From: Salinibacter altiplanensis | GTDB taxonomy: Bacteria; Bacteroidota; Rhodothermia; Rhodothermales; Salinibacteraceae | Assembly (NCBI RefSeq): GCF_002894645.1 | Contig: NZ_NCQY01000009.1 | Location: 252,433 to 316,432 of the forward strand | DNA: 64,000 nucleotides | Reading direction: 5' to 3' | Shown: in pieces, positions 1 to 64,000 of the stretch | How the letters are laid out: each line of letters begins with the position of its first letter | Numbering within the stretch: the first letter of the stretch is position 1 | Position numbers and translations under genes: made by a program | Notes under the pieces: model-generated | The model's database searches: none | Seen by the model: the letters and a program-made list of their open reading frames with translations, nothing else | What the model was told of the DNA's origin: nothing

Positions 1-2
1 CA

Positions 3-2738
3 GTGACCGGCATCGCGGAGGCCCCTGACGGCACCCTCTGGTTCACGACCACCGAGCGTGGACTCCTCCGCCACGACGGCTCCGGCTTTACGCGCTTCAC
101 GACCGCCGATGGGCTGACGAGCAATCAGGCCCGGAGCATGGCGATCGATAGCACGGGCCAGGTGTGGGCCGGCAAGGGCGCAGCCCGCTTCGATGGCGAG
201 TCGTTCCACCCCACCCCAGCGGTGGAGGACGCGGACCTCGGGGGGGTGTTGAGCCTGGAGGTTGACAGGAAGGGATACCTCTGGATCGGCACGCAGCGAG
301 GCGTTTTCGTCCATCCCCCTCCGCAGCAGGGACGGGCGGACTCGCTCCACCACATCACCGACGACGACGGACTCAACGGCACGACCTCGGTCAATCTCCA
401 TCTTGACCGACGAGACAACCTCTGGGTCGGAAATGGGGGCGGATTCAATCGGATCGATGTACGCACGTACCACCAGACCGGAGAGGTGTCGGTTCGATCG
501 TACGACAAAGACATCCACCTTCGGGGCGGGGTGGCGGCCGAGCACGCAACCTACGAGGACGACAACGGCAGGCTCTGGTTCGGGACGAGCGACGGCCTCG
601 TGCGCTACAATCCCAGCGAGGATTTGGGGCAGCCTGCGCCGCCCAAGGCACACCTGACCAATGTCCAGCTGTACCCTGAGGATCTGGACTGGGGCCAGTA
701 CGCCGACGGCACCACCCCCTGGGAACAGCTTCCAACGAACCTGTCGCTTCCGTACGACAAGGATCATCTCATTTTTCGCTTCGTCGGCATCAATCACACC
801 GTTCCTGATCAGGTCACGTACAAGTACCGCCTGGAAGGACTCGACGAGAGATGGTCGCGGCCCACGGAGCGACGGCGGGCCACCTACTCCAACCTACCGC
901 CCGGCTCGTATACCTTTCAGGTCAAGGCAGCCAACAGCAACAACGTGTGGGGGCCTGTGGAGGCCTACTCTTTTGCCATCACGCCTCCCTTCTGGCGAAC
1001 CACATGGTTTTACCTCCTGTCGGCCCTCGGCTTTATCGGGCTCGTCGCAGGAGCCATTCGCTGGCGCACCCGGATCTTGGAGAAGCGAAAGCGCCGACTG
1101 GAGCGAAAGGTCGCACAGCGCACCCGTCAGCTCAAGGACGCTCAGGAAGAGGCGCTTGCGGCCTCGAAGGCCAAAAGCAAGTTTCTGGCGAACATGAGCC
1201 ACGAGATCCGCACACCGATGAACGGCGTCATCGGCTTTGCCGATCTCCTTTCCGACACCGAACTGACGACCGAGCAGCAGCAGTTCGTCGACGCGATCCA
1301 GGGCAGCGGCACTACACTCCTGTCGATTATTGACGACATCCTCAATTTTTCGAAGCTGGAGGCGGGCGAGACGGAGCTAGAGGAGACGCCCGTTCGCCTA
1401 CAGACCTGCGTGGAGGACGCTCTGGATCCGCTTGCCGCAAGGGTCGCCGAGAAGGGACTCGAGCTGACCTACCTGATTGACTCGGCGGTCCCTTCGGTCA
1501 TCCACAGCGACCGAACCCGGCTCCACCAAATTCTTCTCAACCTGCTGTCCAACGCGGCCAAGTTCACCGAGGACGGGGAAATCACACTTCGGGTACAGGT
1601 AGCGTCCTCCCCCTCTGCGCCGGACGGAAAATATGAGATTCACTTTTGTGTGCAGGACACCGGCATTGGCATCCCGGAGGAGGAGTGCGACCGGCTCTTC
1701 GAGTCGTTCAGCCAGGCCGACGCGTCGAAGAGCCGAGAGCACGGAGGCACTGGGCTCGGCCTCTCCATTTCCCAGCGGTTGGCAGAGGCGATGGGGGGAG
1801 AAATGTGGGTCGAGAGTGAGGTTGGCGAAGGGTCCACGTTCCACTTTACGATTGAGGCAGAAAAGGGCACGCAGACCGACGAAGATGGGGCCCCCACTGG
1901 CCCTTCCCCAGCCGTGGAGGGCGTGCCGGTCCTCATTGTCGCCCCCAACGAGACCGATCGTGCACTTCTCCAGCAGCAGACGGAGAGGTGGGGAATGAAC
2001 GCCACCGTCTTCGCGTCGGGGACTGAGGCGCTCCAGGAGTTGGACGCAGAGGCCCCCTACGAGGTGGCCCTGGTGGACGAGCAACTGCCGACGACGAGCG
2101 GATCTGCCCTGGCGGCCCAGATTCGAGAGCAATCGGCCGATACGTCTCTTCCGGTCGTCCTCCTCAGCCCTGCACAGGCCGCGTCGTCCGGCCTCGCAGA
2201 GCCCACCTCTCGGCTCCACAAACCCATCAAGCAGTCGAGCCTCTACGACACGCTGACTGGGCTGCTGTCCGTCCACGAGGACACCGCCCCGAGCACCGAG
2301 GACACTCCATCCTCCCCCACCGCCTCGTCCCACCGTGTGCTCCTTGCGGAAGACAATGCCGTAAACCGGGAAATGACGACACAGCTATTGACGAAAATGG
2401 GCCATGAGATTCACACCGCCCCCGACGGAATGGAGGCCCTGGAGGCCGTCCGCGAACAGACCTACGACGTCATTTTGATGGACGTGCAGATGCCGGAGAT
2501 GGACGGGCTAGAAGTGACGCGGCGCCTGCGGAACGAAGACCTACCGGGGAAGCAGCCGTACGTCGTGGCCCTCACGGCCTCTGCCACGAAGGAGGACCGC
2601 AGGCGCTGCCTGGACGCAGGGATGGACGCCTTTCTCAGCAAACCAATCCGGAGAGACGACTTGGCCGGAGTCCTCCCCCCTGACGAGCCGCCGAGGACGA
2701 CGCCCCGGGTCGAGGACCAGGCCACGCCCGACGCGTAG
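3..2738 (+). CDS. Hybrid sensor histidine kinase (5' end outside window)
   Basis: This is the C-terminal part (at least 911 residues) of a one-piece two-component system. In order: beta-propeller repeats of the two-component-regulator type (LWFTTTERGLLR, LWIGTQRGVFV, LWVGNGGGF, LWFGTSDGLVRYNP); a Y_Y_Y domain around residues 250-325; one membrane helix around 335-352; a HisKA domain with the phospho-acceptor His at 400 (MSHEIRTPMNG); a HATPase domain ending in GTGLGLSISQRLAEAMGG; and two receiver domains. The second receiver is canonical, with AEDN and phospho-acceptor Asp 827 in ILMDVQMPEMDG. The first lacks the acidic pair (APNETD) though it keeps DEQLP, so it may be a pseudo-receiver. The propeller plus Y_Y_Y region is normally periplasmic and senses a ligand. 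The apparent GTG at base 3 is only where the window opens; propeller repeats are missing upstream. It converges on the methionine operon. The ligand is unknown. Confidence 0.93.
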   Translation: MTGIAEAPDGTLWFTTTERGLLRHDGSGFTRFTTADGLTSNQARSMAIDSTGQVWAGKGAARFDGESFHPTPAVEDADLGGVLSLEVDRKGYLWIGTQRGVFVHPPPQQGRADSLHHITDDDGLNGTTSVNLHLDRRDNLWVGNGGGFNRIDVRTYHQTGEVSVRSYDKDIHLRGGVAAEHATYEDDNGRLWFGTSDGLVRYNPSEDLGQPAPPKAHLTNVQLYPEDLDWGQYADGTTPWEQLPTNLSLPYDKDHLIFRFVGINHTVPDQVTYKYRLEGLDERWSRPTERRRATYSNLPPGSYTFQVKAANSNNVWGPVEAYSFAITPPFWRTTWFYLLSALGFIGLVAGAIRWRTRILEKRKRRLERKVAQRTRQLKDAQEEALAASKAKSKFLANMSHEIRTPMNGVIGFADLLSDTELTTEQQQFVDAIQGSGTTLLSIIDDILNFSKLEAGETELEETPVRLQTCVEDALDPLAARVAEKGLELTYLIDSAVPSVIHSDRTRLHQILLNLLSNAAKFTEDGEITLRVQVASSPSAPDGKYEIHFCVQDTGIGIPEEECDRLFESFSQADASKSREHGGTGLGLSISQRLAEAMGGEMWVESEVGEGSTFHFTIEAEKGTQTDEDGAPTGPSPAVEGVPVLIVAPNETDRALLQQQTERWGMNATVFASGTEALQELDAEAPYEVALVDEQLPTTSGSALAAQIREQSADTSLPVVLLSPAQAASSGLAEPTSRLHKPIKQSSLYDTLTGLLSVHEDTAPSTEDTPSSPTASSHRVLLAEDNAVNREMTTQLLTKMGHEIHTAPDGMEALEAVREQTYDVILMDVQMPEMDGLEVTRRLRNEDLPGKQPYVVALTASATKEDRRRCLDAGMDAFLSKPIRRDDLAGVLPPDEPPRTTPRVEDQATPDA

Positions 2739-2923
2739 GCACTAGCGCTGGGGGGCCGGGCCGGTGTCAAATGGCACAAACACCCCTCGATGCCCCGCGG
2801 CATCCAGAATGGCTGCACCACTGAAGCACGGAAGGGAACGGGAGACAAAGAGCAGCCGGAGGCGGCGCAGGCCCCTCCACACTCGGGTTGGCTTCGTCGC
2901 TCCTTCCCCACGCGGGGCACCCT

Positions 2924-4075
2924 CTAGGCCGGGAGCGATGATGGGCACGCTCCCCGAGCTATCTTGAGCACGTCGGCAAGCACACCCGCCGCCGTCACGG
3001 ACGGGCCCGCCCCCGGCCCGCGCACGACGAGGGGCACGTCGGCGTACCGATCTGTCGTAATCTCGAACAGATTTTCCTGCGCCCCCAACTGTCCAACGGC
3101 CGTGCTGTCCGGCACGAGTTCGAGCCCCCCCTCAATGCCCTCCGACGAAAAGTGGCCCACGTACTGAAGCACCGCGTCCTCGGCCGCCGCGGTCGCCTGC
3201 CGCTCCTGCCAGCGCGCATCGACCCCGGAAAGGCGGCGAAGGAAGTCATCGCGGGGGGACTCAGCGAGTGCATCCGGCACCAGCGATTCGACCTGCACGT
3301 CCGAGGGCTCGATGGCGTAGCCGGCGGTACGCGCGAGGATCAGGAACTTGCGCGCCACATCGTTCCCCGAGAGGTCGTCGCGTACATCGGGTTCGGCGTA
3401 GCCGCGATCAACGGCCGCCTGCACTGCTTCACTGAAGGAACATCCGTCTCGCAGTGTACTGAACAGGAAGGTCAACGTGCCAGACACGACCCCACGGATT
3501 GAGCGCACACGGTCCCCGGTGGCAACGAGGGTCCGGACGGTCTGCACCACGGGCAGGCCCGCCCCAACGGTCGTCTCGTAGCGATACTGCACGCCCGCGT
3601 CCGCCGCGACGGCCCGCAACCGATCGAAGGCGGCCTGCGATCTCGTGTTGGCGAGCTTGCTCGGCGTGACGACGTGAATCCCTGCCTGGAGGAGCGTCTC
3701 GTAGCGGGCCGCCACGTCGGGCGCACCAGTGGCGTCGACGAAGACAAGGGGGCGTGGCGCCTCCTGTGTGAGACGATCTATGATGGCGGACCAGTCGGGC
3801 GGTGCGGCCTCTTCCATCTCGCCGAGCAGGGCCTCCGGGCCGCAATCGGGGGCGACCCAGGCGGCGCGGCGCGTCGTACAGGCGCCAATGAGACAAAGGG
3901 CGTGCCCGTCTTCCCCTCGGGCATGGATCTGTTGCACCAACGCGGTCCCAATGTCCCCCATGCCCGCCACGTACACGTGGGTCGGAGAAGGAGATGAGGA
4001 CTTTGATTCAGCGACTGGAGAAGCGAGTGAAGACGAATGAGGGGTCATCGGTTGGGCGTGTACATGAAGAGGCAT
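2924..4075 (-). CDS. hom: Homoserine dehydrogenase, ACT-less
   Basis: It reduces aspartate semialdehyde to homoserine with NAD(P)H in the cytoplasm, the last shared step before methionine and threonine. The N-terminal Rossmann motif is VAGMGDIGTALV. The catalytic and substrate region is seen in TVGAGLPVVQTVR, VVSGTLTFLFS and the signature GYAEPDVRDDLSGNDVARK. At 383 residues it ends right after the catalytic domain, like the C-terminal half of ThrA/MetL, and has no C-terminal ACT domain such as Gram-positive enzymes carry. The ATG at 4075 lies two bases past the stop of the aspartate kinase gene; an ATG at 4048 (374 residues) is an alternative and neither has a clear ribosome-binding site. 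The open frame continues upstream inside the kinase gene, but that stretch is not protein-like. It is the last gene of the metY-metX-kinase-hom operon. Confidence 0.93.
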   Translation of the reverse strand: MPLHVHAQPMTPHSSSLASPVAESKSSSPSPTHVYVAGMGDIGTALVQQIHARGEDGHALCLIGACTTRRAAWVAPDCGPEALLGEMEEAAPPDWSAIIDRLTQEAPRPLVFVDATGAPDVAARYETLLQAGIHVVTPSKLANTRSQAAFDRLRAVAADAGVQYRYETTVGAGLPVVQTVRTLVATGDRVRSIRGVVSGTLTFLFSTLRDGCSFSEAVQAAVDRGYAEPDVRDDLSGNDVARKFLILARTAGYAIEPSDVQVESLVPDALAESPRDDFLRRLSGVDARWQERQATAAAEDAVLQYVGHFSSEGIEGGLELVPDSTAVGQLGAQENLFEITTDRYADVPLVVRGPGAGPSVTAAGVLADVLKIARGACPSSLPA

Positions 4076-4077
4076 CT

Positions 4078-5025
4078 CTAAGCGAGCATCGGGGCAGGCA
4101 CGATCCGGGTTCCGGGGACCTCGGGACGGTGCGTGCATCGGACACGGAGTGGAATTCCAGCGTCGATCAGCGGGTCGAGTGTGCACGGGTGCATCCCGAG
4201 CCGTCCGGTTTTCGTCCAGGTGCGGGCCTGATCGAAGTCGATGCGTTCGAGGGGTCGCGCGTCGTCGTGCTCGTCTGGGTCGCGGGTATACAGGCCGTCC
4301 ACGTCGGTCCAGCGCTCCATCCGTTCCGCGCCCAGCGCCCGGGCAAGAACGGCCGCCGACAGGTCGCTCCCCCCTCGCCCGAGCGTCGTGGTCACGCCGT
4401 CGGCCGTCCCCCCGACGAAGCCCGGAACGATCGGGACACCGTCGGCCCGGGACCGATGCCAGTCGCGCACCCGTCGACGGGTGGGGGCCCACTGCACCGT
4501 CGCGTCGCCGTGCGCGGCGTCGGTGCAGAGGAGAGCCGTTGCATCGACACTCTGAGAGACCTGTCCGTGGGCGTCGAGCGCAGCGGCCAGCAGCGGCACC
4601 ATCAGCCGTTCGCCGGCGGCCAGCACGGCGTCACGAGCCGCGGCGGCATTCGGCCCCGCCCTCTCTCGGAGTGCGCGGTGCAGCTCCGAAAGTTCTGCCT
4701 GCAGGGCGGTGGCGTAGCGGGCCCGCAGTTCCTCGTCGGTGAGGGTGTTGGCGGCAAGGGTGTGGTAACACTGCCCCACGCGCCGTGTCCAGGCCTCAGC
4801 GGTCGCAGGGTCGGCCTGGGCTTCCTCAGCGGCCCGTACAAGGTCGTTTGTAACACCGGCCGCGGCGGACACCACCACGACCGGCCGACACGCCTCGGTG
4901 GCGGCGCAAACAATGCGGACCGCGTTGCGCACACCCTCGGCGGTGCCGACCGACGTGCCACCGAACTTGAGGACGCGGACGGGGCGAGCTGTGTGTTCGG
5001 ACGTGGGCGCGGAGGGATCAGGCAT
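4078..5025 (-). CDS. Aspartate kinase, catalytic domain only
   Basis: It phosphorylates aspartate to aspartyl-phosphate. The kinase motifs are VLKFGGTSVG at residues 18-27, VVVSAAAGVTNDLV, VPGFVGG and LGRGGSDLSAAVLARALG followed by WTDVDGLYTRDPD. The protein stops at residue 315, just after the amino-acid-kinase fold. Ordinary aspartokinases are about 400-470 residues and end in a pair of ACT domains that bind lysine, threonine or methionine; here that regulatory half is absent. The next gene, homoserine dehydrogenase, begins two bases on, so the pair resembles a split ThrA with the ACT linker lost. No frameshift remnant of an ACT domain is visible, because the downstream gene follows at once. 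Placement behind metY and metX suggests a methionine-dedicated isozyme controlled by the SAM riboswitch rather than by feedback. Other symbols (lysC, thrA) would be guesses. Confidence 0.93.
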   Translation of the reverse strand: MPDPSAPTSEHTARPVRVLKFGGTSVGTAEGVRNAVRIVCAATEACRPVVVVSAAAGVTNDLVRAAEEAQADPATAEAWTRRVGQCYHTLAANTLTDEELRARYATALQAELSELHRALRERAGPNAAAARDAVLAAGERLMVPLLAAALDAHGQVSQSVDATALLCTDAAHGDATVQWAPTRRRVRDWHRSRADGVPIVPGFVGGTADGVTTTLGRGGSDLSAAVLARALGAERMERWTDVDGLYTRDPDEHDDARPLERIDFDQARTWTKTGRLGMHPCTLDPLIDAGIPLRVRCTHRPEVPGTRIVPAPMLA

Positions 5026-5161
5026 GCGAGTTTGTTTCTCTCAGGATGAATGGTGCGTAGATGCACAGCGCGTGATACGCCGCAGCGGACGCTGCCGCAC
5101 GGTCGGTGGCCCTGCCGGAGAAGGGACGCTCCCCACCCGTCGTCCACGTCCGGGCCTCGCC

Positions 5162-6220
5162 TCAGGCCGCGACGGACGGGCGGACGGTTGCCCGCCACGC
5201 CGAGACGAGGTCGTTGAGGGCATCAAGTTCGATGAGAAACGTGTCGTGTCCGTGCGGCGCCGACAGCACCTCCAAGGTGGCCTCGGGCAGGTGCTCCGCA
5301 AGTTCCTCCTGCTCGGACAGCGGGTACAGGACGTCCGAGTCGATGCCCACGATCAGGCTCGGCTGTTCGATGCCCCGAAGCACCGCTTCGTAGTCGCCGC
5401 GGCCACGGGCCACGTCGTGGGTGTCCATCTGCCGGGTGAGGGCCACGTAGCAGTGTGCGTCGAAGCGGTCGACGAGCGTGTCGCCGTGATGGTGGAGGTA
5501 GCTCTCCACGGCGTAGGGCGTGCCGTCCTTCTCCGGCATCGCGTCGCGGCCGAAGCGCCCCTCAAAGGACGAATGGGAGCGATACGACACCATCGCCATC
5601 ATGCGGGCCGTGGCGAGGCCCTTCTTCGGGGGATCGTCCGGCGGGTAGCGGCCGCCCCGCCACTTCGAATCGGCAAAGATGGCCTGCCGCTGCGCCTCGC
5701 CCCACCCAATCTGCCAGGCCGTGTGGCGCCCGCCCACGGCGACCGGCACGACCGACCGCACGAACGGGGCCCCACTGTCGGTGGTCTCGAAGGCCCACTC
5801 CAGCACGTGCATGCCCCCCATCGATCCGCCCACGGCACACGCCACCCGCTGCACGCCGAGGGCCTCCAGCGCGCGCCGATGGAGGCGGACCGTGTCACGG
5901 GTCGTAAATGCCGGGAAGCCGGCCCCGTAGCGCTCGCCGGTGTCCGGGTTCGTCGTCACCGGCGACACCGAGCCGTAGGGGGAGCCCGGCACGTTCAGGC
6001 ACACCACGAAGTCGTCCGTAGGGTCGAGGGCACGGCCGGGCCCCAGGAGCCCGCCCCACCAGTCAGCCACGTCCGTGTCGCCGGTCAGGGCATGACACAC
6101 CAGGACGGCGTTGGTGCCCGCCGCGTTGAGCGTTCCCCACGTCTGGTACGCCACAGGCACGTCTCGCAGCACTGTGCCGTCTTCGAGGGGGAATGTTGAA
6201 ATGGTCAGCGTCTGCGACAT
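5162..6220 (-). CDS. metX: Homoserine O-acetyltransferase
   Basis: It transfers acetyl from acetyl-CoA to homoserine, the activation step of direct-sulfhydrylation methionine synthesis. It is an alpha/beta hydrolase of 352 residues, the normal MetX length. Seen directly: VLVCHALTGDTD in the N-terminal part; the nucleophile elbow GGSMGGMHVLEWA; and the acid and base of the triad in IDSDVLYP and PHGHDTFLIE near the C-terminus. The ATG at 6220 (MSQTLTISTFPLEDG) is chosen because the upstream in-frame residues are arginine/proline-rich and not conserved in style. It lies between metY upstream (121 bases) and aspartate kinase downstream (136 bases), in one direction and with no terminator seen, so it should be co-transcribed under the SAM riboswitch. 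Some MetX-like enzymes use succinyl-CoA instead of acetyl-CoA; sequence inspection alone does not exclude that. Confidence 0.94.
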   Translation of the reverse strand: MSQTLTISTFPLEDGTVLRDVPVAYQTWGTLNAAGTNAVLVCHALTGDTDVADWWGGLLGPGRALDPTDDFVVCLNVPGSPYGSVSPVTTNPDTGERYGAGFPAFTTRDTVRLHRRALEALGVQRVACAVGGSMGGMHVLEWAFETTDSGAPFVRSVVPVAVGGRHTAWQIGWGEAQRQAIFADSKWRGGRYPPDDPPKKGLATARMMAMVSYRSHSSFEGRFGRDAMPEKDGTPYAVESYLHHHGDTLVDRFDAHCYVALTRQMDTHDVARGRGDYEAVLRGIEQPSLIVGIDSDVLYPLSEQEELAEHLPEATLEVLSAPHGHDTFLIELDALNDLVSAWRATVRPSVAA

Positions 6221-6304
6221 CGGAGGGGATTGGAGATGGCGGCACGAGCAGAAGGAGGGGCGCGGGCCGCGTGAAGAGTGATGGGGGATGCGTGCAGAAC
6301 TGCC

Positions 6305-7790
<1,486 letters not shown>

Positions 7791-7822
7791 CTACGCCTTC
7801 GTGCACCGGCACGGCCGGGGAC

Positions 7823-7862
7823 AAAAGAAAAATCCCCAGCCGCCAGGAAAGCAGATGGGGAT
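7823..7862 (-). terminator. Rho-independent terminator of the SAM riboswitch
   Basis: On the minus strand ATCCCCA pairs with TGGGGAT around a 17-base loop and is followed at once by TTTTTCTTTT. It lies 26 bases downstream of the aptamer and about 110 bases before metY. This is the usual place for the SAM-dependent terminator of an S-box leader. The stem is short (7 bp), so folding should be checked. Confidence 0.65.
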
Positions 7863-7888
7863 CAACAACCAAACGGTCGTGGGTCCCA

Positions 7889-8000
7889 CTCATCTTTCCT
7901 CGACAGCGGTCGAGGCAGGATGGGGCACCTTTCCGTCGGGGGTGCCGACGGCGGTTGCCAGGGCTTCATCGGGCCTGCTCCCTTCACCCTTCTGGATGAA
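7889..8000 (-). promoter_or_regulatory. SAM-I (S-box) riboswitch aptamer
   Basis: Read on the minus strand the conserved SAM-I core is present in order: P1 5' strand TTCATC; AGAAGGGTGAAGGGA; the invariant GGCCCGATGAAGCCC then TGGCAACC; a P3 hairpin (CCGTCGG/CCGACGG); AAGGTGCCCCATCCTGC; a P4 hairpin (CCTCGAC/GTCGAGG); and the closing AAGATGAG that completes P1. It heads the metY-metX-kinase-hom transcript. Known S-box leaders bind S-adenosylmethionine and then switch the operon off, here probably through the terminator hairpins downstream. The family assignment is made by eye from the core motifs and the stems, which all form. Confidence 0.96.
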
Positions 8001-8032
8001 TGTGGTGCTACTAGTGTGTTGCAGTAGCAGCG

Positions 8033-8064
8033 TATATCTTGAACGCTGCCCTCAGCAATGTCAA
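8033..8064 (-). promoter_or_regulatory. Candidate promoter of the methionine operon
   Basis: Upstream of the aptamer the minus strand has TTGACA (8064-8059) and, 20 bases on, GATATA (8038-8033), in a relatively AT-rich gap between the cyclophilin gene and the riboswitch. The spacing is longer than the 17 bases of a standard sigma-70 promoter, so the exact -10 box is uncertain. Confidence 0.35.
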
Positions 8065-8114
8065 TGGTCAGTTATGAAGAAAGAACCAATAGGCCGACTC
8101 GACCCATCGGCCAA

Positions 8115-8603
8115 CTACTGCTTCTCGACGGTGACGCTCCGTAGCGTGTCGTTCTCCTCGATCGCATCAACCACGTCTTGTCCCTCAATCACATCGCCAA
8201 ACACGGTGTGCTTGCCGTCGAGGTGCGACTGCGGCGCCCGCGTGATGAAGAACTGGCTGCCGTTCGTGTTGGGGCCTGCGTTGGCCATCGAGAGAACGCC
8301 CGTCTCGTGCGTGAGCGGGTTCTCCTCAATCTCGTCGTCAAACTCGTAGCCCGGCCCTCCACGGCCCGTACCGGTGGGATCCCCGCCCTGTACCATGAAG
8401 CCCTCGATGACGCGGTGAAACGGAATGCCGTCGTAGAACTCCTCCTGGGCCAGGAAGGCGAAGTTGTTGACCGTGTGGGGGGCGTGCTCTGGATAGAGCT
8501 CAGCGCTGATCGTCCCCTTACTGGTCTCAAAAGTTGCTTCGTAAACGGCGTCCGTGTCAATTTGAAGGTTGGGAGGACTGTCCCACTGCGGATGGTCGGC
8601 CAT
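8115..8603 (-). CDS. Cyclophilin-type peptidyl-prolyl isomerase
   Basis: It catalyses cis-trans isomerisation of Xaa-Pro bonds during protein folding. It is a compact 162-residue single-domain cyclophilin. Active-site signatures are [19 protein letters not shown] (catalytic Arg in FHRV), [20 protein letters not shown] and [18 protein letters not shown]. No signal peptide is visible ([12 protein letters not shown]), so a cytoplasmic place is likely. The composition is very acidic for a cyclophilin, as expected of a salt-in proteome. It stands upstream of the SAM riboswitch on the same strand, with about 114 bases between its stop and the aptamer; no terminator was seen in that gap. Confidence 0.93.
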
Positions 8604-9320
8604 GGAGGAAGGAGAACGTCAGCAAAAAGACGAACAGGATTGCTTCTGTCCGACGGCGGGCATGAGGTGGTGTTTCGGGGCCGCCGTCGTCTTTCCGGAA
8701 AGCCCATTGCCGCCCCTGAAGCGGGCCCGAAGCACAGCGTAGACCGTTTCCGCACACGCCCCTTGCACACGTCCTCACACCGCTCAGGGATGCTGTGTTG
8801 CTGAATATCAAGTTCTCGGACGACACGACGCACCGAACGGAGTTTCATTTTCAACACGCCGTAGCGAACGTCAAGTGGTCTCCGGATGGCAGCCCCCATG
8901 ATGACCGTCTTTGCCTTCCCTGCTCAGCAAGGCACTGGCCGAAGGCTTCGGGGGCGGCGTTGCATCGAAGGGCAGCGATCGATGGAAGGCAAAGTGCCTT
9001 TCAGAGCCGAGAGCTCCCACTTTCGGAAGACGAGGCGTCCGATAAACCGAACTGCCCGACTCGTGGGGATGCGGAGTTGGGCCCACGCACGCGACGGCCT
9101 GGCGGGCATTCTCGAAGCGCCCGGACTTTTCAAGCAGGGCGCGGAGGGGCTGCCCCCAGGGGCCGAGGGATAAATTAGGCGGGACAAATAGGGACAGACT
9201 CTCCGTCCATGTCATCGGCCCTCGGCCGTTGGGGCTCTTTACATGACGGTTAACCATTTGGTTGAACCAGGCGGTTGACCTCCAGTTGCACCGGATGTTC
9301 CTGTCCGACACACCTTGTTC
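8604..9320. other. 717-base gap without a gene
   Basis: No convincing protein is encoded on either strand; the open frames are short and arginine/proline-rich. It separates the cyclophilin gene from the divergent TetR gene and must hold both promoters. The stretch 9095-9180 resembles the right end of the MITE-like element at 9981-10238: AGCGCCC, GCAGGGCG, CCCAGGGGCCGAGGGATAAATT and a terminal GACAGACTC occur in the same order. A clear left end was not found, so it may be a decayed relative. The three GGTT-ACC motifs at 9248-9280 are listed separately. Confidence 0.5.
9248..9280. promoter_or_regulatory. Triple GGTT-ACC motif, candidate TetR operator
   Basis: Three related dyads lie in a row: GGTTAACC (9248-9255), GGTTGAACC (9260-9268) and GGTTGACC (9273-9280), spaced 12 and 13 bases. 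The TAACCATTTG in the array has the look of a Bacteroidota -7 element (TAnnTTTG-like). It sits about 40-70 bases before the TetR start, a typical place for autoregulation. The link to this regulator is inference. Confidence 0.45.
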
Positions 9321-9956
9321 ATGACCAGCTCCCCCACCCCTCTTTCCGAATACTCCGAGACGGAGCAGCAGATTTTCGACGCGGCGCTCCATGTGTTTGC
9401 CCGCGAAGGCCGACATGGAGCCCGGATGCAGGCCATCGCCGACGCCGCCGACATCAACAAGGCGATGCTGCACTACTACTTTGAGGACAAAGAGACGTTG
9501 TACGAAGAGGTGTTTACCTATACGGTAGAGCGATTCATGGCGTCGTTCGGCGCCTCGTTGCGTGAAGCCTCGACCTTCGAGAACACCCTGCGCGCATTTA
9601 TCGACGGGTACATCGAGTTCGTGCGCTCCGACGAGGCGGCCATGCGCCTGATGATTCAGGAAAACCTCGCCGGGGGAGACCTGCTCGGTGCGCACCTGCG
9701 CGAGGCAACCAACGCCGGTGACGCACCGCCTCAGATCCTGGTAGAAACCATTGCATCGGCGGTGGACGCCGGAGAGATCCGGGCGGTGGACCCGCAGCAC
9801 ACGGTGCTCTCCGTGGTCTCGACCTGCCTCTTCTTCTTCGTGGCACGGCCGACTGTACAGATCATGCACCCCGCCGCGGAGGACGACTGGGGCGCCTTCG
9901 TGGAGGCTCGAAAGGATCACCTGTTCGACCTGATTTACCACGGCCTGGCGCCCTGA
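9321..9956 (+). CDS. TetR/AcrR-family transcriptional regulator
   Basis: A 211-residue one-component repressor. The N-terminal helix-turn-helix is typical: QQIFDAALHVFAREGRHGAR, then IADAADINKAMLHYYFEDKE around residues 14-60. The remaining 150 residues are the all-helical ligand and dimer domain, which differs between members and gives no ligand. The start ATG at 9321 is preferred over a TTG two codons earlier. The gene precedes, on the same strand, a TolC-RND pump cassette, the usual arrangement for a pump repressor that is released by the exported compound. A MITE-like element now lies between it and the pump genes, which may have altered their control. Autoregulation through the GGTT-ACC dyads upstream is possible. 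Confidence 0.92.
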   Translation: MTSSPTPLSEYSETEQQIFDAALHVFAREGRHGARMQAIADAADINKAMLHYYFEDKETLYEEVFTYTVERFMASFGASLREASTFENTLRAFIDGYIEFVRSDEAAMRLMIQENLAGGDLLGAHLREATNAGDAPPQILVETIASAVDAGEIRAVDPQHTVLSVVSTCLFFFVARPTVQIMHPAAEDDWGAFVEARKDHLFDLIYHGLAP

Positions 9957-9980
9957 CCGGGAGGAGGCCGGGGGTCTTAG

Positions 9981-10238
9981 AGTCTGTTTTGATTTTGGGT
10001 CGGATCGCGAGAGCGAGAATTGGCGGAGCGAAAATCGCCCCTGAACAAGGCCTGTGGTGGTGCGCCCTGAGCGCCAGCGAAGCGACGCGAAGCTGGTGCT
10101 GCCGTGCAGTGAAGTGCTTTCAGAGTGCTACCGGCCGAATAAAGGGGCGATTTGCAGCCCGTCAAGGCCGCTCGGAGCGCCCCGAGCAGGGCGAGGAAGT
10201 ACTCCCCGGGGGGCCCGAGAGATAAATTGAAACAGACG
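9981..10238. mobile_element. MITE-like element with TIRs and CTTAG target duplication
   Basis: About 258 bases bounded by imperfect terminal inverted repeats: left AGTCTGTTTTGATTTT, right (reverse complement) CGTCTGTTTCAATTTA. The five bases CTTAG occur directly outside both ends (9976-9980 and 10239-10243), as a target-site duplication would. The inside is also self-complementary: AAATCGCCCCT (10032-10042) against AGGGGCGATTT (10143-10153). There is no transposase or other convincing frame. It lies between the TetR gene and the TolC-like gene. The parent element was not found in the window; the TIR style recalls IS5-like elements, but that is only a guess. Confidence 0.65.
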
Positions 10239-10330
10239 CTTAGCCCCCCAACTGGAATGAGACATGGGACTCGGGCTGCACCCCGAGAATGACCGTTCGA
10301 TGTTGCAATGTTCACGTCACTCGTTTTCAG

Positions 10331-11881
10331 ATGAAGACTGATCGCCTTGCCGTGCTCGCGTTTCTGGCGGTCGTGCTCGCCGTCACGGGATGTTCACTGA
10401 CCCCGGAGATGTCGACCCCGAAGGCGGAAGAAGAGCTTCCCGATCGGTTTGAGGCGGCCCCCGGTGACACGACGCTGCCTGCCGCGGCGGCCGACACGGC
10501 TGCTTACAACGCGACGCGGTGGTGGACCGGATACGACGACCCGGCCTTGACCGCCCTCGTGGACACGGCCCTGATCGCCAACCTCGAGTTGGAGTCCGCG
10601 CGGGCTCGGGTGGAGGAGCTGGCGGCGCAGTTCCGGATCGCGCGGGCGCCACTCTTTCCGAGCGTCGATGCCAACGGACAGATCAGCTACCAGAACCAGC
10701 CAGCGAACACCGGCATCGGCGGGGCCATCGGAGGGGACGGCGGAAGCGGAGAGGCCGAACGTGGGGACGGCCCGCCGCCGGGCGACGAGCAATCCCAGCA
10801 GTTTTCCGACCGCTTCGAGTTTACCGACTACCAGGCCACGCTCGGGCTCTCCTACGAGCTCGACTTCTGGGGCCGCGTGCGGAGCCAGCGCGAGGCAGCC
10901 CTCAGCCAGTACTTTGCCACGGCCGCGGACCTGCAGACCGCCCGCCTCTCGGTCATCAGCCAGGCGATCTCAACGTATGCCCAGATCGCGTCCCTTCGGC
11001 GTCGGGTCCGCCTCGGAGAGCGGGCCGTTGGTCTCCTGGAGGAGCGGGTGGCGGTGACCGAAGACCGGTACGCCCGCGGCCTGGTGCCGTCGTTTCAGCT
11101 GTACACGGTCCGCCAGAACCTACAGGCCGCGCAGGCCGACCAGCCGGACCTGGAGCGCCGATTGTACGAGGCCCAGAGCCGCCTCGCGACGCTCCTTGGG
11201 CGGTTTGCGGGGGAGCAGCGCACAGTCCTTCCCGACTCGATGGCCGTCCCCATCAACCCGGAGCCGATTCCGGCCGGTCTCCCGTCGGACCTGCTCATGC
11301 AGCGGCCCGACGTGCGTGGGGCCGCTCTTCGGCTGGAGGCGGCCCGCCAGGAGATCGGGGGGGCCCGGGCCGAGATGCTGCCGCGCCTGTCCCTCACGGG
11401 ACAGAGTGGCACGCAGAGCAGCGAGCTGGCCGACCTGGTCGATCCCGGCCAAGTGTTCGCCAGCTTCGCCGGCCAGCTGACGGCTCCCCTGTTCCAGGGC
11501 GGCCGGCTCCGCGCCAACCTCAGCGCCGCGGAGGCGCGCTACCGCCAGCAGGCCGCAACCTACGAGCAGACCGTGCTCACCGCCTTCCAGGAGGTAAAGG
11601 CATCCCTGGTCGCCTACGAGAAGCAGCGGCAGCGACACCGTAAGGTGCAGCGGCAGGTCGAGACGGCCCGGGACGCCTTCGAGACCCAGCGTGACCGCTA
11701 CGAACGCGGTGTGGGGGATGTCCTCTCTTTGATCGACGCCGAGCGGACCCTGGTGCAGGCCCGGACGCGGTTGGCCAGTGTCCAGCTGGCCATCGTCAAC
11801 GCCCGACTCACCCTCCACCGGGCGCTCGGCGGGCCCTGGACGAAAGCAGAATCCGTCGACGATCCACGTCTCTTCCGGTAG
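10331..11881 (+). CDS. TolC/NodT-type outer-membrane efflux lipoprotein
   Basis: Outer-membrane channel of a tripartite pump, 516 residues. It starts with a lipoprotein signal (MKTDRLAVLAFLAVVLAVTGC; lipobox Cys at about residue 21), then two outer-membrane-efflux repeats. The first has ESARARVEELAAQFRIARAP and YELDFWGRVRSQREAAL, the second RPDVRGAALRLEAARQEIGGARAEMLPRLSLTG; FQEVKASL and YERGVGDVLSLIDAERTLVQAR belong to the coiled barrel. A Gly/Asp/Glu-rich acidic loop around residues 128-158 is unusual and may be a halophile feature. The ATG at 10331 starts the signal peptide exactly. The adaptor gene follows after 58 bases and the RND pump after that, so the three form one operon. Confidence 0.93.
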   Translation: MKTDRLAVLAFLAVVLAVTGCSLTPEMSTPKAEEELPDRFEAAPGDTTLPAAAADTAAYNATRWWTGYDDPALTALVDTALIANLELESARARVEELAAQFRIARAPLFPSVDANGQISYQNQPANTGIGGAIGGDGGSGEAERGDGPPPGDEQSQQFSDRFEFTDYQATLGLSYELDFWGRVRSQREAALSQYFATAADLQTARLSVISQAISTYAQIASLRRRVRLGERAVGLLEERVAVTEDRYARGLVPSFQLYTVRQNLQAAQADQPDLERRLYEAQSRLATLLGRFAGEQRTVLPDSMAVPINPEPIPAGLPSDLLMQRPDVRGAALRLEAARQEIGGARAEMLPRLSLTGQSGTQSSELADLVDPGQVFASFAGQLTAPLFQGGRLRANLSAAEARYRQQAATYEQTVLTAFQEVKASLVAYEKQRQRHRKVQRQVETARDAFETQRDRYERGVGDVLSLIDAERTLVQARTRLASVQLAIVNARLTLHRALGGPWTKAESVDDPRLFR

Positions 11882-11939
11882 CGCAGTTCTCGCATGCCTT
11901 CCGTCCCCAGCCTCCTTTTTCGACCGACCCTTTTGATCC

Positions 11940-13181
11940 ATGGACGTTAGCAGTCTCAAGTGGCCTCTCATCGGGGGCGGTCTCCTCCTCGGAACCGCTG
12001 CCGTCGTGGCCCTGCTTGTCGTGTTCGCCCCGGAGCCAGAGACGAGCGAGCCGCCACCCCAATCGCCCCTCGTCTCGACGACGCCCGTAGACGTGCGTGC
12101 CGGCAGCCTCCTCGTGCGGGGGACCGGCACCGTACGGCCCGTCCGGGAGATTGACCTTACGGCCGAGGTGGGCGGGCGCATCGTGGAGGTGTCCGACGCC
12201 CTCGTGAGCGGCGGCCGGTTCGGAGCCGGGGCCTCCCTCGCCCGCATCGACCCGTCGGACTACCGGAGCGCTGTCGAGCAGGCCGAGGCCCAGGTCACCC
12301 AGGCGAAGGTGCAGCTTCTGCAGGCCCAGGAGGAGGCGGGCGCCGCCCGTGAGGACTACGAGCGCCTCCAAGGCCGGACGGGCGAGGCACCCGACCCCGA
12401 CAGCACGGAGCTCGGGCGGCTCGTCTTCAACGAGCCGCAAGTGGCGCAGGCCCAGTCGGAGCTCGAACGCGCCCAGGCCGTCCTCAGCGACGCGCGAACG
12501 AATCTTGAGCGGACCCGTCTCCAGGTGCCCTTCGCCGGCCGGGTGCGCCAGAAGCAGGCCGATCTGGGCGCGTATGTGGCGCCCGGCACGCCCATCGCCA
12601 CGGTATACGGCACGCAGGAAGCGGAGATCGTCGTGTCGCTCCCGTCCCGCAAGGCCGCCCTGATCAAGAACCTATGGTCGACGGGCGAGCAGGCGGCGGG
12701 CGCCAGGCCTCCGGCCACCGTGACGCACTCGTACGGCGACCAAACATTCGCGTGGACGGGCCGCGTGCATCGGGTCGAGGGCGCGATTGACGAACAGACC
12801 CGCACGGTCGACGTGGTGGTGCGCATATCGGACCCGTACGGTCAGGCCCCGACCGTGCAGTCTCGGCGGCCCGAGCGGCCACGGGAGACGACGCGCCCTC
12901 CCTTGGCCGTGGGCACCTATGCGACCGTCGACATTGAGGGCCGCCGGGACGGCACCTACCACGTGGTGCCCCGCCGGGCCGTCCACACCCGAGCGCCCGA
13001 CCAGCCGCCAGTCGTCTGGACAGTGGCCGGCGACTCGATGCTGGTCGAGCGCACCGTCGAGCCGATCCAGACAGTGGAGGAGCAGACCTACCTCGCCCCG
13101 ACACTCGGCGCCGGCACTCGGGTCATCACGACGGACCTGCGGGTTCACACGGACAGCATGAGGATTCGCGTGAGCCAATAA
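11940..13181 (+). CDS. RND efflux periplasmic adaptor (membrane fusion protein)
   Basis: It bridges the inner-membrane pump and the outer-membrane channel. 413 residues: one N-terminal membrane anchor (about 8-30, GGGLLLGTAAVVALLVVFA), a biotinyl-lipoyl half-motif (VRPVREIDLTAEVGGRIVEV), a long helical hairpin rich in Ala/Gln/Glu (about 100-190), the return lipoyl strand (VPFAGRVRQKQADLGAYVAPG) and the beta-barrel and membrane-proximal domains (RVHRVEGAIDEQTRTVDVVV). There is no lipobox, so it is anchored by the helix. The gene lies between the channel and pump genes on the same strand. The substrate cannot be told from the sequence. Confidence 0.93.
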   Translation: MDVSSLKWPLIGGGLLLGTAAVVALLVVFAPEPETSEPPPQSPLVSTTPVDVRAGSLLVRGTGTVRPVREIDLTAEVGGRIVEVSDALVSGGRFGAGASLARIDPSDYRSAVEQAEAQVTQAKVQLLQAQEEAGAAREDYERLQGRTGEAPDPDSTELGRLVFNEPQVAQAQSELERAQAVLSDARTNLERTRLQVPFAGRVRQKQADLGAYVAPGTPIATVYGTQEAEIVVSLPSRKAALIKNLWSTGEQAAGARPPATVTHSYGDQTFAWTGRVHRVEGAIDEQTRTVDVVVRISDPYGQAPTVQSRRPERPRETTRPPLAVGTYATVDIEGRRDGTYHVVPRRAVHTRAPDQPPVVWTVAGDSMLVERTVEPIQTVEEQTYLAPTLGAGTRVITTDLRVHTDSMRIRVSQ

Positions 13182-13188
13182 AACATTT

Positions 13189-13253
13189 GCAGATTGAAAA
13201 TTGGCGTCTCCTTTCCTCAATCTGCCCACCTGTAATTTTCCAATCTTCGATCG
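13189..13253. repeat. Short inverted and 7-bp periodic repeats between adaptor and pump genes
   Basis: GCAGATTGA (13189-13197) and TCAATCTGC (13217-13225) form a perfect 9-base stem. Further right AATTTTCCAATC mirrors GATTGAAAATT on the left. Read on the minus strand from the pump start codon, the sequence falls into heptamers such as GATCGAA, GATTGGA, AAATTAC, AGGTGGG and CAGATTG. No T-run follows, so this is not an ordinary terminator. It fills the whole gap between the two pump genes. Confidence 0.5.
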
Positions 13254-16200
13254 ATGAACAGAGCAATCGACTGGTTCGCCCGGAACGGCGTGGCGGCCAA
13301 CTTGCTGATGCTTCTGCTGCTCCTGGGCGGCGGCGCGGCGGCCGTTACGACCGTCCAGGAGGTCTTCCCCGAGTTTAGTCTCGACCAGGTCCAAATCCAG
13401 GTCACCTATCCCGGCGGCTCGCCCGAAGAGGTGGAGCAGTCCATCGTGCGCCGCATTGAGGACCGGATCGAGGGCGTGGAGGGCATCGACCGCATCCTGG
13501 GCACGGCCACGGAGAACGCGGGGGTCGTGACGGCGGAGTTGAAGCGGGGCACCGACCTGGGCCGGGCCCGCACCGACATCAAGTCCGAGGTCGACCGCAT
13601 CACCGCGTTTCCCGAAGAGGCCGAGCAGCCGATCGTCACGGAGGTCACCAACCGCCAGCAGGCGCTCCAGGTCGCCCTTTATGGCGATGCGGGCGAGCGC
13701 ACGATGAAGGAGCTTGCCCAGCGCGTGAAGGACGACCTCACCCGCGACCCGCAGATCTCGTTTGTGCGCATCGGGGGGGTGCGAGACTATGAGGTCTCCG
13801 TGGAGGTCTCCCGGGAGGCGCTCCGCAGGCACGGCATGAGCCTCGCCGAGGTGTCGCGGATCGTGCGGACGGGGAGCCTCGACCTACCGGGCGGAAGCGT
13901 GGAGACGGACGCGGAAGAGATCGTTATTCGGACGGAGGGACAGAACTACACGAGACAGGACTTTGCAGACATCGTGGCCCTGACCCGCGACGACGGAACG
14001 AAGGTGCGCCTCGGGGACATGGCCGAGATTCAGGACGGGTTCGCCGAAAATTCCGACCTCATCACGCGCTTCAACGGCAAGCCGGCCGCCATCCTCAACG
14101 TCTTCCGCACGGGGCAGGAGCAGGTGCTCAACATCGAGGAAACGGTCAAGGCCTACCTCGACGAGGACCTCCGGCCCTCTCTCCCGGCGGGCCTGCAGGC
14201 CGCCGTCTGGCAAAACCAGGCGGAGAGTCTCCGCAGCCGGCTCAACCTGTTGATTGAGAATGGCATTCTGGGGCTGTTCCTCGTCGTCCTCACGCTCACG
14301 CTCTTCCTGGCCCCTCGGTTGGCGTTCTGGACCTCAGTCGGCATCTTCCTGTCGTTTAGCGGCACGTTCATCCTCATGCAGTACCTGGACGTGTCGATCA
14401 ATCTGCTGTCCCTTTTCGGCTTCATCCTCTCCATCGGCATTGTGGTGGACGACGCCATCGTGGTGGGCGAGAACGTATACGCCGAACAGGAAAACAAGGG
14501 CCAGCCCCTAGAGGCCTCGATCCGCGGGACGCAGCGCGTCGGCATCCCAGTGATCTTCGCCGTCCTGACGACGGTTGCGGCCTTCTCGCCCCTGCTCTTC
14601 ATCGGTGGGACAATCGGCAAATTTCTGGGCGACATCCCGACGATCGTCATCATCGTCCTGCTGCTTTCGCTCGTGGAGGTGCTCCTGATCCTCCCCTACC
14701 ACCTGTCCGAGCGCCCCGCCCGAGAGAAGGCCGAGGGAGGACGTACTCCTGGGGTGCACCCGGACCAGGAGTCCGGCACGCCCGGCCTCGCGATTCGCAC
14801 GCTCAATCGGGTGCGGCGGTGGGTGGCCGCCCAGCTCTGGACCTTCGTGCGCGGCCCGCTCACGGCGGCCCTCCGGTTCGCCACCCGTCGCTACGGGATC
14901 ACCATTGTGGGCGGTCTGTCGCTGCTGGTCATCGCCTTCAGCTTCGCCGGCAACGGGTACATTGGGTTCTCCTTCTTTCCCAGCGTGCAGGGCAAGCTGG
15001 TGACGGCCCAGCTGGAGATGCCGGTGGGCACCACGCCGGAGGCCACGGAGCGCGTGACGGCCCGGCTGCAGGAAACCGGATACGAGGCCATCGAGGCCCT
15101 CGAAGAAGAAGCCGGGCAGACGCTCGTCGAAAACGTATACGTGGCCGTGGGCCGACAGCCGCAGGCCAACAGTGACCCCGGCGCGGGCGGCTTCAACGCC
15201 ACGCAGGCCAATGTGGCCGAGGTGAGCTTCGAAATGATCGACCCCGAGGAGCGCAACATCACGTCCGCACAGTTTGAGGAGCGGTGGCGGGAAAAAACCG
15301 GACGTGTGCCCAACGCACGCTCGCTGTCGTTCACCGCGAACGTTGTGTCGGTGGGCAAGCCCGTCTCGGTGGAGGTGTCGGCCCCGACCCCCGAGAAACT
15401 CGACCGGACGGTGGCCTCAGTGCAAGATTCCCTGCGCCGCTTCGGGGGCGTGTTCGACATCAAATCAGACCAGGAGCAGGGCAAGCGGGAACTGGAACTG
15501 AAACTGAAGCCCGGCGCCCGCACGCTCGGCCTCTCGCTCAACGACCTCGCCGGCCAGGTTCGCGCCGCCTTCTTCGGGCTCGAAGCCTACCGCCTGCAGC
15601 GGGGCCAAAACGAGGTGCGCGTCTACGCCCGCCTGCCCGACGACCAGCGCAACTCCATCGAGGACCTGAACGACTACCGCATCCGGACGGCCGCTGGGGC
15701 GCAGGTGCCCCTGGAGGAGGCCGCGGAGGTTTCGTTTGGATACAGCCCGTCACAGATCAACCGACAGGACGGCCGCCGGGTTGTCACCGTGACGGCGGAT
15801 GTGGACCCGAGCGTGACGACCGGCAACGCGGTAAAGTCGAGCCTGGAAGCCCGCGTGCTCCCCAATATTCAACGCGCAATTCCGGGGGCGACCTTTACCT
15901 TCGGGGGGCAACAGCGGCAGCAGCGAAAGGCGCAAAGCGCTCTGGTGATCGGCTTCCTGCTCGCGCTGTTTGCCATCTACGCCCTGCTGGCAATCCCCTT
16001 CCGGTCCTACCTCCAGCCCCTGGTCATCATGAGTACCATTCCGTTTGGCTGGATCGGCGCCCTGCTGGGCCACCTGATGCTCGACATCCAGCTCGGCCTG
16101 CTCAGCATCTACGGCATCGTCGGGCTCAGCGGCGTCATCGTGAACGACGCGCTCGTGATGCTCGACTTTGCCAACGAGGAGCGGGCCAAGGGCCGCGACT

Positions 16201-16505
16201 GGCCCGACGCGCTGGTGCGGGCCGGACAGATGCGCTTCCGTCCCATCCTTCTAACGTCCCTCACGACGTTTCTGGGGCTCTTCCCCATCATCATCGAGCA
16301 GAGCGTGCAGGCCCAGTTCCTGATTCCCATGGCCGTGAGCCTGGGGGTTGGCATCGTCTTCGGCACCGCCGTGCTCATGATGATCGTTCCCTCCATCGCC
16401 ATGGTGCAGGACCGTGCCGTCGGGTGGGTGCAGACCGCCCTGCTCGGATACGACGCACCCGCAAAGCACTTTGGCCCGTACGAGGAGCAGTCCCCCGGCC
16501 AGTAG
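13254..16505 (+). CDS. RND-family efflux pump, AcrB/MexB-like
   Basis: Inner-membrane proton-driven exporter of 1083 residues with the standard duplicated layout: TM1 (about 13-33), a large periplasmic porter domain, TM2-6, a cytoplasmic loop, TM7, the second porter domain and TM8-12. The proton-relay aspartates of TM4 are present as GIVVDDAIVVGENV (Asp 399 and 400). The PGGSPEEVEQSIVRRIED stretch near the start and GLVGLSGVIVNDALVMLD-like motif near residue 960 are family hallmarks. It resembles the heavy-metal-independent, lipophile/drug-type (HAE) branch; the substrate is unknown. It is the third gene of the channel-adaptor-pump operon downstream of a TetR regulator. The 238-base gap that follows shows no clear terminator. 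Confidence 0.94.
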   Translation: MNRAIDWFARNGVAANLLMLLLLLGGGAAAVTTVQEVFPEFSLDQVQIQVTYPGGSPEEVEQSIVRRIEDRIEGVEGIDRILGTATENAGVVTAELKRGTDLGRARTDIKSEVDRITAFPEEAEQPIVTEVTNRQQALQVALYGDAGERTMKELAQRVKDDLTRDPQISFVRIGGVRDYEVSVEVSREALRRHGMSLAEVSRIVRTGSLDLPGGSVETDAEEIVIRTEGQNYTRQDFADIVALTRDDGTKVRLGDMAEIQDGFAENSDLITRFNGKPAAILNVFRTGQEQVLNIEETVKAYLDEDLRPSLPAGLQAAVWQNQAESLRSRLNLLIENGILGLFLVVLTLTLFLAPRLAFWTSVGIFLSFSGTFILMQYLDVSINLLSLFGFILSIGIVVDDAIVVGENVYAEQENKGQPLEASIRGTQRVGIPVIFAVLTTVAAFSPLLFIGGTIGKFLGDIPTIVIIVLLLSLVEVLLILPYHLSERPAREKAEGGRTPGVHPDQESGTPGLAIRTLNRVRRWVAAQLWTFVRGPLTAALRFATRRYGITIVGGLSLLVIAFSFAGNGYIGFSFFPSVQGKLVTAQLEMPVGTTPEATERVTARLQETGYEAIEALEEEAGQTLVENVYVAVGRQPQANSDPGAGGFNATQANVAEVSFEMIDPEERNITSAQFEERWREKTGRVPNARSLSFTANVVSVGKPVSVEVSAPTPEKLDRTVASVQDSLRRFGGVFDIKSDQEQGKRELELKLKPGARTLGLSLNDLAGQVRAAFFGLEAYRLQRGQNEVRVYARLPDDQRNSIEDLNDYRIRTAAGAQVPLEEAAEVSFGYSPSQINRQDGRRVVTVTADVDPSVTTGNAVKSSLEARVLPNIQRAIPGATFTFGGQQRQQRKAQSALVIGFLLALFAIYALLAIPFRSYLQPLVIMSTIPFGWIGALLGHLMLDIQLGLLSIYGIVGLSGVIVNDALVMLDFANEERAKGRDWPDALVRAGQMRFRPILLTSLTTFLGLFPIIIEQSVQAQFLIPMAVSLGVGIVFGTAVLMMIVPSIAMVQDRAVGWVQTALLGYDAPAKHFGPYEEQSPGQ

Positions 16506-16743
16506 TGTCCCGTCACACGCGGCAAATGCTTCCGCGCCAGGGCATCAGGCAGGGTCCCCGCCCTGGTCAGGCCGTCCCCCGGGATGACCGTCCGGTCCGG
16601 TCGTCTACAAGCGTCCAGCCGACATTTGGTGGGGCGTTCGGGGGGGCAGTTGAAGGGCCGTTTTAGGAATGGTATGATCATTGTGGAGTCTGCGAGTGGA
16701 CGTTGAGCACGCTTTCCCCACCCATCCCGTCCCTCCGACACCA

Positions 16744-18894
16744 ATGATTTCCTCCACCGTACAAGACCTCGGCGACGACGAGGCACTGCGACGAAGCACC
16801 GTCCTTGAACGCGTGAGCGAAGGGGTCGTGGCCCTCGACAGAGATCTCCGATACACATATCTCAACGAGCAGGCCGAGCAGATCCTGGACGCCTCCCCGA
16901 GCCAGCTCATGGGGCAACACATATGGGACGCGTTTCCGGAGTCGAAAGGAACGGTCGCGCAGAACACGATCGAGAGGGCCCTGGCGACCCAGGAGCAGCA
17001 GTCCTTCGAGCAATACGATTCCTCTCTGGATCGGTGGTTTGAGGTTCGCGTGTACCCCGATGAGAGCGGACTCTCGCTTTACTTCGCCGACATCACAGAC
17101 CGGAAGCACTCGGAGCGAGAGCTGACCCAAAAAAACCGCCAGCTCAGTGCGCTGATCGAGAACACCGCGCAGGCCGTGTATCTCAAGGATCGCGCGGGGC
17201 GCTATCAGTTCGTGAACGAGGCCGCCGCCAATCTTTTCGGGCTCACCCCCAAAGAGGCCACCGGAAAGCGGGCCGCAGATTTCTTCGATTCGGAGAGCGT
17301 AGCCCAGATCCGCCGGATTGACGAGCAGATCCTCACGGACGAAACCGCGGACTCCTACGAGGCCACCCGGCTGATCGACGGTGAAGAACGCGTGTTCCTC
17401 GAAAACCGGTACCCGTACCGCGACGAAGACGGCACGGTCGTGGGCATCATGGGCATCAGCCGCGAGATTACCGAACGGAAGCGACGCGAGAAAACCCTCG
17501 AGGGAAGTCGCCAGCGCCTGAAGTCGCTGTTCGAGGACCTTCCCGACTCGGTCGTGATCCACGACGCGGAGGGGAACATCCTGGACGTGAACGACCAGAC
17601 CGTCGACGAACTCGGCTACACGCGCCGAAAGCTTCTCTCCATGAACGTGGCGGATTTTGAGGTCGGCCTGTCCTCGGAGGAGCTGCGGGCGATCTGGAGG
17701 ACGATGGAGGTGGGCGACCGGGCCAAGAAAAGTGGCCGTCACCGCCACAGGGATGGCTCGACCTTTCCGATTGAGGTGTGGGTCGACAAGACCGAGATTG
17801 GAGGGGAAGAGCGCTTCATCGCCCTCAGCCGGGACGTGACGGAGCAGCTTCGGAAGGAGCGGAAGCTTGAGACCCTCACCGAGGAGTACCACGCGCTCCT
17901 GGAAAACGCGGACGACGCCATCTTCTTCGTGGACGTGGAGCAGAGCGACTCCGGGCCTGAGTTTCGCTTCGAACGACTCAATCCGTACCACGAGGCCGCC
18001 ACGGGGCTCGACTCGGAGTCCGTTCAGGGCAAGACCCCCCGTGAGGTTCTCGGCCCGGACCTCGGCGCCGAGCTCGAGGCAAACTATTGCCGCTGCGTGG
18101 AGGCCGGGGAGCCCATCTCCTACCAGGAGGAGCTTGAGATGCCCGCGGGGGCGCGCATCTGGCAGACAAACCTCGCCCCTGTCACCGTTGACGGCACGGT
18201 GAGCCGCATCGTTGGGATTGCCCGTGACGTAACCGCTCAGGTGCACCGCGAGGAGGACCTCCGCCGCAAAAACGAGCGCCTCGACGAGTTTGCGGGCATC
18301 GTGGCCCATGATCTCCGCAACCCGCTCAACGTCGCGCAGATGCGCACAACGCTTACGGTCGAAGATCCCTCCTACGAGGAGCTCCACCGCAAGAAAGTAC
18401 ATGAGGCCCTCGACCGCATGGAGGACATCATCTCCGATACGCTGATCCTTGCCCGGCGCGGCAACGAGGCCGAGTCCCTCGAGCCCGTTTCGGTGACGGA
18501 CATCGCGGAGCAATGCTGGGACATGGTCGAGACGGACAGGGCCTCCCTGGTCATCGACGATGAGTGTACGATCGAGTCCGATCCGGACCGCCTCCGGCAC
18601 GTCTTCGAGAACCTCTTCCGAAACGCCGTCGAACACAGCGAGGGCGACGTCACGGTCCGGGTCGGGTGTACCGGCGACGCCGTCCTCTACGTGGAGGACG
18701 ACGGGCCTGGGGTTCCCCCCGAACACCGCGAGACGGCCTTCAAGCCCGGACAGACGTCGCGGGAGCAGGGCACTGGGTTCGGGCTGTCGATCGTGAAGCG
18801 CATCGCCGAGGCGCACGGATGGACCGTCCACCTCACAGCGTCTTCCGACGGGGGGGCTCGGTTCGAGTTTTCCGAGATCACCCTTCTCTCGTGA
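16744..18894 (+). CDS. Multi-PAS sensor histidine kinase, haloarchaeal type
   Basis: A soluble 716-residue kinase without membrane segments. It has about four PAS/PAC units (near residues 20-115, 140-255, 265-375, 380-505; note ITDRKHSERELTQKN, EITERKRREKTLE, DVTEQLRKERKLE linkers), a HisKA domain with the phospho-acceptor His in FAGIVAHDLRNPLNVAQ, and a HATPase with LFRNAVEHSEGDVTVRVG, VEDDGPGVPP and GTGFGLSIVKRIAEAHGW. The kinase core matches, as I know them, those of Halobacteria (NPLNVAQ, RNAVEHS, GFGLSIV...AHGW) better than bacterial HisKA proteins. No receiver gene is adjacent, so it is an orphan kinase. The ATG at 16744 is preferred to a TTG at 16681. Ligands of the PAS domains are unknown. 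Confidence 0.92.
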   Translation: MISSTVQDLGDDEALRRSTVLERVSEGVVALDRDLRYTYLNEQAEQILDASPSQLMGQHIWDAFPESKGTVAQNTIERALATQEQQSFEQYDSSLDRWFEVRVYPDESGLSLYFADITDRKHSERELTQKNRQLSALIENTAQAVYLKDRAGRYQFVNEAAANLFGLTPKEATGKRAADFFDSESVAQIRRIDEQILTDETADSYEATRLIDGEERVFLENRYPYRDEDGTVVGIMGISREITERKRREKTLEGSRQRLKSLFEDLPDSVVIHDAEGNILDVNDQTVDELGYTRRKLLSMNVADFEVGLSSEELRAIWRTMEVGDRAKKSGRHRHRDGSTFPIEVWVDKTEIGGEERFIALSRDVTEQLRKERKLETLTEEYHALLENADDAIFFVDVEQSDSGPEFRFERLNPYHEAATGLDSESVQGKTPREVLGPDLGAELEANYCRCVEAGEPISYQEELEMPAGARIWQTNLAPVTVDGTVSRIVGIARDVTAQVHREEDLRRKNERLDEFAGIVAHDLRNPLNVAQMRTTLTVEDPSYEELHRKKVHEALDRMEDIISDTLILARRGNEAESLEPVSVTDIAEQCWDMVETDRASLVIDDECTIESDPDRLRHVFENLFRNAVEHSEGDVTVRVGCTGDAVLYVEDDGPGVPPEHRETAFKPGQTSREQGTGFGLSIVKRIAEAHGWTVHLTASSDGGARFEFSEITLLS

Positions 18895-18990
18895 CCCCGA
18901 CATGCAGGGTCGGTGTGGGGCGGGAGTCAGGCAGAGAACTCTCCAAGCAGCTCTGGGCAGGGGGACTGTGTCCGGTCGCCGGCCGCCGCC

Positions 18991-20517
18991 CTACGACGTG
19001 TGCCGCCGCTGTCGCCGCCACGGGCTGAGGCCTTCGCGTCCGTCCGCCGCGATGGAGGGGGCGTCTTCGTCCTGCGTCCGGGCATGGTAGAGCGTCGCCG
19101 CCAGGGCCGCGAGCTCGTCGCGGTCGGGATCGGCGAGTCGCAACACCGACGGGTCAAACTCGTCGTCGACGAAGTGCGTCGTGAAGTCGCCGGCACGGAA
19201 GCCGTCGTGCTGCATCGCGAAGCGGCAGAACGGGATCGTCGTGGCCATGCCCCCCACCTCGTACTCGTCGAGCGCCCGGATCATGCGGTCGATGGCCGCG
19301 GTCCGGTTGCGGCCCCACGTGGTGACCTTCGAGATCATCGGGTCGTAGTGGATGAGCACCTCGCCCCCCTCCTCGACACCGGCATCCACCCGCACGCCAA
19401 GGCCCGACGGCGCCGCGTGCCGCTTCAGCGGGCCGGGATCGGGCAGAAAATTCGAGGCCGGGTCTTCCGCGTAGACCCGGCTCTCCACGGCGTGCCCGCG
19501 GATCGACAGGTCGTCGGTGGTGTAGCCCAGTTCCTCCCCCTGGGCCACCCGCAACTGCTCGGCCACGAGGTCGACGCCCGTCACCCATTCCGTCACCGGG
19601 TGCTCCACCTGCAGGCGCGTGTTCATCTCCATGAAGTAGTAGTTCAGGTCCCGATCCACCAGGAACTCCACCGTGCCGGCGTTCCGGTAGCCACACGATT
19701 CGGCCGCGGCGATTGCTGCCGCGCCCATCTCGCGCCGCACCTCGGGCGTAAGAATGGACGACGGCGCCTCTTCAATCACCTTCTGGTGGCGGCGCTGGAT
19801 GGAGCATTCGCGCTCGAAGAGGTGGATCGTGTGGCCGTGGTGGTCGGCCAGGATCTGAAACTCGACGTGGCGCGGCTCCTGAATGTACTTCTCGATAAAG
19901 ACGCGCCCGTCCCCGAACGACGACTCGGCCTCGCCCTGGGCCCGATCCATCGCCCCCGCGAAGTTGTCGGGCTCGTGGACGATCCGCATGCCCTTTCCGC
20001 CGCCGCCCGCCGCGGCCTTGATGAGCACCGGATAGCCAATCTCCGCGGCAATCTCTTCGCCCTCCTCAGTGCTTGCCACGGCGTCGGTCGTGCCCGGCGC
20101 CATGGGGACGCCGGCGTCCTTCATGAGCTGACGGGCAGCGGTCTTGTCGCCCATCGCCCGGATGGCTTCCGGCGGCGGCCCCACAAAGTGAACGTCGGCA
20201 TCGGCACAGGCCTCGGCGAAGTCTGCATTTTCGGAGAGGAAGCCGTAGCCGGGATGAATGGCGTCGGCCCCGCTGCGACGCGCGGCTGTCAGGATCGCTT
20301 CCGAATCGAGGTACGACCGGGCGGCCTCTGCCGGGCCGATGTGATGCGCCTCGTCCGCCCGCCGCACGTGGGACGCGGAGCGGTCGGGGGTGCTGTAGAC
20401 GGCAACCGTATCGAGGCCCTGCTCGTGACATGTGCGCAGGACCCGAACGGCAATCTCCCCGCGGTTGGCGACGAGGATCTTATTGAGGGGACGAGCTGTC
20501 ACGGCCGAATCCGTCAT
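18991..20517 (-). CDS. accC: Biotin carboxylase subunit (acetyl/propionyl-CoA carboxylase)
   Basis: It carboxylates the biotin of a carrier protein using ATP and bicarbonate. Seen: the biotin-carboxylase N-domain (ILVANRGEIAVRVLRTC), IHPGYGFLSENADFA, the ATP-grasp glycine-rich loop AAAGGGGKGMR, RDCSIQRRHQK-like ERECSIQRRHQKVIEEAPS, and EMNTRLQVEHPVTEWVTG. At 508 residues it is longer than AccC (about 450); the extra acidic C-terminus (from about 460) has no biotinyl motif, so the carrier is a separate protein. No carrier or carboxyltransferase gene is adjacent, so the acyl-CoA acceptor stays open: acetyl-, propionyl- or methylcrotonyl-CoA. It converges on the PAS kinase gene with a 96-base gap and is divergent from the dnaJ-like gene. 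Confidence 0.9.
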   Translation of the reverse strand: MTDSAVTARPLNKILVANRGEIAVRVLRTCHEQGLDTVAVYSTPDRSASHVRRADEAHHIGPAEAARSYLDSEAILTAARRSGADAIHPGYGFLSENADFAEACADADVHFVGPPPEAIRAMGDKTAARQLMKDAGVPMAPGTTDAVASTEEGEEIAAEIGYPVLIKAAAGGGGKGMRIVHEPDNFAGAMDRAQGEAESSFGDGRVFIEKYIQEPRHVEFQILADHHGHTIHLFERECSIQRRHQKVIEEAPSSILTPEVRREMGAAAIAAAESCGYRNAGTVEFLVDRDLNYYFMEMNTRLQVEHPVTEWVTGVDLVAEQLRVAQGEELGYTTDDLSIRGHAVESRVYAEDPASNFLPDPGPLKRHAAPSGLGVRVDAGVEEGGEVLIHYDPMISKVTTWGRNRTAAIDRMIRALDEYEVGGMATTIPFCRFAMQHDGFRAGDFTTHFVDDEFDPSVLRLADPDRDELAALAATLYHARTQDEDAPSIAADGREGLSPWRRQRRHTS

Positions 20518-20643
20518 TTCGTCTTGCTGAACGTGATGGCATGAATTCTGTTATGAGGGATCCGCCCACGGGGTCCTCGTCAATCAATGATTGGGCGCGG
20601 GGCCCGGCTCGCCGACTGGTTCAACAGTGCCCCAACCGCCGCT

Positions 20644-21597
20644 ATGCCGCAGACCGAAGATCTCTACGACGTGCTCGGCGTCGACGAAGACGCAAGCCAG
20701 GAGGAGATTAAGAAAACGTACCGCACACTCGCGCGCAAGCATCACCCGGACCGCAACCCGGACGACCCCAATGCCGAGGAGAAATTCAAGGAAATCCAGA
20801 AGGCGTACTCCGTCCTTTCGGACGAGGAGAAGCGCGAGCAGTACGATGCCCAGCGTCGATTTGGGGGTGGGGGCGGCCTCGGCGGGAGTGGCCGCGGGGC
20901 GTGGGGCCGTTCGGCCGGCGGTGGCCCGGAGGTTCGATTCGAACAGGGCGGCTTCGACGACGCCTTCGGCGGTCGTGGCGGCGGCCTCGGCGACATCTTC
21001 GAAAACTTCTTCGGCGGGGAGGCCCGAACCCAGCGGCAGTCTCCCTTCGAGGGCGGCCGGCAGCAGCAACAGGCCCACAAGGGAGGCCAGGACCTTGAGA
21101 CGACCCTCCGACTGTCGTTCCAGGAGGCCCTCGAGGGCGGCCGCAAGCGTGTGGAGCTTCCCTCTGGCGAGTCGATCCGCCTCAAAATTCCGAAGGGCGT
21201 GCGGGACGGCTTCAAGATTCGCCTGCGGGGCCGCGGACAGCGGTCTCGACGGCCCTCGGGCTCACGCGGGGATCTGTACGTGACATTTGAGGTGAGTGAC
21301 CATCCTCACTTCGACCGCACGGGCGACGACATTCATCGGACCGAGACCATCGACATGTTCGAGGCGGTCTTCGGTACAGAGATTCGCGTGCCAACCCCCT
21401 ACGGACAAAACCTCAAGCTCTCCGTGCCCGCCGGCACACAGCCGGGCGAGAAGCTGCGCCTGAAGGGCCAGGGGGTAAGGACCAACGACGGGAGCGGCGA
21501 TCTGTACGTCGAGGTCGATGTGCGCATTCCCGAAAATCTTTCCCCGAAGCAGCGCGCCGTGCTCCGTGAGGCCGCCCAGGACGCACATCTGTCGTAG
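20644..21597 (+). CDS. DnaJ-family co-chaperone, CbpA type
   Basis: A J-domain partner of DnaK, 317 residues. The J-domain fills residues 6-70 with the HPD motif at 34-36. A Gly/Phe/Arg-rich linker follows (about 76-135), then two C-terminal substrate-binding beta domains ([77 protein letters not shown]). The cysteine-rich zinc finger of class-A DnaJ (CxxCxGxG repeats) is missing, so it is a class-B protein like CbpA. The ATG at 20644 starts directly at the J-domain; an upstream ATG at 20587 would add 19 non-conserved residues. It is divergent from accC and alone on its strand until the AP2-like gene 444 bases later. Confidence 0.92.
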
Positions 21598-22041
21598 TCC
21601 CTTGGTCGTTTTCTTCTGTCTCCCTCTCTGAGTCTCTCTGAGGCAGTCCAGGCTCTCCCACATCGGCCGGTGCGACGGCGCCGGTTGCACTTCTCCGGTG
21701 CTGTTTTGCATATTTGAGCGTCGCATCATTTTGGACGGAACTGCCCTCGACGCCCCCCGGCTCACTACTTCCGGGCGGGCCCCCCACGAACGAACCTCCG
21801 CGCCCCCTCCACTCGGGCGTTGAGCCTCCACCTCGGTCTGGCGAATTCGCACTTCCATGGCCCCTTGCTGTCTGGACGCCCGTCGGCCCTGCTTCTGGAT
21901 TCTCCCCCGACGGGACAATTTTTCTCTGCCCGACAGCCCTCGCACGTCGACGGTCGCGTCTTCGTCCGCACTGCGGCAATTTCGGGCCCGGTCTAGGCCC
22001 ATCCCACCACCATACGATGACCGCCCTGATTTCCATCTCCC
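21598..22041. other. 444-base gap without a gene
   Basis: Nothing protein-like is seen on either strand. After the dnaJ-like stop there is a 10-base tandem duplication of CTCTCTGAG (21624-21642). An AT-richer patch near 21700-21735 (GTTTTGCATATTTGAG, CATCATTTTGG) is the best promoter candidate for the AP2-like gene. No terminator hairpin with a T-run was found. Confidence 0.4.
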
Positions 22042-22617
22042 ATGACCGATAAGCCGAAGAACGTTTTTCGCATCGACATCGAGCCCACCGACGACAACCC
22101 CGACCGCCACCCCACCCACGGCTGGCAGGTGCGCATCAAGCGCCAGAAGGAGCAATACACAAAATACTTCTCCGACAAGCGACACGGCGGCCGGGAGAAG
22201 GCCCTCGAGAAGGCCGTTGAGTACCGGGACGAGTTGCTCGGCGAGCTGCCCGAGCCGATGGATCCGGTCCGTCGCTCAGCGGAGGCCCGCTCCACGACCG
22301 GGGTGATTGGCCTCAACTTCTGCTGGAAAGACGACGGGAGCGGCACGCCCAAGCCGTACGTGCAGCTCAGCTGGCTCGAAGACGACGACACACGCCGCAG
22401 TGCGGCCTTTTCCGTTCGCAAGTGGAACCTGCGCCGTGCCGTGTGGAAGGCCTGTGCCCGCCTGCACGAGGCCCGTGCGGAGCACGACGGGGAGGCCGAA
22501 GAGGTGAACGACATGTTCCAGACCGCCTTTCCCAACATCCGGGAGCAGTACGAGGACGGCCCGGACGGAGAGGGGCTCCCGGAAGAGGACGAGAACGTGA
22601 TGGAGGCCACCGCCTAG
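22042..22617 (+). CDS. Small protein with AP2-like DNA-binding repeats
   Basis: 191 residues, function unknown. Residues 27-66 (HGWQVRIKRQKEQYTKYFSD, then KALEKAVEYRDELL) have the three-strand-plus-helix pattern of bacterial AP2/ERF domains: a Gly-Trp start, alternating basic/aromatic strands, an F-SD turn and an Ala-rich helix ending YRDELL. A second, weaker copy follows around residues 93-135 (YVQLSWLEDDDTRR, AAFSVRKWNLRRAVWKACARLHEAR). The C-terminal 40 residues are strongly acidic. In bacteria AP2 domains usually sit in homing endonucleases or integrases; here no nuclease or recombinase domain is present, so a stand-alone DNA-binding regulator is the likeliest reading. It ends 54 bases from the convergent typA gene. 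Confidence in the gene is high, in the domain moderate. Confidence 0.8.
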   Translation: MTDKPKNVFRIDIEPTDDNPDRHPTHGWQVRIKRQKEQYTKYFSDKRHGGREKALEKAVEYRDELLGELPEPMDPVRRSAEARSTTGVIGLNFCWKDDGSGTPKPYVQLSWLEDDDTRRSAAFSVRKWNLRRAVWKACARLHEARAEHDGEAEEVNDMFQTAFPNIREQYEDGPDGEGLPEEDENVMEATA

Positions 22618-22671
22618 CGTGACGCGTCGGGCGGGGAGCCCGCCGCTGTCTCCACGGGCCCGTTTCGCGGC

Positions 22672-24498
22672 CTACCCCGCAGCGCGCTCTTCCTGCGCAC
22701 GGCGGCGGGCCTTCGGCTTGCGGTGACGCTTGCGCAGCCGGTAGGCCTCGGGCGTGACCTCCACAAGCTCGTCCTCGCGGATAAACTCAATCGCGTCCTC
22801 CAGCGACATCTCGCGGGGGGGCGGGACGTGCTCCAGCTCATTTCCGGCCGCGGCACGCATGTTGGTGAGCTGCTTCTCCTTCGTCACGTTGAGGTCGAGG
22901 TCCCGGGGCTTGTTGTTCTCGCCCACGATCATGCCTTTGTAGACGGCGTCGCCGGGCGCTACGAAGAAGTCGCCCCGGTCTTGAAGCTCCATGAGGGCGT
23001 AGGGCGTGGTTTCGCCCTCCCGGTCGGCCACGAGGGCGCCGGAGGTGCGGTGCGGAATGTCGCCCGCCCACGCCCCGAACTCTTCGAAGCGGTGCGTGAG
23101 GAGTCCCGTCCCCTTCGTGTCCGTGAGAAACTTGGACCGGTAGCCGATGAGGCCCCGGCTCGGCACCCGAAACGTGAGCCGCACGCGTCCGCTGTCCTGG
23201 TGCACCATGTGCTCCATCTGCCCCTTTCGCTCCCCGAGGCGCTCCATCACGACGCCCATGTGCTCCTCCGGGATGTCGATCTCGGCAGTCTCGTAGGGCT
23301 CGCAGGTCTCGCCGTCGATCTCCTTCGTAATCACCTGCGGCATCCCCACGCAGAACTCGTAGCCCTCGCGTCGCATCTGTTCGATGAGAATAGCCATCTG
23401 CAGCTCGCCGCGCCCATAGACGCGCATGACGTTGGCCGAATCGGTCTCTTCCACCCGGATCGCCAGGTTGTTGCGGGCCTCGTCGAAGAGGCGGTCGCGG
23501 AGCTGACGCGAGGTCACGAACTCCCCCTCTTGCCCACTGAAGGGGCCGTCGTTGATTCGAAACTCCATCGACATGGTCGGCGGGTCCACGTCGAGGGGCG
23601 TCAGGGGCTCGGGGTGCTCCGGGTGTGAAATGCTTTCGCCCAGCCCAATGCCCTGAATGCCGGCGATCGCCACGATCTCGCCGGGCCCGGCCACGTCGGC
23701 CTCTTCGCGTTGGAGCCCCTCGTACGTGAAGAGGGCCGTCACCTCTGCCTGCTCCGTACTGCCGTCGCGGTGGCAGAGGGTTACCTTCTGCCGGTCGTGC
23801 AGGGTGCCCTGCTCCACGCGCCCAATGGCCACCGGGCCCAGGTAGTCGTCGCGCTGCACACTGGTGATCAGCCCCTGCAGGGTCCCGTCGGGGTTGCCCG
23901 TGGGCGGCGGAATCTCGTCGATCATGGTCTCGAAGAGCGGGCGGAGCGTCGTCCACTCCTCGTCGTCGAGGTCCGTCGTGCAGCGGCCCTCCGTGGCCAC
24001 GGTGTAGAGCACCGGAAACTCCAGCTGCTCCATGTCCGCCCCGAGGTCAATGAAGAGGTCATAGATCTCATCGAGCGACTCCTCGGGCCGCGCGTCCTTG
24101 CGGTCGATCTTGTTGAGGACGACGATGGGCGGAAGGTCGAGCTCCAGCGCCTTCTGCACCACGAAGCGGGTCTGCGGAAGCGGCCCCTCCGCCGCGTCGA
24201 CCAGGAGCATGATGCCGTCGACCATGCGGAGCGTGCGCTCCACCTCCCCCCCAAAGTCGGCGTGGCCCGGCGTGTCGACGATGTTGATCTTTGTGCCCTC
24301 GTAGCGGACGGCCGTGTTGTTGGCCATGATGGTGATGCCCTTTTCCCGCTCCAGGTCCATCGTGTCCATCACGCGCTCCTGCACCTCCTCGTTGTCGCGG
24401 AAGATGCCGCTCTGCCACAGCATCGAATCCACGAGCGTGGTTTTGCCGTGGTCGACATGGGCAACGATGGCGATGTCACGAAGGTCGGTCTGCTTCAT
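22672..24498 (-). CDS. typA: Ribosome-associated GTPase TypA/BipA
   Basis: A translational GTPase that binds the ribosome and helps subunit assembly and stress growth. 608 residues, the usual length. G motifs: [12 protein letters not shown] (P-loop), [14 protein letters not shown] (switch I), [15 protein letters not shown] (G3) and [11 protein letters not shown] (G4). Domains II and III, then the TypA-specific C-terminal part ([60 protein letters not shown]) all match the family. The ATG at 24498 ([20 protein letters not shown]) is the natural start; the 32 residues in frame upstream are not conserved in style. It converges on the AP2-like gene. Upstream, on the opposite strand, lies the trpB2 remnant. 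Confidence 0.96.
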
Positions 24499-24584
24499 AG
24501 CGGGGCAACGGTTGGAATGGACCTGCGGGGCACTGCACCGACTCGTAGGGGCATTCCCGCGCAAATTGGTGTTAGATAGATGAG

Positions 24585-25022
24585 TAGTACCCACACACTG
24601 GGCAGACGTTCATTGCACAGGGGCCCCAGCGGGGCTGCAGGGCCGAATTGGAGTGGACTTCGTGGGAAACGGGCCCGAGCCCAAAGGTCAGCGCGCTCGT
24701 GGAGGCGGGCCTCATCGAGGCGACGAGCACGCCCCAGCTCCCGATGTTCGAGAGCTGGGGCAAGTTCGTGGGGTGCGACGGCATTCTGCCTGCGCCCGAG
24801 GCCGGACACGCTGTGTGGGGCACCCGCTAGGAGACCCTGGAGGCGAAAGAGGCGGGCGAGGAAGAGACGTTTGTCTTCAATCTCTGTGGTCACGGCCATT
24901 TCGACTCCCGCGCGCACGGGGACTTCCGCAACGGCGAGCTGGCCGACACTGAGTTGCCGGGCAAGAAAATTGACGAGAGCCTCGCGGCGGTGCCGAGCGT
25001 GGGGGAGCGTATCGGCGTGTGA
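24585..25022 (+). pseudogene. Remnant of tryptophan synthase beta chain (TrpB2 type)
   Basis: In one frame the plus strand reads TGQTFIAQG, then PKVSALVEAGLIEATSTPQ, MFESWGKFVGCDGILPAPEA and GHAVWGTR, a TAG stop at 24828-24830, and on in the same frame ETLEAKEAGEEETFVFNLCG, HGHFDSRAHGDF and so on to TGA at 25020-25022. This follows the C-terminal third of TrpB2 enzymes (the ...GILPAPES.HA... and ...FNLSGHG.FD... motifs). The N-terminal two thirds, including the PLP lysine, are absent, the first part is badly diverged, and there is an in-frame stop. It is therefore a dead fragment. The stop codon lies in an 8-bp repeat array. Its promoter-side neighbour is typA, divergent. Confidence 0.75.
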
Positions 25023-25062
25023 GCGTGTTGGCGTATGGGAGTGTCGGGGTAAGACGGTGTGG
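25007..25062. repeat. Degenerate 8-bp tandem repeat after the trpB2 remnant
   Basis: Seven consecutive octamers: GCGTATCG, GCGTGTGA, GCGTGTTG, GCGTATGG, GAGTGTCG, GGGTAAGA, CGGTGTGG. The second unit supplies the TGA that ends the remnant frame. The array fills the gap to the stop of zapE. The same octamer family, reversed, lies before uvrA at 37010-37049. Confidence 0.75.
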
Positions 25063-25064
25063 AC

Positions 25065-26084
25065 TCAGGAGTGGGGCACTCCTTCCTGACCGACCTTCTG
25101 GACCCGACACAGCGCATGAAGACGGGAGACGGTGCGGTCGAACTTTTCGGCCACGGCCTGGGCGAGACCGGCGTGCTGATCGGGCGCAAACCAGTCATCC
25201 GGCGGCTGCTCGGCAGTGAAGTAGAGCGTGGGCGCGTCGGCGTGGAGGTACAGCGCGTCGACGATGCGAAGGAGCCGAAACGCATCATCGGTATCGGCGA
25301 TGGTGACGCCTTCAATAAAGAGGTGATCGAGTGCCGTCAGGTCGTCGACGAGGTTGGAATGCGCCGTCTCCGTGGTGGCCCGGCGCAGGTCGGCGAACGA
25401 CCACCACCGCGAGGGGCCCGACGCGTCCGCCTCCGCCTGCCGCATCGCCCGCCGCGCCCCCTCGGGTGGCCCGATCCACCCCTGGCCCGACTGCTGGACC
25501 TCCCGGGTGCGCCGGTAGTCCTCCCCCCGCACCGGGACGACCCGGTAGGCTTCTCGTACCTCCGTCCGCAGGAACCGCTGGATGCGGCCGTCGCCGAGCT
25601 GGGTCGCCAGGTACTCCTCCGGCGCCACGTTGCTCGTCGCCAGGAGCGGGACCCCTCGGGCCGCCAGCGTCTTCATGACCCCTGCAAGGCGCATCTCGTT
25701 GGCCGGGTCGTCAATCTCCACCTCGTCGAGGCAGCAGACGGCGTACTGATCCGCCAACCGGTGGGCAAAGGCGTCCGGCGGTTCGGTTTGGCGAAACAGC
25801 GTGCTGGAGTGCAGGAAGGCGCAGTCCTCCGGGGGCCCCAGGGCGTTGTACACCGCGGCCAACAGGTGCGTCTTCCCCGTGCCCGCCGGCCCCACGAAAT
25901 ACAGTCCCTGCGGCAGCCGGTCGTCCATCGCGCCCAGGAATTTGCGGATCCGCTCGGTCCACGATGGGGTCCGGCGGACCCCCGCCACGAACTCACGCGC
26001 AATGCGGAGGGCCTCGGCCTGGCTCGGTGTCTGCGGCTCGTAGTTCTCAAACGTGGCGTCGCGGAAGCGGTCGGGAAGCGTCAT
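25065..26084 (-). CDS. zapE: AFG1/ZapE-family ATPase
   Basis: A P-loop ATPase of the AFG1 family; in Escherichia coli ZapE binds FtsZ and modulates the Z-ring, and in mitochondria the relative helps protein quality control. 339 residues. Seen: FENYEPQTPSQAEAL at the start, Walker A GPAGTGKTHLL, the sensor region FAHRLADQYAVCCLDEVEID (Walker B), SNVAPEEYLATQLGDGRIQRF, and C-terminal VTIADTDDAFRLLRIVDALY with LYFTAEQPPDDWF. The ATG at 26084 is chosen; the extra 88 residues upstream are not family-like. It is the last gene of a minus-strand run with repair genes. Its stop lies two bases from an octamer repeat array. No membrane segment or mitochondrial-like extension. Confidence 0.9.
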   Translation of the reverse strand: MTLPDRFRDATFENYEPQTPSQAEALRIAREFVAGVRRTPSWTERIRKFLGAMDDRLPQGLYFVGPAGTGKTHLLAAVYNALGPPEDCAFLHSSTLFRQTEPPDAFAHRLADQYAVCCLDEVEIDDPANEMRLAGVMKTLAARGVPLLATSNVAPEEYLATQLGDGRIQRFLRTEVREAYRVVPVRGEDYRRTREVQQSGQGWIGPPEGARRAMRQAEADASGPSRWWSFADLRRATTETAHSNLVDDLTALDHLFIEGVTIADTDDAFRLLRIVDALYLHADAPTLYFTAEQPPDDWFAPDQHAGLAQAVAEKFDRTVSRLHALCRVQKVGQEGVPHS

Positions 26085-26305
26085 GCGAAGGGCGCTGAAT
26101 GCAGTGACGATGCCTCGCTTCCACACGCACGAGACGAATCTGTGTTGGACGACGAGGGGGGGACAAGAAAGCGAGGGACCCTCTTCATTTCGACTTGTTC
26201 CTCCACGGGGCAGTCCGCTCGTCGCCCCAGACTGGCGATGTGAACGGTGGGGCTGAAGGGTGCCCTCTGGTCCTGGAAAGAAGAATGACCGGGATCGGTT
26301 CTGAT

Positions 26306-26686
26306 TCACGCCGGGGGCGCGTCGCCCTCCAGTGCATCTCGGTCCCACTCCGCAAGATCAGCGGCGGCCTCGTAGGTGCTCTGCAGGAACATCAGAAGCA
26401 GAGCGTCCGAGTCATCTGCGGTCCGAACGGCCTCGTGCGGCAGGACGAATTCGCCCATGTCATCCAGGTAGTAGGCCGCTTCCGGCTGGATGTTGCGATC
26501 CGTGTAGCCGTGCGGGTCCTCGAACGGAAGCGTCCGCTCGCCGAACCACAGTTCCTCGTCCTGAATCGTCACGCCGTTTTCCTGGAGGCACTTCTGCCAG
26601 TGGGCGAGACTGCCCGGAGGATCGAGTCGCCTTACACTTTTCTCCGGGCTGAGGTCGGCCACGAATGCACCAATCAGAGGAATCAC
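26306..26686 (-). CDS. DUF5996-like C-terminal fragment
   Basis: 126 residues starting at a GTG whose last base overlaps the stop of the DUF72 gene. The last 70 residues (IQPEAAYYLDDMGEFVLPHE, AVRTADDSDALLLMFLQSTY, EAAADLAEWDRDALE) look like the C-terminal end of DUF5996 proteins, which are normally about 300 residues. The N-terminal 55 residues do not recall the rest of that family, so this may be a shortened relative or the surviving end of a decayed gene. No function is known for the family. The overlap with the DUF72 gene implies translational coupling and argues that it is still expressed. Family match is from memory of the motif, not from a search. Confidence 0.6.
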   Translation of the reverse strand: MIPLIGAFVADLSPEKSVRRLDPPGSLAHWQKCLQENGVTIQDEELWFGERTLPFEDPHGYTDRNIQPEAAYYLDDMGEFVLPHEAVRTADDSDALLLMFLQSTYEAAADLAEWDRDALEGDAPPA

Positions 26687-27417
26687 ATCGACGTGGACAG
26701 CCTATTTTCCAGCCGCTGCGCGTCGTGGGGGGCGTGGCCCTCGCCCGCCGTATTGTTGAAGTAGACGTACACGTCGCGGTCGTCGGCGCGCCAGTCGGCG
26801 ATCTGCGCGGCCCAGTCGTCGAGCGCAGTATCGGAGTAGCGGCCGTGGTACGCCTCGCTGGTTCCATGGAGGCGCACATACACGAGGTCGGCCGTCACGG
26901 TGCGGTGCGTCGACCGGCCGCCGAAGTCGTAGATGCAGAACGTGGCGTCATGCGCCGATAACGCTTCGTACGTCTCGTCGGTAAGCCACGTGGGGTCCCG
27001 AAACTCAAACACGTGGCGGTGATCCTCGCCGAGCACCTCCAGAAAGGCATGCAAGCGCTCCAGGTTCTGGTGCCAGTTGGGCGGGCACTGGAAGAGAATC
27101 GGGCCGAGGGCGTCGCCCAGTGGCTCTACATTCCGGTAGAGGTTGTGAACGGGCTCTTCCGGATCCGTCAGCTTTTTGAAGTGGGTGATGTACTGGTTGG
27201 CCTTCACCGTGAACGTGAAGTCGTCCGGCGTTTGTCGCCGCCAGGCCCGAAGCGTGTCTGCCTCGGGGCGCTGGTAGAAGGTGTTGTTGACCTCGACGGT
27301 GTCGAACGTCTCGGCGTAAAACGACAACTGACTGCCCGGAGACAGGTCGTCGGGGTAAAAGCGACCGGTGAACGTGTCGTGCTGCCAGCCAGACGTTCCG
27401 ATGTGGAGATCAGACAT
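26683..27417 (-). CDS. DUF72 (YecE-like) protein
   Basis: A 244-residue TIM-barrel-like protein of the DUF72 family, often found near DNA-repair genes; no enzymatic activity is established. The family opening LHIGTSGWQHDTFTGRFYPD is at residues 4-23, followed by FYAETFDTVEVNNTFYQRPE, FTVKANQYITHFKKL, PILFQCPPNWHQNLERL, FEFRDPTWL and YVRLHGTSEAYHGRYSD, and near the end VYVYFNNTAGEGHAPHDA. The ATG at 27417 is chosen since upstream residues are arginine-rich shadow sequence. It sits 46 bases behind mutM and overlaps the next gene by four bases, so the three likely share a transcript. Confidence 0.92.
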   Translation of the reverse strand: MSDLHIGTSGWQHDTFTGRFYPDDLSPGSQLSFYAETFDTVEVNNTFYQRPEADTLRAWRRQTPDDFTFTVKANQYITHFKKLTDPEEPVHNLYRNVEPLGDALGPILFQCPPNWHQNLERLHAFLEVLGEDHRHVFEFRDPTWLTDETYEALSAHDATFCIYDFGGRSTHRTVTADLVYVRLHGTSEAYHGRYSDTALDDWAAQIADWRADDRDVYVYFNNTAGEGHAPHDAQRLENRLSTSM

Positions 27418-27463
27418 GGACGCGCAGACGTGTGGATGCGCGAAGGAAAACGAGGGGCCTCGC

Positions 27464-28261
27464 TTACTCCGGCGGGGGCTGACGCGCGGGGGAGTAGTAC
27501 GCGGTGCGGCCGGAAACGGTCTCGGTTTCGAGGGGCGCACCGGTCTTCGGGCAGCGCTCGTCCCCGTACCGGTGGGGCAGCATGAAGCGATCCGGGTCCA
27601 GGGCCTCGGGGTCCGCGTCAACCGCAACGGCGGCGTCGAGCACCGTCTGGATCGCCTCATAGAGGCCCCACAGGTCGGCCTCGGACAGTGCCGACACTGT
27701 TGTGCGCGGATGGATCCCCTCCTGGTAGAGCGCCTCGTCGGCGTAGATGTTGCCGAGGCCCGCGACGACGCTCTGGTCCAGCAGCCGGCCTTTGATGGTG
27801 CCGCGCCGATTCTCAAAGGGGGCGAGGAACGTTTCGACATCGGCGCGGCAGGCGTCGGGCCCAAGGTCCTTCGCCTCGACAAACGACTCCGGCGTGTCGA
27901 TGAGGCGCACGCGGGCAAACTTGCGGGGGCACTCGAACGCCAGCGCCCCGCCCTCCTCGAAGTGGATCTGGACGTACGCGTACTCGGGCATCGTGCCGTC
28001 CTCCACAATCTCCACACGGCCCGTCATGCCGAAGTGGAGCGCGAGCCAACCGGTCTCCTCGCCGTACCGGGCGAAGACGTGCTTGCCGTGGCGGTGCGTG
28101 TCCGTCAGGGTACGGTCCCGGAGCACCTTGTCGAACCGGTGCGGCTCCAATCCATCGCCGAGAATGAGCGGGTCGACGACCGTGGTATCGGCAATCGGGC
28201 GGCTGAGGGCGGCGTCGGCGAGACGCCGCCGGTAGACGACGGCGTCGGGTAGCTCGGGCAT
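27464..28261 (-). CDS. mutM: Formamidopyrimidine/endonuclease VIII-family DNA glycosylase, zincless
   Basis: A base-excision repair glycosylase/AP lyase for oxidised bases. 265 residues. The N-terminus MPELPDAVVYRRRL gives the catalytic Pro2 and Glu3; the beta-hairpin lysine is in HRHGKHVFARYG; the H2TH region reads VVAGLGNIYADEALYQEGIH. The C-terminal finger keeps the frame of the family (YGDERCPKTGAPLETETVSG then RTAYYSPARQ) but only one of the four zinc cysteines remains, so it must form a zincless finger as in NEIL1-like or plant Fpg proteins. Substrate preference (8-oxoguanine or oxidised pyrimidines) is therefore less sure than the family. ATG at 28261 is fixed by the catalytic proline. 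It belongs to a minus-strand run with the dCTP-deaminase-like and DUF72 genes. Confidence 0.92.
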   Translation of the reverse strand: MPELPDAVVYRRRLADAALSRPIADTTVVDPLILGDGLEPHRFDKVLRDRTLTDTHRHGKHVFARYGEETGWLALHFGMTGRVEIVEDGTMPEYAYVQIHFEEGGALAFECPRKFARVRLIDTPESFVEAKDLGPDACRADVETFLAPFENRRGTIKGRLLDQSVVAGLGNIYADEALYQEGIHPRTTVSALSEADLWGLYEAIQTVLDAAVAVDADPEALDPDRFMLPHRYGDERCPKTGAPLETETVSGRTAYYSPARQPPPE

Positions 28262-28331
28262 TCGTACCGGGGGGGACTTGCGAAAAATCAGAAAACGGGT
28301 GGGGGCAGTGGCCCCTGATCTTCCGACGCGG

Positions 28332-28775
28332 TCACTCACGGATCGTAAGACGGGAGACCCGGCAATTTTCCTTGAGGCGGCAGCCCATCCGGCTCACGAC
28401 GAGAAGCGTCCTGATCGGATCTCGGGCCTCCTCCAGCACAAACGCGCCATGGTGGGCCCCTGCCCGCAGCGTACGCTCCAGCGGCCTCACGACCGCCCGC
28501 TGCCCGTCGTTTAGGCGCAGGGATTCGTTGTAGTGAATGACGTACGCGCCCAGTTCCAACGCCCACCACCCGTAGTCGTCGCCCGGATCGTCGAGCATGG
28601 GCTCAATCCGCTCGCGAGGCGCGGCCTGAAACTCTCCGCCCCCAAAGTCGAGCTGGCCGTGCCCAGTGGTCCGGAAGACCGCGTCGACCGTCAAGTCAAG
28701 ACCGGTGGCGGCCCGCTGGGTGTCGAGGTGCACGAGCCCATCAATCTGAGACGCGGTTGCATTTGCAGTGCGCAT
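28332..28775 (-). CDS. dCTP deaminase/dUTPase-like protein
   Basis: 147 residues. The pattern GLDLTVDAVFRTTGHGQLDF near residue 25, a middle DDYGWWALELGAYVIHYNES and the strand-rich RAVVRPLERTLRAGAHHGAF recall the DCD/dUTPase trimeric fold, especially short archaeal-type members in which GAY-x-I/V-x-YNE opens the nucleotide-binding half. It may hydrolyse or deaminate pyrimidine nucleotides, which would fit its place next to a DNA glycosylase gene (sanitation of the nucleotide pool and repair). The catalytic residues cannot be assigned by eye, so it could be a non-catalytic relative. It starts at ATG 28775 and its stop is 70 bases before mutM. Confidence 0.65.
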   Translation of the reverse strand: MRTANATASQIDGLVHLDTQRAATGLDLTVDAVFRTTGHGQLDFGGGEFQAAPRERIEPMLDDPGDDYGWWALELGAYVIHYNESLRLNDGQRAVVRPLERTLRAGAHHGAFVLEEARDPIRTLLVVSRMGCRLKENCRVSRLTIRE

Positions 28776-29182
28776 GGGAGAACGATGCTGGTAGAGAGGA
28801 ACGAAACGGGCGGACCGACCCGGGCAGACGTAAAACTGGCCTCTGTATCTTCAGGTTCAGCCGTTCGGTCCCGCCTAACCTCCGCAGACTCAAAGCAGCT
28901 CATCCGTCTCTTTCACACAATGCGCTCTTTTTATTTTCCAATGAGGGGTTGATGAGCTTAGGTCGGTTCATTATATTATAACATCCGAAGACAGAGGATT
29001 TTTTCTTGTCGAAGCGATCCCGTGTACCGCCGGTCGCTCCATCGCGGGAGGGGCGCCTCTCCCCTCCCTCGGTCTTTGTCGGACCGCCGTTGTACTGCGC
29101 CATTGCATTGTGGGGTGGAGCGCCGGCGTCACACGTGCGCTCGCCTCTTCCTTCACCGCCGCCAACGCTTCCGAGGCCTGCC
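28776..29182. other. 407-base gap, AT-rich promoter region
   Basis: No gene is seen. The first part holds the promoter of the dCTP-deaminase-like gene (minus). Around 28915-29010 the sequence turns AT-rich for this genome, with the palindrome TTATATTATAA at 28971-28981 and a T-run at 29000-29005. This is the best promoter candidate for the PAS gene at 29183. The rest is GC-rich without visible structure. Confidence 0.4.
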
Positions 29183-29560
29183 ATGCCTTCTCCGCCTGCT
29201 TCTCCCGTAGCTCGCCCTAAACATGGAAGCGCTTCCGAAAAAGAGCAAAGGCCGTACGCACCAATGCTCTACCTGGACCGTGGGGGAACCATCCAGCACG
29301 CAAACGAGCCGGCCCGGCGCGCCCTCGAATACGGGATCAACGACACGCTCGAACCCTGCTTCTTTTCTCACGTCCACGGCCGGAATCTACACCGCGTCAT
29401 GCGGGACCTGGCGCACATGGTGAGCCACCGAACCCAGCGGGCCCGATGGCTCTTGCGTCTCCGCACGGGAAACGGGCGCTGGCGCTGGTACCGTGCAATT
29501 GCGCAGAACCAGCTTGACCGCGTGGAGGCCCGAGTTCGGGTGCAGCTCCGCCCCCTGTAG
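29183..29560 (+). CDS. Stand-alone PAS-domain protein
   Basis: 125 residues. After a Pro/Ser/Ala-rich start, residues 36-125 fit a single PAS fold: MLYLDRGGTIQHANEPARRA (strand pair and the N-cap Asn), FFSHVHGRNLHRVMRDLAHM (helices), WLLRLRTGNGRWRWYRAIAQ and VEARVRVQLRPL (the C-terminal antiparallel sheet). No kinase, cyclase or HTH part is attached, so it would act by binding another protein or a cofactor. An open frame extends upstream to 29006 but the extra part is low-complexity. Neighbours: an AT-rich promoter region before, and the 45-bp repeats and prs (convergent) after. Confidence 0.6.
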   Translation: MPSPPASPVARPKHGSASEKEQRPYAPMLYLDRGGTIQHANEPARRALEYGINDTLEPCFFSHVHGRNLHRVMRDLAHMVSHRTQRARWLLRLRTGNGRWRWYRAIAQNQLDRVEARVRVQLRPL

Positions 29561-29601
29561 GCACCGTCTCCTCCGTCCCCCACTGCAAGTGACCCGGATC
29601 A

Positions 29602-29700
29602 TTCAGGGCACAGCCCAGCGACTACTTCCTCACTCGCTACACTTCGTTCAGGGCGCACTCCACAAGCACTTCTTCATTCGGTTACACCTCATTCAGGGCA
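29602..29700. repeat. 45-bp direct repeat spanning the prs stop codon
   Basis: The motif TTCAGGGC recurs at 29602, 29647 and 29692, exactly 45 bases apart; the units share CACT-C-T/CACTTC-TT-type blocks between. Read on the prs strand, the copies are GTGCCCTGAATGA, GCGCCCTGAACGAAGTGTAG and GTGCCCTGAATGAGGTGTAA; the last encodes the C-terminus ALNEV and the stop of prs. Within each unit there is a weaker 14-16-base period (AATGARG, AACGAAG, AGTGAGG). Confidence 0.75.
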
Positions 29701-30659
29701 CTCACGGAGGTTTCCGTGTGAATTGCCTGGACGGCGGCGGCAAACCGAGGAGCAGCGTTGCAGGTTTGCAGGCAATCGGCCGCTGCGCCCGTGAGCCGAG
29801 GGGCAACCGTGTTCGTCACGAAAAGGGCGTCGACAGGGGCCGACGCCAGTCGCTCGTTCGCCTCGCCAACGAAGAGGCCGTGAGTCGCCACGGCGTAGAC
29901 GGACTCCGCTCCCTCCTCCGCGCACGACTGGAGGGCCTGGGTCATCGTCCCCGCCGTACTGACCATGTCGTCCACGACAATGGCGGTGCGGCCCTGCACC
30001 GACCCGACCAGCGTTCCCCCCGTCACCCCTTCGTCTCTCCGCATCTTCTCCACGAACGCCGTCGGCACCTCGCGGTTGAGCACGGCCCCCAGCCCCTCGG
30101 CAAATTTTCCGGCCCGCTTCACGCCTCCCTCGTCCGGCGACACCACGACCACCTCTTGTCCGCCGACCACGTCGGTCAGCCGGTGCACGAACAGCGGATG
30201 CCCCAGCAAGTGCTCGGTGCGCGCCCGAAAGGCATTCTGCAGAACTGCAAGGTTGTGCACGTCCATCGTGAGGATACGGTCAACCCCCACGGCATCGAAC
30301 AAGCCCGCCACGTACCGGGTGGTCACCGGCCCGCGGGGGCGGGTCTTGCGGTCCTTGCGCTGGTAGCAGAGGTAGGGGATCACCGCGGTCACGCGCTTGG
30401 CCGAGGCATCCCGCAAGGCCCCGAGCATAAAGAGCAGTCGGCACAACTTGTCGTTGACGCTCCACGTGTCGTCCGCGTAGAGGGACTGGACGACAAAGAC
30501 GTCGCGCCCTCGCACGTTCACCTCCGGACGCACCTCATGCTCCCCGTCCGTGAAGGTCTGCTCGTGATGAGCATCGAGTGTTGTGTCGAGCGCCGTGGCG
30601 ATGGCCTCGCCGAAGCCTTGGCTCTCGGAGAGCGCAAATAGACGGAGGGCGTCGGGCAT
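29682..30659 (-). CDS. prs: Ribose-phosphate pyrophosphokinase
   Basis: It makes PRPP from ribose 5-phosphate and ATP for nucleotide, His and Trp synthesis. 325 residues. Seen: FTDGEHEVRPEVNVRGRDVF near the N-terminus, the ATP-loop region RVTAVIPYLCYQRKDRK (with flexible-loop RPRGPVTTRYVAGLFDAVG), MDVHN, and the PRPP-binding loop AIVVDDMVSTAGT near residue 227. The GEHEV/RPRGPVTT variants differ from the usual GE..V and R.PITAK, which places it in a divergent PRPP-synthetase branch. It is 36 bases downstream of ruvA on the same strand. The C-terminal five residues and stop lie in a 45-bp direct repeat. Confidence 0.93.
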   Translation of the reverse strand: MPDALRLFALSESQGFGEAIATALDTTLDAHHEQTFTDGEHEVRPEVNVRGRDVFVVQSLYADDTWSVNDKLCRLLFMLGALRDASAKRVTAVIPYLCYQRKDRKTRPRGPVTTRYVAGLFDAVGVDRILTMDVHNLAVLQNAFRARTEHLLGHPLFVHRLTDVVGGQEVVVVSPDEGGVKRAGKFAEGLGAVLNREVPTAFVEKMRRDEGVTGGTLVGSVQGRTAIVVDDMVSTAGTMTQALQSCAEEGAESVYAVATHGLFVGEANERLASAPVDALFVTNTVAPRLTGAAADCLQTCNAAPRFAAAVQAIHTETSVSALNEV

Positions 30660-30695
30660 GGGAAACCGGGGGGGCCTGGGAAACGGTGGGACGCG

Positions 30696-31304
30696 CTATT
30701 CTTGGTCTGCCTTCAAGGCCCGCCGGACCAACTCGTCGGCCGACTGAATGCCGGCATTGTCGCGTAGCACCTGACGGATGGACCGTTCGGCGTCGGCCTT
30801 GCTAAGCCCCAGCTCAGTGAGGGCTTCCAGGGCGTCGGCCCGCGCGTCGGCCCGCGCATCCGTCCCCCCACTGAGCGGCGACGTATCGTCGAGCACGTCC
30901 AGGTCCGCAAGGCGATCGCGGAGCTCGACGATGAGCCGGTCGGCCGTCTTCGTCCCGACCCCCGAGATTTGCGTCAGGCGGCTCTTGTCCCCCTCCATCA
31001 CGTGGTCGCGCAGCTCGGACGGACGCATCGACGAGAGGGCCGAGAGGGCCAGCTTCGGCCCCACGCGCGACACGCCGGTCATGGTTTCAAAGACCGTCCG
31101 CTCCGCCTTGGTGGCGAAGCCGTACAGCGACTCGTCGTCTTCCCGAAGGTAGTGGTACGTGTGAAGGGTGACTTCCTCGTCGGTGTCCGGAAGACGCTTG
31201 TAGGTGGAGGTGGGGACATACACCCGGTAGCCGAGCCCGTTCACGTCCACGAGGGCCGACTCCGGCGTCTTGTCGACGAGCGTGCCCGAGACGTAGTCGA
31301 TCAT
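30696..31304 (-). CDS. ruvA: Holliday junction helicase subunit RuvA
   Basis: It binds four-way junctions and loads the RuvB motor for branch migration. 202 residues, the usual size. Domain I is an OB-fold (MIDYVSGTLVDKTPESALVD, GLGYRVYVP, HTYHYLREDDESLYGF); domain II has the two helix-hairpin-helix units (VSRVGPKLALSALSS and ISGVGTKTADRLIVELRDRL); domain III after an acidic linker (about 150-202) contacts RuvB (ALTELGLSKADAERSIRQVL). No ruvB or ruvC is next to it here. It lies between the dksA-like gene (232 bases upstream) and prs (36 bases downstream), on the same strand. Confidence 0.95.
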   Translation of the reverse strand: MIDYVSGTLVDKTPESALVDVNGLGYRVYVPTSTYKRLPDTDEEVTLHTYHYLREDDESLYGFATKAERTVFETMTGVSRVGPKLALSALSSMRPSELRDHVMEGDKSRLTQISGVGTKTADRLIVELRDRLADLDVLDDTSPLSGGTDARADARADALEALTELGLSKADAERSIRQVLRDNAGIQSADELVRRALKADQE

Positions 31305-31536
31305 GTCTGTGGTGGAGCGTTGGAGAGAACGGACGGCCGGAGCCCTGCACGTCCGACCGCCGTCGCGTCCGGCGGTTGATACGACACGGAAAAGCTGTCG
31401 GAGACATCGACGCTCAGTCGGCAGCCCCCGAGGGTCCTCGGGGCCGCCCCCACACGTCCGTCCGCTTCGAGCGTCCGCCGACGGCCCGCCGGCCCATCTG
31501 GGGATGGCTTGCTCTTCGGAAGTGGCGTGGCACGCC

Positions 31537-32004
31537 TTACGCCGCGTCTCCGTCGGCCTTCTCCTTGCGCTTCGCCTCGATGGAAATCTCAGTGTGGGGC
31601 ACAGCCTCCAGCCGCTCCCGCGCGATGGGCTCGCCCGTCACGCGGCAGACGCCGTAGGTCTTGTTGTCAATCCGTTCGAGGGCCCGGTCAAGGTAGCCCA
31701 CGTACTTCTGCTGGCGGGCAATCATCAGGTGGAGCTTCTCCCGCTCCATGGCATCGGTCCCTGCGTCGGCCATATGGATGCCGTAGGCGGAGTTGTCGTC
31801 GGACTGCTCCTTGGCCTGCTCAACCTGCTTGCGCATCTGTTTGATCTCGGCCTTCGCCTCCTGGCGGCGCTGAAGGATTAGCTCGCGGAAGTGCTCTAGC
31901 TCGTCGTCGGAGAAGGGCGTTTTGCGCTCGTCCCGCTCCTCGCTCGCGTCCGCCTGTGCGTGGAGGGGCGCTTCGTCCTCGGGCTGTGTGTCATCGTTCG
32001 CCAT
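31537..32004 (-). CDS. DksA/TraR-family protein without the zinc cysteines
   Basis: 155 residues. DksA proteins enter the RNA-polymerase secondary channel and act with ppGpp. The coiled-coil (about 35-105; FSDDELEHFRELILQRRQEA, ADAGTDAMEREKLHLMIARQ, YVGYLDRALERIDNKTYG) is well kept, including the acidic tip region D-AGTDAM. The zinc-finger part reads YGVCRVTGEPIARERLEAVP and HTEISIEAK; of four Cys only the first remains, as in other Bacteroidota members. The first 30 residues are acidic and low-complexity. It is 73 bases downstream of ileS, an association also known in Bacteroidota, where lspA usually follows; here lspA is not present and ruvA comes next. Confidence 0.88.
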   Translation of the reverse strand: MANDDTQPEDEAPLHAQADASEERDERKTPFSDDELEHFRELILQRRQEAKAEIKQMRKQVEQAKEQSDDNSAYGIHMADAGTDAMEREKLHLMIARQQKYVGYLDRALERIDNKTYGVCRVTGEPIARERLEAVPHTEISIEAKRKEKADGDAA

Positions 32005-32077
32005 GGCGTTCAGAATGGGCCTCTCAGTGGAAGTGGCGCGTGGCGTGCACTCCCGGGCCGCTTCCGGCCGGGGGCAC

Positions 32078-35000
32078 TCAAGCGTTCATCGCTTCGTCGG
32101 CCTCGACGCGACGAACCCCGATCGCAAGCCGCTCGTCGCCCACCTCAAAGGTCTCGACCGCCTCCCCCGTCGGCTCATCGGACGGCTGCAACTCCAGGGC
32201 CAGGGTCTCGTTCCGGATCCAGTCCGCGTGCGCGGCCAGGGCATCGGCCATCTGGGACGAGCCGTCGTAGGCCACCACGATGCGATCCGTGACCTCGAAG
32301 TTTGCCTCTTTGCGGAGGTCCTGAATCCGCTTCACCCCTTCACGGGCGAGCCCCTCGGCCCGAAGCTCGGGCGTAATGTCGGTGTCGAGCGCCACGGTCA
32401 CCTCCCCCTCCTGCTCCACGAGCCACCCCTCGATGCCTTCACTCTGAATGATGAGGTCGTCGGGACCAAGCTCGACCGTCTCCCCGTCGACCGTCAGCGT
32501 AAGCTCACCGGTCTCTACGTACGCGTCGATCGTCTCGTCGTCGAGCTGACGCACCGTTTGGTTGACGTCCTTGACCAAGTCGCCGAGGCGCGGGCCGAGC
32601 CGGCTGAAGTCGGGCTTCGCGGAGCGGCTCACGACCTCACTGCTGTGCTCCACGTACTCGATGGCCTTCACGTTGACCTCGTCGAGGATCACGTCCTTCA
32701 CCTGCTCGACCTCCGCCTCCGGCACGCCGGTGCCGGTGACCACCAGGAGGCGCGGCAGCGGCTGGCGCACGTTGATCTCGGCCTGGTTGCGGAGCGAGAG
32801 CGTCGTGGACGCGATGGAGCGGGCCAGGCCCATGCGGCGTTCCAGGGCCTCGTCGCGTTCGTCCTCCTTCGCCTCGGGGAAGGCGGCCAGGTGCACCGAG
32901 TCGGCCTCGCCGGCGGTGACCTCGCTGAGCGTGCGGTAGAGCCACTCCCCGAAGAAGGGCGCGATGGGGCTCATCAGTTTCGCCGTGGCCTCCAGGCACT
33001 CGTAGGTCGTCTGGTAGGCCGCCTCCTTCTGCGCCGCGGCGACCGTGCCACCCTGTCCGGCCGGCCCGTTCTGCTCGCTTTTCTTCGACGCCCAGAACCG
33101 GGACCGCGAGCGCCGCAGGTGCCAGTTTGAGAGCTCCTCCACGAAGTCCTCAACCGCCCGGGCCGCCGTGGTCGGGTCGTAGTCCTCCAGCGCCGCCTCC
33201 ACCGCCTGCGTCGTGGTGTGCAGGCGGCTGATGATCCACCGGTCCAGCTCCGGGCGCTCTTCGACCGGCATCCGGTCGTTCTGAAAACGGAAGCCGTCGA
33301 TGTTGGCGTAGGTGGCGAAGAAGCGGTACACGTTCTCCAGGGTGCCGAAGAAGGTGCGGCGCAGGTCCCGCAGGCCGCGCTCGCTGAAGCGGATGCTCTC
33401 CCACGGCGGCGCGTTGCTCATCATGAACCAGCGCGCCACGTCGGCCCCGTAGTCGTCGATGACCTGGAAGGGCTCGACGGTGTTTCCCTTTGATTTCGAC
33501 ATCTTGTTGCCGTCCTCGTCGAGCACAAGGCCGTTGACGACGACATTTTCGTAGGCGACCTCGTCGAAGACAACCGTCGCGATGGCGTGCAGCGAGTAGA
33601 ACCAGCCGCGCGTCTGATCAACGCCCTCGGCGATGAAGTTGGCCGGGAAGTTGGCCTCGAAGGCGTCTTTGTTCTCGAAGGGGTAGTGCCACTGCGCGTA
33701 CGGCATGGCGCCGGAGTCGAACCACACGTCGATCAGGTCCGGCACGCGGCGCATGGTGCCTCCGTCGGGGCCCTCCCACGTCAGCTCGTCGACGAACGGG
33801 CGGTGGAGGTCGATCTCCTCGTCATCGTCCGGGAGCTGATCGCCGGCCTTCTCGCGCAGCTCGTCGACGGAGCCGACGACCTCGTAGTGATCGGAGCCCT
33901 CCTTGTCGCTCTCCCACACCGGCAGCGGCGTGCCCCAGTAGCGGCGTCGGCTGAGTGCCCAGTCCACGTTGTTCTCCAGCCACTCGCCGAAGCGCCCCTC
34001 GCCGATGGCCTCGGGCTGCCAGTTGATCGTGTCGTTGAGCTCCACCATCCGGTCCTTGAGCTTCGTCGTCTCGACGAACCAGCTCTCGACCGGATAGCTC
34101 ATCAGGGGCGTGCCCTTGCGCCAGTCGTGCGGGTAATTGTGGAGGTAGGTCTCGTGCTTGTAGAGGCGCCCACGCTCCTTGAGGTCGTCGGTGATGATCT
34201 TGTCGGCGTCCTTGAACCACGTGCCCGCCACCAGCGAGGCCTCGTCGGTAAACTCGCCGTCCTTGTCGATCGGGTTGAAGAGCGGCAGGTCTCTTTCCTG
34301 CCCCACTGCGTAGTCCTCTTCCCCGAAGGCGGGCGCCATGTGGACGACGCCGGTGCCCTCGTCGGTTGAGACGATGTCGGCCCCGAGCACGTACCACGCG
34401 TCTTCGCCCGGCTCGGCCCGGTCGGTAAAGTAGTCGTAGAGCGGTTCGTACTCGGCCCCGATGAGCTCGCTGCCCTCAAACGTCTCTTCGACGGCGTATT
34501 CCTCGTCGACGACGTCATCGAGCAACTCCTCCGCCAGAATCAGCGTCTCTGGGCCCCGGTGCGGGTCCTCGTGGTGGATCTTGACGTAGGTGAGATCCGG
34601 CCCCACCGCCAGCGCCGTATTGGAGATGAGCGTCCAGGGGGTCGTCGTCCAGGCGAGGAAATACGTGTTCGCCTCGCCCGCAACCGGGAACCGGATATAG
34701 ACGCTTGGGTCCTGCGTCTCCTCGTAGCCGAGGCTCACTTCGTGCGAGGAGAGGACGGTGTGCGAGCCGGGGCTGTACCACTGAATCTTGTGCCCCTTGT
34801 AGAGCAGGTCCTCTTCCTCAATCTGCTTCAGGAGCCACCAGACCGATTCGATGTAGTCGGTCTCGAAGGTCACGTACGGGTCGTCAAGATCGACCCAGTA
34901 GCCCATCCGCTGCGTGAGCGTATCCCAGAGGTCCTTGTATTCCAGGACGCTCTCCCGGCACGCGTCGTTGTACTTCTCGATGCCAAAGTCCTCCACCTGC

Positions 35001-35320
35001 GCCCGGCTCTCGAGCTCCAACTCTTCTTCGACCTCAATCTCCACAGGAAGGCCGTGGGTGTCCCACCCGGCCTTGCGGGCGACCTGGTAGCCCTGCATCG
35101 TCTTGTAGCGGCAGAAGAGGTCCTTGATGGCCCGGGCCAGCACGTGGTGAATGCCGGGCTTTCCGTTGGCCGTGGGCGGGCCCTCGTAGAAGGTGTACGT
35201 CGGCTGCCCGTCGCGCTCCTCAATGCTGCGCTCGAAGATGTTGTGGTCCTGCCACCAGTCGAGAACGTCTTCTTCGAGGTTGGGGAGCGAGAGCTGATCG
35301 GGCGTGTCGAACTGCGCCAT
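32078..35320 (-). CDS. ileS: Isoleucyl-tRNA synthetase, type 2, with GIHH signature
   Basis: It charges tRNA-Ile and edits Val-tRNA-Ile. 1080 residues, in the range of eukaryote-like IleRS2 rather than bacterial IleRS1 (about 930). Start MAQFDTPDQLSLPNLEEDVL; FYEGPPTANG then KPGIHHVLARAIKD at residues 54-67. In the class-I signature HxGH this enzyme has G56-I57-H58-H59, first and third residues exchanged. The CP1 editing domain has TTTPWTLISN; KMSKSKGNTVEPFQ is canonical. The C-terminal part is the IleRS2-type anticodon region without a zinc ribbon. Other IleRS2 enzymes with GxHH are reported to be hyper-resistant to mupirocin. No T-box or other leader is seen in the 202 bases upstream. A dksA-like gene follows at 73 bases. 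Confidence 0.96.
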   Translation of the reverse strand: MAQFDTPDQLSLPNLEEDVLDWWQDHNIFERSIEERDGQPTYTFYEGPPTANGKPGIHHVLARAIKDLFCRYKTMQGYQVARKAGWDTHGLPVEIEVEEELELESRAQVEDFGIEKYNDACRESVLEYKDLWDTLTQRMGYWVDLDDPYVTFETDYIESVWWLLKQIEEEDLLYKGHKIQWYSPGSHTVLSSHEVSLGYEETQDPSVYIRFPVAGEANTYFLAWTTTPWTLISNTALAVGPDLTYVKIHHEDPHRGPETLILAEELLDDVVDEEYAVEETFEGSELIGAEYEPLYDYFTDRAEPGEDAWYVLGADIVSTDEGTGVVHMAPAFGEEDYAVGQERDLPLFNPIDKDGEFTDEASLVAGTWFKDADKIITDDLKERGRLYKHETYLHNYPHDWRKGTPLMSYPVESWFVETTKLKDRMVELNDTINWQPEAIGEGRFGEWLENNVDWALSRRRYWGTPLPVWESDKEGSDHYEVVGSVDELREKAGDQLPDDDEEIDLHRPFVDELTWEGPDGGTMRRVPDLIDVWFDSGAMPYAQWHYPFENKDAFEANFPANFIAEGVDQTRGWFYSLHAIATVVFDEVAYENVVVNGLVLDEDGNKMSKSKGNTVEPFQVIDDYGADVARWFMMSNAPPWESIRFSERGLRDLRRTFFGTLENVYRFFATYANIDGFRFQNDRMPVEERPELDRWIISRLHTTTQAVEAALEDYDPTTAARAVEDFVEELSNWHLRRSRSRFWASKKSEQNGPAGQGGTVAAAQKEAAYQTTYECLEATAKLMSPIAPFFGEWLYRTLSEVTAGEADSVHLAAFPEAKEDERDEALERRMGLARSIASTTLSLRNQAEINVRQPLPRLLVVTGTGVPEAEVEQVKDVILDEVNVKAIEYVEHSSEVVSRSAKPDFSRLGPRLGDLVKDVNQTVRQLDDETIDAYVETGELTLTVDGETVELGPDDLIIQSEGIEGWLVEQEGEVTVALDTDITPELRAEGLAREGVKRIQDLRKEANFEVTDRIVVAYDGSSQMADALAAHADWIRNETLALELQPSDEPTGEAVETFEVGDERLAIGVRRVEADEAMNA

Positions 35321-35522
35321 GGGGATTGTTGGGAATGCGGAAGTGAAGCGTCAACAACAGGCCTCAACGCTGCGACGCAGGCGGATGTTCGTTCGGGGTC
35401 GGGGGACATGGGCCTGGGTTCTCGTCCTTCGTGCCGCCGGGGCACTGGACCCAACGGGGGCCGTGGGTCCCCGGGACCCGGGCCGCGCCGTCGCTCCCAC
35501 CGCGCCTCTCGCTACACCGTGT

Positions 35523-36692
35523 CTACTCGACCGGCTCCAGCCGGAAGAGCCCACCGTCCTCAGCATCGGTGAGCAGGTAGAGGTAGCCGTCGGGGCCCGT
35601 TGCCACGTCGCGAATGCGCCCCAGTTCGGCCCGCAGCAGCTCCTCTTGGTCGGACACCGTCTGGCCGTCGAGCTCCACGCGCAGTGCCTTCTGGTGGGCG
35701 AGTGCCCCCATGAAGAGGTGGCCCTGCCAGTTCGGAAACTTGTCGCCCGTATAGAACGCCATGCCCGAGAGGGCCGGCGAGGGATCCCAGTATTCGACCG
35801 GATCGGTGATGCCCGGCGCGGTGGTGCCGCCGATGGGGGACTGGTCGGAATACGTATCGCCGTAGCTCACCGCGGGCCAACCATAGTTGTTGCCGGCCTC
35901 CACGAGGTTCAGTTCATCCCCGCCGTGCGGCCCGTGTTCGTGCTGCCAGATGGCCCCCGTCTCGGGATGGATCGCCATGCCCTGCTGATTGCGGTGCCCA
36001 TAAGCATAGACCGCGTCGAGGCCCTCATCGCTCCCCACGAAGGGGTTGTCCTCCGGCACCGAGCCGTCCATGGTGAGGCGGACCGTCGTGCCGACCGACG
36101 TGGTGGGCGTGGGGATGTCGACGGTGCGCTCACGCCGCTGTCCGCGCTCACCCATCGAGACGACCAGGGTGCCATCGTCGAGGAACGCGATGCGGGACCC
36201 GAAGTGATAATCCGGCCCGAGGAACGGCGTCTGTCGGTAGAGTTCCTCTATGTCCGTAAGGGACGCGCCGTCGAGCCGCGCCCGCGAGAGCACCGTGCCG
36301 CCCGTGTTGCCCTCCTGTTTCGAGTGGGTGAAGTAGATCCAGCCCGACTCCTCGTAGTCCGGCGCGACGCGCACGTCGAGCAGGCCGCCCTGGTTTTGGG
36401 CCCACACCGCCGGCACGTTGGACAGCTCGGTCGTTTCCCCATCGTCGACGAGAAGCATGCGGCCGGGCCGCTCCGTGAGAAGCATCCGCCCGTCCGGCAG
36501 CCAGTCCATGGCCCAGGCGTGCTCGAGGCCGCCGAGGGCCTTCACGGCGCGAAACGCTTCCTCCTCCGACTCGACGCGCTCCAGGACGACCTCCTCGTCC
36601 GACATTGATGAACGGGGCTCAGGGGTCTCCGAGCTGTTGCCAGGGGTGCAGGCACAAAGGACAAGCGCAAGGAGGCCGATGAGGAAACGCAT
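35523..36692 (-). CDS. PQQ-type aldose sugar dehydrogenase lipoprotein
   Basis: A six-bladed beta-propeller of the soluble glucose/sorbosone dehydrogenase (YliI-like) family, 389 residues, which oxidises aldoses in the periplasm with pyrroloquinoline quinone. The start MRFLIGLLALVLCAC gives a lipobox (LCAC, Cys15), so it is membrane-anchored. Motifs: LEHAWAMDWLPDGRMLLTER, GGLLDVRVAPDYEESGWIYF, VVSMGERGQRR, YAYGHRNQQGMAIHPETG, WQHEHGPHGGDELNLVEAGN NYGWPAVSYG and LGRIRDVATGPDGYLYLLTD. The catalytic His and Arg (in GHRN and HEHGPHGGDE contexts) are present. Genes for PQQ synthesis are not in the window. It is divergent from uvrA and alone on its strand. Confidence 0.92.
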   Translation of the reverse strand: MRFLIGLLALVLCACTPGNSSETPEPRSSMSDEEVVLERVESEEEAFRAVKALGGLEHAWAMDWLPDGRMLLTERPGRMLLVDDGETTELSNVPAVWAQNQGGLLDVRVAPDYEESGWIYFTHSKQEGNTGGTVLSRARLDGASLTDIEELYRQTPFLGPDYHFGSRIAFLDDGTLVVSMGERGQRRERTVDIPTPTTSVGTTVRLTMDGSVPEDNPFVGSDEGLDAVYAYGHRNQQGMAIHPETGAIWQHEHGPHGGDELNLVEAGNNYGWPAVSYGDTYSDQSPIGGTTAPGITDPVEYWDPSPALSGMAFYTGDKFPNWQGHLFMGALAHQKALRVELDGQTVSDQEELLRAELGRIRDVATGPDGYLYLLTDAEDGGLFRLEPVE

Positions 36693-37054
36693 CGGAGTCG
36701 TGGGCTTCGTGGACATGAGCGACCGGGAAGAAGACATTTGTTGTCGGTGTCTCTTCACGCTTCCCTCTTTTCACCGTTCCCACCTGTACTGCGAGGGGCA
36801 CACGGGGTCCGCGGATCTCATCTCGGCACGGACGAGCAGGCATCAATCCTCCCCGCTCGGCATATACTTTACTGATGTGTGAGAAAATACCTGAACGAAC
36901 CCGGCTCCTCGGGAAACCTCCGATGTCCTCGACTTTGCAGGGAGGGCGCGGAGATGGGGAGACCCGGGGAACGTGCCGTGCAGACCGCATCCCCGAGCCT
37001 CCCGATTCCCGCGTCCCAGACGCCCACACGCAAACACGCCCATACGCCTTATAA
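36693..37054. other. 362-base divergent promoter region
   Basis: The gap holds the promoters of the sugar dehydrogenase (minus) and uvrA (plus). No gene is seen. CATATACTTTACTGATG near 36859-36876 is AT-rich and the best promoter candidate. The last 45 bases before uvrA are the octamer repeat listed separately. No LexA-like dyad was recognised by eye. Confidence 0.4.
37010..37049. repeat. Degenerate 8-bp tandem repeat before uvrA
   Basis: Five consecutive octamers end six bases before the uvrA start: CCGCGTCC, CAGACGCC, CACACGCA, AACACGCC, CATACGCC. Reversed they read GGCGTATG, GGCGTGTT, TGCGTGTG, GGCGTCTG, the same family as the array at 25007-25062 but in the opposite orientation. It lies in the uvrA leader, so it would be transcribed. 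Confidence 0.7.
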
Positions 37055-40000
37055 ATGCCCACCACCGAACGCCTTCCCACGCAGGACCCCGTCATCGCCA
37101 ACGCGTCGGTCACCGCCCGCGAGTCAGCCCAGGACCACATCGTGATCCGCGGGGCCCGGCAGCACAACCTGAAGGACATCGACCTGGACCTTCCGCGCAA
37201 CGAGCTGATCGTGTTCACCGGCCCGTCCGGCTCCGGCAAGTCGAGCCTCTGCTTCGACACGATCTACGCCGAGGGCCAGCGCCGCTACGTGGAGAGCCTG
37301 AGCGCCTACGCCCGCCAGTTTCTGGAGCGGATGGACAAGCCGGAGGCAGACCTCATCACGGGCCTCGCCCCCGCCATCGCCATCGAGCAGAAGACCTCGG
37401 GCAAGAACCCACGCTCGACCGTCGCCACGCAGACGGAAATCTACGACCACCTCCGCCTCCTCTTCGCCCGCATCGGCACCACGTACTCGCCGGTCAGCGG
37501 TGAGCCGGTGAGCACGGACACACCGCACGACGTGGCGGACCGCGTCGACGACGCGCTGGACGACGGGGAGCGGTTCTACCTCTGCGCGCCCATCCCGGAG
37601 CACGCGGACATGGCCCTGCGCGACCAGCTCAAGAGCCTCCGCGAGCGGGGCTTTTACCGCATCCTGCGACTGCCCACCGAGCGGCAGGCGGAGAAGGGCG
37701 AGGCGCCCGAACTTCTCGACCTCAACCAGGAGGATCCCAGCAGCGTCAACCACTACGGCCGCGCCCGGCTGCGCGTCCTCATCGACCGCCTCAAGGTGAA
37801 GACGGGCGACGCGGACGCCCGCTCCCGCATCGCCGAGTCCGTGGAGCAGGCCTTCGACGAGGGCGACGGCTACTGCACCGTCATTCCCGCCCCACGCGGC
37901 GGCTACGACGAGGCCTCGTGCCCGGGGGCAAGCCGGCATCAGGGCCCCATCCCCCTGTTCGAGTTCAGCGCGCACTTCGAACGCGACGGGATGCGGTTCG
38001 CGGAGCCGACGCCGCAGCTCTTCAGCTTCAACAGCCCGGTCGGCGCCTGCCCCACGTGCCAGGGCTTCGGGCGCGTGCCGGGGCTCGACGAGGACTTGAT
38101 TGTGCCGAACAAACAGCTCTCCATCCGCGACGGCGCCCTCGCCCCGTTTCGCGGCGACAAGTGGGGCGCCCACTTCAAGGACCTGATCGCCGTGGCGGCG
38201 GACGTCGGGCTCGACATCGACGGCCCCTACCACGAGCTGGAGGACTGGGAGCGCGACATCATCTGGGAGGGCAAAGACGACTACATCGGCCTCCACGGCT
38301 TCTTCCAGTTCCTGGACGAAAACTCGTACAAGCGCCACTACCGCATCTTCCGCGCCCGCTTCCGCGGCTACTCCGAGTGCCCGGACTGCGACGGCCACCG
38401 CCTGTGCGACGACGCCCTCTACGTGAAGGTGGGCGGCGACGCCGTGGAGCAGAAGCACATCGGCGAAATCTGCGCAATGACGACACGGGCGGCGCGCGAC
38501 TACTTCGAGGCCCTGGAGCTGTCGGGCTACGAAGAGGACGTGGCCGGGCGCGTGATGGAAGAACTGCGCGAGCGGAGCCGCTACCTCGTGGACGTGGGGC
38601 TCGACTACCTCACGCTCGACCGCCTTGCCCAGACCCTCTCCGGCGGCGAGACGCAACGCATCAATCTGTCCACCTCGCTCGGCTCCTCGCTCGTCGGCTC
38701 TCTCTACGTGCTCGACGAGCCGACCGTAGGCCTCCACCCCCGCGACAACGAGCGCCTCATCGACATCCTGCAGCGCCTGCGCGACCTCGGCAACACGGTG
38801 CTCGTGGTGGAGCACGACCCGGTCACCATGGAGGCCGCGGACCAGCTCGTGGACCTCGGGCCGGCCTCCGGGGCGTTCGGGGGCGAGGTCGTCTTTCAGG
38901 GCTCCTACAACGAGATCCTAGAGGCTGAGGACTCGCTCACGGGCCAGTACCTGAGCGGCCGCAAGGAAGTGCCCATTCCGGACGAGCGCCGCCCGGTGGA
39001 CCCGGACGACACGCTCGTGATCGAGAATGCCCGCCAGCACAACCTGAAGCACATCGATGTCGAGATCCCACTGGGCCAGATCGTGTGCGTCACGGGCGTG
39101 AGCGGCTCCGGCAAGTCGACCCTCACGAACCAGACGCTCTTCGAGGGCCTGCACCGGCTCAAGGGCGGCAGCGGGGACGGCAAGGTGGGCGCCCACGACA
39201 CGATCCGCGGCCACGACAACGTCGACGCGGTGGAGATGGTCGACCAGTCCTCCATCGGGCGCTCGCCCCGCTCCAACCCCGCCACCTACACGAACGCCTT
39301 CGACGGCATCCGCAAGCTCTTCGCGAAGGCGCGACAGTCGCAGGTGCACGGCTACGACCGGGGCACCTTCAGCTTCAACACGACAGGCGGGCGCTGTGAG
39401 GAGTGCGAGGGGCAGGGCGTGGTGAAGGTGGAGATGCAGTTCCTGGCCGACCTCTACCTGGAGTGCGAGGCCTGCAACGGCCGGCGCTACAAGAAGGAGG
39501 TGCTCAACGTCACATACAACGGCAAGAACATTGCCGACGTGCTGAACATGACCGTCGACGAGGCCGCCAAGTTCTTCGAGGGGGAGCGGGCGGTGACCAA
39601 CAAGCTAGAGGTGCTGCAGGACATCGGGCTCGGCTACCTCACGCTCGGCCAGCCGTCGACGACGCTGAGTGGCGGGGAGGCCCAGCGCATCAAGCTCGCC
39701 AGTCACCTCAACGGACGCGCCTCGGACCGCACGCTCTACATCTTCGACGAGCCGACGACGGGGCTCCACTTCGACGACATCAAGAAGCTGCTGAACGCCT
39801 TCGAGCAGTTGGTCGAGAGCGGCCACTCGGTCCTCATCATCGAGCACAACCTCGACGTGGTCAAGTACGCCGACCATGTGGTCGACCTCGGGCCGGAGGG
39901 CGGCGACGCGGGGGGCGAGGTGGTGGCGGCGGGCACGCCCGAGGAGGTCGCGGCCTGCGAGGACAGCCATACCGGACGATTTCTGAAGGACGTGCTCTAG
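37055..40000 (+). CDS. uvrA: Excinuclease ABC subunit A
   Basis: The damage-sensing ATPase of nucleotide-excision repair, 981 residues. It has two ABC-type ATPase halves: Walker A FTGPSGSGKSSLCFDT and CVTGVSGSGKSTLTNQTL, signatures TLSGGETQRINL and TLSGGEAQRIKLA, Walker B VLDEPTVGLHPRDN and FDEPTTGLHFDDI. The zinc modules show as CPTCQGFG, ECPDCDGHRLC and CEECEGQG...CEACNGRRY. A start segment of about 30 residues precedes the usual IRGARQHNLKDIDLDLPRN. It is alone on its strand, 410 bases from the next gene; no terminator was found after it. The ATG at 37055 follows an octamer repeat and TTATAA directly. Confidence 0.97.
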   Translation: MPTTERLPTQDPVIANASVTARESAQDHIVIRGARQHNLKDIDLDLPRNELIVFTGPSGSGKSSLCFDTIYAEGQRRYVESLSAYARQFLERMDKPEADLITGLAPAIAIEQKTSGKNPRSTVATQTEIYDHLRLLFARIGTTYSPVSGEPVSTDTPHDVADRVDDALDDGERFYLCAPIPEHADMALRDQLKSLRERGFYRILRLPTERQAEKGEAPELLDLNQEDPSSVNHYGRARLRVLIDRLKVKTGDADARSRIAESVEQAFDEGDGYCTVIPAPRGGYDEASCPGASRHQGPIPLFEFSAHFERDGMRFAEPTPQLFSFNSPVGACPTCQGFGRVPGLDEDLIVPNKQLSIRDGALAPFRGDKWGAHFKDLIAVAADVGLDIDGPYHELEDWERDIIWEGKDDYIGLHGFFQFLDENSYKRHYRIFRARFRGYSECPDCDGHRLCDDALYVKVGGDAVEQKHIGEICAMTTRAARDYFEALELSGYEEDVAGRVMEELRERSRYLVDVGLDYLTLDRLAQTLSGGETQRINLSTSLGSSLVGSLYVLDEPTVGLHPRDNERLIDILQRLRDLGNTVLVVEHDPVTMEAADQLVDLGPASGAFGGEVVFQGSYNEILEAEDSLTGQYLSGRKEVPIPDERRPVDPDDTLVIENARQHNLKHIDVEIPLGQIVCVTGVSGSGKSTLTNQTLFEGLHRLKGGSGDGKVGAHDTIRGHDNVDAVEMVDQSSIGRSPRSNPATYTNAFDGIRKLFAKARQSQVHGYDRGTFSFNTTGGRCEECEGQGVVKVEMQFLADLYLECEACNGRRYKKEVLNVTYNGKNIADVLNMTVDEAAKFFEGERAVTNKLEVLQDIGLGYLTLGQPSTTLSGGEAQRIKLASHLNGRASDRTLYIFDEPTTGLHFDDIKKLLNAFEQLVESGHSVLIIEHNLDVVKYADHVVDLGPEGGDAGGEVVAAGTPEEVAACEDSHTGRFLKDVL

Positions 40001-40411
40001 GGCTTCTGCTCGTGCCGCGAGGCCGTGTGTCCATTCAAGGAACTGGTCCCTTAGGCCTATCCCTTTCCGTAACACTTCGGCGCGTGTGAGTCGTTACGCT
40101 AGTCAGTGGGGATGAGATTCCCTGCTCACACCGTCCGCAGCAAGAGGAATGGGGCCGGAGCGTCTTTTACTTCGCGGTCCGGCCCGGCCCTCACGATCAC
40201 ACGCCGGCGTCGGGGCCTCCCCACTTGGAGGGAACCAAAAATGGACCCTCCGATTGTTCGTTATGGTCTTCACGGGCGGGCAGAACGCACTGTGCCCCGT
40301 CTGCCTCGGACTGGTGTCCACAATCATCCGCGGCGCACCGGTCCTAGGACACTTCACGTCCTGGGGCGCGTCCGTCCCTCGCTGTTCCTATTCGCACCCA
40401 GCCTCTTCGAC
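40001..40411. other. 411-base gap without a gene
   Basis: No protein-like frame on either strand apart from an open upstream extension of the metalloprotease frame, which is Arg/Pro-rich. Small structures: GGAGGG (40227-40232) facing CCCTCC (40246-40251) around an A-rich loop, and the perfect palindrome GTCCTAGGAC at 40341-40350, about 60 bases before the metalloprotease start. Either may be regulatory; nothing more is clear. Confidence 0.35.
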
Positions 40412-43021
40412 ATGCACTCGCGCACGTTCCTCTGGAGCCTCACATTCGCCGCCCTTTTCGTGATCGGCTGTAGCAGCTCGGCCGAGATGGTCGACTCGTC
40501 CGCCTCGGCGCAGAAGGCGACACAGCAGACCAGCGACGAGAAAAGCGACTTCGAAAAGGCCATCGCCGAAAGTGACTCCCTCGGCGGCCTCTTCACCGTG
40601 TACCGCGACACGACCGACGGCTCGCTGCAGATGGCGCTCGACGCCGACCAGCTTGGGAAGGAGTACATCTACTTCACGCACACGGTGGACGGCGTGCTGG
40701 AAGCCGGAACCTTCCGCGGCGCCTACCGCGACAACACCATTTTTAAGGTCCGGCGCCACTACGACCAGGTTGAATTCGTGGAGGTGAACACCAACTTCCA
40801 CTTCAACGACGAGAGCACACTCAGCCGCGCCTCGGACGCCAACGTCAGCCCGTCGGTCCTGCACGTCGAGAAGATTGTGGCCGAGGAGGACTCGACCGAC
40901 CGCCTCCTGATCGAGGCCGATGGCCTCTTCCTCACCGAGTCGCTCACGCAGGTCAAGCCCTCCCCGACGCCTGGACAGTCCCCCACCCGCTTCAAGCTGG
41001 GGCGGCAGAGCAAGGAAAAATCCAAGGTTGACGGGATCCACAACTATCCGAAGAACACGGACGTGGTCGTCGACTACGTCTTCGAAAACCCCCGTCCCGT
41101 CAACCCGGGCTCCGACGCGGTCACCGACGCGCGCAACGTGACGATCACGCTGCGCCACAGCCTGATCGAGGTGCCGGAGAACGACTTCGAGCCGCGCTTC
41201 GCAGACCCGCGCGTCGGGTACTTCACCCAGCAGAAAGACAATCTGACCTCCACCAGTGCCACGCCCTACCACGACCCCATCAACCGCTGGCACCTGAAGA
41301 AGAAAACCCCCGACGCCGAGCTTTCGGAGCCGGTGGAGCCGATCACGTGGTGGATCGAGAACACGACCCCGGAGCGCATCCGGCCCATCATCCGCGACGC
41401 GGTGCTGGGGTGGAACACGGCCTTCCGCAAGGCCGGCTTCAAGAACGCAATCGAGGTCAAGGTGCAACCGGACACGGCGTCGTGGGACGCGGGCGACATT
41501 CGCTACAACGTGCTGCGCTGGACCTCCTCCCCCAACCCGCCCTTCAGCGGCTACGGGCCGAGCTTCGTGAACCCGCGGACGGGCCAGATCATGGGCGCGG
41601 ACGTGATGCTGGAGTACGCGTTCTTGACCAATCAGGTCAACCAGAACAAGCTCTTTGACGAGGCCGGCCTCCCCCTCCAGGCGGCGAGCGAGCGGCCGGA
41701 GACCCTGCCCAAGCACACCTGCACGCTGTCCGGGTTTCTGCACATGAACACGCTCTTCGGCAAGGCCGCACTGACCCCCACTGCTGCGGACCCGAGCCCC
41801 GCGCAGAGCGGCCCCTCGGACCTCAACGGAGAAATGACCCAGCTCATGGAGGAGGCCCTCCACTACCTGGTGCTGCACGAGGTGGGCCACACCCTGGGGC
41901 TGCAGCACAACATGAAGGCCTCTCAGCTTCACCCGACCGACGAGGTGCACGACGCGTCGGCGACCCGGGAGGACGGGCTCGTCGGCTCGGTCATGGATTA
42001 CCCCGCAGTCAACGTGGCCCCGCCCGACGCCGACCAGGGCCAGTACTACACGACCCGCCCCGGCCCCTACGACATGTGGGCCGTGGAGTACGGCTACACG
42101 CCGAGCGCCTCCGAGACGGAGCTCGACGCCATCCTGTCGCGCTCCACGGAGCCGGAGCTTGCCTTCGGCAATGACGCGGACGACATGCGAGCGCCGGGCA
42201 AGGCCATCGATCCCGAGGTGATGATCGGCGACATGTCGAGCGAGGCGCTCGACTACGCCGAGGGACGCATGCAACTCGTGGAGGACCTGATGGGAGATCT
42301 TCTGGACAAGTACGAGGACCCCGGGCAGTCGTACCAGGAGCTCCGCAACGCCTTCCTGAGCGTCACCGGCCAGCACGCGCAGATGGCCGCCGTCGCCTCC
42401 CGCTACGTGGGCGGCGTCCATGTCGACCGCGCGCTGGTGGGGCAGGAGGGCGCCACGGAGCCGTACCGCCCGGTGCCCTTGGAGAAACAGCAGCGGGCCC
42501 TGGACCTCTTAAACGAGTACGTGTTCGCCCCCGGTGCCTTCGAGGTCATCCCCGATGAGCTCTACCGCCACCTGCAGCCGCAGCGGCGCGGGTTCAACTT
42601 CTTCGGGGCATCGGAGGACCCGAAGGTCCACGCCCGCGTGCTGGGCATCCAGGAACGCGTGCTGGCCCACCTCCTGCACCCGAACGTGCTGGAGCGGATG
42701 ACCGACACGCGCCTCTACGGCAACGAATACACGCTGGCCGAGTACATGCGCGACCTCACCGACGCCGTCTTCGCGGCCGACGCGCAGGGCAACGTGAACA
42801 CGTTCCGGCAGAACCTGCAGGTCTCGTACGTGGAGTCCCTGGCGACCGTCGTGGGCGAGGAGGGCGACGCCCAGTACGACAACGTGGCCCAGTCGGCGGC
42901 CCTGCAGAGCCTACAGGAAATCGAGCGCATGGTCGAGCGCAAGCGTGGGGTCAACGCCGAAACTCGGGCCCACACCGACCACGTGCTTCACCTGATCGAC
43001 GAGGCCACCTCCACGGAGTAG
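40412..43021 (+). CDS. Zinc-dependent metalloprotease lipoprotein (DUF5117/DUF4953-like)
   Basis: A large periplasmic or surface protease-like protein, 869 residues. The ATG at 40412 opens a lipoprotein signal (HSRTFLWSLTFAALFVIGC, Cys20), followed by a Ser/Thr/Gln-rich linker. An N-terminal domain (DUF5118/5117-like; GGLFTVYRDTTDGSLQMALD, KEYIYFTHTVDG) leads to the metzincin-like catalytic part with the zinc motif HEVGHTLGLQHN near residue 489 and a Met-turn-like GSVMDYPAVN. The C-terminal 300 residues are helical. Such proteins are common in Bacteroidota but their substrates are not known. It is followed by a strong terminator at 43051-43084, so it is monocistronic. Confidence 0.9.
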   Translation: MHSRTFLWSLTFAALFVIGCSSSAEMVDSSASAQKATQQTSDEKSDFEKAIAESDSLGGLFTVYRDTTDGSLQMALDADQLGKEYIYFTHTVDGVLEAGTFRGAYRDNTIFKVRRHYDQVEFVEVNTNFHFNDESTLSRASDANVSPSVLHVEKIVAEEDSTDRLLIEADGLFLTESLTQVKPSPTPGQSPTRFKLGRQSKEKSKVDGIHNYPKNTDVVVDYVFENPRPVNPGSDAVTDARNVTITLRHSLIEVPENDFEPRFADPRVGYFTQQKDNLTSTSATPYHDPINRWHLKKKTPDAELSEPVEPITWWIENTTPERIRPIIRDAVLGWNTAFRKAGFKNAIEVKVQPDTASWDAGDIRYNVLRWTSSPNPPFSGYGPSFVNPRTGQIMGADVMLEYAFLTNQVNQNKLFDEAGLPLQAASERPETLPKHTCTLSGFLHMNTLFGKAALTPTAADPSPAQSGPSDLNGEMTQLMEEALHYLVLHEVGHTLGLQHNMKASQLHPTDEVHDASATREDGLVGSVMDYPAVNVAPPDADQGQYYTTRPGPYDMWAVEYGYTPSASETELDAILSRSTEPELAFGNDADDMRAPGKAIDPEVMIGDMSSEALDYAEGRMQLVEDLMGDLLDKYEDPGQSYQELRNAFLSVTGQHAQMAAVASRYVGGVHVDRALVGQEGATEPYRPVPLEKQQRALDLLNEYVFAPGAFEVIPDELYRHLQPQRRGFNFFGASEDPKVHARVLGIQERVLAHLLHPNVLERMTDTRLYGNEYTLAEYMRDLTDAVFAADAQGNVNTFRQNLQVSYVESLATVVGEEGDAQYDNVAQSAALQSLQEIERMVERKRGVNAETRAHTDHVLHLIDEATSTE

Positions 43022-43050
43022 TGGGGAAGCCCGTACATACGGCCACCAGA

Positions 43051-43084
43051 GGCCCCAGGGGCTTGCGGCTCCCTGGGGCCTTTT
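43051..43084 (+). terminator. Rho-independent terminator after the metalloprotease gene
   Basis: GGCCCCAGGG (43051-43060) pairs perfectly with CCCTGGGGCC (43071-43080) over a 10-base loop, followed by TTTT. It starts 30 bases behind the metalloprotease stop and separates it from the glycosyltransferase genes. Confidence 0.85.
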
Positions 43085-43260
43085 CGGTGCGGGAAGCCTT
43101 TGCCCGCGGGTGCACCGTCCGGAAGGCACGCCCGCGTTACTCTCGTCCGGCTAGGGGCGGCCTCGTAACTCTAGGCCAGTTTTTCTCCCTCAATCAGAGG
43201 GCGGCCTTCTGCCCTGGCCCCCGCTCCGACTTGACCCCTCTGTCCTCCCCCTCGACCTGC

Positions 43261-44493
43261 ATGGATCCCACCACCGACTCGCGTTCATCACACGCCGACC
43301 GTCCCGCCCGACGTGCCTCCAGGCGAATCGCACTCTTCGCCGGGGCCTACACCCACATCGCAGACGGGGTGTCGCTCACGCTCAATCGCCTCGTCGACCA
43401 CCTGGACCAGCAGGAGGCTGAGGTACGCGTCTTCGCCCCAACGGTCGACGATCCGGCCATCACGGATCCCGCCGGCACACTCACGTCTGTGCCCTCCCTC
43501 CCCGTGCCCGGCCGCTCGGAGTACCGGCTGTCCCTGGGCCTTACGTCCTCCGTTCAGGAGGCGCTGGACGACTTCGATCCGACGCTTTACCACATCGCCA
43601 CCCCCGACCTTCTGGGGCACAACGCCCTCCGGCACGCGCAGGCCACCGGCACGCCCGTCGTGGCCTCCTACCACACCCACTTCAGCTCCTACCTGAAATA
43701 CTACCACCTGGGCCTGCTGGAAACGCCCGTCTGGAGCTACCTACGCTCGTTTTACAACCAGTGTCGACAGGTGTACGTCCCCACCCACGCCATGGCGGAG
43801 GTGCTTCGGGGGCACGGCATCGACAGCGACCTTCGGCTCTGGCCCCGCGGGGTGAACACCACTCGCTTCACCCCGGACCGCCGCTCCGCCGAGTGGCGCC
43901 GGGCCCACGGCATTGGCGACGACGAGACGGTGGTCGCGTTCGTGAGCCGGCTCGTGTGGGAGAAGGGGCTCGACGTGTACGCCGACGTCATCGATCAACT
44001 GGAGCGCCAGGACGTTCCCCACCACAGCCTTGTCGTGGGCGACGGCCCGGCCCGCGAGGACCTGGAGGGCCGCCTTCCGACCACCACCTTCACCGGCTTC
44101 CTCGACGGCACCGACCTGGCAGAGGCCTACGCCTCGTCCGATGTGTTCCTCTTCCCCAGCGACACCGAAACGTTCGGGAACGTCACCCTGGAGGCAATGG
44201 CCTCGGGCCTCCCGACGGTCTGTGCCGACGCGGCCGGCAGTCGCGACCTCGTGGACGACGGCACCACGGGCCGGCTCTGCCCGCCGGGCCGCGTCGGGGC
44301 GTTTGCAGAAGCGGTGCGGACCCTCATTGTGGACGATGCGGGCCGCGACCGAATGGGCACCGCCGCCTGCATGCGCGCTCAGGACTTCACTTGGCCCGCC
44401 GTCCTCAATCGCATGAGCCGGTACTACGACGAGGTGCTCGCCGACCGGTCCTCCTCCGCCCAGGCCTCGGCCTCGGTCGGCACAGTTGCGTAA
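43261..44493 (+). CDS. GT4-family glycosyltransferase (mannosyltransferase-like)
   Basis: 410 residues, two Rossmann domains of the GT-B fold. The N-terminal acceptor domain starts IALFAGAYTHIADGVSLTLN, a form typical of SqdX/MgtA-like lipid glycosyltransferases. The donor domain has VVAFVSRLVWEKGLDVYADV, LVVGDGPAREDLEG and the EX7E motif region DVFLFPSDTETFGNVTLEAM ASGLPTV. It would transfer a nucleotide sugar to a lipid or glycolipid at the inner face of the membrane; the sugar is unknown. Its stop overlaps the start of the next glycosyltransferase (TAATG), so the two are translationally coupled. The first 25 residues are a Arg/Ser-rich, poorly structured lead. Confidence 0.9.
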   Translation: MDPTTDSRSSHADRPARRASRRIALFAGAYTHIADGVSLTLNRLVDHLDQQEAEVRVFAPTVDDPAITDPAGTLTSVPSLPVPGRSEYRLSLGLTSSVQEALDDFDPTLYHIATPDLLGHNALRHAQATGTPVVASYHTHFSSYLKYYHLGLLETPVWSYLRSFYNQCRQVYVPTHAMAEVLRGHGIDSDLRLWPRGVNTTRFTPDRRSAEWRRAHGIGDDETVVAFVSRLVWEKGLDVYADVIDQLERQDVPHHSLVVGDGPAREDLEGRLPTTTFTGFLDGTDLAEAYASSDVFLFPSDTETFGNVTLEAMASGLPTVCADAAGSRDLVDDGTTGRLCPPGRVGAFAEAVRTLIVDDAGRDRMGTAACMRAQDFTWPAVLNRMSRYYDEVLADRSSSAQASASVGTVA

Positions 44494-45740
44494 TGTTTTC
44501 TCAACCACTGGCTCGCCCCGTGCGTCTTCTCTTCGTCTCGCACTCGCTCCCCCCCGACGGCCGCCCACTCGCCAACGTCGGCGGCATGCAGCGCGTCGCC
44601 CTCAAGCTCCACGAGACCCTGGAGGCCCGTGCCGAGGCGAACGCGCTCGACTACGATGCCCTGCTGCTGCGCAGTGCCTGGCGCACGGTTCACCTGAAGA
44701 CGCCCCTTTTTCTCGCCCGGGCCGGCTGGCGGATCGCCCAGGCCGCCCGGCGGGGCGCCGTCGACGTGGTTCTCTTTTCCTCAATGGTGACGGCCAGCCT
44801 CGCAGTACCCCTGCAGGGCCTGCTCCGCCGACACGGCGTACGAACGGCGGCCATCGTGCACGGCCTGGACGTGACGACCCCGTTCCCGCCCTACCAGTGG
44901 TTCGTCCCGACCGTGTTTGACGCCCTCGATGCGGTACTCCCCGTCAGCCGGGCCACCCGCCAGGCGTGCCTCGATCGCGGCGCCACCCCCACCCAGGTCC
45001 GGGTCGTGCCCAATGGCATCGACCCGGGCCGCTTCGAGGCCCCCGAGGATCGCGCCGCGGCCCGCCGGGCACTTGGGAAAAGTGCGGAGGCATCTCCCCC
45101 ACCCCCCCCGCCCGACGGCCTCCTGCTCTGCAGCGTGGGCCGGCAGGTGGAGCGCAAGGGCACGGCCTGGTTCGTCGACGCCGTAATGCCTCGCCTTCCC
45201 GACGATGTGCACTACTGGATCGCGGGCGACGGCCCCGAGCTTGACGCGATCGAGGCCGCCATTGCGCGCCACGACTTGGCCCCTCGCGTCCGCCTCCTGG
45301 GCCGGATTCCGAACGACACCCTCGCCCGCCTCTACCGCGGGGGCGACCTGTTCATCATGCCCAATGTGTCCGTCGAGAACGACATGGAGGGCTTCGGCAT
45401 TGTGCTGCTCGAGGCCGGGCAGTGCGGCACCCCCGCCATCGCCGCCCGCCTCGAGGGCATCCAGGACGTGATCGACGACGGCGTCAACGGCCACCTCGTG
45501 CCCCCGGAGTCCCCCGAAGCCTTCGTGGACGCCATCGCGGCGTACCGCAACGATCCCGACATGCTGGACGCCGCCGCGCAACGGGCCCTCCGCTACACCA
45601 AGGACACCTTCGAATGGCCCGCCGTTGCCGACACGTACCTGTCGGTCCTGCACGCTGTGTGGACCCAGGGCACGCCCCCCGACGCGGGAGACGACACGGA
45701 CACCGCGGATCGGGCCGACGCCCGTTTCCATGCGGCGTAG
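44493..45740 (+). CDS. GT4-family glycosyltransferase
   Basis: 415 residues of GT-B fold. N-terminus: VRLLFVSHSLPPDGRPLANV GGMQRVALKL; donor half: LLCSVGRQVERKGTAWFVDA, YWIAGDGPELDAIEAAI, LFIMPNVSVENDMEGFGIVL LEAGQCGTPAIAARLEGI with the paired glutamates. A proline run (SPPPPPPD) interrupts the linker between domains. The C-terminal tail after about residue 393 is acidic. It begins with the last base of the preceding gene's stop and probably acts in the same glycolipid or polysaccharide pathway. phoU follows 143 bases later on the same strand. Sugar and acceptor cannot be named. Confidence 0.9.
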   Translation: MFSQPLARPVRLLFVSHSLPPDGRPLANVGGMQRVALKLHETLEARAEANALDYDALLLRSAWRTVHLKTPLFLARAGWRIAQAARRGAVDVVLFSSMVTASLAVPLQGLLRRHGVRTAAIVHGLDVTTPFPPYQWFVPTVFDALDAVLPVSRATRQACLDRGATPTQVRVVPNGIDPGRFEAPEDRAAARRALGKSAEASPPPPPPDGLLLCSVGRQVERKGTAWFVDAVMPRLPDDVHYWIAGDGPELDAIEAAIARHDLAPRVRLLGRIPNDTLARLYRGGDLFIMPNVSVENDMEGFGIVLLEAGQCGTPAIAARLEGIQDVIDDGVNGHLVPPESPEAFVDAIAAYRNDPDMLDAAAQRALRYTKDTFEWPAVADTYLSVLHAVWTQGTPPDAGDDTDTADRADARFHAA

Positions 45741-45883
45741 TTGCCCACCGGGCGCCCCGTCCGCGGTTTGGAGCGGGACGGAGGACGATGCCCCGCGAGC
45801 GTTCATCGCCTACCGGCACATTCCCCCGTCTTGATCGTACGGGCGTGTCCGTATACAATCCGACGACCCGACCGGGACTTCCC

Positions 45884-46594
45884 ATGCCGACCCGTCTCGC
45901 ACACGAGATTGCCGAGCTCCGCAGCCGCCTTCTCGACATGGCCACCATCGTGGCCGAACAGTTCACCGACGCCGTGGATGCCCTGCTCGCCCACGACGTG
46001 GACCAGGCCGAGCGCGTCATGGACCGCGACCGTGAGGTCGACGCCCTTGAGCTCGAGGTCGACGAGTACTGCCAGCGCATCCTGGCCCGCCACCAGCCGG
46101 TCGCCACCGACCTCCGCACCCTCCTCACGGTCGAGAAGATCAACACCGACCTGGAACGGATCGGGGATCACTGCCGCAACCTGGCGCGCAACGCGGAGCA
46201 CGTGACCGAGGCCCCCGGCGTCCTCGACGTAGTCAAGGTCCGCGCGATGAGCCAGGCAGCCCGTCGCATGCTCGACGAGGCGAAGCAGGCCTTTCTCGAC
46301 CAGAACGCCGAACTGGCCCGCAGCATTCCTGACCTCGACGACGAGGTGGACCGGCTTCACCACGAGAACTTCCAGGAACTGGTGGACTACATCCGGAAGA
46401 ACCCGGAGCACGCCGAGGTGGCCGCTCATCTCATCACCGCCAGCAAGGCGATCGAGCGCATCTCCGACCACTCGACCAACATCGCAAAGGGCGTCGTTTT
46501 TCTCATCGAGGGCGTCGACATCCGCCACGCCGGCGTGCAGGAGGACATGGCCCCCGGCAGTACGTCGCCCCTCCGCTCCTCCTACTCCTCATAG
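45884..46594 (+). CDS. phoU: Phosphate-uptake regulator PhoU
   Basis: A 236-residue all-helical protein with two PhoU repeats (three-helix bundles), each with the metal-site pattern: ELRSRLLDMATIVAEQFTDA, KINTDLERIGDHCRNLARNA in the first and MLDEAKQAFLDQNAELARSI, KAIERISDHSTNIAKGVVFL in the second. PhoU damps the PhoR-PhoB response and Pst transport. No pst, phoR or phoB gene is in the window; instead it follows two glycosyltransferase genes, which hints at phosphate-linked membrane lipid change but does not prove it. The ATG at 45884 is fixed by the family start MPTRLAHEI. The 3' end overlaps the convergent EEP-fold gene by 13 bases. Confidence 0.93.
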   Translation: MPTRLAHEIAELRSRLLDMATIVAEQFTDAVDALLAHDVDQAERVMDRDREVDALELEVDEYCQRILARHQPVATDLRTLLTVEKINTDLERIGDHCRNLARNAEHVTEAPGVLDVVKVRAMSQAARRMLDEAKQAFLDQNAELARSIPDLDDEVDRLHHENFQELVDYIRKNPEHAEVAAHLITASKAIERISDHSTNIAKGVVFLIEGVDIRHAGVQEDMAPGSTSPLRSSYSS

Positions 46595-47688
46595 CCGTCT
46601 CGCCACCGGACCCGGGCGACGAGGGGGCGGTGGTCCGACACGACGGCTCCGGCCTCGTTCCCCGGAACGGGGGCCGAATCGATGCGCCACGCCGGCCCGG
46701 CCAGAACGTGGTCGATCTGAACGAGGGGCCACCACGCCGGAAAGGTGCCTCCCCCACCCGCCGCCTGCAGGCCCTGCGCAAGGTGACGGTAGGCCCACTG
46801 GTGCGGGGTGCTGTTAAAGTCGCCCGCCACGAGCACCGGGCGCGTCTCCCGCTCAATGTGGCGACGAATCCGACGGGCCTGATCGGCGCGGTGCAGCGCC
46901 TCGTCCCGGTACGTCCACAGGACGGCCTGCCAGCGACGGAGGGACGGCTCCGTGTCCAGCAGCTCCCAGGGACGGGGGCCCACCGTGTGCAGGTGTACGT
47001 TGTAGAGCACAGCCGGATGCCCCTCCCAGGTAAAGTAGGTGCGCGTATACCGGGCACGGGGATTCGTGTCCCCGGACGGGGGCAACGGATGCACGCTCAT
47101 CGAGTCCAGTCGAACCGTCCCCACCACCGGCCGATAAATTCGGGCCTCGGAAGGACGCAAACGGGGAAGGGTGTACCCGATGGAGTCCCGTGTGAGCACG
47201 CGGAGCGGCCAGGAGGCAAATTCGGGGGAGCCTCTCGGGGACGCACCGGGTTGAATCCACGCTTCCTGTAATGCCAGCATGGTGGGGACCTCCCGCTGCA
47301 CGAGCTCGGCCAGCGTCCACTCCCGAGCCGATCCGTGAGCAAAGGCCGGAGGCAGGTTGAACGTCATCACCCGCAGTGTCTCCGCGTCGCTTCCCGGTGC
47401 GTCTCCGACGAAGCCCGGGCCAAAGCGCACCGCAACGAGCAGGAGCAGCGCCGCGCCGACCGTCCCCGGTCCCCACGCCTGACGGTAGACGCCCTGCCCC
47501 ACCAAGACGCCCCCAAGCAATCCCACCGCCCCGCCCAGTACGGGAAGCAAAACCGCAAACAGATCCGTCCACCAGAAGTGCACCGGCGGGAGATGCGGGG
47601 CCGCGTACCCGACCAGAAACGCGGCAACCAGAAACGCGGCGCTCCCCCACGCCAGGGCCCAAAGCACGCGTCGGAGACCCATCGGCAC
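46582..47688 (-). CDS. Membrane-anchored endonuclease/exonuclease/phosphatase-fold protein
   Basis: 368 residues. The first 100 hold about three membrane helices (LWALAWGSAAFLVAAFLVGY, LFAVLLPVLGGAVGLLGGVL, VGAALLLLVAVRFGPG). The rest is an EEP (DNase I/phosphodiesterase) domain with its metal and catalytic residues: VMTFNLPP, ALQEAW, YNVHLHTVG, VAGDFNSTP, IDHVLAG and SDHRPL. Members of this membrane-bound group may act on phospholipids, nucleotides or DNA outside the membrane; no substrate is established. The stop lies inside the phoU 3' end on the opposite strand (13-base convergent overlap). Upstream is the GT28-like transferase gene, 113 bases away on the same strand. Confidence 0.88.
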   Translation of the reverse strand: MPMGLRRVLWALAWGSAAFLVAAFLVGYAAPHLPPVHFWWTDLFAVLLPVLGGAVGLLGGVLVGQGVYRQAWGPGTVGAALLLLVAVRFGPGFVGDAPGSDAETLRVMTFNLPPAFAHGSAREWTLAELVQREVPTMLALQEAWIQPGASPRGSPEFASWPLRVLTRDSIGYTLPRLRPSEARIYRPVVGTVRLDSMSVHPLPPSGDTNPRARYTRTYFTWEGHPAVLYNVHLHTVGPRPWELLDTEPSLRRWQAVLWTYRDEALHRADQARRIRRHIERETRPVLVAGDFNSTPHQWAYRHLAQGLQAAGGGGTFPAWWPLVQIDHVLAGPAWRIDSAPVPGNEAGAVVSDHRPLVARVRWRDGYEE

Positions 47689-47801
47689 GCACCTGCTGGA
47701 TGGTTCGACAGAACAGATTGTCCCCGTCTCGGGGCGCCCCCGACCGCCCCTGAAACGAGCCGGATTGGGCCGTCCGCGTGTGGCCCCCTAATCGTACGGC
47801 C

Positions 47802-48956
47802 TCACGCCGTCTCCAGAATCCGATCTTCCATCGGCAGGGGCGGTGTCGGCTCGGCAGGGAATTCTCGGACGGCCGCCTCCAGCTCCCGCACGAATTGGCA
47901 ACGTCCCCGACGCACCCACCGCCGGAAGCGCCCCCTCTGCTCGGCCCCACGGCCCAGCGCCGTCCGCAGGCGTCCGATGTTGAACTGCGTGCTGCACACC
48001 CCGGCCCCGGCCCGTACCGCATCCACGGCGTTGCAGCGCTGCTCGTAGTGGCCTGCCACCGGCACCGCCTGCACGGGCGTGCCCAGGTACATCGCCTCCG
48101 CGATCGACTCGAAGCCGGCGGTGGACACGAGGCCGCGGCAGCGAGCCATGAGACGGAGGAATTTCTCGTCGTCGAGCTGGTGGAACGTGAGCGTCTCGTC
48201 GTAGGCCTCCACGGGGGCCGCGTCCGGGCGATCCCAGAAGCAGTGGAGCCGCACGCCCGGGTTCTGCTCGTGCCACCGGACCACCTCATTGGCGTAGCCG
48301 CTGTTGAGGATGTAGACCAGGAAAAAGGGCTCGTTCTCGCCTTGCGGCTGCCGAAACACACCGGGCCGCAGGAGGGGCGGGAGGACGCTCACGCTTTCTC
48401 GTGGACGGTCGGGGGCCGGGTAGAGCGAGAGCGCGAGGCGCCGCGACGCCCCCCAGGCCGTGAGCCGGGCAAACGCACGGGCCGCCCACCGGCGCCCCCA
48501 GCGCCCCGCCGGAAACCGGTAGTCCGGATGCAAAAACATGTACTGATGGGCCACCGCCACGACCGGCACGGACGGCGAATGGGTAACGGCGTAGAGGCCC
48601 ATCAGGGGCTCAAAAAAATTCACCACCACGTCCGGATCGTGGCGCTCGACGGCAGCGTCGAGGGTGTCCAGGCTGTGCCAGAAGGTCGGCGTGCGCCCGA
48701 GCGTCCGGCGCAGCGTGGCCCAGGGCCGCACCGAGCGGTCGGCAGCGTCCGAGACGAAGCCGGGGCTCTCGATGTTCGTGACGGGGGCCTCGAAGGCTTC
48801 GCGGAAGAAGGTCGGCACGGCCTGGTTGTCGCTCTTTCCCACGACCACCTGCGCGACCTGATGCCCGGCGTCTTGAAGCATATGCCGCAGGGCCATCGCC
48901 TGGGTGAGGTGGCCGCGGCCCTCCCCCTGGACCACAAAAAGACAGCGCAACGACAT
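47802..48956 (-). CDS. GT28/MurG-like glycosyltransferase
   Basis: 384 residues. The N-terminus LRCLFVVQGEGRGHLTQAMA LRHMLQDAGHQV has the glycine-rich GRGHLTQA loop of the GT1/GT28 superfamily (MurG, MGDG synthase, UGT-like). The donor side shows FFLVYILNSGYANEVVRWHE, FHQLDDEKFLRLMARCRGLV STAGFESIAEAMYLGTPVQA, with the S-T-A-G-F-E donor loop. The final 50 residues are Arg-rich and irregular. Such proteins glycosylate lipids or peptidoglycan precursors; together with the two GT4 genes nearby a role in membrane glycolipids is plausible. ATG at 48956 starts exactly at the fold. Convergent neighbours are absent; the beta-helix lipoprotein gene lies upstream on the same strand beyond a terminator. 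Confidence 0.85.
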   Translation of the reverse strand: MSLRCLFVVQGEGRGHLTQAMALRHMLQDAGHQVAQVVVGKSDNQAVPTFFREAFEAPVTNIESPGFVSDAADRSVRPWATLRRTLGRTPTFWHSLDTLDAAVERHDPDVVVNFFEPLMGLYAVTHSPSVPVVAVAHQYMFLHPDYRFPAGRWGRRWAARAFARLTAWGASRRLALSLYPAPDRPRESVSVLPPLLRPGVFRQPQGENEPFFLVYILNSGYANEVVRWHEQNPGVRLHCFWDRPDAAPVEAYDETLTFHQLDDEKFLRLMARCRGLVSTAGFESIAEAMYLGTPVQAVPVAGHYEQRCNAVDAVRAGAGVCSTQFNIGRLRTALGRGAEQRGRFRRWVRRGRCQFVRELEAAVREFPAEPTPPLPMEDRILETA

Positions 48957-49072
48957 GCCGGGACGGACGCTCTGACAGGCACACGACGAAAACACACAAC
49001 AATGCACACAAGACCGACCGGCGCCGTTCCTCTCCCCCCCAACCCGTCCCCGTACGGTTCGTCACAGGCAAC

Positions 49073-49110
49073 AAAAAACGGCCGGACGCCCCGAACGGAG
49101 CGCCCGGCCG
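49073..49110 (-). terminator. Rho-independent terminator after the beta-helix lipoprotein gene
   Basis: On the minus strand CGGCCGG-type arms (49110-49104 with 49085-49079) enclose a second GC-rich pairing (GCGCTCC with GGGGCGT), followed by TTTTTTG. It lies 54 bases behind the lipoprotein stop. Confidence 0.85.
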
Positions 49111-49163
49111 CTGGAGTTTCCCTGCGGATCAGGGACGTTGCCCTGTGCAGAGAATGGGAGTCG

Positions 49164-50822
49164 TTACTGGAGCGTGCCATTCTGGCTAAGCAGCGTCCAG
49201 CCGCTGGCCCAGTTTTCGCTTCCGAAGGCGCCGTAGTAATCGACGCTCTCGTAGTTCGAGTTCACACCGCCCACGTCGCCGAAGACGCTCGGGGCCGGGG
49301 GCGAGTCATCCGCCGGGCCGACCGCTCGCGGATTGAACTGGTTGATTACGCCGTTGCTGCTCCGGTCCATGGACTCGATGGGCGACTGGGACAGGAGCTG
49401 ATTGTTCTTGTCGCGGAGATAGGTCGCCAGGTTGCCCCGGAAGTCCGTCCCACCGTCGCCATCCCCGGTGAGCTGGATGATGTCTTCGAACGTGGTGCCG
49501 TCCGACGCTGACGGATCGACGTAGTTGGCCCCCACGTTCCACCAGAGGTTGTTTTCGTGGCGGAGCACACGGCCCTCCTCCGTGTCGTCACGCCATCGAT
49601 CGCGGCTGTCCGCGCCGCTGCCGCTGGGCTTATCCTCAATCTGCAGGCCTTTGCCCGTGAAGCGGGCGTCCATGAACACTGTGTTGTAGTATGATGTCGC
49701 GTTGTTGTCGCGGTGGATCAGATACGGTTCGTTGCCGTCGCCCTGTGTGCCCTCGACGCCCGGCCCAATGCCGATGTACGTCGCATTGGCAACCTTCACC
49801 GTGGCGTAAGGCTGATCGGTCTCCGGAGTCGTGCCGCCGTCCATCTCTGAGATGCGGCCGGCTGCGTCGGTTGCCTGCACGGCGAGCCAGAACTGGTTGC
49901 TGCCCTGCCAGCCCTCGTCCATGTCAAAGGCATCGTCCGCCGCCCAGGCGGCGATCAGGTACTTCGTGTTCACCGTGCCGCCGAAGAACTCGAAGCCGTC
50001 GTCGTCGCTGGCGTACGACTCGACGTACTCGACGGTCGACTGATTGCCAACACCTCCGAGCGTGAGCCCCTGAATCTCGGAACCGGAGCCGAGCGTCGTG
50101 CCGGTGTGGCGAATCGACACGTAGCGGAACGTACCAATGTTGTGCTGGGTGTTGAAGTCCCCGTTTTCTGCGCCGTACTGGGCCCGGGTCTCGGACGTTG
50201 GGATCCCTTCGATGCTCTTGACTGAAGGCTCAGGATTGATGGGGGCATCACCGAGCAGGATGACGCCGCCCCACTGCCCTCGAATGCCGCGCCCGAGGCC
50301 TTCGCCCTCGTCGCCCTCAGCGGTGAAGATGATCGGGTCGATCGAGCCGTCGTCCCGCTCGCCGTCCGCGTTGATCTGACCGCCGCGGGCCACGATGAGG
50401 GCACTCGCGTTCTCGCCCGAGCCGGGAAGCCCCTGCACCACCGTGCCGGGCTCGATGTTGAGGGTTTCGCCTTCGTTGACGAAGACGAAGTTGTCGAGCT
50501 TGTAGATGAAGTCGCTCGACCAGGTCACGTCGTTGACCACGTTGCTGTCCGCATCGAGGTAGGAGATGCCCCGTCCCTCAGCTGCGTCACTCACGATAAT
50601 CTCGTCGGGGCCTCCACTAATGGAGGTCGTGTCGTAGTTGACGTTTTCGGTGGTGGAGCTACCTCCGTCCCCGTTTCCATTCCCATTGCCATTTCCATTC
50701 ATGCCGCTGTCGTTTGAGTCACAGCCGGCGGCAAAAAGGAGCGCGGCGGTGACGAGGACGGCCCCCACTCCTCGAAGGAGAGAGAACCATCCCGTTGTCG
50801 TGGTTGTAGTGGTAGATTGCAT
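49164..50822 (-). CDS. Surface lipoprotein with beta-helix-like repeats, partner of a TonB receptor
   Basis: 552 residues. A lipoprotein signal (LVTAALLFAAGCDSN, Cys about 34) is followed by an Asn/Gly run and a large domain rich in short strands. Repeating pieces such as NIEPGTVVQGLPGSGENASALIVARGG (split here by function into cap and strand), GQWGGVILLGDAPINPEP, FRYVSIRHTGTT, GLTLGGVGNQSTVEYVESYA and DDDGFEFFGGTVNTKYLIAA look like rungs of a right-handed beta-helix. The family is seen in marine and soil bacteria beside TonB-dependent receptors; no activity is established. The receptor gene is directly upstream on the same strand (192 bases, with a strong hairpin between). It could capture a ligand for the receptor. 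A terminator follows. Confidence 0.8.
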   Translation of the reverse strand: MQSTTTTTTTGWFSLLRGVGAVLVTAALLFAAGCDSNDSGMNGNGNGNGNGDGGSSTTENVNYDTTSISGGPDEIIVSDAAEGRGISYLDADSNVVNDVTWSSDFIYKLDNFVFVNEGETLNIEPGTVVQGLPGSGENASALIVARGGQINADGERDDGSIDPIIFTAEGDEGEGLGRGIRGQWGGVILLGDAPINPEPSVKSIEGIPTSETRAQYGAENGDFNTQHNIGTFRYVSIRHTGTTLGSGSEIQGLTLGGVGNQSTVEYVESYASDDDGFEFFGGTVNTKYLIAAWAADDAFDMDEGWQGSNQFWLAVQATDAAGRISEMDGGTTPETDQPYATVKVANATYIGIGPGVEGTQGDGNEPYLIHRDNNATSYYNTVFMDARFTGKGLQIEDKPSGSGADSRDRWRDDTEEGRVLRHENNLWWNVGANYVDPSASDGTTFEDIIQLTGDGDGGTDFRGNLATYLRDKNNQLLSQSPIESMDRSSNGVINQFNPRAVGPADDSPPAPSVFGDVGGVNSNYESVDYYGAFGSENWASGWTLLSQNGTLQ

Positions 50823-50910
50823 AATGCGTGTGCTGTTGAGTGAAGAAGCGCGCGCTGCTATGCGGGAGGAACGAGTTTATGACTCGGTAACACCCTCCTG
50901 CGAATCTCCG

Positions 50911-50947
50911 AAGGGGGCGAGCCGTCGTCGCGGCTGGCCCCCTTTTT
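50911..50947. terminator. Strong hairpin between the TonB receptor and lipoprotein genes
   Basis: AAGGGGGC-g-AGCCG (50911-50924) pairs with CGGCT-g-GCCCCCTT (50931-50944) over a six-base loop. The T-run (TTTTT, 50943-50947) stands on the plus-strand side, whereas both flanking genes run on the minus strand. As a terminator it would suit the plus strand; for the minus-strand transcript it would be a stable stem in the intergenic RNA that may set the receptor:lipoprotein ratio. Confidence 0.6.
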
Positions 50948-51014
50948 CGTTCTCGAGTCAGAATGTTGGTGAAAAGCGTTCTGCCGAGGCCCTACCGCGG
51001 CCTCGTGTCCTCGG

Positions 51015-53837
51015 TTAGAATTCGTACGAGACGCCGACCGAGATCGTCCGGCCCAGCGGGCGGCGATCGTTGACAAACTCCTTTCCGCGGAACGACTGCG
51101 AGACGACCTCCTCGCTGTCGAGCACGTTTTCGACGGAGGCCTTCACCGTCACGCCGCGCAGGAGCCGCTGGGAGGCGTTAACGTCGAGCATGCTCCGTCC
51201 CTGTTCGTACAGGTCCACGCCGTTGCGCGTCACCGTCTGCAGCCGGTCGCCGAAGCGGTGCACGAACACGTTGACGCTGGTGCCGGAGTTCGGATTCTGG
51301 TAGCCCGCATTCAGGTTGACGAGGAACGGCGACTGGCCCTGCAGGGGTCGCGTGTCGCTCGGGTTCTCCTGGAAGGCGCGGAGGGCGTCCAGCGCCCGCT
51401 CAGTCCGCGAAATTTCGGACTCGATCAGCGTGAGGTTGCCGCCCACCTGCACGTGTCGCAGCCACGAGGCGAGCCCGCCCAGGTTCTTTCGGGCTTCCAG
51501 CTCTACGCCGTAGACGCGGGCACTGCTCTTGTTGTCGTAGGTTACCTCCACGTTGGCCCCCGATGCCCTCGGGTTGATGGTCCGTTCGATGGGATTGTCG
51601 AACTCCTTGTAGTAGACGCCGGCCGAAAGCAGCTCACCGGGGCCGGAGAACCACTCCCAGCGCAGGTCGAAATTGTCGATGCGCGTGCGGGTCAGGTCGG
51701 GGTTGCCGACCTCGATGTAGTCGCCGACGAAGTTGAAGGACGAGAACGGCGCAAACTCCCGGAACGAGGGCTGCGCAATGGTGCGCCCGTAGGCCCCGCG
51801 CAGGTTCATGTCGTCCCGGAGCGACCACACGAGGTTGACCGACGGCAGCAGGTCCGTTTCCGTGAACTGACCCCGCTGCGGATCGTCCTTGATCGTCGCG
51901 ATGGACATGTCCGTGTGCTCGACCCGCACGCCGCCGATGAATTCGAGCGACGGAAGGCCGGGCACCGGCAGCTCCGCCGTGAGGAAACCGGCCCCCACCG
52001 TCTGATCCCCGTCGTAGTTGTTCGAGGTCTGCGTCTGATCGAGCACGTAGGTACCGAATCGATTCCGCCCGCGGTCGTCGTCTTCGACCAGACCGGCCTG
52101 CTCGTCGATGTAGCGGTCCGGATTGCCGGAATATCCGACCTGATCCGAGAGGTGGTCGAAACGGCGCTCGCGAAACTCGCGGGTCGTCGTCCGGTAGCGC
52201 CCCCCAGTTTTCAACGTAGCGGGTCCGAGGGGCACCTCTACCGACACGCGCCCCGATCCGTCGGTCTCTGTGAGATTTCGAAAGAAGCGGCTTGGCACCT
52301 TATAGATGGACTGGGCGATGGTGCAGCGCTCCTCCCCATCGCGGATATTGCAGTGGTTGGAGAAAAACCGATAGTCGGGCTCGTCCCGCTCGGCTTCTGA
52401 CAGTGAGGCCTTCCAGTTCACCCGAACGCCCTCCTGCCCGGCCCCGAACTGATGGGTCCCGTCGAGCTCGCCGGACTGCATGGTCCGCTCGGTGGTGCGA
52501 AGCACGCGGGTTCGGAAGACGTGGTCGCCCGTGAGGTCGCGCGGCAGTTGGCCCTCCTGGAGCCGGGCCTCCTCTTCTCGGCTACGGTTGTAGAGCAGGC
52601 GAAGCCCGAGCTCGTGCTGAGAAGCAAGCTGAAACGAGAGCCCGGCCATGCCCCCGAGGAGGGTCTCCTCCAGGCCCCGCTGCGTGGTGTAGCGCGCCGT
52701 GGGATTAAGGTTCTCCGAGAGCGACCCCGTTTGCTCGAACCGGGCCGTCGTCCCGTCCTCGTAGCCGGAGACGGATTGGTCGTACGTCAGCGACGCGATC
52801 AGCCCGAGCGAGCGTCCGCCGAGCACGCTGAACCGATCCCCGAACGAGGCCTCGGCGCCCCAGTTGCCGAGCCGCTCCTTGCGGGTCGGCGTGACGGAGG
52901 TGGCGAACGCCCGGGTCAATTGATTGATCTGTTGCGCGCGCTGGTCGTCGTTGAACGTCTGCACGAGCGAGCCCGGAAGGTCGTCCCCTTGAGCGATGGC
53001 CGGTACGTCGTCCACCCCGCCAATCGGGCGCAGGACCTCCCCGCCGATGCCCACCTCGCTGTTGAGGGACGACGAGACGGAGAGCGTAGCGAACCGCTCC
53101 TCCGGAAAGGCCTTCGTCGTAATGTCTATGGAGCCCCCCGTAAAGCTGCCGGGACGATCCGGCGTGAAGGTCTTTCGCGTGACGACGTTGTCGATGAGGC
53201 TCGATGGGAAGAGGTCCAGCGCCACGCTGTTGCCGTCCGGATCGGTACTCGGCAGCGTACTCCCATTGAGTTTTGTGGAAACGTACCGCCCCTGGAGGCC
53301 CCGCACGTTCACGTACTTGCCCTCGGTCACCGAGGCCCCGGTCACCATGCTCATGGCCCCCGCCACCGTACCGGCACCGGCGCGCCCAATCATTTCGGCG
53401 CTGACCGCGTCACTGAGGGCGGCCGCTTCGGCCCGCTCCTTCAACAGTCCCGCCTCCGAGTCGCGCGCCGCCTCCGCCGACACGACGACCTCGTCGAGCT
53501 GCTCCGTCTCCGCGGCGAGCGCCACGTCGAGGGACGTCGTCTGCCCTGCCGTCACCTCCACCCCCGTCACGGTCGTCTGTTGGAAGCCCACGAACGAGAC
53601 GACGAGAGCGTACGTCCCCGGCGCCAGCCCGTCGAGTCGATACCGCCCCTTAAGGTCCGCGGAGGTGCCCGTCGACGTGCCCTCCACCGTCACGTTCGCC
53701 CCGGGCAGCGGCTCGCCCTGTCCTTTCTCCACCACAACCCCCGCGACGGCCCCAGCAGACGCAGCGTCCTGTGCCACGACCACGTCGGGCCCGCTGCCCA
53801 GCAGCACGATCAGAACTACGGTGAACATGCTTCGCAT
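51015..53837 (-). CDS. TonB-dependent receptor with carboxypeptidase-regulatory-like domain
   Basis: Outer-membrane active transporter, 940 residues. A signal peptide (MFTVVLIVLLGSGPDVVVAQ) is followed by a CarboxypepD_reg-like beta-sandwich (GVVVEKGQGEPLPGANVTVE, GRYRLDGLAPGTYALVVSFV GFQ), the TonB box region QLDEVVVSAEA, the plug (IGRAGAGTVAGAMSMVTGAS, YVNVRGLQGRYVSTKLNGST, DNVVTRKTFTPDRPGSFTGG SIDI) and a 22-strand barrel ending in GRTISVGVSYEF with the C-terminal Phe. The ligand cannot be named; the adjacent beta-helix lipoprotein is its likely surface partner. An ATG at 53852 would add five residues. A 22-bp tandem repeat lies just upstream. It is divergent from the MFS gene. Confidence 0.93.
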   Translation of the reverse strand: MRSMFTVVLIVLLGSGPDVVVAQDAASAGAVAGVVVEKGQGEPLPGANVTVEGTSTGTSADLKGRYRLDGLAPGTYALVVSFVGFQQTTVTGVEVTAGQTTSLDVALAAETEQLDEVVVSAEAARDSEAGLLKERAEAAALSDAVSAEMIGRAGAGTVAGAMSMVTGASVTEGKYVNVRGLQGRYVSTKLNGSTLPSTDPDGNSVALDLFPSSLIDNVVTRKTFTPDRPGSFTGGSIDITTKAFPEERFATLSVSSSLNSEVGIGGEVLRPIGGVDDVPAIAQGDDLPGSLVQTFNDDQRAQQINQLTRAFATSVTPTRKERLGNWGAEASFGDRFSVLGGRSLGLIASLTYDQSVSGYEDGTTARFEQTGSLSENLNPTARYTTQRGLEETLLGGMAGLSFQLASQHELGLRLLYNRSREEEARLQEGQLPRDLTGDHVFRTRVLRTTERTMQSGELDGTHQFGAGQEGVRVNWKASLSEAERDEPDYRFFSNHCNIRDGEERCTIAQSIYKVPSRFFRNLTETDGSGRVSVEVPLGPATLKTGGRYRTTTREFRERRFDHLSDQVGYSGNPDRYIDEQAGLVEDDDRGRNRFGTYVLDQTQTSNNYDGDQTVGAGFLTAELPVPGLPSLEFIGGVRVEHTDMSIATIKDDPQRGQFTETDLLPSVNLVWSLRDDMNLRGAYGRTIAQPSFREFAPFSSFNFVGDYIEVGNPDLTRTRIDNFDLRWEWFSGPGELLSAGVYYKEFDNPIERTINPRASGANVEVTYDNKSSARVYGVELEARKNLGGLASWLRHVQVGGNLTLIESEISRTERALDALRAFQENPSDTRPLQGQSPFLVNLNAGYQNPNSGTSVNVFVHRFGDRLQTVTRNGVDLYEQGRSMLDVNASQRLLRGVTVKASVENVLDSEEVVSQSFRGKEFVNDRRPLGRTISVGVSYEF

Positions 53838-54262
53838 CCAAGACTCAAGCATCAGGATGGGCAAGGCTGTGCGGATAGATGGACAAGGCTGTGCAGAGCG
53901 GAGGCGTCGGCACAAGGACCCGGTTCGTAGAGCACCGGGTGAATTAGACGACGTACTGTACGATACGAAGCGTGTGTAATGCCGCGATTACGTGTGGATC
54001 ACCGTTGTATTAACTGGGCCCTTTTCTCCGTGTCTTCATTGGACTATTTCTTCCCCTTCACTCTTGCAGGCAGCCTTCCGTGCAGCCTCCTTCCCCGTTC
54101 CCGTGTGGACGTCCTCACGGAAGCCTTCCGTTGTCCATCGTGGGAGGGCAGCGAATTTCGTCGAATATTTCGGCCTGCGTTCTGCACGTGGGCCGCGTCC
54201 TCCTCATTTTAGAAGGCTGTGCTCCAGTCTTGACGGCTCCCTTCATCCGCCGCCTCTCATTC
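53838..54262. other. 425-base divergent promoter region
   Basis: No gene is seen between the TonB receptor (minus) and the MFS carrier (plus). It contains the 22-bp tandem duplication at 53861-53904, an AT-richer part near 53940-54030 (GTACTGTACGATAC, TTGTATTAAC) suited to promoters, and GC-rich sequence up to the GTG start of the MFS gene. No terminator or RNA gene was recognised. Confidence 0.4.
53861..53904. repeat. 22-bp tandem duplication upstream of the TonB receptor
   Basis: GCAAGGCTGTGC (53861-53872) recurs as ACAAGGCTGTGC (53883-53894), 22 bases apart, with similar flanks (GGATAGATGG and AGAGCGGAGG). It lies 24 bases before the receptor start, so it may be a binding site for a regulator or simply a recent slip duplication. 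Confidence 0.55.
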
Positions 54263-55504
54263 GTGCCCGACGCGAAAACCTCGAACCCCTATCTGATCCT
54301 CTTTGCGCTCTGGCTGATGATGTTCTCGGCCAGCAGCCAGCTGATCATCATGGTGCCCATCCTCCCGGAGATCGCGGCGACGCTCGGGGTGAACGCGTTC
54401 TGGCAGGGCATGCTGCTGACCGCCTACGCGCTCTCGCTGGGCGTGTCGGCCCTCATTACCGGCCCGGCGTCCGACCGCATTGGACGCCGCCTCATCCTGC
54501 TGTACGGCACCATTCTGATGGCCGTCACCCTGGCCCTCCACACGGTGGCGGAGAGCTACGTTTTGCTGTTCTCCATGCGCCTGCTGGCGGGCGTGGGGGG
54601 CGGCATGCTCACCAGCGGGTCCGTGGCCTACGTGGGGGACTACTTTCCCTATGAGCAGCGCGGCTGGGCCAACGGGTGGGTGATGAGCGGCACGGCCTTC
54701 GGACAGGTGGCCGGCATCCCCCTCGGCAAGGTGCTCGCGACCGGCTTCGGCTACCGGTGGCCCTTTCTCATGTTTGCGGTGCCCATGGCCGTCTCGGCCG
54801 TGCTGATCTGGCGGTACGTCCCGCAGCCGGACGCCGAGCTCGACGACCAGCGGCTCACGCCGGCCCGCCTCGTCGAGAAATACCGGGCCGTTCTTCAGGG
54901 CTCCGACGCCATCAACGCCGTCGCGTCGTACCTTCTCATGTTCGCCGGCTTCGGGCTCTTCACGTCGTTCCTCCCCAGCTGGCTCGAATCCACGGTGGGC
55001 GTGTCGAGCTACGAGATTGCCCTCCTCTTCGCCATCGGGGGGACCGCCAACATCCTCGCCTCTCCGCTGGGGGGCCGCATCTCGGACCGCATCGGGCGCA
55101 AGCCGATCGTGGTGTGGGCCTCGCTCGTCCTCGGCCTATTGATGGCGCTCGCCCCCCTCTACATCACGGGGTTCCTGATCGCGGCCGTGCTCTTCTTCCT
55201 GGCCATGGGCCTCATCGGGATCCGCGTCGGGCCCCTGCAGTCGCTGATCACGGCGCTCGTGCCGGATCGCCAGCGCGGCCTCCTCATGGGCCTCGCCATG
55301 AGTGTGGGCCAGGCCGGGTTCGGGTTCGGCAGCTTCGTGGCCAGCATCACGTACGGGCCCTACGGCTTCTTCAGCAATGCCGTCGGCGGCGCACTCGCGA
55401 TGATCGGCATGGCCGGCCTCGTGCACTGGGGCCTCCCGGAGCCGCCGCTCGCCTCAGTGGAGGAGGCCGCGCCCGAGTCCCCGAGCGTCGCGGAGACGCC
55501 GTAG
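54263..55504 (+). CDS. Major facilitator superfamily transporter
   Basis: 413 residues with 12 predicted membrane helices and the MFS loop motif between TM2 and TM3 (GPASDRIGRRLILLYG) and its repeat in the second half (GGRISDRIGRKPIVVWA). Other features: LGVNAFWQGMLLTAYALSLG, RLLAGVGGGMLTSGSVAYVG. It resembles drug or metabolite exporters of the DHA1 kind, but the substrate is open. The start is taken as GTG at 54263 (VPDAKTSNPYLILFALW), because no ATG fits the first helix and the frame before it is not membrane-like. The C-terminal tail is acidic. It converges on the DUF389 gene, 40 bases away. Confidence 0.88.
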   Translation: MPDAKTSNPYLILFALWLMMFSASSQLIIMVPILPEIAATLGVNAFWQGMLLTAYALSLGVSALITGPASDRIGRRLILLYGTILMAVTLALHTVAESYVLLFSMRLLAGVGGGMLTSGSVAYVGDYFPYEQRGWANGWVMSGTAFGQVAGIPLGKVLATGFGYRWPFLMFAVPMAVSAVLIWRYVPQPDAELDDQRLTPARLVEKYRAVLQGSDAINAVASYLLMFAGFGLFTSFLPSWLESTVGVSSYEIALLFAIGGTANILASPLGGRISDRIGRKPIVVWASLVLGLLMALAPLYITGFLIAAVLFFLAMGLIGIRVGPLQSLITALVPDRQRGLLMGLAMSVGQAGFGFGSFVASITYGPYGFFSNAVGGALAMIGMAGLVHWGLPEPPLASVEEAAPESPSVAETP

Positions 55505-55544
55505 CGGGCCGCCCCTGTTCCCCGAGGACGCCAGCCCCCCAAGA

Positions 55545-56537
55545 TCAGGCAAATTGCCAGAGGAGAAGGGCCAGGACGATCAGGGCGCTGCCCCAGAGGG
55601 CAAGGGCGATGCGGGTAGAGGTGCGGGCCTGCGCCACGTCGCACCAGTCGCGGGGCCATACGCCGAGCAACAGAAACGTGCACACGGCAGCCAGATTGAG
55701 GGAGACGACGTTGGTAACCGTGAGCAGGCCCGCCCGGAGGGCCGCGCCGGGATGCCCGGCCCCAAACAGAAGCCCCGTGGCCACGACGGGAGGAAGCAGC
55801 GCCACGGCCACCATGACCCCGACGAGGCCCGTCGCCCCGCCACGGGTCACGGCGAGGGCCCCCGCCGCGCCCGCCGCCCCGGCCAGCGCAATGTCGGGGA
55901 GGCCAATGACCGTCCGCACCGCCAGCTCGCCCGTCGTCGGATCGACCGTCATGATCGCCCCGAGTCCGAGGGCTCCGGCCAGGGCCAGGGCCACCCCCGT
56001 GAGATTGGCCCAGGCGGCCTGCCCCAGAAGATCGAGATCGCCCAGGGTCGTGCCCAGCGCCAGGGCCAGGTTGGGCCCAATGAGGGGCGCAATCACCATC
56101 GCCCCGATCACCACGGCGGTCTGGTCGCGCAGCATGCCCCCGGCCGCGACGACGACCGAGAGGGCAATGAGCGCGTAGTAGTAGCTGGAGACGTCCGTGG
56201 CGTCGCGGGCGTACTCGTAGAGCTCGGCCCGCCCCACCCGCGCTACCGAGACATCGTTCTCGTCCGCGTCGGCCGGTTCCGCGTCGGCCTCGTCCACATC
56301 GGGGCGTGGCAGGGTCGCCTCCACGGACTGGAGCACCACCCGATACTCCGTAATCACGGTGTCGTCCACCCAGTCCAGGAAGGATTCGGTTTCCTCCACC
56401 TCCAGGAGCACGCGGTCCACGCGCTGATCGTCATCAATCGCGTAGGTCCAGTGTCCGAGCACGTCGTAGGCATCGTCCGGCACCTCCAGTGCCTCATCCG
56501 TGTCCGGGTGATACACATCGACCAGTCGAAGGGCCAT
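55545..56537 (-). CDS. DUF389 (TIGR00341-like) membrane protein
   Basis: 330 residues. A soluble N-terminal domain (about 1-115; MALRLVDVYHPDTDEALEVP, LLEVEETESFLDWVD) and an acidic linker lead to six or so membrane helices. The family core is plain: YYYALIALSVVVAAGGMLRD QTAVVIGAMVIAPLIGPNLA, then GALAVTRGGATGLVGVMVAV ALLPPVVATGLLFGAGHPG and LTVTNVVSLNLAAVCTFLLL. DUF389 proteins are widespread in halophiles and cyanobacteria; function is unknown. The ATG at 56537 begins the typical N-terminal strand; upstream residues are not family-like. The gene is downstream of the porin terminator, on the same strand. Confidence 0.92.
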   Translation of the reverse strand: MALRLVDVYHPDTDEALEVPDDAYDVLGHWTYAIDDDQRVDRVLLEVEETESFLDWVDDTVITEYRVVLQSVEATLPRPDVDEADAEPADADENDVSVARVGRAELYEYARDATDVSSYYYALIALSVVVAAGGMLRDQTAVVIGAMVIAPLIGPNLALALGTTLGDLDLLGQAAWANLTGVALALAGALGLGAIMTVDPTTGELAVRTVIGLPDIALAGAAGAAGALAVTRGGATGLVGVMVAVALLPPVVATGLLFGAGHPGAALRAGLLTVTNVVSLNLAAVCTFLLLGVWPRDWCDVAQARTSTRIALALWGSALIVLALLLWQFA

Positions 56538-56655
56538 ACGGGCGGCACACACGGCGAAAAAGAGGGGAACGACTCTTTTCAAAGGATAACCACGACGAAG
56601 ATGCACATCCAGCCGATACGACGCGGATTCCCGGCTGTGTGGTGCCGTGCCCAAT

Positions 56656-56701
56656 AAAAAAAGGACGCAGGCCGACCGGGCATCCGGTGCCGCCTGCGTC
56701 C
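56656..56701 (-). terminator. Rho-independent terminator after the porin gene
   Basis: On the minus strand GGACGCAGGC (56701-56692) pairs perfectly with GCCTGCGTCC (56672-56663), followed by TTTTTTTATTG. It starts 45 bases behind the porin stop and shields the DUF389 gene from read-through. Confidence 0.88.
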
Positions 56702-56745
56702 CTAGACTGAACTCTTCGTGCCGCCAAACCGTCGGCGGAGAGTTG

Positions 56746-58041
56746 CTAGAAGTAGACCCCAATGTTCACATTGAAGGCCGTTCGCCACTCGTTGTCGTTA
56801 TTCTCCGCCATGACACTGGAAAAGGTCCCGTCGAACGGCTGGTTGAACGGATGGCCCTTGCTGACAATCAGGTCCGTGTACACGAACAGCGGGCCGGCCG
56901 ACGTGAGAAAGCCAATGTCGTGGTTAACGTTGTCATTCCAGCTGTCAACGTCTTTTGTGACCTGACTGAAGTCGTAGTACGGCTTGATTTCCGAGACCGG
57001 CCCGGCGTCGACCGGAATGTGGTAGGCCAGGCTGGACGAGTACACGTTGTGCTCACTCGCGACGCGGTTTGGAGACCCGTAGGCCCCCATCACGACGAAG
57101 CGATCGTCCGTCACACTCGGAGGATTCAATTCCTGCTGGGCGAACTCCAGCTTTGCCTCGAACCCGCCGTAACGTCCCTGAAGGTGTGCGGCGTACGCGG
57201 CATGCCAGTCGGTCTCACCGGTGCCTTCGTTGAGAAGCTGGCCACGCTGACCGGATACGCCAACCTTGGTAAAGCCGAGGCCTTCGTGATCAAAGGAGTA
57301 GGCCACCTTTGCGTTGAACTGGTGCTGCTCCGTCACGCCGCGCGTGTCGATGTAGCCAGCGCTGGTTCCCGAGACCACATCATAGGAATACCGCGCCGCG
57401 TTACTCGACCCAAAGAAGTCTACCTGCTCGGAATTCATGTAGTAGGCCCCCTGGACGTCCCAGCCGTTGGCCTGGTACATCGCCTTGATACCAGCCTCGT
57501 AGTCATCCTCTAGACCTACGTAGTATGTATTGTTGAAGAACCAGCTGCTGGAAGCATAGGGCTGAATGCCGAACGGCACCTGGCTCACGCCAACCTGAAT
57601 TTGGCGGGCGTCGCTGAATTCATAGCCGACCCAGCCGTGGTGGATGTAGTTTCCGCCGAAGGACTCCGGGTAGAACGCCCACTCGGCGTCAAAAATGAGG
57701 CTTCCGTAGGACCCACTGGCTCCGATCCGGAAGGTGTCAAACGTAAACCCACCGTCCTCAAGGACGTTATCAGCTTGGTCTTCAAAGTTTCCGTTCTGCC
57801 CGGCCCCGTACGAGCGAAAGAGCGCGTTGAAGCGGAGCGACCCGTTAACACTGACGTCGAGCGTCGGCTCGTCCTGCTGGGGCGCTGCGGTTGTGTTTTC
57901 GCTCTCCCAGGCGTTGGCGACCAGGGAGGTGGCGTTGGTGCTATCGTCGGCAGGCGCCGGGTCGTCGGCGAGGGCCGAGCCGGGAAGCACCAGCCCGGCG
58001 GTGAGAAAGAGTGCGAGAACTGCGGTACAGTACCGATTCAT
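56746..58041 (-). CDS. Outer-membrane porin-like beta-barrel
   Basis: 431 residues. Signal peptide MNRYCTAVLALFLTAGLVLP GSALA with cleavage after ALA; an acidic linker (about 26-55); then a barrel of alternating strands starting LDVSVNGSLRFNALFRSYG. Further strands are clear (FRIGASGSYGSLIFDAEWAF, WVGYEFSDARQIQVGVSQVP FGI, AYSFDHEGLGFTKVGVSG). It ends in RTAFNVNIGVYF, a C-terminal Phe as BAM substrates have. It recalls OprP/OprO-like or short-chain porins, but the solute is not known. It stands alone between two terminators, directly downstream of the glycine-betaine transporter operon, so a role in osmolyte entry is a possibility rather than a finding. Confidence 0.85.
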   Translation of the reverse strand: MNRYCTAVLALFLTAGLVLPGSALADDPAPADDSTNATSLVANAWESENTTAAPQQDEPTLDVSVNGSLRFNALFRSYGAGQNGNFEDQADNVLEDGGFTFDTFRIGASGSYGSLIFDAEWAFYPESFGGNYIHHGWVGYEFSDARQIQVGVSQVPFGIQPYASSSWFFNNTYYVGLEDDYEAGIKAMYQANGWDVQGAYYMNSEQVDFFGSSNAARYSYDVVSGTSAGYIDTRGVTEQHQFNAKVAYSFDHEGLGFTKVGVSGQRGQLLNEGTGETDWHAAYAAHLQGRYGGFEAKLEFAQQELNPPSVTDDRFVVMGAYGSPNRVASEHNVYSSSLAYHIPVDAGPVSEIKPYYDFSQVTKDVDSWNDNVNHDIGFLTSAGPLFVYTDLIVSKGHPFNQPFDGTFSSVMAENNDNEWRTAFNVNIGVYF

Positions 58042-58282
58042 ATGGGAATGTGGCGCGCTGTGAAAAAGAGTAACAAAGAACAACGTGATGCTACGCATTA
58101 AGCCAAAGGGGACTTTGTCGCGTCATGTAGGTTCGGGGAAGCGGGTGCGATGAACGTATCAGGAGAATGCGTGGAGGTAGATCTGTTCGCTTCCTACCGG
58201 TGCGGCGTTTGGGGTGCGGCCACATGTGCTTTCGAGCCTCTTGCTCGCACACACGGGCTTCGTCCGTGACAAGATGACTCAC

Positions 58283-58318
58283 AAAACACCCCCGACCGCC
58301 AAGCGGCAGTCGGGGGTG
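58283..58318 (-). terminator. Rho-independent terminator after the betaine operon
   Basis: On the minus strand CACCCCCGAC (58318-58309) pairs perfectly with GTCGGGGGTG (58296-58287), over a loop with an inner GCCGC/GCGGT pairing, followed by TTTTGTG. It starts 28 bases behind the stop of the substrate-binding protein gene. Confidence 0.85.
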
Positions 58319-58346
58319 CTGCGTCATCATCTCCGACACCGAACGC

Positions 58347-59336
58347 CTACGCCTCCTGGTCGCGCGAGAAGGTCGCGTCGTCCGGAAGCGTCTCCACCGC
58401 CCCATCGGACGCAGCGCACTCTTCGGCCTGATCCGTCCACCCATTGACATCCTCCGGGTGGTCTTCGATCCACTGGTTGGCGGCCTCCCGCTTGCTCATG
58501 TCGCCGCGATCACGGAAGTTGCCCATGAGGCTTTCGATCTGCTCGTCGCTGACCTCCGACACCTTCAGGAAGCACGCGACCTCCTTCGGAAACTCCTCCG
58601 TGAACTCGCTGTCGACGATCTTGAAGACATCCTCCGGATTCCCAAACACCGGAGACTGTCCCGTCTGCGCCTCCTCAAGGTACTTCAGGTCGAACGATCC
58701 CCACTTCCAGTGCGGGTACCAGCCCGTCACGACGATGGGCTGTTCATTGTTGACGGCGTTCTCTAGCGCCTGCCAGGTCGCCGGGCCGCTCGACGCCACC
58801 ACCGAGAACCCATCGAGGCCGTTGTTTTCGAGAATCTGGCGCGTCTGTTTGTTGACCGCCGCCCCGGACTCGATGCCGTTGATCTCGCCGTCGAGCTCGT
58901 CGCGGTAGCTTTCCAGCTCCGAGACACTGGAGATGTCCATGTACGCCGGCACGGTCAGTCCCACGGACGTGCCCTTGTAGGTGTAGCCGAGCTTGGCAGC
59001 ATTTCCCTGCGCCTTGCTCCAGGGCTCCGAGTGGGTCGTGGGGAGCCACGCCTCGTTGAAGTAGTCGCGGTCGCCGTCGGCCACCGACGAGAAGGCGATG
59101 CCTCCGCCTCCGACCTCTCGGACGTCGACCTCCATGTCATACTGGTTTTCCATGACCTGCTCCTGAACGTAGGTGAAGGCCATGCCCTCGATCCAGTTCA
59201 CCGTAACCATGTTCATGTCTCGCGACACATCCTGACTGCCTCCGCCGCCCCCACAGCCGGCGAGCCCGGTCCCAAGGAGGCCGATGGCCGCAACAGCGGC
59301 GATGAGGGAACGCAGTGATGTCGAAAAAAGCTTCAT
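58347..59336 (-). CDS. proX: Glycine betaine ABC transporter, substrate-binding lipoprotein
   Basis: 329 residues. Lipoprotein signal (LIAAVAAIGLLGTGLAGC, Cys about 28) then a Gly-rich spacer. It is of the OpuAC/ProX class: VNWIEGMAFTYVQEQV, DYFNEAWLPTTHSEPWSK, SVGLTVPAYMDISSVSEL, GIESGAAVNKQTRQILEN and VVTGWYPHWKWGSFDLKYLE. The Trp/Tyr residues in these stretches are candidates for the aromatic box that holds the quaternary ammonium group. Third gene of the operon, 147 bases behind the permease, followed by a terminator. Betaine is the likely ligand; proline betaine or choline cannot be ruled out by eye. Confidence 0.92.
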   Translation of the reverse strand: MKLFSTSLRSLIAAVAAIGLLGTGLAGCGGGGGSQDVSRDMNMVTVNWIEGMAFTYVQEQVMENQYDMEVDVREVGGGGIAFSSVADGDRDYFNEAWLPTTHSEPWSKAQGNAAKLGYTYKGTSVGLTVPAYMDISSVSELESYRDELDGEINGIESGAAVNKQTRQILENNGLDGFSVVASSGPATWQALENAVNNEQPIVVTGWYPHWKWGSFDLKYLEEAQTGQSPVFGNPEDVFKIVDSEFTEEFPKEVACFLKVSEVSDEQIESLMGNFRDRGDMSKREAANQWIEDHPEDVNGWTDQAEECAASDGAVETLPDDATFSRDQEA

Positions 59337-59483
59337 AGTGTTAGGGTGTTTCCTTGTGATGGTGAGTGTCAACGTCGTGTAGTCACGTGTGGAAGAGCGA
59401 CCAGACGGGAGACAGTATGTCTCCTCGTCCGGGTCGCCGTCAGAAAAGAACGTCGTTCCTCCTCCGAAGAAGGCAGGTGTGGG

Positions 59484-60368
59484 TTACCCCGTGGCGGCCG
59501 GGGTAGAGGCCCCTGCCTTCTCCCCTATGGCCTGCGTGATGCGGTCCAGGAAAATGGCCAGAATCACGATGGCCAGTCCCCCCTCAAACCCAACCCCGAT
59601 GCGCAGCTGCTGGATCCCCTCCACGACCGGATCCCCAAGCCCGCCGGCCCCAATGAGCGCAGCAATCACGACCATCGACAGGGCCAAGAGCACCGTCTGG
59701 TTCACCCCCGCAAGAATGGTGGGCAGCGCCATCGGCAGCTCCACCTTATAGAGCATCTGGCTCGGGGTGGACCCGAAGGACTGCGCCGCCTCGACGGCCT
59801 CTTCCGAGACCTGTCGGATGCCGAGGTTCGTCAGGCGCACGCACGGAGGCGTAGCGAAGATGAAGGTGGCGATGACCCCCGGCACCTGCCCCAGCCCGAA
59901 GAGCACGACCGCCGGGATGAGGTACACAAACGCCGGCATCGTCTGCATGAAGTCGAGGATCGGCCGCACGATCGCGTCCACCACGTCGTTCTTCGCCGCC
60001 CAGATGCCCACGGGAATCCCGATGAGTAGCGAGAGCAGCGTCGCCGTGGCGACGAGCGCCAGCGTCTGCATGGTGAACTCCCACAGCCCCATGCCGAAGG
60101 CAACCTCTACCCCCAAAAGCATGAACTCAACGTCTTCCAGGAGGGTGAGCCCAACCACCGTAAAGATCGCCACGCCACGGGACGCCACCCACCACGCGAG
60201 GAGCGTAAAGAGCAGAATCATTGCCCAGCTCGGGAGGAAGAGCAGGATTTCTTCCAGCCCGGTGATGGTCGCCCCAATTACGGACGTTACGCCATCGAGG
60301 AACGGGCCGAAGTTGTTTTGAATCCATTCGATGAGGGCCGCAAAGGCACCGCCAAGATCCAATCGCAT
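59484..60368 (-). CDS. proW: Glycine betaine ABC transporter, permease
   Basis: 294 residues, about six or seven membrane helices: LPSWAMILLFTLLAWWVASR, VAIFTVVGLTLLEDVEF, TLALVATATLLSLLIGIPVG, PAFVYLIPAVVLFGLGQVPG VIATFIFATPPCVRLTNLG and LALSMVVIAALIGAGGLGDP. The EAA-type loop for the ATPase is EEAVEAAQSFGSTPSQMLYK VELP. This is the ProW/OpuAB pattern. ATG at 60368 (MRLDLGGAFAALIEWIQNNF). It lies 63 bases behind the ATPase gene and is co-oriented with the binding-protein gene. Confidence 0.94.
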   Translation of the reverse strand: MRLDLGGAFAALIEWIQNNFGPFLDGVTSVIGATITGLEEILLFLPSWAMILLFTLLAWWVASRGVAIFTVVGLTLLEDVEFMLLGVEVAFGMGLWEFTMQTLALVATATLLSLLIGIPVGIWAAKNDVVDAIVRPILDFMQTMPAFVYLIPAVVLFGLGQVPGVIATFIFATPPCVRLTNLGIRQVSEEAVEAAQSFGSTPSQMLYKVELPMALPTILAGVNQTVLLALSMVVIAALIGAGGLGDPVVEGIQQLRIGVGFEGGLAIVILAIFLDRITQAIGEKAGASTPAATG

Positions 60369-60431
60369 AGGCACTCGGGAAGCATCGTTCAAAACGAGCA
60401 AGCATCAGGGAGGGCAACCCATTGCCCAGAA

Positions 60432-61529
<1,098 letters not shown>

Positions 61530-61919
61530 AATGTGCGTAGCTTGTTCGCTGGGTGTAAGCGTGGGAGAGACAGGTTCAGCCTCGGGCTGGCGGACATGAC
61601 ACATTCTTTTCTGTCCCGAGACCTTGCTTAATTAGGTTCTTGCGGAGGGTGTGTTTAGAAAAAGAAGATTGCTCCTCCGATTCTACCCCTCTTTCATACA
61701 ACCTTATAAACAATCACGTGAACGAGGTTCTGTTTTTTGTTGTGTTCTTTTTATGCCCCCATAATTTTTAAGAAGGCATGCAGGGCGGAGACCAAACAGG
61801 AAGCCTCAGCGCTCGTGGAGCCAACTGGGGCAGACGCCCGGACGGCATCGGGCCCGAACGCTCAGGGCCTCCATTCGTAGACCGACTCCTCGCGTTCTCA
61901 ATCAACGAGTTCATTTCCT
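61530..61919. other. 390-base divergent, AT-rich promoter region
   Basis: It separates the betaine operon (minus) from the small acidic-protein gene (plus). Between about 61610 and 61775 it is the most AT-rich stretch of the window, with runs such as GTTCTGTTTTTTGTTG and CATAATTTTTAAG and, on the minus strand, TTGTTTATAAGG and TAGAAT as possible promoter pieces. The right part is GC-rich again. No gene or clear operator was seen. Confidence 0.45.
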
Positions 61920-62315
61920 ATGCCCGACGATCGCTCCGCCAAGGTCATCGAAACCGTCGCCGACGGCCTGCGCCTGCAGGTGGGGGATCTGCCCGGCGAC
62001 CACGCCCCCACTCTCCTGAAGGCCAAGCCCGCGGCCTACGTCGTCGGGTTCACGGCGGGGGTGAGCCGCGCGCTGGACGTGCCCGTGGGCAACCACACAA
62101 TCCGCACCCTGGAGCGAGGCTGTCGGCAGGGCCTCCCCCGCGACGGCGACCTGGGGCAGCGCCTCGCCGACATCGCAGCGGGGATCGTCTTCGACGGAAG
62201 TGTTACCAGCGACCCAGACCTTGCGACAATCCGTGAGGATGGGGAGGAGGAGGGTCGGGCCTTCGTTGAGGACCGGTCCCCCCCGTCCCTACTCGGCGAC
62301 TTGGCCCGCAAATAA
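61920..62315 (+). CDS. Small acidic protein of unknown function
   Basis: 131 residues, no family recognised. It has a mixed alpha/beta pattern in its first 95 residues (KVIETVADGLRLQVGDLPG, AAYVVGFTAGVSRALDVPVG, IRTLERGCRQGLPRDGDLGQ) and a strongly acidic tail (TIREDGEEEGRAFVEDRSPP). There is no signal peptide or membrane helix. It starts at ATG 61920, the first good start after the AT-rich region shared with the betaine operon, and is divergent from it. The base composition and codon choice are like its neighbours, which supports a real gene. It ends 144 bases before the convergent PfpI gene. Confidence 0.55.
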   Translation: MPDDRSAKVIETVADGLRLQVGDLPGDHAPTLLKAKPAAYVVGFTAGVSRALDVPVGNHTIRTLERGCRQGLPRDGDLGQRLADIAAGIVFDGSVTSDPDLATIREDGEEEGRAFVEDRSPPSLLGDLARK

Positions 62316-62459
62316 ACGGCGCCGTCAGGCCCTATGGAGATGCGCGACCGTCTACGGAACAGCCCCGGAACTGCCGCCACCTGCATCTCGACCTCCGCGT
62401 CAGAAGAGGCCCGGCCCCAGAGGAACTGACGCCTTCCCCTTGGTTCGGGAGGCGCTGCG

Positions 62460-63056
62460 TCAGGCCGCAACCGGCTCGGTGTGCTCGATGCGGGTGCCAA
62501 GCATGTCCAGGAACTGCCGGATCCAGGCGGCGTGGGCGGGCCAGGCCGGGGCCGTGACGAGGTTGCCGTCGGTCACCGCCTCGGTCATCTCCACATCGAC
62601 GTAGGTGCCGCCGGCCGCCTCCACCTCCGGAGCACAGGCCGGATACGCCGAGCAGCGTCGCCCGTCGAGCACGTCGGCAGCGGCAAGCGTCTGGGCGGCG
62701 TGGCAGACGGCCGCGACCGGCTTGTCTTCTTCGAAGAAATGCTGCGTCACCTCGATGACGCGGTCGTTCAGGCGGAGGTATTCCGGAGCGCGGCCGCCCG
62801 GCAGACAAAGCGCATCGTAGTCGGCCGGGTCCACCTCGTCGAAGGTGGCATTCAGGGCAAAGTTGTGGCCCGGCTTCTCGGTGTACGTCTGGTCGCCCTC
62901 AAAGTCGTGGATGGCCGTTTTCACCGTGTCGCCGGCCTCCTTCTCCGGGCACACGGCGTGCACCTCGTGGCCCGCCAGGTCGAGCATTTGGAACGGAACC
63001 ATCGTCTCGTAGTCCTCGGCAAAGTCGCCGACGATCATCAAAATTTGCTTGGACAT
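62460..63056 (-). CDS. DJ-1/PfpI-family protein
   Basis: 198 residues of the class-I glutamine-amidotransferase-like DJ-1/PfpI fold. Seen: [40 protein letters not shown], and the nucleophile elbow [20 protein letters not shown] with Cys in AVCHA and its partner His next to it; the third acid may come from the ...[13 protein letters not shown] region. Members act as deglycases/glyoxalases, chaperones or peptidases in stress; which applies here is not clear. ATG at 63056 ([12 protein letters not shown]) is fixed by the fold. A palindrome flanked by a direct repeat lies 38-78 bases upstream. It is downstream of the amine-oxidase gene on the same strand. Confidence 0.9.
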
Positions 63057-63403
63057 GACTGTCTGCGGGACGTTGTGAACAGGGCAAGGGTTGTGGATCC
63101 TTTTTGCATGCCGGACCGGCAGAATGGATCCTTTCCGCCAATCATGTGAATCTGATATGCACGAGCCTGACGGAAGCTCCGCTCCTTCAATCGTGGAGGT
63201 ACGGACAGACGAGGGAAAGGGAGGCACCTCTTAAGACACGTTGTGCCAGATGTGGATCGCACCCGCGTCGTGCCTCTCCTCGACCGGAAACGGGCCTCGC
63301 CACGCCCGTGTCGCGTCTTTCCATCCGATCACTGCTCAATCCGTTCGGTCGATCGGCGCTGAATCGAGTTCCGAGCGGTCCGCAGTCCTGTCCGGGGAGG
63401 GCG
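63057..63403. other. 347-base gap between amine oxidase and PfpI genes
   Basis: No gene is seen. The part next to the PfpI start holds the repeat-flanked palindrome listed separately. The rest is GC-rich without visible hairpin-and-T-run structure, so no terminator for the amine-oxidase gene could be assigned. Confidence 0.35.
63094..63134. promoter_or_regulatory. Palindrome within a direct repeat upstream of the PfpI gene
   Basis: TGGATCCTTT occurs at 63094-63103 and again at 63125-63134 (31 bases apart, about three helical turns). Between them lies the perfect palindrome TGCCGGACCGGCA (63109-63121). The block is 38-78 bases before the PfpI start codon, where an operator would lie. No regulator is assigned. 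Confidence 0.4.
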
Positions 63404-64000
63404 CTACGCCAGTGCGGAGGCGACGCGGCGGCCCGCTTCGATGGCCCCGTCGAGGTAGCCAGGGTGGTCGGCGGCAGTTTCGGCCGCGGCAACGTGCAGG
63501 CGCCCGTCCCAGTGAGGACGTCGGAGGACGGGGGCCGGATCCGGGGGTGTGTGCGGCCCCGGCTTGGGCCCCGCGGGCGGCGTCGTGGCCGTGTCGTGGC
63601 GCCAGTTGGCCGTTGCGATGCCGGTAGGGGAGTCGGCGGCCTCGCCAAAGCAGTGCACGAGCTGACGAACGAGGGCGGCGTCCCGCTTGTCCGGATCGCT
63701 CGGGGTGGGGGAGTCGGGGCCTGGGGGATGCATGAACCCAACGAGGGCGGCGGGGCCGTCGGGCATCACGGCGTCGTGCCAGTCGTGCACCGGTCCGGCC
63801 GCGCTCCGCACACGCCCGGCGAGGCCCTGCTCGCGCCAGAACGGGCGGTCGTAGGTGACGGCCGCCTTCGCCGAAGGACTCATCCAGGTCGTGGTGTTGC
63901 GGAGAGCCGAAGCCAGCGCATCCGGCAGCACAGGGTCGAACTGAAGGGCATGGGCCGCCAGTCGGGGCGGAAGGGCAAGCACCACCGCGTCGACCGACGT
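63404..64000 (-). CDS. Flavin-containing amine oxidase, C-terminal part (5' end outside window)
   Basis: The last 198 codons of a FAD-dependent amine oxidase/protoporphyrinogen-oxidase-like protein. The segment opens with the strand VDAVVLALPPRLAA, typical of the region before the substrate domain, goes through PSAKAAVTYDRPFWREQGLA and ends with the C-terminal FAD-binding motif RLHVAAAETAADHPGYLDGA IEAGRRVASAL (the usual form is ...F.GE.T...GY..GA..SG...A). The stop is TAG at 63404-63406. The N-terminal dinucleotide-binding part is outside, so full length and substrate are unknown. Confidence 0.88.
   Translation of the reverse strand, partial: TSVDAVVLALPPRLAAHALQFDPVLPDALASALRNTTTWMSPSAKAAVTYDRPFWREQGLAGRVRSAAGPVHDWHDAVMPDGPAALVGFMHPPGPDSPTPSDPDKRDAALVRQLVHCFGEAADSPTGIATANWRHDTATTPPAGPKPGPHTPPDPAPVLRRPHWDGRLHVAAAETAADHPGYLDGAIEAGRRVASALA

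Follow-up and report, generated by a model that had tools for sequence, protein, structure and literature searches.

An aspartate kinase (AK) and a homoserine dehydrogenase (HSD), both devoid of ACT domains, close a methionine operon of Salinibacter altiplanensis that is headed by a SAM-I riboswitch aptamer and a terminator hairpin. Judging from sequence, we consider it likely that they are a methionine-branch AK/HSD pair whose kinase has lost its ACT domains, that this pair would be feedback-insensitive, and that its operon would be gated by the SAM riboswitch. The features on which this reading is built can be observed directly in the DNA: the domain content of the two proteins, the gene order, the aptamer with its terminator, the active-site residues, and the other aspartokinases of the genome. 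Observations that go against it include a relative (G033) that has the pair without SAM-I, the exchange of two kinase residues (K257 and I219 in E. coli), and the status of the ACT-less kinase as the sole AK in 13 relatives.

The operon lies on the minus strand of the window (i.e., the whole 64,000-nucleotide stretch of contig NZ_NCQY01000009.1 that was analysed), in the order aptamer, terminator, metY, metX, AK, and HSD. The operon leader contains a SAM-I (S-box) aptamer at 8002-7887, which scores 81.4 bits with the Rfam covariance model RF00162 (gathering score 44.4). It is followed by an intrinsic terminator hairpin, the presumptive expression platform, at 7863-7831, and then by TTTCTTTT. 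In our own hairpin scan, none of 30 letter shuffles reached the score of this hairpin, which is near-identical in three sister species; a consensus scan over positions 2600-8300 showed no enrichment over its shuffles. An antiterminator could arise by pairing between the 3′ strand of aptamer helix P1 and the 5′ strand of the terminator, and the leader is predicted to bind SAM and to terminate transcription in a SAM-dependent manner. Downstream are metY, encoding O-acetylhomoserine sulfhydrylase (6342..7712; TIGR01326, 675.6 bits, cut-off 495.1), and metX, encoding homoserine O-acetyltransferase (5162..6220; NF001209, 363.8 bits, cut-off 331), for which we adopted the ATG codons at 7712 and 6220, the longest open reading frames beginning at 7784 and 6310, respectively. 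After a gap of 136 bases come the genes for the monofunctional, ACT-less AK of 315 aa (4078..5025) and for an HSD of the ThrA/MetL type annotated with 383 aa (2924..4075). This gap could house an internal promoter; a scan of the operon region found none of the sigma-70 type in it, and AK and HSD are presumably co-transcribed with the rest of the operon.

As for the kinase, the domain search bears out the claim of the sequence-only reading that its 315 residues end after the catalytic fold. Pfam finds AA_kinase at residues 17-296 and no other domain at E ≤ 1, the usual C-terminal ACT pair of the family being absent. The match to TIGR00657 exceeds the cut-off (225.8 bits versus 208.7) and covers only positions 5-285 of a profile of 442; several relatives from a group of 13 genomes discussed below score slightly under this cut-off. 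ACT domains were seen in controls scanned alike, namely ThrA and LysC-LysA of the same genome and ThrA and LysC of E. coli. An AlphaFold model of the kinase (pLDDT 92.6) displays a full AA-kinase fold, and its 42 best matches among solved structures are all aspartokinases, with that of Methanocaldococcus jannaschii (3c1m) on top (TM score of 0.87 by query length and 0.59 by target length).

The active site is well preserved. The window kinase keeps the equivalents of K8, T45, E119, R198, S201, D202, and D222 of E. coli LysC. Of the 36 ACT-less rows that come from methionine operons, 35-36 retain the equivalents of K8, S39, T45, E119, R198, S201, D202, and T221 (K8 is a gap in one row, and R198 is kept in all 36), and 35 retain that of D222. 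We take these positions to be residues of the aspartate and nucleotide sites; together with the model, they suggest that the window kinase is catalytically active. Two other positions set the ACT-less kinases apart. At the position of E. coli K257, all 47 ACT-less rows have Leu, and 91 of 99 rows with ACT have K or R; at that of I219, Arg is found in all 47 and in none of the 99. Because of these two swaps, catalysis may differ. With G258, also fixed in 47 of 47, L257 and R219 are the clade-specific fixed residues of the ACT-less kinases.

The kinase is the unusual member of the pair, the HSD being ordinary. In the latter, Pfam finds NAD_binding_3 and Homoserine_dh only and no ACT, which is normal for HSDs of the ThrA/MetL type. 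The absence of ACT from both proteins therefore stands as the sequence-only reading had it, whereas the 383 residues that it gave to the HSD and the two bases that it saw between the genes depend on the choice of start codon. When three sister species are aligned, the ATG equal to position 4048 is conserved and the ATG at 4075 is not, and a TGA is reported within the match that starts from residue 2. The HSD probably starts at 4048, which would make it 374 aa long and lengthen the spacer to 29 bases; a two-base gap is thus doubtful.

Three further aspartokinases are encoded in the window genome. One is a short paralogue on contig C16 (L002), 46% identical to the window kinase; the others are an ACT-bearing ThrA (NF006959, 982.5 bits, cut-off 726) and an ACT-bearing LysC-LysA (NF006515, 1334 bits, cut-off 802). 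Since ThrA and LysC-LysA are also present, the pair in the methionine operon is an extra set and not the sole entry into the pathway. We propose that it would provide the methionine branch with homoserine: the kinase would phosphorylate aspartate, and the HSD would reduce aspartate semialdehyde to homoserine, which MetX and MetY, encoded just upstream, would take on to homocysteine. Lys, Thr, and Met are not expected to inhibit the ACT-less kinase, and Thr- and Lys-sensitive flux would be left to the separate ThrA and LysC-LysA. Since neither enzyme of the pair carries an amino-acid-sensing ACT domain, control probably rests on the SAM-sensing RNA: the SAM-bound aptamer would let the adjacent terminator form, which would place the operon under end-product control.

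The window kinase belongs to a clade that is confined to its order in the genomes surveyed. We used a census profile built from 16 ACT-less kinases, with a first-look filter, which covers this clade rather than every short AK. Across 244 genomes of the class it gave 56 matches of at least 325 bits, all within the order of the window, the next-highest match listed being an ACT-bearing ThrA at 295 bits; across 394 genomes drawn from the phylum, it gave 25 matches of at least 340 bits, again only in this order. Apparent parts of ACT-less kinases (the fragments G057:C132 and G104:C119 and pieces in G099) were left out of the counts. When the 47 distinct proteins among the 56 were scanned, AA_kinase was found in all of them and an ACT family at E ≤ 0.1 in none, which shows that the absence of ACT from the window kinase is not due to chance. 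A broad named search yielded at least 80 loci, mostly ordinary AKs; among the matches listed, only L099 was ACT-less and in a methionine operon.

In a kinase tree of 67 rows, all 20 ACT-less rows group on one branch (100/100), and the same single branch is found in a 146-row quick tree from which L068 and L110 were omitted (SH-aLRT 99). By these trees, the clade lost its ACT domains once. The branch adjoins the ThrA proteins of the order and a ThrA-like row from Myxococcus, only weakly (85/66), and in AU tests placement next to ThrA and placement next to LysC both survive (p-AU 0.46 and 0.32, respectively). Of the 56 kinases, 40 have an aspartate site of the R198 type, and the other 16 are paralogues with the motif GFEGSD (hereafter GFE paralogues), in which the equivalent of R198 is Phe (11 of 11 rows). 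Since they lack R198, the GFE paralogues may use another substrate, and they may not be aspartokinases.

We read the surroundings of all 40 kinases with the R198-type site. A metX- or metY-like frame lies beside 38 of them, the exceptions being in G082, which is cut by a contig end, and in G094, which has no such frame there. An HSD is also in the operon in six cases (the window, G062, G065, G066, G033, and G047), a short-chain dehydrogenase (SDR) precedes the kinase in 13, and neither is found in 21. In G047, AK and HSD share one frame without ACT. Conversely, an HSD without an AK occurs in the operons of L051-L055 and L089.

These arrangements bear on the view of the sequence-only reading that the pair is a split ThrA/MetL. 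For the HSD half, this view is sustained by a tree in which 12 methionine-operon HSDs form one branch (100/100) nested among HSDs of the ThrA/MetL type (94/86), around which long branches were flagged. For the kinase half, the placement beside ThrA is weak and the AU tests are indecisive, and because operons with only one of the two enzymes exist as well, the pair need not, though it may, derive from a simple split of one ThrA. It is very improbable that the pair is merely the decaying remnant of a ThrA/MetL copy broken in two. The two halves are adjacent, the best NCBIfam model for the HSD is ThrA, and such breakage does exist in the class: the 335-aa short AK of G180, outside the order, which we rejected as a candidate, belongs to a ThrA-like gene that is interrupted behind the kinase part, the next frame containing ACT and HSD. 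(The short AK frame of G187 is cut by a contig end.) In the window, however, no ACT frame follows the kinase, unlike in G180, both frames are intact and conserved across genera, and the active-site residues are kept. Moreover, the AK of G047, in its single ACT-less frame with HSD, is sister to that of G033 (100/100).

The sequence-only reading had further proposed that RNA-level control replaced allosteric feedback. In support of RNA-level control, a SAM-I aptamer with terminator leads the metY-metX operon of the window, and a SAM-I aptamer is found upstream on the same strand, 213-3443 bases away, for 36 of the 40 R198-type kinases, i.e., 36 of 37 with a readable upstream region (G071, G082, and G084 lie near contig ends). 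A scan of 31 leaders, four of which belong to HSD-only operons, located a terminator-like hairpin directly 3′ of the aptamer in 30 (the window and 29 of 30 others); 23 of these 30 hairpins are unmatched by any letter shuffle, and 7 are matched by one to four of 30. No SAM-I linkage was seen for ACT-bearing AKs (0 of 37 in a hand-picked set), and the ThrA and LysC-LysA of the window genome keep their ACT domains. Replacement as the cause is another matter: because ACT was lost once and gene order is shared, the association amounts to roughly one event and cannot show replacement. Moreover, G033 presents the very case that the sequence-only reading had named as refuting it. In this genome an ACT-less pair follows metY and metX, but SAM-I was found neither genome-wide, under stricter filters, nor at gathering scores across the operon region, nor at lax thresholds upstream of or into metY. 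For other RNA families, this region gave only a tRNA at gathering scores and two weak non-SAM matches at lax thresholds.

It is almost an even call, falling slightly short of one, whether ACT loss and riboswitch control are causally unlinked, the kinase being ACT-less for reasons of its own and sitting in, or entering, an operon already under SAM-I. This alternative concerns cause rather than function, and its probability therefore does not compete with that of the main reading. It is favored by the single origin of the ACT-less clade, by G033, and by the GFE paralogues, which are ACT-less and linked to a riboswitch in 0 of 16 cases, although these may be no aspartokinases. In addition, SAM-I matches occur in 95 of the 114 genomes of the order, and 56 of those 95 are without this type of kinase, an indication that the riboswitch was present earlier, or independently. 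However, the kinase is present in only 1 of 19 genomes without SAM-I versus 39 of 95 with it, which hints that its presence depends on SAM-I, a hint confounded by the clustering of these genomes on the tree and by the incompleteness of some. A different objection is that the kinase is still feedback-controlled, through an amino acid bound by the catalytic domain, a partner protein, or an inhibited MetX. The fixed L257, G258, and R219 could form another control site, and homoserine acetyltransferase is described as methionine-inhibited in a passage of PMC10464499. A sentence of the same source that runs counter to our reading names lysine and threonine as inhibitors of aspartokinases II and III from both B. 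subtilis and E. coli; elsewhere, this source enters E. coli AK II as repressed only. We nevertheless regard persisting feedback control as unlikely since ACT is the effector site of aspartokinases described in the relevant section of PMC12925634 and none is left here, and since the window kinase has no extra domain.

The 13 relatives with an SDR, all from one family, depart further from the window. Their operon consists of SAM-I, a metZ-like gene, metX, the SDR, and the ACT-less kinase, except that G094 has SDR and kinase only, G083 and G084 are without a metX match, and in G084 the SAM-I would lie off the contig. In all 13, asd is 3′ of the kinase (coordinates compared by eye), and the one asd product checked scores 429 bits with TIGR00978 (cut-off 301). 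A search for Homoserine_dh (PF00742) found it in none of the 13 genomes, nine of which are at least 90% complete, and in 14 of 14 controls. A threonine synthase scoring over the cut-off is present in 12 of the 13, the remaining genome, G084, being 62% complete; homoserine is therefore presumably still made. By its domains (PF13561/PF00106), the SDR is of the classical short-chain dehydrogenase type; two members stay under the cut-offs of all 25 NCBIfam models listed for them, and a search by title found no literature on an SDR-type HSD. The SDR may be a non-homologous HSD of a new kind. None of the 13 genomes has a strong AK match besides the ACT-less kinase, so this kinase cannot serve methionine alone there. 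We tentatively suggest, at clearly less than an even chance, that the ACT-less kinase was the founder of a type of riboswitch-led operon, that in these relatives this operon became the whole entry into the aspartate pathway, with the SDR as a new, non-homologous HSD, and that one SAM-sensing RNA gates the flux to Met, Thr, and Lys. Several findings go against the SDR as HSD. Relatives that are 55-57% identical occur in the HSD-bearing genomes G000, G091, G092, and G097 (in G091 beside recG), and G098 and G024, which have neither PF00742 nor an operon SDR, have a 58-63% identical relative beside recG. Furthermore, G106 has no PF00742 while two species of its genus do, which shows that its absence can be a gap. 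If the suggestion is true, SAM gating of the sole AK would extend to lysine and threonine as well, a puzzling consequence.

The closest known counterpart is MetL of E. coli and Vibrio natriegens. Like the window pair, it combines a methionine-branch AK and HSD encoded beside methionine genes (metB-metL in E. coli). No ACT domain was found by Pfam at E ≤ 0.1 in E. coli MetL, scanned like the controls, and excerpts of PMC12925634 state that MetL of both species has none. The same excerpts report that purified V. natriegens MetL is inhibited by none of the amino acids tested, and suggest that metL is controlled at the transcriptional level, likely by SAM-MetJ; there, too, the methionine genes answer to SAM, being repressed via SAM-MetJ. 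However, the sensor is the repressor protein MetJ in one case and a cis riboswitch in the other, and MetL is a fused protein of 810 aa with about 180 residues between AK and HSD, while the window has two genes from which this middle is wholly gone. The AK and the HSD of the window remain well below the cut-offs of the MetL model (NF007003, 157.7 and 282.7 bits, cut-off 582) and of the ThrA model (NF006959, 208.0 and 348.7 bits, cut-off 726). The window operon is probably the MetL/MetJ logic of E. coli built from different parts. ThrA shares its type of HSD with the window pair and is a possible source of both halves, but it keeps ACT, and the window genome has a separate true ThrA.

There are also precedents for the parts. 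The short AKs of PRK08373 (NF006234) and TIGR02078 (named for Pyrococcus) have profiles of 338 and 327 positions, lengths from which we read that two ACT domains would not fit; the window kinase does not reach either cut-off (146.8 versus 237 and 107.5 versus 242.4 bits, respectively). LysC2 of V. natriegens, which we liken to the window kinase by description and not by sequence, is monofunctional, ACT-less by its authors' account, and active; Lys, Thr, Ile, Met, and ectoine do not affect it, and its gene shows no response to the amino acids tested (PMC12925634). SAM-sensing RNAs precede an HSD gene elsewhere, SAM-I before hom1 of Clostridioides difficile (PMC11477304) and SAM-II before hom-metXC of Hyphomonadaceae (PMC4239095), but unlike in the window, no aspartokinase is listed, and ACT is not brought up, in the portions of these sources consulted. 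A literature search by title and abstract opening, mostly outside subscription journals, found nothing on this pair, nor on an ACT-less AK with a SAM riboswitch in Salinibacter, Rhodothermus, or Bacteroidetes, and the available part of the S. ruber model (PMC6508672) contains nothing on an ACT-less pair. MetL thus already provides a known case of a SAM-gated AK-HSD in the methionine branch that amino acids do not inhibit; new, as far as this search goes, is the complete removal of ACT in a clade of monofunctional, riboswitch-governed kinases.

Together, these findings point to a branch-point enzyme of the aspartate family whose allosteric domains are missing by nature; metabolic engineers bring about this condition through mutations in ACT. 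Relatives in the order of S. altiplanensis allow ready comparisons, their operons having both enzymes, AK or HSD alone, the two in one frame, no riboswitch, or an SDR in the HSD slot, the SDR being a directly testable candidate for the missing enzyme.

Besides the kinase of the met operon, the genome of S. altiplanensis encodes a second aspartokinase-like protein without amino-acid-sensing ACT domains (contig C16:307159-308097; loci L002/L071), which may act on another substrate and belongs to a second ACT-less clade found in this genome and 15 further ones. In these paralogues, the motif TLGFEGSD stands where TLGRGGSD is otherwise found. In the alignment, residues R198 and G199 of Escherichia coli LysC are replaced by Phe and Glu, respectively, in all 11 distinct rows. 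None of the 16 paralogues is preceded by a SAM riboswitch. A 2,4-diaminopentanoate dehydrogenase-like gene follows the kinase in 3 of the 11 genomes examined (G000, G062, and G072), while none was found after it in the other eight within the DNA stretch examined. The S. altiplanensis genome also has a second SAM-I riboswitch (C29:529875-529993; L092), and close behind it lies the gene of a PLP enzyme that shares 30% identity with MetY.

In an Ignavibacteria contig (L136) with the gene order metY, aspartate kinase, metX, the kinase frame is 498 aa, an ACT-bearing length, and an unshortened aspartokinase is thus present within a methionine gene cluster. In G047, kinase and homoserine dehydrogenase form a single open frame with no ACT domain in between (L050:3081-6296), which may have originated from a sequencing error since it is known from one genome only. 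Outside the Rhodothermales, a ThrA-like gene (G180:C162; L209) is split into two frames: the first, of 335 aa, is the kinase, and the second, of 491 aa, carries the ACT and homoserine dehydrogenase parts.

In three genomes (G033, G048, and G046), the metY-metX interval of the methionine operon houses a tRNA-Cys on the operon's strand (L049:6460-6535, L055:6276-6349, and L089:7171-7244); no SAM-I match was found in these genomes.

In 13 genomes of the Rhodothermales family f13 (L056-L061, L063, L065, L214-L216, L221, and L223), the met operon carries a short-chain dehydrogenase (SDR) gene, followed by the ACT-less kinase and asd. Each shows a single aspartate kinase, and a domain search found no Homoserine_dh domain in any of them. 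The SDR is a candidate non-homologous homoserine dehydrogenase.
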